IMG/VR virus record: IMGVR_UViG_3300027759_004671
Location: 1-32,127 of that record
Direction: 5' to 3' (one strand)
Source: a virus
DNA length: 32,127 bases
Shown: positions 1 through 32,127 of the stretch, piece after piece
Numbering within the stretch: the first letter of the stretch is position 1
How the letters are laid out: every line of letters begins with the position of its first letter
The notes under the pieces: model-generated
Told to the model about the DNA's origin: nothing
Databases searched by the model: none
The model's input: the letters and a program-made list of their open reading frames with translations, nothing else
Program-made: the position numbers and the translations under genes

Positions 1-1
1 G

Positions 2-322
2 TCTCTTATTGAAGCTATGTCAGCAGGTTGTCTTGCAGTACATCCTAACTTCTCTGCTTTGGCTGACACGTCGGGTGGATTGACTGTCCAGTATGATGGC
101 GATCATGAGAATCCAAATCTGCATGCCAACATCTTTGCACACACTCTGATGTATGCCATCGAGAACGTACAGAACAACGACATTACTAACATGATGTCAT
201 TCGTCAAAGCCTACGCAGATACTCGTTTCGGTTGGGATTCTGTAATTCCCAAGTGGAAGGGACTCATCGCTTCGTTAAAGGAACAACACCGTGATATTGG
301 CCAAAGCACCACTCAGAGTTAG
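2..322 (+). CDS. Glycosyltransferase, GT-B type, C-terminal part (5' end outside window)
   Basis: The reading frame is open from the first bases, so only about 106 C-terminal residues are present. The opening SLIEAMSAGCLAVHPNFSAL matches the nucleotide-sugar binding segment of GT4-like transferases (E-A-x-S-x-G-C/T-x-x-V), which contacts the donor diphosphate. The family transfers a sugar from an NDP-sugar to an acceptor glycan; the acceptor cannot be told from this fragment. It overlaps the next gene by 32 nt and so belongs to the same operon as the heptose-phosphate genes. That suggests a role in making or altering a surface glycan, or in sugar modification of another phage-directed target. 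The family call is fairly sure; the substrate is unknown. Confidence 0.7.
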   Translation, partial: SLIEAMSAGCLAVHPNFSALADTSGGLTVQYDGDHENPNLHANIFAHTLMYAIENVQNNDITNMMSFVKAYADTRFGWDSVIPKWKGLIASLKEQHRDIGQSTTQS

Positions 323-1241
323 TTTTTTCGGCGGGGGTAGTGATATCCCCGCCCACTTTGCACAATGGGGTGGAGCAACCATCTCAACTGCCATCGACAA
401 GTATGTCTATGTAGCAGTCATGCACACTCCTCACGACCATATCAAAGTTTCTTATTCGAAACAAGAGTGTGTAGAGAACGTCGAGGATCTTCAGAACGAT
501 ATCGTCAAGAACGCTTTGAAATTCTTCGGTATCAAATCCAACATCGAGATCACATCATTCGCAGACATCCCTACGATCGGCAACGGTCTTGGTGGATCGT
601 CTGCTTTTACTTGTGCCTTGATTAAGGCGCTATCAGCATATCTTGGTTACGAATACGTAAACCCTTATCTCATCGCAAAGACTGCTTGCCATATCGAGAT
701 CGACCTATGTGGTTGGAAGATCGGCATGCAAGATCAGTTTGCGTCTGCATTCGGTGGTATGAATTATATTGAGTATGCTAATGAACTTGGCAATGGTCGT
801 GTAGATGTGAAGCGGCTCGATTCGAATACGATTGAGAACTATATGATTTTGATTCCTACAAACATCGAACATCATGCAGCAAAGATTCTTGATAAGATTA
901 ACTTCGAAGCCAAGACTTTCGTCATTCGTCAACTCGCAGATATGGCAAAGATGCAGAGTACACAGCGTGTGAATATCAACGAATATGGTGGATTATTAAA
1001 CGCTGCGTGGATGTTGAAGAAACAGATGACCGAAGGTATCTCTTCAGAAGAGATAGATAGTATGTATGATCGATGCCAATCTGCGGGTGCATTCGGATCT
1101 AAACTGCTTGGAGCTGGAGGCGGTGGATATATGCTAGCAATCACCGATTCAAAGAGTGTAATTCGCCAAGAATTTTCAGACAGAACCTGCCTTGATGTAG
1201 GCATCTCACATGAAGGAGCAAAAATTGTCTATCGAGACTGA
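291..1241 (+). CDS. hddA: GHMP kinase, D-glycero-D-manno-heptose 7-phosphate kinase-like
   Basis: 316 aa with the three GHMP-kinase signatures. The N-terminal APLRVSFFGGGSDIPAHF is characteristic of HddA/sugar-kinase GHMP members. The ATP-binding loop GNGLGGSSAFTCAL lies at about residues 101-114. The C-terminal GAGGGGYMLAI is motif 3. In the known pathway HddA phosphorylates heptose 7-phosphate at C1, following GmhA. The next gene is GmhA-like, which supports this assignment over galactokinase or mevalonate kinase. The GTG start is chosen because AAAGGA lies 8 nt upstream at 278-283 and the APLR motif begins five residues in. GmhB and HddC partners are not in this window. Exact substrate is inferred. 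Confidence 0.75.
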   Translation: MILAKAPLRVSFFGGGSDIPAHFAQWGGATISTAIDKYVYVAVMHTPHDHIKVSYSKQECVENVEDLQNDIVKNALKFFGIKSNIEITSFADIPTIGNGLGGSSAFTCALIKALSAYLGYEYVNPYLIAKTACHIEIDLCGWKIGMQDQFASAFGGMNYIEYANELGNGRVDVKRLDSNTIENYMILIPTNIEHHAAKILDKINFEAKTFVIRQLADMAKMQSTQRVNINEYGGLLNAAWMLKKQMTEGISSEEIDSMYDRCQSAGAFGSKLLGAGGGGYMLAITDSKSVIRQEFSDRTCLDVGISHEGAKIVYRD

Positions 1242-1809
1242 CATTATATTCGATCATCTTGGCCTGATTAATATCGGGTTTGCAAGTATCGATCATGAAG
1301 AATTTAAGAAAGCCGCCGAATTGATTTGGATGACAAGTATTTCGAATCATCGGAATAACATCTATACAATTGGTAACGGTGCTTCTGCTTCGATTGCTCA
1401 ACATTGGGCATGCGACTATACCAAAGGTTGTAAGAAAGGTGGACTGCGTCCAAGAGTTATTTCTTTGGCAGCAAATATTCCACTCATGACAGCCGTGGCG
1501 AATGATATCTCTTACGACGATGTTTACTCGTTTCAGCTCGATGCACTCGGACAAGAAGGCGATGTACTCGTAGCCATCTCTTCGAGTGGTAATTCTCCGA
1601 ATGTTGTCAAGGCAATTGAGACTGCTAAGTCTTTGAAAATAAAGACTATTGCTCTGACAGGATTTTCACCAGATAATAAGTGCGCTCAACTCGCAGATAT
1701 TTCTTTGCACGTTGATATTCAAGAATACGAAGCAGCAGAAGACGTCCACCAAGCTATTATGCATATGATTGCTAAATATATCAGAAACAGAAATAAGGTA
1801 ACTATATAA
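1225..1809 (+). CDS. gmhA: SIS-domain sugar isomerase, sedoheptulose-7-phosphate isomerase-like (GmhA)
   Basis: About 194 aa, the size of GmhA, with a single SIS domain. It shows the phosphosugar loop GNGASASIAQHWACDY, the AISSSGNSPNV serine-rich loop, and a C-terminal histidine in VHQAIMHM that fits the catalytic His of GmhA. Where GmhA has a catalytic Glu after the first loop (H-F-A-x-E), this protein has Asp (HWACDY), so activity or substrate may differ. GmhA converts sedoheptulose 7-phosphate to manno-heptose 7-phosphate, the substrate of the preceding kinase. Start: TTG at 1225 is preferred because AAGGAG (1213-1218) sits 6 nt upstream. An in-frame ATG at 1210 is possible but has only a weak site. 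DiaA-like SIS proteins are the main alternative family. Confidence 0.72.
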   Translation: MSIETDIIFDHLGLINIGFASIDHEEFKKAAELIWMTSISNHRNNIYTIGNGASASIAQHWACDYTKGCKKGGLRPRVISLAANIPLMTAVANDISYDDVYSFQLDALGQEGDVLVAISSSGNSPNVVKAIETAKSLKIKTIALTGFSPDNKCAQLADISLHVDIQEYEAAEDVHQAIMHMIAKYIRNRNKVTI

Positions 1810-2561
1810 TGTCACAACCAGTATCGATCCATCAGATCCAAGCACAATTCGGCACAGACAGCGCAAACTATGAAGTACTCACTGACGCAGCCATTCGATC
1901 AAAGGGTGTAGAAGGTGCAGCAGTCGAGATTGGTGTCCGTCTCGGCGGTGGTCTACAACGTATCATCGACGGTCTCGTAGAAAGCGGTCAGACTCCTGAG
2001 AAGCCAGTCTTTGGTATTGATCCGTATGGCAACATCGAGTATTATCGTGACGAGATCTTCAAAGAAGGTCGCTGCGACTATACGAATGAGATGCGCGATG
2101 TCTGTATGATCAACATGTATCTGTATTGCCGTCAGAAGAACGTCAACTTCTATATGTTCAACCTCGAAGACACCGAGTTCTTCACTCGTTATGCAGACGG
2201 TGTTCCTGTCTATGCAGACTATAAGCAACTCGTTAATAAGTACAGCGTAGTCCACTTCGATGGTCCTCACACGCTCGGAGCTCTCGATGCCGAGATTGCA
2301 TTCTTCCTTGGGCGGTCAGATCCTGGCGCTGTCTTCGTCTTCGATGACGTAGAGATGTACGAACACGATGCTGTGCACAATCAGTTGCTTGAGCATGGTA
2401 TGGAAATTGCCATGGAAACTCCTCGTAAGTGGTCGTATTTCAAGAAAGAACATGTCGACAAAAAGTGGGAACCAGTCGTTGGAACTCCTGGTTGGGAGCC
2501 AAACGCAACTCAATATACACCCGTCGGCGGTCCAAGTTTTAATTATAAAATCGACCTATGA
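1809..2561 (+). CDS. Class I SAM-dependent methyltransferase (TylF/Methyltransf_24-like)
   Basis: 250 aa. A Rossmann-type motif I is visible at VEIGVRLGGG (about residues 37-46), followed by the acidic end of strand 2 in FGIDPYG. VVHFDGPH then resembles the motif IV/metal-binding segment of TylF-like O-methyltransferases, and FVFDDVEMYEHD the following strand. These enzymes methylate sugar hydroxyls or small molecules. Its place right after GmhA (ATG overlaps the preceding TAA) suggests the product acts on the same glycan, but this is inference. A phage promoter starts immediately after its stop, so this gene ends the cassette. Confidence 0.65.
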   Translation: MSQPVSIHQIQAQFGTDSANYEVLTDAAIRSKGVEGAAVEIGVRLGGGLQRIIDGLVESGQTPEKPVFGIDPYGNIEYYRDEIFKEGRCDYTNEMRDVCMINMYLYCRQKNVNFYMFNLEDTEFFTRYADGVPVYADYKQLVNKYSVVHFDGPHTLGALDAEIAFFLGRSDPGAVFVFDDVEMYEHDAVHNQLLEHGMEIAMETPRKWSYFKKEHVDKKWEPVVGTPGWEPNATQYTPVGGPSFNYKIDL

Positions 2562-2565
2562 AAAT

Positions 2566-2599
2566 AAACATGTACAAATTATCAAAACTGTAGTAGATT
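2566..2599 (+). promoter_or_regulatory. Phage promoter, CATGTACA-N17-TAGATT
   Basis: TGTACA at 2571-2576 is followed by exactly 17 nt and TAGATT at 2594-2599. The same AAACATGTACA block with 17-nt spacing recurs upstream of the genes at 7328, 7758 and 7971, and AGCATGTACA upstream of the tmRNA. TGTACA sits where a sigma70 -35 element (TTGACA) would be. This fits an early (or possibly middle) promoter read by host RNA polymerase, driving the operon that begins at 2633. Confidence 0.7.
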
Positions 2600-2632
2600 G
2601 AATAATACAAACAAGGAACTACAGAGGTAAAC

Positions 2633-3721
2633 ATGGTCATTAAGGTTAAAGCTAAACCCAAACAGATCTCTCGTGCGGCTATTCGGTCGATCGATGACAA
2701 AGCCTATGGATCAGAACCCATCGTAATCGATGGCTATAGCAATGCTCTGAATTGGTATAACTACATGGCATCTGATGATCAGTCACGCGACTGGTTCTTC
2801 ACTTATGCCAAGAAAAATTATACCAAGGACCAACTCGCACTCCTACGCAAGCTTCCAAAGTGGAAGATTTCCAAGACTCTTGGTAACGTTGCACGTATTC
2901 TCCTGAATGGCAATGAGCTGCCGCAAAAGAATCTCGACTATTTTAATGATAGTGTAAAGAATCTCCTTGCGGCAGCTACGCAGATTGTCGAAGAAGTCGA
3001 AGACGCGCCAAAGACTGTCGTCGATATTCAAGCTCGCATTCGTGAAAAAGCCAACTACATCATCACGAGTCTCGAAGAAGAACTCGATAATGTCATCGAT
3101 GGCAAAGAGTTCTCGATGTACACCTTCTGTCAAGCGAACGAACTGAACGCACAGATTCTCGGCATCGTAGCTGACTACTATCGTCCTCAATATACAGAGA
3201 TTATGTCGAATGACGAGCAAGTTCAAGAAGCTTTCGGCAAGCGTCTAAAGTTTTGGATTAACTTTTGGCAGAGTTTCTTCGGTGACATCGACCGTTATGT
3301 AAATAACAAGAAGGCTGTCAAGGTTCGTAAGCCACGTGAGAAGAAAGCAAAGTCTGCAGTCGATCTGGTCAAGAACCTTAAATATCAGAAGGAAGAGCCT
3401 TCACTCAAGATTGTCTCTGTCCATCCAGCAGAGATCGTAGGATGTACACAGCTATGGACTTACAACACCAAATACAAGAAGTTGGCTCGATACGATTCGA
3501 GTGGTCCAGCTGGAATCCAAGTGAAGGGCACTACCTTGATTGGTTATGACGTCGAGACTTCTACAAGCAAGAGCTTGCGAAAGCCAGATGTTTCTATTCA
3601 AGCATTGCTCGGTGCAGGCAAAGTCAGCCTACGTAAGTTCATGGACGAGATCAAGACCGTAGAGTCGAAGCCGAATGGCCGAATCAATCAAGACACCATT
3701 CTACTAAGGGTTATTAAATGA
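2633..3721 (+). CDS. Conserved T4-type phage protein of unknown function
   Basis: 362 aa, soluble, with no catalytic motif that I recognise. Residues 1-120 are charged and probably helical. The middle (about 130-160) is Glu/Ile-rich helix. A strongly basic stretch at about 226-243 (KKAVKVRKPREKKAKS) could bind nucleic acid. The C-terminal third looks like a compact beta-rich domain. It is the first gene after the 2571 promoter, has an AGAGG ribosome site, and overlaps the next gene by 4 nt (ATGA). It belongs to the operon leading into RNase H, so a role in early DNA metabolism is plausible but unproven. Confidence 0.6.
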   Translation: MVIKVKAKPKQISRAAIRSIDDKAYGSEPIVIDGYSNALNWYNYMASDDQSRDWFFTYAKKNYTKDQLALLRKLPKWKISKTLGNVARILLNGNELPQKNLDYFNDSVKNLLAAATQIVEEVEDAPKTVVDIQARIREKANYIITSLEEELDNVIDGKEFSMYTFCQANELNAQILGIVADYYRPQYTEIMSNDEQVQEAFGKRLKFWINFWQSFFGDIDRYVNNKKAVKVRKPREKKAKSAVDLVKNLKYQKEEPSLKIVSVHPAEIVGCTQLWTYNTKYKKLARYDSSGPAGIQVKGTTLIGYDVETSTSKSLRKPDVSIQALLGAGKVSLRKFMDEIKTVESKPNGRINQDTILLRVIK

Positions 3722-4068
3722 CGAACAACGTAATCTTATTTCCAGGTGTCAAGCGCGACGAGGCGCCGCCTCAGAACTTAGATGAAATTCATGATAAGGT
3801 TACTCAGACTCGTAAAGAACACGTGGCTGGAGTCATGAATGACATGATTCCTGACATAATTAATATGTTCGGAGCCTACGGCGTAGATATTAATGACGAT
3901 AAATACATCAAAGATGTAGCCTTAGTCATGGAAGGCATCAAGGCATTATTGCACAGACAGTATAATCTCGAGCATCCATTTCATAATATGTCTGACAACA
4001 TATTTGAATTTAGATATAATGAAGACAGTACAATTGAATATACGTATACTTTACCAGATGAAGAGTGA
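3718..4068 (+). CDS. Small conserved phage protein, unknown function
   Basis: 116 aa, acidic, with no signal peptide or membrane segment. The N-terminal VILFPGVKRDEAPP is followed by a long predicted helix (about residues 22-50) and a second helical block. The C-terminus is beta-like and acidic (EFRYNEDSTIEYTYTLPDEE). It starts in a 4-nt ATGA overlap with the preceding gene, and RNase H begins 9 nt after its stop, so translation is probably coupled. I do not recognise a family with certainty. Confidence 0.55.
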   Translation: MTNNVILFPGVKRDEAPPQNLDEIHDKVTQTRKEHVAGVMNDMIPDIINMFGAYGVDINDDKYIKDVALVMEGIKALLHRQYNLEHPFHNMSDNIFEFRYNEDSTIEYTYTLPDEE

Positions 4069-4077
4069 GAAATTGAA

Positions 4078-4929
4078 ATGATTATTATGGACCTTTCGCA
4101 GGTTATGATTTCCAATCTAATGATACAACTTGGAAACCACACGAATGCAGATATCGAAGAAGATCTTTTGCGACATATGGTGCTAAACTCTGTTCGCGCT
4201 TATAATGTCAAGTTTAAGGACGAATTCGGCGAGATGATTATCGCGTGCGATGCTGGTAATAACTGGCGTCGCCAAGTATTTCCCTATTACAAAGCCAATC
4301 GTCGTAAGAATCGCGAGAAGTCCGAGATCAACTGGACTGCCGTATTCGAGACTCTCAATAAAGTCCGCGACGAACTGAAGGATTACTTTCCTTATCGAGT
4401 CATTCGTGTCGATGGCGCCGAAGCCGATGACATCATCGGCACTCTTGCACAAACCTATGGCAATACCAACGAGAAGATCTTGATTCTTTCTGGTGACAAA
4501 GACTTTGTGCAGCTTCAAGCTTACATGAACGTACAGCAGTTTGATCCTGTACAGAAGAAGTGGCGTAAGACAAACGACGTCGATAAGTTCATCAAAGAAC
4601 ATATCATTCGCGGTGATACTGGCGACGGTGTTCCTAACTTCTTGTCAGCAGATGATACGTTCGTTGTCGGTGCCAGACAGAAACCTATTAGTCAGAAAAA
4701 ATTAGATCAATGGCTCAACTCAGATCCAAAGGAATTCTGTGACGAGAAGATGCTGCGCGGTTATCTTCGCAATCAGCAACTCGTTGATCTCAACTTCATT
4801 CCTCCTGATATTAAGAAGGAAGTGCTCGTACAGTACGAGCAGCAAGCTGGTAAAGGAAGAGATAAACTCTTCAACTACTTTATCGAACGTCGTCTCAAAC
4901 TCCTATTAGAAAGCATTAACGAGTTTTAA
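4078..4929 (+). CDS. rnh: RNase H / 5'-3' exonuclease, T4 Rnh-type (FEN-1 family)
   Basis: 283 aa against about 305 in T4. The flap-nuclease acidic motifs are in order: IIMDLSQVM (first Asp), ACDAGNNWRRQVFPYYKANR (metal Asp plus the basic helical gateway Y-K-x-x-R), VDGAEADDIIG (E-A-D-D cluster), LSGDKDFVQL (S-G-D-K-D) and RGDTGDGVPNF (final G-D-x-x-D-G-V-P-N). In T4 this enzyme removes RNA primers and adjacent DNA on the lagging strand together with gp32. The helix-hairpin-helix region ends the catalytic core, and the C-terminal third is helical as in T4. It sits in a tight replication operon. Confidence 0.93.
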   Translation: MIIMDLSQVMISNLMIQLGNHTNADIEEDLLRHMVLNSVRAYNVKFKDEFGEMIIACDAGNNWRRQVFPYYKANRRKNREKSEINWTAVFETLNKVRDELKDYFPYRVIRVDGAEADDIIGTLAQTYGNTNEKILILSGDKDFVQLQAYMNVQQFDPVQKKWRKTNDVDKFIKEHIIRGDTGDGVPNFLSADDTFVVGARQKPISQKKLDQWLNSDPKEFCDEKMLRGYLRNQQLVDLNFIPPDIKKEVLVQYEQQAGKGRDKLFNYFIERRLKLLLESINEF

Positions 4930-4930
4930 T

Positions 4931-5359
4931 ATGCAAAGAACATTAGCGATCTCAGAGATCCTTGATCTTGTCAAGGAAGCCAAGGATGTACAGACAAAGG
5001 TTTCTCTCCTTCGTCAGTATGATAATGAAACACTTCGGTATATCCTTGAATTGGCATTCCATCCTAATGTAGGATGGTGGCTACCAGAAGGAGCTCCTCC
5101 TTATAAGCCGAGCGAAGTGCTCGACAGCGAAGGAAGACTCTATCAAGAGGCACGTACACTTCCTCTTTACCTCAGCGGCAATCGTCCTGATATTAAACAA
5201 GTTCAGCGCGAAATGCTTTTCATCGGTCTTCTTGAATCTCTTCATCCGAAGGATGCAAATCTTTTGATTGCAGTCAAGGATAAGAAAGTCGAAGGACTCA
5301 ACACCGCAACAATTAACGAAGCTTTTCCAGGGTTAATTCCAAATGAGCAACACGGTTAA
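4931..5359 (+). CDS. DUF6433-type conserved T4-like phage protein
   Basis: 142 aa. The pattern of an N-terminal helical repeat, then FHPNVGWWLPEGAPPYKP, an E-x-R-x-L-Y segment, REMLFIGLLESLHPKDANLLIAVKDK split across residues 94-120, and a terminal N-E-A-FPGL, matches a family conserved in T4-like phages of marine bacteria (recognised as DUF6433). No biochemical role is known to me. Only 1 nt separates it from the rnh stop, and it overlaps the following small ORF by 17 nt, so it is made with the replication genes. Confidence 0.68.
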   Translation: MQRTLAISEILDLVKEAKDVQTKVSLLRQYDNETLRYILELAFHPNVGWWLPEGAPPYKPSEVLDSEGRLYQEARTLPLYLSGNRPDIKQVQREMLFIGLLESLHPKDANLLIAVKDKKVEGLNTATINEAFPGLIPNEQHG

Positions 5360-5510
5360 GCGTTTTAGAAAATATAATGAAGAATATGACGACTCGAAAA
5401 ATACATCACATGATCATCGTCAGCATTTGAGTGAGAAGCGGCTTCGATCTGCCCTTCGTTCTAAAGCAAAAAGCACCCTTTTAGATCTGATAGAAGATGA
5501 AGATTATTAA
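5343..5510 (+). CDS. Small basic/acidic protein, 55 aa, unknown
   Basis: A short ORF, MSNTVKRFRKYNEEYDD... to ...LLDLIEDEDY, fills what would otherwise be a 150-nt gap. It overlaps the preceding gene by 17 nt. Its stop and the next start share the TAATG junction seen repeatedly in this genome, which is good evidence that it is translated. The centre is basic (EKRLRSALRSKAKS) and the end is acidic. It could be a small nucleic-acid-interacting or regulatory protein; no family recognised. Confidence 0.6.
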   Translation: MSNTVKRFRKYNEEYDDSKNTSHDHRQHLSEKRLRSALRSKAKSTLLDLIEDEDY

Positions 5511-5809
5511 TGCCTATATACGAATTTAGACTCAAAGAAACCGGAGAAGTTTTCGAGGAATTCTTTAATTATCAACAGAAAATTGATTTTCTCGAGGCCA
5601 ATCCAGACATCGAAGAGATTATAGGCGCCCCTAATTTTGTATCAGGAATAGCAGGCGTAACTCACAAAAATGACTCAGGCTTTAACGACCTACTCAATAG
5701 AATCGGTAATGCCAATCCACACTCTCCACTCGGTCAACAACACGGTGACAAAGATATTAAAAGCATAAAGATCAGAGAGGCAGTGAATAAGGCTCGCAAT
5801 AAAAAATAA
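5510..5809 (+). CDS. Small phage protein with FmdB-like N-terminus lacking the zinc cysteines
   Basis: 99 aa. The start MPIYEFRLKETGEVFEEFF follows the FmdB zinc-ribbon template (MPxYEFxC..CG..FE), but both Cys pairs are absent, so no zinc ribbon can form. The rest is a helical segment, a Gly/Asn-rich middle, and a basic C-terminus (KIREAVNKARNKK). Similar small proteins occur in T4-like phages, but I know of no function. It begins in a TAATG overlap, and AAGGA for the following gene overlaps its stop. Confidence 0.6.
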   Translation: MPIYEFRLKETGEVFEEFFNYQQKIDFLEANPDIEEIIGAPNFVSGIAGVTHKNDSGFNDLLNRIGNANPHSPLGQQHGDKDIKSIKIREAVNKARNKK

Positions 5810-5818
5810 GGACAACTA

Positions 5819-6571
5819 GTGCAACATAGCCAACCTCGTTTAACTAAGAGAGAAAAAAGAATCGCCAGACAAAATGGTGACACACAAGAAGGGCTGACAT
5901 TTAAAACTCAAAATTTCAATTTAAAAAATATAAATCCACTCACAGAAAACCAGCGCATTGCGTTTGATGCTTTTGATGATGGAAAACATTTGATGTTGCA
6001 CGGCATGGCTGGCACAGGTAAAACGTTTATTGCTCTGTATAAAGCCATCGAATCGATGATGGAAAATACCGGTGTACAAAATAAGATTTATATTGTAAGA
6101 TCGGTAGTACCAACACGAGATATGGGTTTTCTTCCTGGAAACCAGAAGGAAAAGATGAAGGTCTATGAGGCACCTTACTATGCCATCTGCACCGAACTAT
6201 TTGATCGGTCCGATGCATACGAGATCCTCAAACAGAAGAACGCAGTCGAGTTTATCTCAACGTCGTTCGTTCGTGGTATTACCATGAACAATTGTTTTGT
6301 TATCGTGGACGAAGTCAATAACATGACGTTCCACGAACTGGACTCGGTGATCACTCGTATTGGTAAGGGTTGTAGAGTATTGTTCTGCGGCGACTTTCGT
6401 CAATCAGATCTTACGAAGGACCAAGAACGCAGCGGACTGAAAGACTTCATGCGAGTCATCGGTAAGTTGAATGATTTTGTACATGTTGACTTTCTCGAAC
6501 AGGATATCGTTCGATCGAAATTAGTGAAGGAATATATAATTGCTCGTCAAAAACTCGGACTTCAACCGTAA
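5819..6571 (+). CDS. phoH: PhoH-like P-loop ATPase
   Basis: 250 aa with a PhoH/RecD-type NTPase core. Walker A is GMAGTGKT (about residues 63-70). VRSVVPTRDMGFLPGN is the PhoH hallmark segment. Walker B is VIVDEVNNM, and LFCGDFRQSDL is the sensor-like motif III (G-D-x-x-Q). PhoH-like proteins are widespread in marine and T4-like phages, and their physiological role remains unsettled (RNA or DNA helicase-like). The GTG start is supported by AAGGA (5807-5811) 7 nt upstream. The first 40 residues are basic and poorly conserved. It overlaps the following nuclease by 32 nt. Confidence 0.88.
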   Translation: MQHSQPRLTKREKRIARQNGDTQEGLTFKTQNFNLKNINPLTENQRIAFDAFDDGKHLMLHGMAGTGKTFIALYKAIESMMENTGVQNKIYIVRSVVPTRDMGFLPGNQKEKMKVYEAPYYAICTELFDRSDAYEILKQKNAVEFISTSFVRGITMNNCFVIVDEVNNMTFHELDSVITRIGKGCRVLFCGDFRQSDLTKDQERSGLKDFMRVIGKLNDFVHVDFLEQDIVRSKLVKEYIIARQKLGLQP

Positions 6572-7229
6572 AGGTTTCGAATACGATTTGCTAGACTTTG
6601 CGGAGCTGCAAAGGATAGATGGTCCAACACGTCTCTATGAGACGCCAGAAGGGAAGAGATATCCGTCTGTCACCGCCGTCCTCGGTAAGATGACTGATAA
6701 GTCTGCCCTTGAAGCTTGGAAGAAAAGAGTCGGCGAGGACGAAGCAGCTCGAGTTTCATCTCGGGCTGCCACTCGTGGAACTAACATCCATACCATGTGT
6801 GAGAACTACGTGTTAGGTCATGACATCGATACGTCGATGCCTCATAACATGATGATGTTCCGCCAGATCAAGATGATCCTTGACGACAAGGTCGACATGA
6901 TCCGAGCCACAGAATGCACTCTGTTCTCTGATCATCTGAAGTTAGCAGGTTCTTGCGACCTCATAGCAGACTACGACGGTCGTTTGTCGATCATCGATTA
7001 CAAGACGTCTGCGAAACTCAAGCGTAAGGACTGGATCGAAGGATACTTTCTACAGACCAGTCTCTATGCATACATGCTATGGGAGATGACAGGCATCTTA
7101 GTGAAGGACATCGTGATCATCATCGGTGTCGACGATTCTCTCGAGGCACAGGTGTTTAGGGAACGACCTCAAAACTATCTTGAGAAAGCGACCGATCTGG
7201 TTCGATCTTACCATCAAATGTACGGATAA
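6540..7229 (+). CDS. PD-(D/E)XK exonuclease, RecB/Cas4-like
   Basis: 229 aa with the RecB-nuclease motifs: R-G-T-N-I-H (about residues 78-83), GSCDLIADYDG carrying the motif II Asp, IDYKTSAKLK as the D/E-x-K motif III, and FLQTSLYAYML as the Q-x-x-x-Y motif. There are no four-Cys Fe-S ligands, so it is RecB-like rather than true Cas4. Such enzymes are thought to process DNA ends in T4-like phages without a classic gp47 neighbour; gp46/47 are not in this window. TTG start with AAGGA at 6527-6531, 8 nt upstream, overlapping phoH. It is followed by a strong terminator. Confidence 0.82.
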   Translation: MLVKNSDFNRKGFEYDLLDFAELQRIDGPTRLYETPEGKRYPSVTAVLGKMTDKSALEAWKKRVGEDEAARVSSRAATRGTNIHTMCENYVLGHDIDTSMPHNMMMFRQIKMILDDKVDMIRATECTLFSDHLKLAGSCDLIADYDGRLSIIDYKTSAKLKRKDWIEGYFLQTSLYAYMLWEMTGILVKDIVIIIGVDDSLEAQVFRERPQNYLEKATDLVRSYHQMYG

Positions 7230-7230
7230 G

Positions 7231-7258
7231 AAAATGCGGCTTCGGTCGCATTTTTTTT
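7231..7258 (+). terminator. Rho-independent terminator after the nuclease gene
   Basis: Stem AAAATGCGGC (7231-7240), loop TTCG, then GTCGCATTTT (7245-7254), running into a T tract to 7258. The 10-bp stem contains one G-U pair and is closed by a C(UUCG)G tetraloop. It starts right after the stop at 7229 and ends the 2633-7229 operon. The next promoter follows directly. Confidence 0.9.
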
Positions 7259-7264
7259 GACAAT

Positions 7265-7309
7265 AAACATGTACATTTTATCAAAACTTTGGTAAGGTGG
7301 ACCTATAAT
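7265..7309 (+). promoter_or_regulatory. Phage promoter, CATGTACA class
   Basis: TGTACA is at 7270-7275. At 17 nt is TGG-TAAGGT (7293-7298), an extended -10-like element. A perfect TATAAT also lies at 7304-7309 but with 28-nt spacing. The 48 nt at 7262-7309 are identical to 7694-7741, so this is a duplicated promoter block. It drives the gene at 7328. Confidence 0.62.
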
Positions 7310-7327
7310 CAAGAAGGAAAAAATATT

Positions 7328-7531
7328 ATGACTCGCTTATTTGAATACATCCTCGCTCAAGATGATCCTTTCGATTTCATCTATGAAGCCCTCGGTGGAA
7401 CTCATGGTGTTGAAACCATGAACACCTGCACTGAAATGTACTACGATATCTCTGCAGACTATCGTTTGCATCCAGATGATGACTTCGAACGCATCATTGA
7501 GATTATGGTCGATCAGATGGAGGTTGTATGA
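7328..7531 (+). CDS. Small acidic phage protein, 67 aa, unknown
   Basis: Start chosen at the ATG at 7328 (MTRLFEYILAQDDPFDF), with AAGGA at 7314-7318. An upstream in-frame ATG at 7289 would lie inside the promoter and is unlikely. The protein is strongly acidic, without cysteine pairs or a membrane segment, and ends EIMVDQMEVV. It is separated from the nuclease operon by the terminator and has its own promoter, like other small early accessory genes of T4-like phages. No family recognised. Confidence 0.6.
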   Translation: MTRLFEYILAQDDPFDFIYEALGGTHGVETMNTCTEMYYDISADYRLHPDDDFERIIEIMVDQMEVV

Positions 7532-7698
7532 CTAGTCCTGTTATCGGTTACTTCGGTCAAGACACCGTTCAGCGAGCAATCGCCGAATACTTCTCCAAGC
7601 ATGGCATCACAGAAGATGTTCGTGACTATCTCATGGTCCTCGAGGACGAAAAGCCCGATGATTTTTTTCAGCTAGTTTGTGATTTTATTGAAAAATAA
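7528..7698 (+). CDS. Small acidic protein, 56 aa, unknown
   Basis: ATG at 7528 overlaps the preceding stop (ATGA), with GGAGG just upstream at 7519-7523. The frame reads MTSPVIGYFGQDTVQ... to ...FFQLVCDFIEK and stops at 7696-7698, already within the next promoter's upstream block. Composition is acidic and helical. The overlap and the ribosome site support real translation; function unknown. Confidence 0.58.
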   Translation: MTSPVIGYFGQDTVQRAIAEYFSKHGITEDVRDYLMVLEDEKPDDFFQLVCDFIEK

Positions 7699-7741
7699 AC
7701 ATGTACATTTTATCAAAACTTTGGTAAGGTGGACCTATAAT
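7697..7741 (+). promoter_or_regulatory. Phage promoter, CATGTACA class (duplicate copy)
   Basis: TGTACA at 7702-7707, TGG-TAAGGT at 7722-7730 and TATAAT at 7736-7741. It is identical to the block at 7262-7309 over 48 nt. It begins at the stop codon of the preceding ORF and drives the 47-aa ORF at 7758. Confidence 0.62.
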
Positions 7742-7757
7742 GAAGAAGGAAGCAAAC

Positions 7758-7901
7758 ATGAACAAGATTATTCAAGTTATCAGCGATATGAAGGCTACTA
7801 TGACTCCTGCAGAGTTTCGCAACGAGATGCTCGCTAGCCTCGCTTTTCTCATTATGGCTCCAATCCTGTTCGCAGGTTTTTGGATCATTACTCCAGCGTA
7901 A
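7758..7901 (+). CDS. Small membrane protein, 47 aa, unknown
   Basis: Short ORF with AAGGA (7746-7750) before the ATG. The N-terminal half is amphipathic (MNKIIQVISDMKATMTPAEF). The C-terminal half is one hydrophobic segment (ASLAFLIMAPILFAGFWII, about residues 26-44) ending in TPA. It is a likely single-span inner-membrane protein under its own early-type promoter. It could affect the host envelope or act as a holin-like or superinfection factor, but nothing in the sequence decides this. Confidence 0.55.
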   Translation: MNKIIQVISDMKATMTPAEFRNEMLASLAFLIMAPILFAGFWIITPA

Positions 7902-7904
7902 ATT

Positions 7905-7938
7905 AAACATGTACAAATAGGCCATTCTATGGTAGAAT
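7905..7938 (+). promoter_or_regulatory. Phage promoter, CATGTACA-N17-TAGAAT
   Basis: TGTACA at 7910-7915, 17 nt, then TAGAAT at 7933-7938 preceded by TGG (extended -10). This is the best -10 match of the class and defines the spacing. It drives the DUF932 gene at 7971. Confidence 0.72.
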
Positions 7939-7970
7939 GGTTATACCAAATTGAAAAAGGAAACTATATT

Positions 7971-8918
7971 ATGGCTCATATGATTGAATTTCTCGACGGC
8001 AAGGCTTCGATGGCTTATGCAGGCGAAACACCTTGGCATCACCTCGGCACGAAGGTCTCGAACGACCTCACACCGAATCAGATGCTGAAGGCAGCAAACC
8101 TCGACTGGAAGGTAAATCCAGTTCCTGCTTTCGCCGAAATCGGTGGTAAGCAAGTCGACATCGGTCACTCCGCTCTCGTTCGTGACGTCGACAATAAAAT
8201 CCTTGATGTGATCACGAACGATTGGGTTCCTAACCAGAACGAATCGGCCTTCGAATTCTTCAATGATTTCGTTGCAGCCGGTGAGATGGAAATGCACACC
8301 GCTGGTTCGCTTCGCGATGGTCAACTTGTTTGGGCTTTGGCGAAGGTAAAGGATTCTTTCGAATTGTTCAAGGGCGATCGCGTCGATTCCTATCTTCTCT
8401 TCACCAATCCGCACAAGTATGGTTGGTCGATCGATGTTCGCTTCACTCCAGTTCGCGTCGTCTGCAACAACACTCTCACTCTCTCGCTCAACAGCCAGTC
8501 GAGCAAGATTGTCAAGGTTAGCCATCGTCGCGAGTTTGACGGTGACGTTGTGAAGGAAACACTCGGTGTCGCCAAGGAAAAGCTTGCCAAGTACAAGGAA
8601 ATGGCTGCTTATCTTGGTTCGAAGCGTTACACCGACGAGAACATCGTCGAGTATTTCCAACGTGTGTTCCCTGTCACTGGTACGAAGAAAGATCTCAGCA
8701 AAAATGCTGGTATCGCTCTCGAAATCATGGACCAACAGCCTGGTGCCGAATACGGCGAAGGTAGCTGGTGGCAGGCTTTCAACGCAGTCACCTTCATGAC
8801 CGACCACATGATCGGTCGCAATGCAGATAATCGTATGACTTCTGCTTGGTACGGTTCGAACAAGAACCTGAAGACGAAGGCGCTCGAAACTGCGGTGGAG
8901 TTTGCAGATGCTGCCTAA
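7971..8918 (+). CDS. DUF932 / phage-plasmid-like protein (TIGR03299 type)
   Basis: 315 aa from ATG 7971 (MAHMIEFLDGKASMAYAGET), preceded by AAAAAGGAAA. The longer frame from 7929 starts upstream of the promoter's expected transcript start and is rejected. The family is recognised by the N-terminal ...YAGETPWHHLGTKVS, a central RDGQLVWALAKV, TPVRVVCNNTLTLSL and a helical C-terminus. DUF932 proteins occur on phages and plasmids; their function is not established. A dedicated promoter and Ala/Lys-rich codon-optimised sequence suggest strong early expression. A UUCG hairpin directly follows the stop. Confidence 0.8.
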   Translation: MAHMIEFLDGKASMAYAGETPWHHLGTKVSNDLTPNQMLKAANLDWKVNPVPAFAEIGGKQVDIGHSALVRDVDNKILDVITNDWVPNQNESAFEFFNDFVAAGEMEMHTAGSLRDGQLVWALAKVKDSFELFKGDRVDSYLLFTNPHKYGWSIDVRFTPVRVVCNNTLTLSLNSQSSKIVKVSHRREFDGDVVKETLGVAKEKLAKYKEMAAYLGSKRYTDENIVEYFQRVFPVTGTKKDLSKNAGIALEIMDQQPGAEYGEGSWWQAFNAVTFMTDHMIGRNADNRMTSAWYGSNKNLKTKALETAVEFADAA

Positions 8919-8922
8919 CGTG

Positions 8923-8948
8923 ATTGGGAGAGCTTCGGTTCTCCCAAT
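8923..8948 (+). terminator. UUCG-capped hairpin after the DUF932 gene (terminator-like)
   Basis: An 11-bp stem, ATTGGGAGAGC (8923-8933) with GTTCTCCCAAT (8938-8948), one G-U pair, loop TTCG. It starts 4 nt after the stop. No long T tract follows, since the sequence goes straight into TATAAATA. It may terminate weakly or stabilise the 3' end of the early mRNA while separating it from the late promoter. Confidence 0.65.
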
Positions 8949-8956
8949 TATAAATA
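8949..8956 (+). promoter_or_regulatory. T4-type late promoter box TATAAATA
   Basis: An exact T4 late -10 octamer directly after the hairpin. The ATG at 8962 begins 5 nt after the box, so transcription would start at or next to the start codon. Predicted to drive 8962-9934 late in infection. Confidence 0.7.
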
Positions 8957-8961
8957 CGTTT

Positions 8962-9141
8962 ATGGTAGAAAACGGTACTTACTTTGTCGGAATAGCATTG
9001 GAAATCGAGGATGAAGAGATCATCTTTCCGGTCAAATTTCATACGAAGAATTATAAAGAAGCTCTTACACTCACTCGATGCATCACCGCAGGTGATCCAA
9101 AAAAACGAGTCATGTTTGCTGATATTAATGAAAGGTTCTAA
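8962..9141 (+). CDS. Small phage protein, 59 aa, unknown
   Basis: MVENGTYFVGIALEIEDEE... to ...KKRVMFADINERF. ATG 8962 is chosen because an upstream in-frame start at 8902 would read through the UUCG hairpin and overlap the DUF932 gene. ATG 8962 has no ribosome-binding site and lies 5 nt from a late promoter box, so the message may be leaderless. The protein is soluble, with a beta-rich first half and a helix (YKEALTLTRCI). No family recognised. Confidence 0.45.
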   Translation: MVENGTYFVGIALEIEDEEIIFPVKFHTKNYKEALTLTRCITAGDPKKRVMFADINERF

Positions 9142-9142
9142 T

Positions 9143-9487
9143 ATGAAAAAGATTCTTACAACTATAGTTACCGCGAGTATGCTCATCTCTGTTCCAGCAT
9201 ATGCCGAACGTCGCCATGATGGTTCGAGAGACAGAGATCATAGTCAGCAAGAAAGCCGTAAAGGTAAAGGTTGTGGATGGCTCTGCGGAGCGATACTCGG
9301 CGGACTTGTGGTAGGAGTACTTGCTTCAAAAGAACGCATGCCTGAAGAAGATAACTATCAAAACTATCGCGATACTCGTTATTATCCACCAGATTATCGA
9401 TATGATAGACGCTACTGCGTTCGCGAACAGATTACCGAATGGCGCTATGGTCGCCGATATGTTTATTGGGAAACCACTTGTAATTAA
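9143..9487 (+). CDS. Exported Gly-rich protein, 114 aa
   Basis: A clear signal peptide, MKKILTTIVTASMLISVPAYA, with cleavage after AYA at about residue 21. A charged His/Arg/Asp/Ser segment follows, then CGWLCGAILGGLVVGVLAS (about 50-68), which is glycine-zipper-like and could insert in or lie on a membrane. The C-terminus is Tyr/Arg-rich (RYYPPDYRYDRRY) with two Cys. An exported envelope or periplasmic protein is likely. It resembles host-type glycine-zipper proteins and may be host-derived. Start chosen at 9143 with AAAGGTT just upstream; longer upstream frames overlap the previous gene. Confidence 0.6.
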   Translation: MKKILTTIVTASMLISVPAYAERRHDGSRDRDHSQQESRKGKGCGWLCGAILGGLVVGVLASKERMPEEDNYQNYRDTRYYPPDYRYDRRYCVREQITEWRYGRRYVYWETTCN

Positions 9488-9496
9488 GGAAAAAAT

Positions 9497-9934
9497 ATGA
9501 AGAATTTTATCGCATTCGCACTGCTCTTGATGGCAACTCCTGTCATCGCACAGAAGACGCCTGTCGGCGTGACATATGACGCAAAGATTATCCGCGCGAT
9601 TGATGGTGATACCATCGTCATTACCGCACCATACCTTCCAGCTCCTTTAAAGCCTGAACTCGGCGTTCGTATCTTTGGTGTCGATACACCTGAAAAAAGT
9701 TTTCGTGCAAAGTGTGAGAGCGAAAAAGTACGCGGCGAACAGGCTTCTGTTTTTGTCAAAGATGTGATTGCTGGTACGAAGAAACATCAGGTTGTTCTGT
9801 ATGATTGGGACAAGTTCGGTGGTCGTGTTCTTGGAGATATCCTCCTTGATGGCATGAGCCTTCGAGATCTTCTTATCAAGAACAGTTTTGCACGTGCATA
9901 TTTTGGTGATGCAAAGCAATCTTGGTGCAATTAA
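9497..9934 (+). CDS. Exported thermonuclease (staphylococcal nuclease family)
   Basis: 145 aa with an N-terminal signal peptide (MKNFIAFALLLMATPVIAQ) and an SNase domain: AIDGDTIVI, VRIFGVDTPEKSF with the equivalents of Arg35, Asp40 and Glu43, and DKFGGRVLGDI carrying the Arg87 equivalent with one extra Gly. SNases cut DNA and RNA with Ca2+. Being secreted to the periplasm, it could degrade DNA there, for example incoming superinfecting phage DNA or host nucleic acid at lysis. It is close to the exported gene before it (AAGGA ribosome site in the 9-nt gap) and precedes the tmRNA promoter. Confidence 0.85.
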   Translation: MKNFIAFALLLMATPVIAQKTPVGVTYDAKIIRAIDGDTIVITAPYLPAPLKPELGVRIFGVDTPEKSFRAKCESEKVRGEQASVFVKDVIAGTKKHQVVLYDWDKFGGRVLGDILLDGMSLRDLLIKNSFARAYFGDAKQSWCN

Positions 9935-9966
9935 GCATGTACAATTAAAGAAAAACATTGTATATA
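9933..9966 (+). promoter_or_regulatory. Phage promoter for the tmRNA, CATGTACA-N17-TATATA
   Basis: TGTACA at 9938-9943, exactly 17 nt, TATATA at 9961-9966. It is the same class as the promoters at 2571, 7270, 7702 and 7910. The predicted start near 9973 fits the 5' end of the tmRNA acceptor piece. It shows the tmRNA is under phage control rather than being a passive host fragment. Confidence 0.7.
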
Positions 9967-9972
9967 TAGAAT

Positions 9973-10037
9973 ATCAGTTGTTGACAATCAACAATAAAGG
10001 CGGAAAGACCGGGGTTCGACTCCCCGCACCTCCACCA
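9973..10037 (+). ncRNA. ssrA: tmRNA acceptor piece (3' tRNA-like half)
   Basis: The 5' end is inferred from the promoter. It contains the P2 3' strand CGGAAA, the T arm with TTCGACT loop, the acceptor 3' strand CACCTCC, discriminator A and a genome-encoded CCA. About 65 nt, a reasonable size for the acceptor RNA of two-piece tmRNAs. There is no matching 5' half upstream, which excludes an ordinary tRNA. Confidence 0.85.
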
Positions 10038-10138
10038 TAGATACATTGGACGGTCTTAGCCTGCTCGGCGGACCGGTTACCTTGGCGGGTAGCGAACGAT
10101 AGTGCGCCAACACTGTTTATATCCAGTGTGTCTATGAT
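10038..10138 (+). ncRNA. tmRNA internal transcribed spacer
   Basis: Joins the acceptor CCA to the first G of the coding piece; about 100 nt. It contains inverted segments (for example TTGGCG at 10083-10088 with CGCCAA at 10105-10110, and ACACTG with CAGTGT near 10111-10128) that would fold into hairpins. Expected to be cut out by host RNases as in alphaproteobacterial ssrA. Confidence 0.75.
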
Positions 10139-10362
10139 GGGGGTGACCTTGGAATTCGATTTTCGTGTAATAGGGCGGTTTGAGACTGATTCGGTGGCTG
10201 AGCGGCCAAAAAACAACAAATGCTAACGATAACAACGCATATGAAGGTCTTGCTCTAGCAGCATGATTTTTCGGGGTTCGATGGGTACCTGGCAACAGAA
10301 ACCCATCACTTACTACCAGTTGAATCGCTGGTGCTACGAGTCGCCAGAAAAACAGCTGGCGA
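10139..10362 (+). ncRNA. ssrA: tmRNA coding piece (5' half with tag frame)
   Basis: Begins GGGGGTGACCTTGGAATTCG. It continues through P2 and a pseudoknot-like G-rich/C-rich region (about 10172-10208) to the A-rich AAAAAACAACAAAT before the resume codon. After the tag stop come GATGGGT/ACCCATC and ACCAG/CTGGT helices and a final 7-bp hairpin, TCGCCAG (10341-10347) with CTGGCGA (10356-10362). The 3' end is not precisely known. Confidence 0.82.
10222..10266 (+). other. ssrA: tmRNA proteolysis-tag reading frame, ANDNNAYEGLALAA
   Basis: GCT resume codon at 10222-10224 through TGA at 10264-10266 encodes 14 residues, ANDNNAYEGLALAA. With the alanine carried by the tRNA-like domain, the full tag is A-ANDNNAYEGLALAA. 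The AND start and hydrophobic LAA end are the hallmarks recognised by SspB and ClpXP/ClpAP in bacteria. The ALAA terminus indicates a functional degradation tag rather than a decoy. Confidence 0.88.
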
Positions 10363-10365
10363 TAG

Positions 10366-10373
10366 TATAAATA
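10366..10373 (+). promoter_or_regulatory. T4-type late promoter box TATAAATA
   Basis: Exact late octamer just past the tmRNA's terminal hairpin. The 16 nt GTATAAATAAAATATG (10365-10380) recur exactly at 20294-20309. It probably drives late transcription of the cell-wall hydrolase at 10625 through a leader of about 245 nt. An ATG at 10378 lies 4 nt after the box. Confidence 0.7.
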
Positions 10374-10377
10374 AAAT

Positions 10378-10624
10378 ATGACGGAGGTTAATCCCTCCAT
10401 TGACTCTTACAAAAACTTCAAGTCTTAGATGGCTAGAAAGCGGCATCATTCGGATGTCACCGACGAAAACACTAATGATTTTGCATTTCCAGTAAGAGGG
10501 AAATGGATGGAAGATACTTCGTTATTCTCTTGTGTATCTTCTTATAGCGGCAGAAAACTATATGGCTGAGATGCCTGCACAGTAGTCTCTGTTTGCCAAG
10601 GTCATTGAGACTAAGAGGAAAAAC
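10378..10624 (+). other. Hairpin-rich 247-nt stretch between the tmRNA and the hydrolase; no convincing gene
   Basis: Predicted hairpins: GGAGG/CCTCC (10383-10398); GGCATC-ATTCG-GATGTC (10442-10458); CATTTCC/GGAAATG (about 10484-10506); GAAGATAC/GTATCTTC (10510-10541); and TAGTCTC/GAGACTA (10583-10613). Two tiny frames exist, 16 codons from 10378 and 46 codons from 10429 (MARKRHHSDVTDENT...). Neither has a good ribosome site, so I do not call them as genes. The run of hairpins suggests a structured leader of the late hydrolase mRNA or a separate small RNA. Confidence 0.45.
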
Positions 10625-11203
10625 ATGAAACTTTTCGAAAACAGAAAAGATTTCCCGTACCTACGCTGGGCCGAAGGCTTTGTTATAGGTATTATCGCAG
10701 TCACAGGTGTGGCTTTGGCTACTCCAACTAAACAACCAGTGGTTCAAATCGTAAAAGTTCCAGTGGTGAAGGTTATTGAAAAAAAAGTTATCGTAAATAA
10801 ACCAGTCTATCTGAGCAAATACGATAAAAAACAAATCAAATGCATGGCCGAGAATACATACTTCGAAGCAGGCCATGAGCCAACTAAAGGCAAAATCGCG
10901 GTGAACAATGTAGTATTGAATCGCGTAAAAGATAAAAGATTCCCAAAGACACCATGTGCGGTTATCAATCAGAGAACTGCGAGCATATGCCAATTTTCAT
11001 GGAAGTGTGAGGGAGGAAAGCGAATAGCTGATATGACAGCATATCGTAAGGCGACAATCGTTGCCGAAAACGTATATCTGGGTAACTACAGTGACGTTAC
11101 AAGAGGTGCAAAATTCTATCACGCAGACTATGTAAGCCCATCATGGGGCAGAGTCTTTGATCGTACGACTAAAATTGGTGCACACATTTTTTATAGAGGA
11201 TAA
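10625..11203 (+). CDS. Cell-wall hydrolase, SleB/CwlJ family, membrane-anchored endolysin candidate
   Basis: 192 aa. A hydrophobic segment at about residues 15-33 (AEGFVIGIIAVTGVALATP) follows a short charged N-terminus, consistent with a signal anchor or SAR-type export signal. A Lys/Val-rich spacer comes next. The catalytic SleB/Hydrolase_2 domain begins at CMAENTYFEAGHEPTKGKIA, carrying the conserved Glu of A-x-x-x-Y-F-E-A. VVLNRVKDKRFPKTPCAVI, CQFSWKC and GAKFYHADYVSPSWGR complete it. This family cleaves peptidoglycan, and the gene is the best candidate for the lysis enzyme here. AAGAGGA ribosome site. Late expression from the TATAAATA at 10366 is inferred. Confidence 0.8.
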   Translation: MKLFENRKDFPYLRWAEGFVIGIIAVTGVALATPTKQPVVQIVKVPVVKVIEKKVIVNKPVYLSKYDKKQIKCMAENTYFEAGHEPTKGKIAVNNVVLNRVKDKRFPKTPCAVINQRTASICQFSWKCEGGKRIADMTAYRKATIVAENVYLGNYSDVTRGAKFYHADYVSPSWGRVFDRTTKIGAHIFYRG

Positions 11204-11210
11204 TTATATT

Positions 11211-11456
11211 ATGCTGGACGACGTCATCTCAACAAAAGCATTGACTTCTGAAAAGTTTATTAAAGAAATTGAACGATTAGTTATCAATTATAATTTAGAC
11301 TATATGGATGCCGTCGTCCACTATTGTGAAAAGAATAACATCGAACTCGAGGCTGCTGCGAGTATTATTCGTAGCAATATTCGTATTAAGGCAAAGCTTC
11401 AAGACGAAGCAGAAGAACTCAACTTCATGCCAAAGAGGGCAAAGTTACCAGTATGA
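11211..11456 (+). CDS. gp33: gp33-like late transcription coactivator
   Basis: 81 aa from ATG 11211 (MLDDVISTKALTSEKF), with AGGA upstream. The frame open from 11157 overlaps the hydrolase and is not used. The pattern SEKFIKEIERLV...YMDAVVHYCEKNNIELEAAASII followed by LNFMPKRAKLPV fits gp33 of T4-like phages. gp33 bridges RNA polymerase and the gp45 clamp at late promoters. The gene order 33-59-32 is the T4 order, which supports the call strongly. Its product would act with a gp55-type sigma at the TATAAATA boxes in this window; gp55 itself is not here. Confidence 0.75.
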   Translation: MLDDVISTKALTSEKFIKEIERLVINYNLDYMDAVVHYCEKNNIELEAAASIIRSNIRIKAKLQDEAEELNFMPKRAKLPV

Positions 11457-12028
11457 CTCCTTTCGAGAGCTACACCACTTTCCTCGCCTTGAAAAACCAC
11501 TTCACAACAGACAGCTATGACTACATCAAATACAACGGCAAGATAGGCGCAAAGCCTTCTAGCTTTGATGTACGTAAGGACAAGTATCAGTTCTATAAGT
11601 TGTCGAAACATAAAGATCCACTCAAATATCTGGTTGCCAACTTTGTAGATGGCGATCTGAAATGGATAGGCGATCTGTTCGGCGATGACTCAGAGAAAGT
11701 GTACAACGAATGGTTAAAGAGACAACAATCTCTTTCTTATATTTTTGAAGAAGATGTAAAAAAACTATGTACAAATTTCAATGATTGTGTTATTGTAAAG
11801 AATGGGCAACATCCCTTTCTACTGAAAAAATATCTTCGTCGCGAAATTTCAATCGAGACGGTGATTATCCTCAATGATATTTTCGGGTTCTTCGGTCATT
11901 GGAACAAGAAAATTGAGGATGGTGTCCTATGGCCCAGCATCCACAAGAAGCTGCTAAAGTATAAACCGTTCTTTCATTATGATGCATTTCGGTGCAGAAA
12001 AATTGTCAAGGACGTCTTTACTTCATGA
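11453..12028 (+). CDS. gp59: gp59-like replicative helicase loader
   Basis: 191 aa against 217 in T4. It is recognisable by YDYIKYNGKIGAKPSSFDVRKDKYQFYKLSK (residues 21-51), which aligns with T4 gp59's YDVIKYN...RRDKYFFQKLS, and by WIGDLF, SYIFEEDVKKL and ETVIILNDIFGFF. gp59 binds fork DNA and gp32 and loads the gp41 helicase. It starts in a 4-nt ATGA overlap with gp33 and sits directly before gp32, as in T4. Confidence 0.85.
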   Translation: MTPFESYTTFLALKNHFTTDSYDYIKYNGKIGAKPSSFDVRKDKYQFYKLSKHKDPLKYLVANFVDGDLKWIGDLFGDDSEKVYNEWLKRQQSLSYIFEEDVKKLCTNFNDCVIVKNGQHPFLLKKYLRREISIETVIILNDIFGFFGHWNKKIEDGVLWPSIHKKLLKYKPFFHYDAFRCRKIVKDVFTS

Positions 12029-12093
12029 TAAATACAATTGCAGTTCGCTGCAATCTAAATACTTCGAAACACACCGACATATAGGAGATAACT
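12027..12093 (+). promoter_or_regulatory. gp32 leader: GATAAATA late-like box and UUCG hairpin
   Basis: GATAAATA (12027-12034) differs from the late octamer at one base. It is followed by the hairpin ATTGCAG-TTCG-CTGCAAT (12037-12054), a 40-nt A-rich unstructured stretch and AGGAG (12083-12087). In T4, gp32 represses its own translation by binding a structured and then unstructured leader; this layout could serve the same purpose. The regulatory role is inferred. Confidence 0.5.
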
Positions 12094-12990
12094 ATGTCAT
12101 TTGCAGACCTCAAGCGTTCTTCCAGCTCTTCTTTTGAGAAGCTCACCAAAGAACTTGCTAAACAAAATACCACATATTCAGATCCCGATGAGGGCAAATA
12201 TTGGAAGCCTACCGTTGATAAAGCTGGTAATGGATACGCCGTGATTCGTTTCCTTCCAGCTCCGGCAAACGAGGACATTCCTTTCGTTCGCATCTGGGAC
12301 CATGGATTCCAAGGACCAACAGGTCTTTGGTATATCGAGAAGTCGTTGACGACTCTCGGTAAAGACGATCCCGTGTCAGAATACAACAGCGTTCTTTGGA
12401 ACACTGGTCTTGACTCTGATAAGGAGATCGCACGCAAGCAGAAGCGCCGCTTGGCATACCACAGCAACATCTATGTTGTGAAGGATCCAGGCAATCCTGC
12501 GAACGAAGGTAAGGTCTTCCTGTACAAGTACGGAAAGAAGATCTTCGATAAGCTGAACGACCTCATGAACCCAGGTTTTGAGGACGAGAAGCCAGTAAAT
12601 CCTTTCGATCTTTGGAACGGTGCTAATTTCAAGCTCAAAATTCGTAAGGTCGAAGGTTGGCCTAACTACGATAAGTCAGAATTCGACTCTCCCGCACCAC
12701 TGTTCGATGATGACAGTGAGCTTGAACGTGTCTACACTCAAGAGTATCCACTCGCCGAGCTCGTAGATACAAAGCAATTCAAGTCTTATGAAGATTTGAA
12801 GACTCGTCTGAACACTGTCTTGGCTCTTTCTGCGGAACCTGCTAAGATTCGCGGAGTTGATCGTGATGAAGAGGAGTATAGAGCTCCTGCGCCTACCTTC
12901 AAGGCGGCTGCTGCACCTGCTGCGGCTTCTACGGTCGATGAAGACGACGATGATCTCGATTTCTTCAAACGACTTGCCGAAGAAGATTGA
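12094..12990 (+). CDS. gp32: gp32-like single-stranded DNA-binding protein
   Basis: 298 aa. The N-terminal LKRSSSSSF corresponds to the LAST-type cooperativity motif. The core matches gp32: FVRIWDHGFQGPTGLWYIE, RRLAYHSNIYVVKDPGNP, NEGKVFLYKYGKKIFDKL and NPFDLWNGANFKLKIRKV. The acidic tail DEDDDDLDFFKRLAEED is the protein-interaction domain. There is not one cysteine in the protein: the His-Cys3 zinc site of T4 gp32 is replaced, as I recall for the cyanophage branch. An Ala/Pro linker (about residues 262-279) precedes the tail. It coats ssDNA in replication and recombination, and partners RNase H and gp59 encoded nearby. Confidence 0.95.
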   Translation: MSFADLKRSSSSSFEKLTKELAKQNTTYSDPDEGKYWKPTVDKAGNGYAVIRFLPAPANEDIPFVRIWDHGFQGPTGLWYIEKSLTTLGKDDPVSEYNSVLWNTGLDSDKEIARKQKRRLAYHSNIYVVKDPGNPANEGKVFLYKYGKKIFDKLNDLMNPGFEDEKPVNPFDLWNGANFKLKIRKVEGWPNYDKSEFDSPAPLFDDDSELERVYTQEYPLAELVDTKQFKSYEDLKTRLNTVLALSAEPAKIRGVDRDEEEYRAPAPTFKAAAAPAAASTVDEDDDDLDFFKRLAEED

Positions 12991-12998
12991 TAAGGTGG

Positions 12999-13029
12999 GA
13001 AAGGGGGCCGAAAGGTCCCCTTTCTTTTT
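12999..13029 (+). terminator. Rho-independent terminator after gp32
   Basis: Stem GAAAGGGGGCC (12999-13009), GAAA tetraloop, GGTCCCCTTTC (13014-13024), then TTTTT (13025-13029). It separates convergent transcription units, and the T tract overlaps the stop codon of the minus-strand gene ending at 13028. Confidence 0.9.
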
Positions 13030-15109
13030 ATGCGTGTGACGTTTGTTCGTAGTTAACTTTTGGAAATCCCATACGAGTCAAATACCATTCAACATTCGAT
13101 TTATCAGATTCTGTCTGTACACCTTGCATCGAGTTCGAGTTCGAGCTAGTGCTTAGATTAATTGGAGCTGGCATCGCCGCGGTCATGGCTTCAGGCGTTT
13201 TCGAATCCACCATCGCGCTTGTCTTATCGCGAGCAGCCTTTGCAATATTTCCTGACATTGTGTCATTAAAATCCAAAAGTTGAGATCCAGTAGTAACCTT
13301 CTGTTTACCGAAAGCGGCTTGTGCAATAGTACCAATCGCTTCCATTGCACCCTTCGTTAAATCGACTCCAGTACTTACGATTTTTCCGAGCACACTATCT
13401 TTTGCCGAGTCAGAACCCCAGAAACCGTCAGTAGCTGCACCAGGACCTTTATAGTTGTAGTGAACCTCGTCGCCCGGAATTGCTTGCCATATGATACCTT
13501 GTTTGGCTAAAATATTAGCGGCTTTACCTGCTTGTGCAATATCGACTCCTGTTCCCTTTACGTGAGGAGAACTGTACTTTCCAGCAACTACTCCACCTCG
13601 GTTCGGAGATCGACCTGCTGCTTTCTCGTCTAATAAACGTTGTTGTTCATCTGGAGATCTTCTAGCAGAAGTAATAATTAATTTTTCACCATATGTTTGT
13701 TTGTACTCTGCGCCGGCGACTAAGAGTGCTTTTTGGAAGTCTGGCGGCAATCCTCTAAAGTTTGCTTCAGATCCAGTTCTTGCTGTAAATTGCAATATAT
13801 CGCTTGGCTTACTACTGCCGACTTGCTCTGTTTGTTTTGTGGCATCGGCTGGTCGTGAAGCTGCAGGAGCTGGAGTTGCACTAGGTGGTGTAGTTGGAGT
13901 TGCAGGCGCAGGAGATGCCGGAGCGGCAGAAGAAGGCGGGGGCGCAGCACTCGATCGAGTTGGACTTGGAGCTGAGGATCTGGATCCAGAATTATTATTA
14001 GACGGACTTGGAGTAGTATTAACTCGTGTAGGTCCACTACTACTTGAAGGTGTAGACGCGGGCATCGTCGAACGAGAATTAGATGCAGTCGTTGCAGCAG
14101 GAGCGCTAGAAGAAGGTGTCGAAGATTGATTACTACTAGAAGGTGCAGCTGAAGTAGCGCTAGAAGCAGAATCTGAAGGAGATGTAGGCGAAGCATCAGG
14201 AGATGCTGCAGTTCCTGCACTAGCAGAACTCTTATTATTATTTTCTTTGGTAGGCGAATCTCCAAACATAGAATTTATTGATTCGAGCGCGTTGTTTGTT
14301 ACGTTCGTAAAATCTTTAAAGTACCCATAAATTCCTTTCGCGAAATCTATCATACTTGAAAAAGCTTCTTTTACTGGCTCTAATTGAGAAACTAATGATG
14401 CAGCTGCAATCGCAGCTACAGCAAGTATAGCGCCATTTGATTTTTCGTTTTCTTTTTCAGCTTCTTCTTTAATCTTTTCTTCGTCAATTACAGGTTGAGC
14501 ATCAATCTGTCCAGCAGATTCGATTGCGGCTTCGCGAATCATAGCATTATTATTCGCAGCTATTTTCTTTTGATTATCTAAGCGCTGCTTCAGATATCCG
14601 TCAACAGTAGCCAGCTTCTCTATCATTTGAACGATAGGAGAATTGATTTTGATATTCGGAGCAGGAAGTTGTCCGCTTCCAGTACGAGTTCTTACTCTTT
14701 GCTTCGCAGCTTCTCCGGTTGCTCCCATTCCTGCGAAGACTTGTCCAGCTGCAGCTTGCTTTGCCCAACTCTCGTAAAGCTTTTCTTCTTCGGTCGTGCC
14801 TTGCACGATACTTTGATAGGCAGCTTCGATCAGTTTACTAAAAGCAGGATTAGCGGCGTCTTTAGTTTTCTTGTCGATCCATACACTACTGTTAAGATCC
14901 CACACGTATTCTGTTTTGCCAAGTTTTACAACCGGTCGAGAAGTATCGATACGAACACGCTTCTTCTTTCCTTCAGAAGAATTTTCAACCTGAAGTCTAT
15001 TCAGGAGTGAAAGCAAACCTTCAGGTGCTTTTGCTTTTGATTTCTGATCTACCCAGCCATCACTTGTTTTAATAAAGGTTTGGCCGCCTATTGTAACTGG
15101 TTCAGCCAT
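13028..15109 (-). CDS. Large tail/hub virion protein with M15-type peptidase domain
   Basis: 693 aa. The N-terminal GQTFIKTSDGWVDQKSK resembles a small beta repeat, also seen at about 60-80 (GKTEYVWDLNSSVWIDKKTK). Predicted helices follow, then an Ala-rich hydrophobic segment (NGAILAVAAIAAASLVSQL, about 226-244), a Ser/Pro/Ala linker of about 150 residues, and a peptidase domain. ITSARRSPDEQQ, SSPHVKGTGVDIA and DEVHYNY give the zinc ligands His516, Asp523 and His550 of the VanY/M15 fold. The C-terminal module at about 584-635 is shared with the next protein. It probably cuts peptide cross-links during DNA entry. Its start overlaps the neighbour's stop (TAATG). Confidence 0.7.
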   Translation of the reverse strand: MAEPVTIGGQTFIKTSDGWVDQKSKAKAPEGLLSLLNRLQVENSSEGKKKRVRIDTSRPVVKLGKTEYVWDLNSSVWIDKKTKDAANPAFSKLIEAAYQSIVQGTTEEEKLYESWAKQAAAGQVFAGMGATGEAAKQRVRTRTGSGQLPAPNIKINSPIVQMIEKLATVDGYLKQRLDNQKKIAANNNAMIREAAIESAGQIDAQPVIDEEKIKEEAEKENEKSNGAILAVAAIAAASLVSQLEPVKEAFSSMIDFAKGIYGYFKDFTNVTNNALESINSMFGDSPTKENNNKSSASAGTAASPDASPTSPSDSASSATSAAPSSSNQSSTPSSSAPAATTASNSRSTMPASTPSSSSGPTRVNTTPSPSNNNSGSRSSAPSPTRSSAAPPPSSAAPASPAPATPTTPPSATPAPAASRPADATKQTEQVGSSKPSDILQFTARTGSEANFRGLPPDFQKALLVAGAEYKQTYGEKLIITSARRSPDEQQRLLDEKAAGRSPNRGGVVAGKYSSPHVKGTGVDIAQAGKAANILAKQGIIWQAIPGDEVHYNYKGPGAATDGFWGSDSAKDSVLGKIVSTGVDLTKGAMEAIGTIAQAAFGKQKVTTGSQLLDFNDTMSGNIAKAARDKTSAMVDSKTPEAMTAAMPAPINLSTSSNSNSMQGVQTESDKSNVEWYLTRMGFPKVNYEQTSHA

Positions 15110-17397
15110 TATGCAGCCATCTTCGGTTTATGATATTGCATGTATTTTTCTATCGAGCCTTTTCCAGGGAAATTAGGATCAAAGTGTTCGCGCTTACTAT
15201 CATTTGAAGAACTGGCTTTACCATTAAAAGCAGTCCCAGCAGATTCTTGTTGAGTCTTAGTTTGAGTTGTATCTGTAACGCCTAAGTCAACGGCGGTTTG
15301 TATTTGCGATGACATTTTACTTAATTGTGCAGCCACAGCTGATGCTTCTTGATTACGAGTTGCGGTGCTAGCAACATTGCCTTTCATAGTATCATTAAAA
15401 CCGTCTAGCTGAGATCCAGTCGTAGGTGTTTGTTTGCCAAAAGCCGCCTGAGCAATAGTACCAATAGCTTGCATTCCGCCTTTTGTCAAATCTCCAAGAC
15501 TTGATAGCATAGAACCGCTTTCCCCTTGAGGATTGCTTGTTCCTGTATATCCTGGTGCAGCAGAACCTAACATTTTTTCATAATTAGCGTTTCTACCATA
15601 ATATCCTGTTGACCACATTCCGAGGCCGTCTCTGATGGTACGACCTTTATAATAGTTAGAGGTTCTCCAGTTTTCCATTGCAGCGCGAATGCCATTTTCA
15701 GGAGTATCGTATACTGCTATTTTTACAGAGCTATCAGCATTCGCTCCTCTAAATGCGATCTGATGTTCTTGTACAGCAGCGTTACCAGTACCATAACGAA
15801 TACCTCCCGGATTATTCATTACTCCGCTCGGATCTTCGATACGACCTTGAGCTTCTACAAGTTGGCGTAACTCAGCATCTGTAAGTTGCTCAGGAGTCTT
15901 ATTCAGAATAGCATCAATAGAACCTGTTGCTGCCGGTGGTAAAGCAGAAGAGTTCGAAGATGGTGATGCGTTAGGAGTTACTGGGCTTGAAGCAATCGGA
16001 GAAGCATTTGATGTTCCGCTACCAGCAGTTGTATTCGCAGGTACGGCTGTTGCATTTGTTTTAATAGGAAAACGCTTGTTTAACCACGCTGGTCCTTGCG
16101 TTTGAAGCCAATTAGCAGCTGCTGGTCCAGAACCAAATCTTCCTTCAGTTGCTGCTAAGTGAACTTGATTCCAATAGTAAAATCTTTCTTTTTCATCGTG
16201 GCCAGTGCCTTCAATTTCTTTTTTAGGCACATTGAAATAGTTTATTCTTCTTTCATTGATTTTAATTTTATACTTTACTCTTGAAAAAACTCCGCCGCCT
16301 TCATCTTTTGTTTCTTGAACAAATAATCCATAGCTTTGCTCAAATTGTTCTATTTTATTAATTGTTGATCCTGCTGTATACTTAAACAACTGATCAACAC
16401 CGTATAAGATAGCACCTGTTGCCGCAGCTGCAGCACCGGCCGCACCAGCTGCAAGTCTTGCAGCAGGATTAGTAATCAAATTAGTTACAGCTTTCCCAGC
16501 TTGATTATATGCAGCCTGCGCGGCCGCTTTGACTCCTTTACCAGCTAGTGCTCGAGCTCTTTTTGAATATGAAAGGAGAGCAGTAGTGCCTCCTGCCGCA
16601 GCTGCTAATTCTGGGCTACCAGTTAAATCGTAAACAAGGCCAGTGATAAGTCCGATGAGTCCGCCTTTAGGTCCAGCAAGATAAAAGCCAATTGCAGCAC
16701 CAAGAGAAGCTTCGTCACCAATAAATTCTTGTACTTTGTTGACAACATCAACTATAGGTTGAATATTATCTTGAAATTCTTGCCAATTTTGCTTAAGTCT
16801 ATCTAATTCGGTTGTATCGAGTTGTCCAAGACTGAGAAGGCCGAGTGAAGCCAAGGCTGCTCCGCCGAGAATAACCTTTGTTGCTGTTGCAACTTTATCG
16901 GCGCTAGCTTCTTTAATCGCTCCAAGTTTTTCGCCTAAAGATCTATAAGGACTCGCAGATTCTCCTCCGCCTTCAACGGCAGCTTCGCGCTGAGCTTGCG
17001 CTTGTTGAGCAGCTGCAATTCTTTCGAAATTAAGTTGATCTACGAGAGTTTTTTCAATTGAAGAAAGATAATTGACTGCTACAACTAATAGTTTTTCAGT
17101 CGCCATCTTCGAATTGACAGCAGGCTTGGCAGATTTTTTAGGACCGACAGGTATTGTTCCGCCGCCTGTTACCTTCGCTTTGCCGGCTCCACCTGCCATA
17201 CCGACACTATTGATAATAGTAACTGGAGCAGGACTTAAGGCGCCTTGAAGTGCACCGCCGACGGCCATGCCTACACCTTTTGCGGCTTCACCCGCAGCAG
17301 TGACTGTCGCAGAAGCAAGACCGAAGACACCTTCAATGGTTTCTCCTACGACTTCTACGCCGAGTTTTGCTGCTAATCCTGCGACTCTTGGCGCCAT
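15109..17397 (-). CDS. Large virion protein, candidate tape measure, with NPGG-type lytic domain
   Basis: 762 aa. The first 110 residues are Ala/Gly/Val-rich. Hydrophobic segments lie at about 168-190 (KVILGGAALASLGLLSLGQL), around 236-256 (FYLAGPKGGLIGLITGLVYD) and around 310-335 (LAAGAAGAAAAATGAILYG), a pattern common in tape-measure proteins. At about 524-612 there is a domain with MNNPGGIRYGTG, VYDTPENGIRAA and Y-x-K-M-L, like phage virion lysozyme/transglycosylase domains of the NPGN-I-R type. The C-terminal LTKGGMQAIGTIAQAAFGKQ module is shared with the next gene. Position directly after gp26 and its overlapping ORF supports a tape-measure role. It may replace the lysozyme missing from gp5. 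Confidence 0.6.
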   Translation of the reverse strand: MAPRVAGLAAKLGVEVVGETIEGVFGLASATVTAAGEAAKGVGMAVGGALQGALSPAPVTIINSVGMAGGAGKAKVTGGGTIPVGPKKSAKPAVNSKMATEKLLVVAVNYLSSIEKTLVDQLNFERIAAAQQAQAQREAAVEGGGESASPYRSLGEKLGAIKEASADKVATATKVILGGAALASLGLLSLGQLDTTELDRLKQNWQEFQDNIQPIVDVVNKVQEFIGDEASLGAAIGFYLAGPKGGLIGLITGLVYDLTGSPELAAAAGGTTALLSYSKRARALAGKGVKAAAQAAYNQAGKAVTNLITNPAARLAAGAAGAAAAATGAILYGVDQLFKYTAGSTINKIEQFEQSYGLFVQETKDEGGGVFSRVKYKIKINERRINYFNVPKKEIEGTGHDEKERFYYWNQVHLAATEGRFGSGPAAANWLQTQGPAWLNKRFPIKTNATAVPANTTAGSGTSNASPIASSPVTPNASPSSNSSALPPAATGSIDAILNKTPEQLTDAELRQLVEAQGRIEDPSGVMNNPGGIRYGTGNAAVQEHQIAFRGANADSSVKIAVYDTPENGIRAAMENWRTSNYYKGRTIRDGLGMWSTGYYGRNANYEKMLGSAAPGYTGTSNPQGESGSMLSSLGDLTKGGMQAIGTIAQAAFGKQTPTTGSQLDGFNDTMKGNVASTATRNQEASAVAAQLSKMSSQIQTAVDLGVTDTTQTKTQQESAGTAFNGKASSSNDSKREHFDPNFPGKGSIEKYMQYHKPKMAA

Positions 17398-17579
17398 TAC
17401 TTTCTTCTACTCTCTATTTCTTGTTTCTGTTCTTCAAGATGAGCCATCAATAAATCAACATAAAGATCTCTTTCATATGGTATCAAACTTTCAATCTCAG
17501 TAATCGAATATTTGTGATGCTGAGCCAAAGCAAAGATCATACTATAATAGTTTTGTAGCGAGTTGTGACTCAACGCCAC
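17397..17579 (-). CDS. 60-codon ORF overlapping the end of gp26, possible -1 frameshift extension
   Basis: The frame begins with GTG (17579-17577) inside the last codons of gp26 and ends in a TAATG junction with the large protein gene. The protein is helical (ALSHNSLQNYYSMIFALAQ...), acidic/basic, 60 aa. No Shine-Dalgarno sequence precedes the GTG, since the upstream bases are A/T-rich. A T TTT TTT heptamer (17588-17582) lies in the correct phase for a -1 shift from gp26 into this frame, which would give a fusion of about 294 aa. Translational coupling to gp26 is the alternative. This resembles the two-part tail-assembly chaperones upstream of tape-measure genes. Confidence 0.6.
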   Translation of the reverse strand: MALSHNSLQNYYSMIFALAQHHKYSITEIESLIPYERDLYVDLLMAHLEEQKQEIESRRK

Positions 17580-18280
17580 ATAAAAAAATCTTTGAGATTC
17601 TTTAACTCGATACTCCTATCATTACCAAGTTCATTCTTATATTCGATCTTATGATACAGCTTCGGCATCTTCTCAAAGAATTCTCGAATCTTTTCGAAAG
17701 AATTGACCGGTAGTTGATCCAGAAATTCTTCAAGTTCTTTGTCACTGTATTCAGAAGCAGGATAGATTTCTTCTTCTGTCAAAATAGTATCGATACAGTT
17801 AATAATAAAGAAAGTCATGAGATCGACTTCATTATCAAATTGCGTAATCTTATCAGTGATGCTCGCACTCGGATATTTCATGATCATCGAAACATTATCA
17901 GAGAGTTTAATAGTCGAATCGACACCTTCTGGCATTTCGACTTCAACCGTATCAAGATTCAGTTCGAAGTTATAAACCTTGTCGTCTTCGTTATCACGAT
18001 AAGATAGCTTGACAATATTGTTCACTGACTTTGCGCGAAGCTTTAAGAACAAATATTCAAGATCAAAAGTTGTAAGCTTATCGGCATCAAAATCTTCGTC
18101 TTGCACGCACAGTCTTAAGATCTGTTTGATGGCTCTGATTACATCAGTATCTTCTCCACCTTGCTGAGAAATCAGTAAGATCTTTTCTTCTTTCACCAAG
18201 AACGGTCGAAAGAGGATCTTTTTGCCCGAAGAGGGCACAGTCACATCAAAGAGTGGTTGATCGATTTTTGGTAAAGGCAT
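17570..18280 (-). CDS. gp26: gp26-like baseplate hub / tail-assembly protein
   Basis: 236 aa against 208 in T4. The start MPLPKIDQPLFDVTVPSSGKK with ILFRPFLVKEEKILLIS, then DVIRAIKQILRLCV and FDLEYLFLKLRAKSV, is the characteristic gp26 block of T4-like phages. The C-terminal half has YPSASITDKITQFDN and a long acidic helical region, ending LKNLKDFFMWR. In T4 gp26 is needed for assembly of the central hub. TAGGAG ribosome site before ATG at 18280. The last codons contain a slippery T7 run. Confidence 0.78.
   Translation of the reverse strand: MPLPKIDQPLFDVTVPSSGKKILFRPFLVKEEKILLISQQGGEDTDVIRAIKQILRLCVQDEDFDADKLTTFDLEYLFLKLRAKSVNNIVKLSYRDNEDDKVYNFELNLDTVEVEMPEGVDSTIKLSDNVSMIMKYPSASITDKITQFDNEVDLMTFFIINCIDTILTEEEIYPASEYSDKELEEFLDQLPVNSFEKIREFFEKMPKLYHKIEYKNELGNDRSIELKNLKDFFMWR
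17582..17588 (-). promoter_or_regulatory. Candidate -1 ribosomal frameshift site T TTT TTT at the end of gp26
   Basis: On the minus strand the gp26 frame reads GAT TTT TTT ATG TGG CGT TGA. The homopolymeric heptamer is phased X XXY YYZ, so a -1 slip leads into TAT GTG GCG... of the 60-codon ORF, bypassing the stop three codons later. No downstream pseudoknot was identified. Confidence 0.5.
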
Positions 18281-18303
18281 TATATATTCTCCTAGATTTA
18301 AAA

Positions 18304-19680
18304 TTATGTATTTGTAAGTGGTTGTCCAAAGATATCACGTGACGTAGGAATTCCAACATCTGTTACGATGGCTTTTTGAAATGTGGCTGGTGGAAGCGGA
18401 GGAGGCGAACCTCTCGTTCTAGCTCCATCGCCGATTGTAATAGTTTCCTTAGTCAAATCTGTAAGCGAACCGGCGTAGACTAGCGGATTCGACGATAAGA
18501 AACTTTTGAGTTCGGCATCGGTCATTTTCGGCCCATTTACGAGAGCGTTTTGAAAATCGACAGAGGAACCAAATGCGCCTTCTTGTTTATTTTTTGCTGG
18601 GCTTTGTTTAATTCTAAAATCGGTAAAAGAAAAAGTAATGTTTAATTTCATCAACGTATTTTCTTCGCTCCATGACATATTCATGCTTTGAATGCCAGTA
18701 GGAAACGCATCATATATATTGTATTCCATGACATTGTTTTGAGATCTGTCATATACGAATACGTTTATTGAGCTACATGCATAAGTGTCTTTATATGCGA
18801 TCTCATATGGTCTACGGCCGCCAGCAAGAACATTGTTCATATTCGCGCCACCAAAAGAGTCGCGATTAACAATCTTATTCAACCACTCTTCAAAAAATTG
18901 TACGACAAACGCATTTTTATCGACGATAAATTGCAGAGTAAAGTCTCCGACATTTACGCCGTATGCTACGTTTTCAACTGGACCAAATCCGTATCTTCGA
19001 ATGTTTTGTTCTTGCAATAGATTGATCGAAGGAAGAACAACGTTATCACATCTCATCGTAAGAATCGAATCGAGATTTCCAGCATTTGTTGGAAACTTTT
19101 GTATTGCCCATGGCATCGGAGCAAAAACTACTAAGAAACTATGTGTAGGAAGTACGCTGTCGGCGCCAGAAACTTCAGCTCTGAATCTTCCAATATTAAA
19201 GCTTTGACCTTGACGTCTAGTATTAGAAAAAGCTTTATCGACGGTTTCCAATTCTTGTTTTGTATTCTCGTTAACGCCTTCTCCTCTTAGGCGCTCTTCG
19301 ATTACTGCTTTTGGTAAAGGAGCAATTGCTCCTTGTGCACCGGTTGCAGTTCCCGCGGCGCCAGAAGAACGCTTATCTACTTCTTGTCCTGGAGGTAAAT
19401 TAGGCAAAACATTAGTACTTGTGTTTATAGAACCAAGTCTACGTGTTTGAATAAAACCTCGAGCAGCTTCATCTGTAATTCGCTGCGGAGGATTTACGCC
19501 GTCATTAAGTTCAAAGAATCCAACCGTTTTCCCTCCGCCGACTCCGCGTGTAGCGACATATCTTACCTGAGGATTTTCAGGACTAACAGGTGCTGTCTTG
19601 TTTCTTCCAAAGATTGTGCCGCTTTGTATTTGCTGCGGAGCCTTTGTAGTAAAATCAAATTCTTGTTTACTTCCTGACAT
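18304..19680 (-). CDS. gp54: gp54-like baseplate tail-tube initiator
   Basis: 458 aa against 320 in T4. The C-terminal two thirds (about 160-360) show a tail-tube fold pattern: SFLVVFAPMPWAIQKF, LTMRCDNVVLPS, GDFTLQFIVDKNAFVVQFFEEWLNKIV, INVFVYDRSQNNVMEYNIYDAF, and the strand pair ...SMNMSWSEENTLMKLNITFSF. The N-terminal 150 residues are low-complexity (Pro/Gly/Ala/Thr) and specific to this group. T4 gp54 sits on gp48 and starts tube polymerisation. It begins in a TAATG junction with gp2. A paralogous tube-like protein is the alternative. Confidence 0.65.
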   Translation of the reverse strand: MSGSKQEFDFTTKAPQQIQSGTIFGRNKTAPVSPENPQVRYVATRGVGGGKTVGFFELNDGVNPPQRITDEAARGFIQTRRLGSINTSTNVLPNLPPGQEVDKRSSGAAGTATGAQGAIAPLPKAVIEERLRGEGVNENTKQELETVDKAFSNTRRQGQSFNIGRFRAEVSGADSVLPTHSFLVVFAPMPWAIQKFPTNAGNLDSILTMRCDNVVLPSINLLQEQNIRRYGFGPVENVAYGVNVGDFTLQFIVDKNAFVVQFFEEWLNKIVNRDSFGGANMNNVLAGGRRPYEIAYKDTYACSSINVFVYDRSQNNVMEYNIYDAFPTGIQSMNMSWSEENTLMKLNITFSFTDFRIKQSPAKNKQEGAFGSSVDFQNALVNGPKMTDAELKSFLSSNPLVYAGSLTDLTKETITIGDGARTRGSPPPLPPATFQKAIVTDVGIPTSRDIFGQPLTNT

Positions 19681-20279
19681 TACTTAGTAACTCCTAGCAT
19701 TCTTTTCGTATCCATCCAAACTTGATTCTTTCTTGCTTTGACGAAGCGTTCTGTTGGTAAGAAGAGCGCGATATCCCATTCCGATGGATAAACGTACATG
19801 AACTTTGATTGTACGTGAGAAGTCAAGTAATGTTTAATGCATGGAGCATACCATCTTAGCTTTGCTGCCTGTGTCATGAGATCATAAGTCAATTTAAGCT
19901 TTGTAGACTCGTCGTAACGAGTATTGTTTGCAAAATCATATAAACCGTCCATCAACTTCGCTCTGAGTTGCAATGGCAAGTAGTGTAGATTGAGTCCCAT
20001 AAATCCGCCTTTGACCTTCTTATATGGAAAGATCAAAGGAAATCTGTCGTAGTATGGCAGCTCTTCTTTATGTTTCGGATCATAGTAAAACATGTACATT
20101 GATCCGAGCAAAGGCTGAGTAGTCATACGACTCACGTCGCCTTTCATCATCTCACGCTCATTGATACGATTCATTTTACCAGCAGTGTCTCTGAACCACT
20201 CGCGCGCAGAGTTCGTCCGTGCAGGAATCTGTCCTGAACGAACACCTTGAGTAATGATGGTATCAAATACAGTTGCCAT
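19680..20279 (-). CDS. gp2: gp2-like DNA end-protector / head-completion protein
   Basis: 199 aa, compact, basic and aromatic-rich: TRNSAREWFRDTAGKM, GSMYMFYYDPKHKEELPYYDRF, FMGLNLHYLPLQLRAKLMDGLYDF, CIKHYLTSHVQSKF and SEWDIALFLPTERF. This matches a protein conserved in T4-like marine phages, which I recall being annotated as gp2. Its place next to gp4 also mirrors T4, where gp2 caps DNA ends against RecBCD. The ATG sits in a 13-bp repeat at the left edge of an insertion. If that insertion is removed, gp4's stop and this start form TAATG. Moderately sure of the name. Confidence 0.6.
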   Translation of the reverse strand: MATVFDTIITQGVRSGQIPARTNSAREWFRDTAGKMNRINEREMMKGDVSRMTTQPLLGSMYMFYYDPKHKEELPYYDRFPLIFPYKKVKGGFMGLNLHYLPLQLRAKLMDGLYDFANNTRYDESTKLKLTYDLMTQAAKLRWYAPCIKHYLTSHVQSKFMYVYPSEWDIALFLPTERFVKARKNQVWMDTKRMLGVTK

Positions 20280-20290
20280 TAAAACTTAAT
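20278..20290. repeat. 13-bp direct repeat, left copy (target duplication)
   Basis: ATTAAAACTTAAT, identical to 20855-20867. Contains the gp2 ATG on the minus strand. Confidence 0.85.
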
Positions 20291-20294
20291 TCCG

Positions 20295-20302
20295 TATAAA
20301 TA
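20295..20302 (+). promoter_or_regulatory. T4-type late promoter box TATAAATA inside the insertion
   Basis: Exact octamer, part of the 16-nt string also found at 10365-10380. It drives the inserted ORF at 20363 through a leader of about 55 nt. Confidence 0.7.
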
Positions 20303-20362
20303 AAATATGGTTCGCGGTCTCGGAAACCCAACCACTCTAATGCTATTAAGGAGCACCAGCAT

Positions 20363-20866
20363 ATGTTTATTTATACTAATCTCTATAAGACTTGCACGCG
20401 CAATTTTAATGCAATTTCTAATACACTTGGACTGTCAGATATTGATCCTCCATCTTATGAAGAATTTTGCGAGTCTGTATTGCATCATGATGCTAGTATA
20501 ATTTCGGGCCCGATGCTTAATAAAAACCACTCAAAAGAATCAAAAAAACTAATAAGCATTGCCAACCGCGGTTTAAAAAGAACCGATGAAACAAAGAAAA
20601 ATATAAGCGCGGCGCTGTTAGCATCACCAAATGCTCGTGTCAAAAATCAAGACGGGTGTTTAAATCCGATGTTTAATAAAAAACATTCTGATGAAACAAA
20701 AAAGAAAATGAGTAAAAAACGAAACGGACAATCTTCTCCATCCATAGGAAAAACGTGGAAAAGATCAATCGCAGCTGGAAAAAAACAATCCTTCACAGTA
20801 ACCGGGCGAAAAAGATTTTATAAACCTGACGGTTCTTGGGCTTGGATATATCCTATTAAAACTTAA
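20363..20866 (+). CDS. NUMOD3-type DNA-binding protein, homing-endonuclease relative or remnant
   Basis: 167 aa; AAGGAG about 10 nt upstream supports ATG 20363. The C-terminal two thirds carry repeats of the nuclease-associated modular DNA-binding type: GPMLNKNHSKESKKLISIANRG, split at residues 49-70, and LNPMFNKKHSDETKKKMSKK at about 117-136, plus an intermediate copy KRTDETKKNISAALLAS. GKTWKRSIAAGKKQSFTVTGRKRFYKPDG follows. I see no GIY-YIG, H-N-H or PD-(D/E)XK catalytic motif in the first 48 residues, so it may be a nuclease that lost its catalytic domain, or a stand-alone binding protein. It runs opposite to its neighbours and is bounded by the 13-bp repeats. Confidence 0.65.
   Translation: MFIYTNLYKTCTRNFNAISNTLGLSDIDPPSYEEFCESVLHHDASIISGPMLNKNHSKESKKLISIANRGLKRTDETKKNISAALLASPNARVKNQDGCLNPMFNKKHSDETKKKMSKKRNGQSSPSIGKTWKRSIAAGKKQSFTVTGRKRFYKPDGSWAWIYPIKT
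20368..20375 (-). promoter_or_regulatory. Minus-strand TATAAATA box facing gp2, inside the inserted ORF
   Basis: TATTTATA on the plus strand, within the first codons of the inserted ORF. On the minus strand it is an exact late octamer about 90 nt upstream of gp2, so the insertion may supply late transcription to gp2-gp54-gp26. A chance occurrence is possible. Confidence 0.45.
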
Positions 20867-20867
20867 T
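20855..20867. repeat. 13-bp direct repeat, right copy (target duplication)
   Basis: ATTAAAACTTAAT, identical to 20278-20290. Contains the gp4 stop on the minus strand and the last codons of the inserted ORF on the plus strand. Confidence 0.85.
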
Positions 20868-21296
20868 ATTTAGTTCTTTTTCGGTGAGTATCTCGAACTT
20901 CCAAGCACGATCGTTGCAGTATACTGCTGCAGCTCTCCATTTGGCTTCATTGACACCCCATGTCATGACTTCATTAATATAACGCTTATTAGGCTTATTT
21001 ATCACCACTGGAGGCCGCGTCTGCGCATGAGGTTTTATTTCAACCACTACAGTATCGATCTTGCCTTCTGGTGTTTTCTTCTTGACAATGAAGTCTGGAA
21101 AGTATCGATGTACTCGATTGTCGATAGGCGAGCGATACGGAATGACAAGTTCTTCACTTCCCCATTGCACGACATTCGGATGGGAATCTAAGTACATCAT
21201 GAACTTCAATTCCCATCGACTACGATATACAATATTGTTCGAGTCTCCGATATACTTTTTAGTATTCTTTGGTCGAAACTTTCCCTGATAAGCCAT
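20856..21296 (-). CDS. gp4: gp4-like head completion protein (nuclease-fold)
   Basis: 146 aa against 150 in T4. MAYQGKFRPKNTKKYIGDSNN followed by IVYRSRWELKFMMYLDSHP, VQWGSEELVIPY, HRYFPDFIVKKK and VVVEIKPHAQTRPP matches T4 gp4/gp50. The E...D...E-x-K arrangement (RWELKF, PDFIV, EIK) is that of a PD-(D/E)XK/TnsA-like fold. The ATG at 21296 is chosen over far longer upstream frames because the family starts here and a late box ends 5 nt before it. That spacing leaves no room for a ribosome-binding site. gp4 completes the filled head before tail joining. Confidence 0.88.
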   Translation of the reverse strand: MAYQGKFRPKNTKKYIGDSNNIVYRSRWELKFMMYLDSHPNVVQWGSEELVIPYRSPIDNRVHRYFPDFIVKKKTPEGKIDTVVVEIKPHAQTRPPVVINKPNKRYINEVMTWGVNEAKWRAAAVYCNDRAWKFEILTEKELNIKF

Positions 21297-21301
21297 AAAT
21301 C

Positions 21302-21313
21302 TATTTATAAATA
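21302..21313. promoter_or_regulatory. Overlapping divergent late promoters, palindrome TATTTATAAATA
   Basis: The 12-bp palindrome contains TATAAATA on both strands (plus 21306-21313, minus 21309-21302). The plus box faces gp48 and the baseplate operon, the minus box gp4 and the hub operon. The two 8-bp boxes share 4 bp, so both directions cannot be occupied at once. In T4, I recall, transcription also diverges between genes 4 and 53. Confidence 0.85.
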
Positions 21314-21345
21314 AGCTGATAGCCTTTTTAAATTTGAGAGATAAC

Positions 21346-22641
21346 ATGGCACTTGTTAGAGTAAATATCGACAGCTTCAAGAGAGATGCTGGCGGACTTG
21401 TAAAAAGAACACTCAAAAATATTACCAACAAGCTCGAAGATAAACTCGAGAATGCTGTTGAAGATCTTTTTGCCAAAGCACTAAAGAAAGTAGGATTTTC
21501 TGATAGAATTGCTGCTGAGCTTTCTGCAAGATTCGGAGATGCTCTGACTGTTGGTCTCGAAGATAAGTATTTCCAAACCTTTACAAGTGAAATGAAACGC
21601 GCTTCATGCGCAGACATTCGTAATAACTTCAATCCGCAGAATGGCAATCTTATAGGTGCTTCTGCTTTTGCTGAAACATATGTCGATGCTATTCAACGTG
21701 CATCGAATAAAATTGGTTTCGGCGATTTACCTTCAATGCAGTTTCCTGATCATATCAGTGAAAAATATTATATGGCATTTAAGTTTAAGCGCTATGAACG
21801 ACCTTCTCCTCATACGCAGTCTGAACTTAAGTTTGTGCAAGCATTTGCTCTTCCTTTACCAAAAGGACTAAGAGAAACTTTTGATATTAACGTTGCTGAA
21901 GGGGCTCAAGGCTTAAAGGGAGGAATTGCAGACGTTGCGCAATTAGGACTTTCCGGAGGATTGACCGCCCAAGGCGCGACCAACGCCGCGCTAGCGCTTG
22001 CTTATGGTGCAATGGTTCAGGCAACAGGAGATATTGGCAGTGCTGTAGCACAAGGAATTGGGGCTGTTCCAAATCCTCATGTTCAAGCACTATTTAGCGG
22101 AGTTCCTCTTCGTACGCATCGATTCGAATGGACTTTTTCTCCTCGAAATGCGAATGAAAGCCAACAGTTAATGAATCTGCTGAAAGCAATGAAAGCTTAT
22201 TCTTTACCATCATATAGCAGCTTAGGCACTGCAGCGCTCGCTTATCCATTTTTATGTCAACCAGAAATTAAAATTAATGACTCTGCACAGTTAATCAAAT
22301 TTCAGCCATGTTTGATTCAATCAATTGAACTAAACTACTCTCCTCAAGGAATTCCCGCATTCTTCGAAGGTACGAGTCATCCTGCATTTATCGAATGTTC
22401 AATCACTATGCTTGAAACTCAAATTCAAACGTCTCGCGACTATGGTAGAGAAGGCGGAGATAATCTTAGCAACACAATTGAAGCCGTATTAGATGGATTA
22501 CAAAAAGGTATTGATAATATAACCGGCCAACAAAACAATGAACTTCGAACGTTTTTAAATGACACTGGAGAAACTATCAATAAATTTATCTCACCTACAG
22601 CACCGACTACGGCCTCACCTAAAGAACAAAGAGGAGGTTAA
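21346..22641 (+). CDS. gp48: gp48-like tail-tube cap baseplate protein
   Basis: 431 aa against 364 in T4. ATG 21346 (MALVRVNIDSF) with GAGAG upstream is preferred over TTG 21334. The N-terminus is basic and helical, then MAFKFKRYERPSPH. A Gly/Ala hydrophobic insert at about 203-245 (LGLSGGLTAQGATNAALALA...) follows. Then comes the tube-like C-terminal domain HRFEWTFSPRNANESQQL, YPFLCQPEIKI, CLIQSIELNYSPQGIPAFFEGTSHP split over residues 324-350, and ECSITMLETQ. gp48 links the hub to gp54 and the tail tube. Confidence 0.78.
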   Translation: MALVRVNIDSFKRDAGGLVKRTLKNITNKLEDKLENAVEDLFAKALKKVGFSDRIAAELSARFGDALTVGLEDKYFQTFTSEMKRASCADIRNNFNPQNGNLIGASAFAETYVDAIQRASNKIGFGDLPSMQFPDHISEKYYMAFKFKRYERPSPHTQSELKFVQAFALPLPKGLRETFDINVAEGAQGLKGGIADVAQLGLSGGLTAQGATNAALALAYGAMVQATGDIGSAVAQGIGAVPNPHVQALFSGVPLRTHRFEWTFSPRNANESQQLMNLLKAMKAYSLPSYSSLGTAALAYPFLCQPEIKINDSAQLIKFQPCLIQSIELNYSPQGIPAFFEGTSHPAFIECSITMLETQIQTSRDYGREGGDNLSNTIEAVLDGLQKGIDNITGQQNNELRTFLNDTGETINKFISPTAPTTASPKEQRGG

Positions 22642-22643
22642 AG

Positions 22644-23486
22644 ATGGCAAGATATTTTGATAGATTTCCAGTCGTAGACTATGACGGTAACATCGCCAAG
22701 AACATCTTGGCGCGTGTCGACTTTACTGACAAAACGAAGAAAGACATCTACTCTACCTTTCAGTTTACTCTTGAAGAAGGATTCGAGAGGCCAGATCTTT
22801 TGTCTTATAACTATTATGGGTCTTCTAAATTCGATTGGATGATCTATCTTACGAATAACATCGTCGATCCTTACTATGACTATTATAAGTCTGCAGAAGA
22901 TTTTAAGAGTTACGTTGAAACAAAATATGGCTCCAACTCGAACGCTCGATCGATTACTCTTTTCTATCGATTAAACTGGCACGAAGACGAAAGAACTATT
23001 ACGGTTCAGCAGTATGATTCTCTTATTGCAGATGAAACTGCCAATGCTCGAAAGTATTGGAAGCCAAAGCTTACAAATACTGGAGCAGTAATCGGTTACG
23101 AAAGACTCAAAGAAGAGTGGATGGTATCTACGAATAAAGTATTATCATTGTCTTTGACTGTCGCTCCATCGGGATTCGAAGTTGGAGATAGAGTAACACA
23201 AACGAGCACTGGAGCATATGCTACCGTCGACTATATTGATCTCGAAAATAATAGCTTGACTGTAAAACACGTAAGCGGTACGTTTGCAGTCAATGTAGCA
23301 GAAGGCATACAAGCAATCACGCTGATAAAGCAAAATATTCCTGAGGCCGAATCAGAATACTGGTATGCAGTCAATGCATATGATGATGAGCAAGAAACAA
23401 ACGAACTCAAGAGAAACATATTTGTACTAAAGTCTTCTTATCTTGCTGAAACAGAAAAACAATTTATACAACAGTTGAGCACATAA
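22644..23486 (+). CDS. gp53: gp53-like baseplate wedge protein
   Basis: 280 aa, longer than T4 gp53 (196). The diagnostic block RPDLLSYNYYGSSKFDWMIY and NNIVDPYYDYYKSAEDF (about 50-90) matches T4's PEELANAIYGNPQLYWVLL...DPYYGW region. An extra beta module at about 165-222 (LSLTVAPSGFEVGDRVTQ, GAYATVDYIDLENNSLTV) resembles modules in the C-terminal partial protein of this window. The C-terminal helix (VLKSSYLAETEKQFIQQL) is as in T4. gp53 clamps wedges together to form the six-fold baseplate. GGAGG ribosome site. Confidence 0.85.
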   Translation: MARYFDRFPVVDYDGNIAKNILARVDFTDKTKKDIYSTFQFTLEEGFERPDLLSYNYYGSSKFDWMIYLTNNIVDPYYDYYKSAEDFKSYVETKYGSNSNARSITLFYRLNWHEDERTITVQQYDSLIADETANARKYWKPKLTNTGAVIGYERLKEEWMVSTNKVLSLSLTVAPSGFEVGDRVTQTSTGAYATVDYIDLENNSLTVKHVSGTFAVNVAEGIQAITLIKQNIPEAESEYWYAVNAYDDEQETNELKRNIFVLKSSYLAETEKQFIQQLST

Positions 23487-23487
23487 T

Positions 23488-24783
23488 ATGACTTCGATGA
23501 GAGACGGCCAGTTTAAACTGAATGAATTTGTATTGATTGATATCACGGCCAAAACTGTTGACTGTGGTAAGGCTGAAGATCTGGCTCCTCTCTGTGTACA
23601 AGCAAACATATACGAATCTGTTTTAGAGCCGAGTGTTCGTGCAGAATTTGAATTCTATGATGCGAAAGGTGCAGGCGAGTTACTTATTTTTACGAATAAG
23701 AAAATTGTCATTGATTTTACAACTGATGAAGACAATCCAAAATCGGCTATTCGATATGAATTTTATATTGTTGGAGAACCAGTTCGTGTTCAATCTCCTG
23801 ATGATAAAGCTTTAATTTATAAAGTTGAGTGTGTTACATACGAAGCTTACAAATCCACTGATATTAAAAACGCGCCGCTTGTCAGAAAGAAGATAGAATG
23901 CGAGAAGATGGTAAAAGCTTATCTCGATATTCTTGGATCTCAAAAACCATTGTTCGCCGAAAAAACTCGTGGGCTGCATGCATTCAATTTTACCGTAAAG
24001 ACTCCGTTCGAATGTATCGACGAAATTAGACTCGAATATGCAATGTCTCAAGAATTTAAAGGCCACGCATTTTACTTCTTTGAAAACAAGCACGGCTATG
24101 TTTTTAAGAGCATGGAACTGTTAATCAAAGAAGGCAAAGAGAATATTGGTGACAAGTGCTTCTTGCAATCTACTCTAACCAATTTAGATGTGACTGGTTC
24201 AAAGTGGAGAAATATTTTAACCACTAAGCTTATTCAAAAAGGCAACGAAGGAATAGCAAAACTCATTGGAGCTGGTGCTGGTAAGGTTAAACAATTTAAT
24301 AGGGTCACCGGAGCAACTACAGATTTTCAAGCCGATCCAAGAAATTTAGAATTTGAAACTCTAAATAAAGGATCTGCATCGACTACTCTTAAAGCTCAAG
24401 TCGAAAAGGCGAAAGATGGAAATGAAGGACAAGTAAAAGAAATTACTTTCGATCCAAGCATTTCAAATATAGAGAGAGCAGAAAAATTTAATCATATGCC
24501 TTATTACATGGCGCACTTTTTAACTGTAATTATGCAAATTACAATTTATGGAGATTCGGCTATTACTGTTGGAGATGTGATTAAATGCCAACTACCTGAA
24601 GCGACTGGTCTTACAAAGGGTGAAAAAAATCCTATTAATGAAGATAGCGCGATTACGACAGGTAATTACATGGTAACTAAATGCCGACATATGCTGACCT
24701 TCAATGAAAAGGCAGAATATGCGCAAGGATTAGAGCTCGTGAAAGATGGTATCGGTGGCGTACCACAAACACACACAGTTTAG
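23488..24783 (+). CDS. gp27: gp27-like baseplate hub protein
   Basis: 431 aa (T4 gp27 is 391). Domain order fits gp27: an N-terminal beta barrel (FKLNEFVLIDITAKTVD, CVQANIYESVLEPSVRAEFEFYD), the hydrophobic GAGELLIFTNKKIVIDFTTD, then VRVQSPDDKALIYKVECVTYE and a second barrel with TPFECIDEIRLEYAM, FYFFENKHGYVFKSMELL. The trimer adapts three-fold gp5 to the six-fold tube. Located between gp53 and gp5 as in the marine T4-like arrangement. Confidence 0.82.
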   Translation: MTSMRDGQFKLNEFVLIDITAKTVDCGKAEDLAPLCVQANIYESVLEPSVRAEFEFYDAKGAGELLIFTNKKIVIDFTTDEDNPKSAIRYEFYIVGEPVRVQSPDDKALIYKVECVTYEAYKSTDIKNAPLVRKKIECEKMVKAYLDILGSQKPLFAEKTRGLHAFNFTVKTPFECIDEIRLEYAMSQEFKGHAFYFFENKHGYVFKSMELLIKEGKENIGDKCFLQSTLTNLDVTGSKWRNILTTKLIQKGNEGIAKLIGAGAGKVKQFNRVTGATTDFQADPRNLEFETLNKGSASTTLKAQVEKAKDGNEGQVKEITFDPSISNIERAEKFNHMPYYMAHFLTVIMQITIYGDSAITVGDVIKCQLPEATGLTKGEKNPINEDSAITTGNYMVTKCRHMLTFNEKAEYAQGLELVKDGIGGVPQTHTV

Positions 24784-24793
24784 AGGATGATAG

Positions 24794-25603
24794 ATGCAAG
24801 TTCCAAAATTTTTTGAAGGTATCGTAGCAGAAGATCCGACTTCAGATCTCGGATTAGAAGCTGATGAACCGCAAACTGGTAGAGTATTAGTCAGAGAAAT
24901 CTTAGGTCACTCTAATCAAGTCAATTCTGAAGATCTTTTGCCAGCATATATCATGATGCCTACTACAAGCGCAGGTGTTTCTGGAATCGGACTCAGCCCG
25001 ACTGGTCTCTTAAAGGGATCTCGAGTCATGTGTGTGAGACTTCCTGACCAACCGTCGGCATATATTCTTGGAGTATTAAACTATGCTCCAGAAGATAATC
25101 ATAGTGTATCATCTTATGCTCGAGGCCAAGGCGAACCAGAAATCAAATCTCGTAATCGTATTCAAGGCGAAGGCGATGTTGTGATTGAACCCGCTTCAAA
25201 GTACAAAGCGAGATATCCTTTCAATAATACGATGACTACTCGTAGCGGTCATATTTTAGAATTTGATGATACTCCAGGATCAGAACGTGTACAAATCTTT
25301 CATAAGTCAGGATCTTATATCGAGATCTTGCCAGATGGCACGATCGTCACAAAGTCTGTAAAAGATCATATTCAGTTAGCTTTTGGAAACATTTCCATCT
25401 TCAATCAAGGCGAAGAAAAAGGCGGTAAAGATATTGAAATCACTTCGAACCAAGGCGGAATAGCTATCACAGCACAACAAGATGTCACTGTTTATGCCAA
25501 CGAGGGCAGCGTAGGAATCTTTGCAAATAACGGTACAGTTTCAATTACATCAAAATCTGGAGCGGTGGATATTCAAGCAGCCATTGTTGGAATCAATGCA
25601 TGA
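24794..25603 (+). CDS. gp5: gp5-like baseplate spike without lysozyme domain
   Basis: 269 aa, less than half of T4 gp5 (575). The OB-fold domain spans about 1-100 (PQTGRVLVREILGHS, SRVMCVRLPDQPSAYILGVL). FNNTMTTRSGHILEFDDTPGSERV (residues 142-165) is the gp5/VgrG linker. It is followed by a triple-stranded beta-helix of short repeats (IEILPDGTIVTKSVKDH, GIAITAQQDVTVYANEGSV, TVSITSKSGAVDIQAA). The phage-lysozyme domain that T4 has in the middle is absent. Peptidoglycan cleavage is probably carried by the large virion proteins at 13028-17397. Confidence 0.85.
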   Translation: MQVPKFFEGIVAEDPTSDLGLEADEPQTGRVLVREILGHSNQVNSEDLLPAYIMMPTTSAGVSGIGLSPTGLLKGSRVMCVRLPDQPSAYILGVLNYAPEDNHSVSSYARGQGEPEIKSRNRIQGEGDVVIEPASKYKARYPFNNTMTTRSGHILEFDDTPGSERVQIFHKSGSYIEILPDGTIVTKSVKDHIQLAFGNISIFNQGEEKGGKDIEITSNQGGIAITAQQDVTVYANEGSVGIFANNGTVSITSKSGAVDIQAAIVGINA

Positions 25604-26931
25604 GACCGATAGTCTATGTTCCTGAAGTTCCTAACTTAGAATGCGGTCCTAACGGGCAAATATCTTTCCGTCAAATGGAAGACTATTTCGTAGGCATTGC
25701 AAAGATCATTAGTCAGCTGAAGTTACAAGCAAAGTTTATTCAAGACGAGTGTGGCAAAGAGCTTATCGAAGCTATTCGAGACATGGAAAAGCTAGTCGAT
25801 GATATTACTGGCATTCTGATGACTGACGTCTTTAAGAAGATCAAGTCAAAAGAACAAGAGATGAAGTATAAGGTTCGCGAGTTCCTAAAAGAGATCGACG
25901 TATGGTTTCAGAAGAGGATCGTCGACGCACTACTCAAGATTGTTGATATCCTTGGAATTCCAAATCCACTGACTACTCCGATTCCATTTATTACGGCTGT
26001 AACACTCGTCGATGAAGCTGGTAATCCTGTTCGTTATCAACCAGTAATCAAGGATTTGTTTACGAAAGAAGGTAAAGTCAAGATCAAAGCTGCAATTGCC
26101 GAAGACATTGAATCGGTTCGAAAGTTTTTTGGTGATGGCAAATACGACGGAACTCTGGGTATTAAGAGTCCTGAGCATGAAGCCGAAGAATTTTGGCAGA
26201 AAGCTTTGGCATGGATGAAAGAACTACTGAGCGATTTCATTGCAGCCTGCATCAATGCAATGATCAAGTTACTTACTAAAATTCCTATTATTGGTCCAAT
26301 CATTGAAAGGATTGGTACGTTTATTGATCCTACGAAGCCTATTAAAGCGCAATTAAAACTTGTATATGAAGATTTTAAGAAACGAATTAAGAAGGCCAAA
26401 GAAGACGTCTTGTCGGGTAAAGCGGCAGAAGATCTCGGAGAGAAGTTACTCCAAGAACTGATAGACTTTGTTTTGAACTTGCCGATCCCGCTCTTCGGAA
26501 CCTTAGGCAATTTAATTGGTTTCGATAACGAAGAACGTAAGAAGAAAGAAACGATTCATTCAAAAGAAGAATTGTGGCATCGAATTGAAGATGCGTTCGA
26601 AGAAGCCATGGAAAAGATTAAGAAGTTTTTTCAAGGAGATTTTATTGCAAAGATATATGATATCATACTCAAAGCTCCAGGTTGGATTCTGCAACAGTTT
26701 CCAATCGTAAAGAAAATCCTCGACACAATCGAACTGATCATTAAGATCTTTCGCGGCGACGTATCGATTTGTCAGGTTTTAAATATCATTTTAAAGCCGA
26801 TATTTGGAATTCCAGAAGCAATCTTAAAATTAATTCCTGACTGTATTGAGGTGCGTAGAACGAAGTACGGGCTAGAACCGAATCCAGACAACTTGCCAAA
26901 GTGGGCCCAGCCTGCTTCTGCAACTGTGTGA
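25600..26931 (+). CDS. Helical structural protein of unknown function, baseplate operon
   Basis: 443 aa, overlapping gp5 by 4 nt (ATGA). Almost entirely predicted helix and Lys/Glu/Ile-rich: FVGIAKIISQLKLQAKFIQ, RDMEKLVDDITGILMTDV, KIKSKEQEMKYKVREFLKE, plus hydrophobic amphipathic stretches such as LLTKIPIIGPIIERIGTFI (about 227-245) and PIPLFGTLGNLIGF (about 293-306). The end is Pro-rich. Possibly a tape-measure-like, spike-tip or injected protein; nothing identifies it. Position between gp5 and gp25 implies late virion expression. Confidence 0.6.
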   Translation: MRPIVYVPEVPNLECGPNGQISFRQMEDYFVGIAKIISQLKLQAKFIQDECGKELIEAIRDMEKLVDDITGILMTDVFKKIKSKEQEMKYKVREFLKEIDVWFQKRIVDALLKIVDILGIPNPLTTPIPFITAVTLVDEAGNPVRYQPVIKDLFTKEGKVKIKAAIAEDIESVRKFFGDGKYDGTLGIKSPEHEAEEFWQKALAWMKELLSDFIAACINAMIKLLTKIPIIGPIIERIGTFIDPTKPIKAQLKLVYEDFKKRIKKAKEDVLSGKAAEDLGEKLLQELIDFVLNLPIPLFGTLGNLIGFDNEERKKKETIHSKEELWHRIEDAFEEAMEKIKKFFQGDFIAKIYDIILKAPGWILQQFPIVKKILDTIELIIKIFRGDVSICQVLNIILKPIFGIPEAILKLIPDCIEVRRTKYGLEPNPDNLPKWAQPASATV

Positions 26932-26947
26932 AGTGGATTAGGCTGAC

Positions 26948-27523
26948 ATGTTAGATCAATATTCAGTATCAGAAAATGGATATTTCTTTACGGATGTTAG
27001 CGAACCGACTGTTCCAACAGTTTCTTATGGGGATCTCAACCCGCCGGTTCCAATTCGCTTTACTGTGCCAGAACCTGGAGTCACCACAGTTGAAATCGAT
27101 GGTTGGTATATGCCGACTTTCGTACGATGCGAACAGAATTGTGTTGATGATCTATTGCTATGTGCAGTTTATGTATTTGCAACAGATCATGATGTTGTTG
27201 TTGATGATTGGTATCCTTTCAGACACGAAGTCAACGATACGTTTGAGGTCGGAACAGTTGTTTCGTACGAAGATTGTGATATGATTCTGACCGATTTTGT
27301 GTATGATGGCAACAACAAGCTTCTTTCTTACATTGAAACGAATAAATCTACATTTGTAATGGTACGATATGACTTTACTCGTTCGGCTGGTCCAGGATTA
27401 GATGCGATTGGTAGCAACGAAGATTATCAAAACTTTGCCTTTACTGGCCAAGTTGGGCTTCTCTCTGACGATGTTGCAAATGTCGACATCGAAAACTATG
27501 AGATACTAGAAACCATCATATAA
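26948..27523 (+). CDS. Acidic beta-rich protein, probably structural, unknown
   Basis: 191 aa, strongly acidic. It starts MLDQYSVSENGYFFTDVSEP, with PVPIRFTVPEPGVTTVEIDG as a small beta domain. Four Cys lie around residues 59-103 (RCEQNCVDDLLLC and EDC). The C-terminal half has more beta strands and an Asp/Asn-rich end. No signal peptide. No family recognised. It ends just before a late promoter, so it closes the gp48-gp5 transcription unit. Confidence 0.55.
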   Translation: MLDQYSVSENGYFFTDVSEPTVPTVSYGDLNPPVPIRFTVPEPGVTTVEIDGWYMPTFVRCEQNCVDDLLLCAVYVFATDHDVVVDDWYPFRHEVNDTFEVGTVVSYEDCDMILTDFVYDGNNKLLSYIETNKSTFVMVRYDFTRSAGPGLDAIGSNEDYQNFAFTGQVGLLSDDVANVDIENYEILETII

Positions 27524-27527
27524 TCAT

Positions 27528-27535
27528 TATAAATA
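27528..27535 (+). promoter_or_regulatory. T4-type late promoter box TATAAATA before gp25
   Basis: Exact octamer in the 32-nt gap before gp25. About 20 nt and a TAGGG ribosome site separate it from the ATG, so this late transcript has a short normal leader. Drives gp25-gp6-gp7. Confidence 0.78.
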
Positions 27536-27555
27536 AGATAAAGTAGTAGGGTAAT

Positions 27556-27984
27556 ATGGCAGACAGAATAGATGCACTGACAACGAGGAAAACAACACAG
27601 CGCGATCCTGTGTTCACTGACTTCTATAACAATTTTAATATTCATCCTCAGAACAAGAGACTCGCTCTTCACACTGACGAACAAGCTGTCAGAAGATCGA
27701 TGCGTAATATCTTACAAACGAATACCAAAGAACGGCTGTTTAATCCAGAATTTGGTGGAGGACTTCGTAGATTCTTATTCGAAGATATCTCTGTTATGAC
27801 AGCAGATTTGATTAAAGATGCCGTGAAAGATTCTATTACCAAACATGAGCCACGCGCCAGAATCATTGACGTCTTAGTAATATCAAACGAGTTTGCGCAT
27901 TCTTATGAAGTATCAGTCTATTATGAGATAATAAATAATGCTAACCCGCAGACACTTCAACTCACCCTTTATAGAGTAAGATAA
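27556..27984 (+). CDS. gp25: gp25-like baseplate wedge protein
   Basis: 142 aa (T4 132). gpW/gp25 fold: FYNNFNIHPQNKRLALHTDE, AVRRSMRNILQTNTKERLFNPEFGGGLRRFLFED (residues 46-79), then AVKDSITKHEPRARIIDVLV with the conserved E-P-R, and the terminal VYYEIINNANPQTLQLTLYRV. In T4 gp25 nucleates sheath assembly on the wedge core with gp6. It ends in TAATG with gp6. Confidence 0.92.
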   Translation: MADRIDALTTRKTTQRDPVFTDFYNNFNIHPQNKRLALHTDEQAVRRSMRNILQTNTKERLFNPEFGGGLRRFLFEDISVMTADLIKDAVKDSITKHEPRARIIDVLVISNEFAHSYEVSVYYEIINNANPQTLQLTLYRVR

Positions 27985-29963
27985 TGGCAGCAAATTCCAG
28001 TATAGTCCTTACACAGTTAGACTTTGATTCCTATAAGGATTCGTTGAAGACTTTTCTCAAATCTCAAGACAGATTTAAAGATTACGACTTTGACGGAAGT
28101 AACCTTTCGGTTCTTCTCGATGTGCTTTCGTATAACACTTATCAGAACGCGTTCTACCTGAACATGATCAGTAATGAGATGTTTCTTGATTCTGCTAAGC
28201 TTCGTGACAGTGTCGTTTCACACGCCAAAGAATTAAACTATCTTCCGAGATCCTTTCGATCTTCATCAGCCGTGATTCAACTCGTCATCACTTCTTCAGA
28301 TGCATCAAAGCGCTCGATTGTTATTCCAAAGGGTACATCATTTACTTCGCGTGTTGATGACTTCACTTATAACTTTAGCACTACTGAAAATTATGTGATT
28401 ACCAACAGAACTCCGTCAGGATCAAACTTCGTATATGAAAGCGAAGCGATTCGAATCTACGAAGGTAACTACTTAAGTGATACCTACACAGTAAATTATG
28501 CTAATCCACTAATCTATAAGATTAGCAATAAGCGTGTTGACCTCGAAAGTGTATTAGTTACAGTCTTCGAAGATAACGGTACGACTGTTCAAACTTACAA
28601 GAGAGCGACATCACTCTTCGGCCACGACGGAAATTCAAAAGTCTTCTTCTTACAACCAGGAATTGGTGACACATATGAGGTTGTCTTCGGTGATGGAGTC
28701 GTTGGAAGAAAGCCAAAGAACAACTCTGCGTGCATCATCGAGTATCGAACATGTAGCGGCGAACTTCCGAACGGCGCATTTAAGTTTATCAATACTGCGC
28801 GTATCGACAACGAACCAAATGTTGTTATTGAAACTATTACTGCGGCCACAGACGGTGCAGTTGCAGAAGATCTCAACTCGATCAAGTATAATGCTCCTCG
28901 TGCATTCACTACACAAGAGCGAGCAGTCACTTCAGAAGATTATGAGAACCTACTTAAAGCAAACTTTCCTGAAATTAACGCAGTCGTTGCATATGGCGGA
29001 GAAGATGCTAATCCTCCTCAATACGGCAGAATCTTCTTGTCGATCGATCTCGATGAGGTCGACGGTCTCCCAAAGATTAAAGAAGCAGAATATAAGAAAT
29101 TTCTAAGATCGAGATCTTCGGTTGCTATCGAACCACTCTTTGTTTCTCCTGATTACACATATCTGTATGTCAATACAAAGATCAAATACAATATCAACCT
29201 GACAGGTTTGAATCCAGAAGATATTCGTACGAACGTTATCGATTCTATTCTGACACACGCTTCTGTCAATCTCAATAACTTTGGTCGCACACTGCGCTAT
29301 TCGAGATTTATTCGGGATATTGATGCAGCTGAAACAAGCATTATCAGTAACGAAACTCAGGTTGAACTCGTCAAGTATCTGACACCTGTTTTGAGTACGA
29401 CGGTAACTTCTACTCCTACGTCAACTTCTGGTTCGCTTATTTCGAGCGCTGATCCCGTTACTTCAAATTCATTGTTTGGAAGAGACGTAGGAGGTGTGTT
29501 GTCGAGGCTGACTTCGAGACTGAATTCTGGCTCTCTTGTATCATTGGCGACTTCAGGTGTAATTTCTTCTGGTCAGAATGTAACGATTGATTTTAAAAAT
29601 CCGCTGAAGAACGATGTTCCAGGTAAAAGTGCAGAGCACTTAATCGGAGATATTCATGTCGTAAGTTCTTCGACATTCACATATAACGGATTGCCAAACT
29701 GCCGTCTTGAAGATAACGGTGATGGTATCATGCGTATCATCAATACTTCTGGAACACAACATAGAACCATTCTTAATATTGGTACTGTTGACTATGATAC
29801 CGGTATCGTCAGAATCAACAACTTTAATATTACTAATTACACTGGCACTTCTTTGAAAATCTATGCCAAGCCGCGCACTCTTGACATCACTTCTTCTCAG
29901 AACGTGATACTCAATATTCTTGAAAATGACGTCGACGTCACAATTGAACAGATCAGAGAATAA
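27984..29963 (+). CDS. gp6: gp6-like baseplate wedge protein (J family)
   Basis: 659 aa, practically the same length as T4 gp6 (660). The N-terminus LDFDSYKDSLKTFLKSQD, DYDFDGSNLSVLLDVLSYNTYQN (residues 31-53) and FYLNMISNEMFLDSA is diagnostic. The central wedge-core domain is FGDGVVGRKPKNNSACIIEYR and TTQERAVTSEDYENLLKANFPE. The C-terminal part is beta-rich with Ser/Thr stretches (about 470-540). gp6 dimers form the inner baseplate ring. It overlaps gp25 and the next gene by TAATG junctions. Confidence 0.93.
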   Translation: MAANSSIVLTQLDFDSYKDSLKTFLKSQDRFKDYDFDGSNLSVLLDVLSYNTYQNAFYLNMISNEMFLDSAKLRDSVVSHAKELNYLPRSFRSSSAVIQLVITSSDASKRSIVIPKGTSFTSRVDDFTYNFSTTENYVITNRTPSGSNFVYESEAIRIYEGNYLSDTYTVNYANPLIYKISNKRVDLESVLVTVFEDNGTTVQTYKRATSLFGHDGNSKVFFLQPGIGDTYEVVFGDGVVGRKPKNNSACIIEYRTCSGELPNGAFKFINTARIDNEPNVVIETITAATDGAVAEDLNSIKYNAPRAFTTQERAVTSEDYENLLKANFPEINAVVAYGGEDANPPQYGRIFLSIDLDEVDGLPKIKEAEYKKFLRSRSSVAIEPLFVSPDYTYLYVNTKIKYNINLTGLNPEDIRTNVIDSILTHASVNLNNFGRTLRYSRFIRDIDAAETSIISNETQVELVKYLTPVLSTTVTSTPTSTSGSLISSADPVTSNSLFGRDVGGVLSRLTSRLNSGSLVSLATSGVISSGQNVTIDFKNPLKNDVPGKSAEHLIGDIHVVSSSTFTYNGLPNCRLEDNGDGIMRIINTSGTQHRTILNIGTVDYDTGIVRINNFNITNYTGTSLKIYAKPRTLDITSSQNVILNILENDVDVTIEQIRE

Positions 29964-32127
29964 TGAAGAATATAGAAAAAAGAATATCTCCGTTAATTCA
30001 GAGTCAATTCCCTTCTTTTTACCAAGAAGAAGGAGAAAACTTTATTGCGTTTGTGAAAGCCTACTATGAGTGGCTTGAAAATTCTGGAACATATGTTAAT
30101 TATTCTGGCAATACTGTTACTCAGTATATCGCTTCGAATAACGATATTATAGAAGTCACTGCTGATCAACTTGCTAACTCAACATATATGTCGAGTATCA
30201 CACGATATCAACCAATTGATGCAAATCCGCTTTATCATGCTCGTCGACTACCGAGTTACAGAGATATTGACGAAACTACTGACGACTTCATCGTTCACTT
30301 TAAAGAGAAGTATCTGAAGAACATTCAGTTTGATACTGCCACAAATAAGAAGCTTCTTGTGAAGAACTCTCTTGATCTGTATCGTGCAAAGGGCACAGAA
30401 CGTTCTATCGATCTCTTCTTTAAACTTGTATATGGTACAGCCGCAGAAGTAAATTATCCTGCAGAAAAGATCTTTCGTCTATCAGACGGCGTGTATGAGA
30501 AACCAGAATATCTTGAAATAGGGTACTCGATCTATAATATTGACTATGTTGGAAAACAAGTTGTAGGCCAGCTTTCAGGCGCCAAAGCTTTTGTTGAGAA
30601 GTACATTCGCAGAAGAGTTGGTAAAGGTTTCGTTAACCTACTTTATATTTCTGGAAGACAAGGCGAATTTCGTAACGGCGAAGTGATTGGCCTTAACATC
30701 AATAATGAACCCGTATTCGATATTACCAAAAGATCGAAACTCGTAGGATCCGTAAAAAGAGTTACAGTTCAGACACGCGGCAGAGATTTTAATGTCGGAG
30801 ACATCGTAAGATTTACGAACAGTGATCGCGGCCTCGGAGGTTTAGCGCGAGTAGAATCTACTAATTCGGCCGCAGGTCTCGTAGATTTCATTTTTGTAGA
30901 CGGCGGATATGGATATACTCTCGACACAGAATCGATTGTTTCTGAGAAAGTATTAAACCTCAATGAAGTGACGGCAGATTTTACGGCCGAAAACTACTAT
31001 CGTCTGTTCGAACGCGGTGTTCAACCTGTAGTCAATATCGGATACAGTGCGGCCACATCAAACGTTTCTGTCGGAAATACCGTATATCGTTATGCGGCGA
31101 ATGGCATGCTTGCTGCACAAGGAAGAGTACTCGAAGTTGCACCTTCTTCGAATACAAATGGTTTTATCTCGGTATCACACACTTCAGGTGTATTCGTTCC
31201 ATCTGCTACCTATTATACTGGAACGAATAACACGGGAATAAGCTTTACGGCAAGTACACTGACAGACAAATCAATGTCTGGTAAGTTCATGAACATACCG
31301 ACAGATTATGCTGTTATTATTACTTCACCTTCAGCAACATTCAGTGTAGGCGATGTAGTACAGCAACAGAATGCAGGATATATTACTGCTTCTGGTACAG
31401 TGGCAAATGTGATCCAGTTAGAAGGTGAAGTTCAACTTACTCTTACCAATGCTCGCGGCGCTTTCAAGAACAGTAAGCGCATGGCGGATTGGGATTACAA
31501 AGTTGGAACAGGCACAATCACTACATCTACTGCCAGCAATGTAGTCACTGGAACATCTACTGCTTTTAATAACAACTACATCAACTCTACGCTTTATGTC
31601 ACAGGTAACGTGGCGATTGGTAATGTAGTCAGCATAACCAATTCAACTTCTCTTATACTTTCTGCAAACGCGTCGGCAAATGCTGTCGCAAATGCTCATA
31701 ACTACGGCTTAACATATAAGCTTATTAATCAAACCAACAATCAAATCTTTGCAAACGTCAGTTATGTGAATCTAAATGCTGGTTTATATGACATTAAAAA
31801 GCAAGTTCATGTCATTGCGTTTGATGAGTGCTCTTCGAATAACGTTACCTTTGCAAATAACATCTACATCTACAATAGCGCGAATGCGATTGTTGCTGAA
31901 GGCACTGTGATCACTGCTAACTATGCTTCTGCATCAAATACGGGAACTTTAACCTTTATCTCGCGTAAGGGATACTGGAACGAAAGCGATACAGTATACA
32001 CTACCTCAACTCCACCGATCTCTGTATCATTTAACGCGAATTCCTCGGTAACTAATGCGACAGATGAGATTGCAATCACATCTGCAAATACTCTTTTTTC
32101 AGTTAATGCCAGCGTTCTTTATACTGT
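29963..32127 (+). CDS. Large baseplate protein in gp7 position, 5' part (runs off window)
   Basis: Starts in a TAATG overlap with gp6 and stays open to the last base, over 720 codons. The N-terminus (MKNIEKRISPLIQSQFPSF, FVKAYYEWLE) and DATNPLYHARRLPSYRDID-like segment, then KNSLDLYRAKGTERSIDLFF, is a block seen in large structural proteins after gp6 in marine T4-like phages. The rest is beta-modular (VKRVTVQTRGRDFNVGDIVRF, ATFSVGDVVQQQNAGYITA), Ser/Thr/Asn-rich after about residue 350. By position it would be gp7, the wedge initiator, but the sequence is unlike T4 gp7 as far as I can see. Confidence 0.6.
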   Translation, partial: MKNIEKRISPLIQSQFPSFYQEEGENFIAFVKAYYEWLENSGTYVNYSGNTVTQYIASNNDIIEVTADQLANSTYMSSITRYQPIDANPLYHARRLPSYRDIDETTDDFIVHFKEKYLKNIQFDTATNKKLLVKNSLDLYRAKGTERSIDLFFKLVYGTAAEVNYPAEKIFRLSDGVYEKPEYLEIGYSIYNIDYVGKQVVGQLSGAKAFVEKYIRRRVGKGFVNLLYISGRQGEFRNGEVIGLNINNEPVFDITKRSKLVGSVKRVTVQTRGRDFNVGDIVRFTNSDRGLGGLARVESTNSAAGLVDFIFVDGGYGYTLDTESIVSEKVLNLNEVTADFTAENYYRLFERGVQPVVNIGYSAATSNVSVGNTVYRYAANGMLAAQGRVLEVAPSSNTNGFISVSHTSGVFVPSATYYTGTNNTGISFTASTLTDKSMSGKFMNIPTDYAVIITSPSATFSVGDVVQQQNAGYITASGTVANVIQLEGEVQLTLTNARGAFKNSKRMADWDYKVGTGTITTSTASNVVTGTSTAFNNNYINSTLYVTGNVAIGNVVSITNSTSLILSANASANAVANAHNYGLTYKLINQTNNQIFANVSYVNLNAGLYDIKKQVHVIAFDECSSNNVTFANNIYIYNSANAIVAEGTVITANYASASNTGTLTFISRKGYWNESDTVYTTSTPPISVSFNANSSVTNATDEIAITSANTLFSVNASVLYT

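Follow-up and report, generated by a model that had tools for sequence, protein, structure and literature searches.

A tmRNA gene carried by a T4-like phage holds, between its two pieces, a spacer that sequence comparison identifies as a recombining slot: what it contains is replaced independently of the flanks, while its two ends are constrained to pair. The gene was analyzed in a 32,127-base IMG/VR virus record (the whole stretch is called the window below), where positions 9938-10362 make up a complete circularly permuted two-piece tmRNA gene. We consider it very likely that it specifies a working two-piece tmRNA, which would be processed, charged and used for tagging, with a spacer slot refilled by recombination.

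The first-pass annotation had held that a two-piece tmRNA in a T4-type phage was little described, but one was published in 2022 for the T4-like Methylophilales phage Melnitz, in a study that counted 133 unique tmRNA structures in public phage genomes, 53 of them two-piece and 50 of these 53 marine or aquatic (PMC9004378). The same work already proposed that such RNAs maintain the hijacked machinery or tag host proteins, and another lists 79 unique phage tmRNAs (PMC11915505). The existence of phage two-piece tmRNAs is already known; the unreported part, as far as searched, is the behavior of the spacer, nothing on spacer exchange in two-piece tmRNAs having been found in the open-access literature.

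ARAGORN called a permuted tmRNA at 9942-10357 (+) with the tag ANDNNAYEGLALAA, and two Rfam models gave full-length matches above their gathering cut-offs, namely RF04321 (tmRNA_permuted) at 9976-10266 with 92.6 bits and E=6.8e-17 (cut-off 47) and RF01849 (alpha_tmRNA) at 9934-10310 with 88 bits and E=8.7e-23 (cut-off 50). The agreement of the three bears out the proposed alphaproteobacterial-type permuted tmRNA, and the T arm, CCA, acceptor stem, G3-U70, P2 and tag named in the first-pass annotation all lie in the sequence at or adjoining the positions it gave. The 3' tRNA-like half is upstream of the 5' half; CACCTCC (10027-10033) and GGGGGTG (10139-10145) form a seven-pair acceptor stem including G3-U70, TTTTCG (10160-10165) pairs with CGGAAA (10001-10006) in P2, and the tag frame, with its LAA end, is followed by TGA (Table 1). 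The 3' end of the gene differs by tool, the Rfam alignment reaching 10310 and ARAGORN 10357.

Table 1. Features of the tmRNA gene and its surroundings (window positions)
Feature	Position	Strand	Basis
Sigma-70-type promoter, TGTACA (9938-9943)-N17-TATATA (9961-9966)	9938..9966	+	sequence; relatives
3' tRNA-like (acceptor) piece: P2 strand, T arm, CACCTCC, A73, CCA	9968..10037 (5' boundary provisional)	+	RF04321/RF01849 alignments, sequence
T arm	10010-10026	+	sequence
Discriminator A; CCA	10034; 10035-10037	+	sequence
Spacer, 101-nt cassette	10038..10138	+	between CCA and G1; folding, relatives
Spacer closing helix	10038-10050/10122-10134	+	predicted fold
Spacer hairpins	10051-10075, 10076-10093, 10098-10117	+	predicted fold
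Possible kissing contact	10082-10087/10105-10110	+	predicted
Spacer 3' tail TGAT	10135-10138	+	sequence
mRNA-like piece, 5' end: GGGGGTG, P2 strand 10160-10165, up to resume codon	10139..10221	+	sequence, Rfam
Tag reading frame ANDNNAYEGLALAA (10222-10263) and stop TGA (10264-10266)	10222..10266	+	ARAGORN, Rfam
mRNA-like piece, 3' part, hairpin with conserved CCTGGCAACAGAA element	10267..10357	+	ARAGORN, Rfam
T4-type late-promoter motif TATAAATA, directly behind tmRNA gene	10366..10373	+	motif count

In piece order, G3-U70, P2, tag and the 3' element CCTGGCAACAGAA, the RNA is like the Caulobacter-type alphaproteobacterial tmRNA (RF01849, RF04321), whose spacers also form a hairpin, often with a TGAT end. 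It differs in its T loop, the canonical TTCGACT instead of the usual GCGGTAC, and in its spacer, which is 101 nt long against a bacterial median of 36 and belongs to a phage group in which unrelated cassettes are swapped. YrlA-type Y RNAs (RF02553) are likewise permuted tRNAs in their topology, and a loop closes their acceptor-like stem. These lack a tag frame, whereas the window RNA matches the tmRNA models instead, and the Rfam search of the window gave no match to RF02553.

The surrounding genes (PhoH, exonuclease, gp59 loader, gp32, tail tube, baseplate wedge and hub) are of T4 type, in keeping with the T4-like phage first proposed; the gene set is that of a lytic phage, with no integrase among the window proteins searched. 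Of the promoter claim, the presence of TGTACA-N17-TATATA upstream of the tmRNA stands, but the four further matches in the window do not: the scan gave one exact match, the other five carry two mismatches each, and such matches are no more frequent than chance (2.6 expected; six reached in 7 of 100 shuffles). Despite this lack of excess, comparison with relatives indicates a real tmRNA promoter, because the same architecture, (TGTACA or TTGACA/T)-N17-(TATAAA or TATATA), recurs upstream of the gene in 56 of 66 relatives, where shuffled sequences gave 0.7, with TGTACA, TTGACA or TTGACT at -35, TATATA or TATAAA at -10 and a spacing of exactly 17. The late-promoter motif behind the gene, whose T4 consensus is established knowledge and is also given in PMC9004378, has seven copies in the window against 1.7 expected, a number seen in 0 of 100 shuffles. 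Two further features of the window were recorded: a staphylococcal-nuclease-like gene (PF00565, 9497-9934) ends three bases before the tmRNA promoter, and a homing-endonuclease-like gene (phrog_314, 20363-20866), flanked by the genes for DNA end protector and head closure, adjoins late-promoter motifs.

Relatives were collected from viral metagenome contigs via T-arm, leader and 5'-piece patterns and, separately, via gp32. After duplicate removal, 98 different phage tmRNAs remained, 68 of them in the window's clade; the patterns demand the acceptor/T-arm block, and conservation of those letters in this set is partly by construction. Within the 68 distinct relatives, the non-empty cassettes fall by sequence into at least 35 unrelated families (Chao1 estimate about 81). 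Among tmRNA pairs with a mature identity of at least 97%, 217 of 236 carry cassettes of different families, and in 180 of these pairs, whose flanks were long enough for comparison, the median identity was 0.52 in the spacer (shuffled 0.47), 0.83 in the leader and 0.72 in the following 120 bases. Identical or near-identical cassettes also occur in flanks just 66-87% alike, as with a 122-nt cassette that is 98-100% identical where the leader and T-arm part are 71-76% and the 5' part 78-81% identical. The 101-nt cassette of the window is identical in L460, whose tag differs, and recurs in four more viral contigs, each time filling exactly the interval from CCA to G1; it had no match in cultured phage or plasmid collections. 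Two contigs with a gp32 99% identical to that of the window (L123 and L124) carry two further cassettes. When three cassettes were sought in 2.9 million viral contigs, 27 of the 28 contigs with one of them had it exactly in the tmRNA spacer, bounded by CCA and G1 (4/4, 11/11 and 12/13 per cassette). It is because near-identical tmRNAs differ in cassette and near-identical cassettes sit in divergent flanks that we read the spacer as a recombining slot, and this mosaicism points to recombination as the mechanism of swapping.

The bacterial control was repeated with congeneric genomes, as short spacers made a first comparison weak. In 472 bacterial pairs with a mature identity of at least 97%, many of them congeneric, the median spacer identity was 0.76 and 5% fell below 0.6; in the 236 phage pairs it was 0.52, with 89% below 0.6 (shuffled baseline 0.47). 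Judged from these alignments, congeneric bacterial spacers drift yet stay homologous, and size together with wholesale replacement is a phage feature.

What stays constant is the way in which the spacer is closed. In the window, the acceptor stem and spacer are predicted to fold at -63.7 kcal/mol (z=-6.6), forming an almost uninterrupted helix with a three-hairpin junction at its tip. Across 47 unrelated cassettes, pairs 2-9 of the closing helix show standard pairing in 96-100%, and between two and five pair types occur at each of them; a terminal helix of at least seven pairs is found in 92% of phage spacers versus 3% of shuffles, and 42 of 50 cassettes end in TGAT. The architecture of the closing hairpin is inherited, since bacterial spacers share a shorter version of it. 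Over all phage tmRNAs, spacer lengths range from 4 to 157 nt, with a median of 82 nt versus 36 nt in bacteria.

These elements suggest how the RNA would work. A single precursor would be transcribed from the promoter at 9938, and the acceptor stem, extended by the closing helix of the spacer, would make it resemble a pre-tRNA with a hairpin-capped acceptor end, a model supported by folding and by covariation across relatives. By analogy with bacterial two-piece tmRNAs, host RNase P would cut before G10139 and host 3' tRNA-processing enzymes would free CCA10037; the spacer would be removed, and the two RNAs would stay joined by the acceptor stem and P2. Host alanyl-tRNA synthetase would charge the tmRNA via G3-U70. 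No SmpB was found in the ten phage records searched (the same search was positive in 10 of 14 control genomes), so host SmpB, a protein present in nearly all bacteria (PMC11915505), would be used to bring the tmRNA to stalled ribosomes, where the nascent chain would receive ANDNNAYEGLALAA, which carries the LAA terminus usual for such tags. Since the spacer would be cut out, pairing would be required of its ends alone, and the slot would be refilled repeatedly by recombination, most simply between the conserved T-arm/CCA block and GGGGGTGAC. The phage most likely keeps the tmRNA for ribosome recycling during infection; replacing the host tag would be another conceivable function.

The non-empty cassettes (28-157 nt) are mostly compact RNA folds, and an Rfam search of the spacers of 12 loci, down to E=5, returned tmRNA and chance matches alone. 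We give about an even chance to the view that, in a real tmRNA, the cassettes are meaningless, the discarded spacer tolerating any end-pairing sequence and turning over fast by recombination and drift. Intact tmRNAs with empty 5-nt spacers (L017, L232 and L251) favor it, as do the variation of bacterial spacers inside a conserved closing stem and the fact that most cassettes match no known family. It fits less well with the larger size of the phage slots and with the fact that the cassettes form no continuum but separate families, whose members match perfectly or almost perfectly despite divergent flanks. It also has to accommodate an 82-nt family in which, over only seven sequences, 21 pairs are kept in 100% of cells, with changes in both strands at three of them, of which two belong to the closing helix and the third to an internal hairpin; its covariation score was reached by 0 of 500 shuffles and slid structures fail, though seven related sequences are few. 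A T-arm-like hairpin, moreover, occurs in 5 of 50 cassettes against 0.02 in shuffles.

Some cassettes also contain reading frames. In three related ones (L034, L106 and L256), a frame of 57-58 codons, with AGAGGA directly after CCA, continues into the 5' piece; it begins MVICSCRDIRDSQYTN and shows a CxC...CxxC cysteine pattern. Another small frame, in the L205 spacer, begins MYRIEYNGGGCYVC, and the spacer of Melnitz (MZ577097.1, about 46076-46217) contains an unannotated one, MFKWLSKTRLVVITRD...; all of them have a purine-rich stretch upstream and continue into the 5' piece of the tmRNA. Tentatively, and with some doubt, the spacer could be seen as a cargo slot: from each precursor, tRNA-processing enzymes would excise a small RNA, folded and capped, or make a small reading frame accessible, and phages would exchange such cargoes to target different hosts or defences. 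We lean slightly towards mostly tolerated filling, with selection for some cassettes (the 82-nt family, those with a T-arm-like hairpin and those with reading frames).

That the cassettes are mobile elements inserting themselves at this point seems to us unlikely. In three families the ends are precise, the cassette starting directly behind CCA and stopping directly ahead of G1, and the cassettes have terminal inverted repeats, but these repeats differ between families, no target duplication was seen, and against the 27 of 28 contigs with the cassette exactly in the spacer there is a single copy clearly outside, from the 82-nt family. This copy (L116, 749-825) sits behind a hairpin resembling a tmRNA 3' end (AACCTTGCAACAGAATCCCGCC), after an inserted reading frame.

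Conservation was assessed with the gp32-derived relatives (contigs with at least 5 kb upstream), which form an independent set. Far from degenerating in related phages, an outcome considered in the first-pass annotation, the tmRNA is retained by 7 of the 8 contigs whose gp32 identity is at least 77%, and tags are intact, all with the LAA end, in the gp32-linked relatives having a tmRNA. Over the whole set it is found in 16 of 33 contigs; since the other 17 are without it by ARAGORN, the tmRNA is, on this count, dispensable in the wider phage group. A view of the RNA as a decoy or inhibitor of host tmRNA, which the tag-less tmRNA of phage DS6A inhibits in E. coli as cited in PMC11915505, is very improbable for this RNA, in which tag frame, stop, G3-U70 and LAA end are all intact, as they are across relatives.

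Whole-record searches found the tmRNA model in Melnitz, HTVC008M, Sphingobium phage Lacusarx, Rhizobium phage RHph_I1_18 and Ruegeria phage RpAliso, and not in Cr30 or phiM12. Melnitz and HTVC008M are, like the window, T4-like phages with an alphaproteobacterial-type permuted tmRNA and a related gene order: PDDEXK nuclease - tmRNA - late coactivator - gp59 in the former, PhoH - exonuclease - tmRNA - late factor - gp59 in the latter, and, in the window, the nuclease/PhoH side upstream and gp59 - gp32 downstream, the late factor not being among the identified genes and the intervening genes differing. This shared order suggests that the tmRNA has long been kept at one place. Their spacers (142 nt in Melnitz, 49 nt in HTVC008M) and tags are unlike those of the window, and spacer exchange was not described for Melnitz. 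A glutamine riboswitch of Melnitz was considered as spacer content and ruled out, as it sits downstream of the tmRNA. In HTVC008M (NC_020484.1, 145161-145370) the permuted tmRNA is unannotated and an annotated hypothetical gene overlaps its start. The other three, cultured phages of alphaproteobacteria with permuted tmRNAs too, were compared with the window at the level of the RNA; the RpAliso tmRNA gene is unannotated in its record, and within the phage collection the window tmRNA matches only 34 bases of this phage, around the T arm and CCA.

In a tree of 183 columns, the phage tmRNAs except that of Lacusarx fall outside a supported clade of 37 alphaproteobacterial tmRNAs (96/89); the alignment is short, the bootstrap values had yet to converge and one T-arm type is over-represented among the phage sequences, and we read the tree solely as suggesting that the phage tmRNAs are not recent host captures. 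The comparisons show that a complete permuted tmRNA has persisted across deeply diverged phages. The bacterial gene, ssrA, is a common integration site. Fragments of this origin are mentioned in PMC9004378, but a recent host capture or an attachment-site remnant of a temperate phage is very improbable, given a complete gene, a similar gene order over deep phage divergence, a position outside the sampled bacterial clade and a T4-like lytic gene set with no integrase among the proteins searched. By analogy, the host would be an alphaproteobacterium: the nearest gp6 baseplate proteins are those of Caulobacter phage Cr30 and Sinorhizobium phages, and the window gp32 is nearest to cyanophages. The T-arm pattern, tried as a host marker in 84,980 genomes, was useless, being common in ordinary tRNA-like genes of many phyla.

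Several observations concern other RNAs. RpAliso (L002, OR257569.1) has two unannotated YrlA-like matches (3242-3307 and 3388-3463; 34.7 and 42.3 bits, E 7.5e-5 and 5e-7, below the cut-off of 69), directly behind its permuted tmRNA (2864-3207, tag ANENFAPVEMAVAA). In L217 (8547-9073, -), permuted tRNA-like RNAs, one with a YrlA match of 41.2 bits, below the cut-off, adjoin a DUF2828/DUF7788 protein (6865-8277, -). An assignment of the L217 and RpAliso RNAs to permuted tRNA genes was replaced by these sub-threshold YrlA matches, and a reading of the L217 protein by eye as Ro60/TROVE gave way to the Pfam domains, which may be linked to Ro60. As the spacer closing one L217 RNA is 71% identical over 99 bases to the L243 tmRNA spacer, cassettes may be shared between tmRNAs and permuted tRNA-like RNAs. 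In eight bacterial genomes (G202, G289, G418, G421, G425, G428, G430 and G433, of which those from G418 to G433 were sampled to represent the genus of G161), the main alpha_tmRNA match (>300 bits) is accompanied by a weaker one (160-187 bits), a second tmRNA gene that perhaps lies on mobile elements.

The wholesale swapping of a spacer among nearly identical phages, under an end-pairing constraint, provides an unusual natural experiment. The slot reveals the extent to which the precursor of a two-piece tmRNA can accommodate inserts, and offers dozens of ready-made processing substrates. It also points to a class of exchangeable phage RNAs that, hidden within tmRNA calls, escape ordinary gene annotation. 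Should some cassettes be functional, they would be candidate host-takeover or counter-defence RNAs, and, if the cargo reading is true, tmRNA transcription would double as a small-RNA delivery system.
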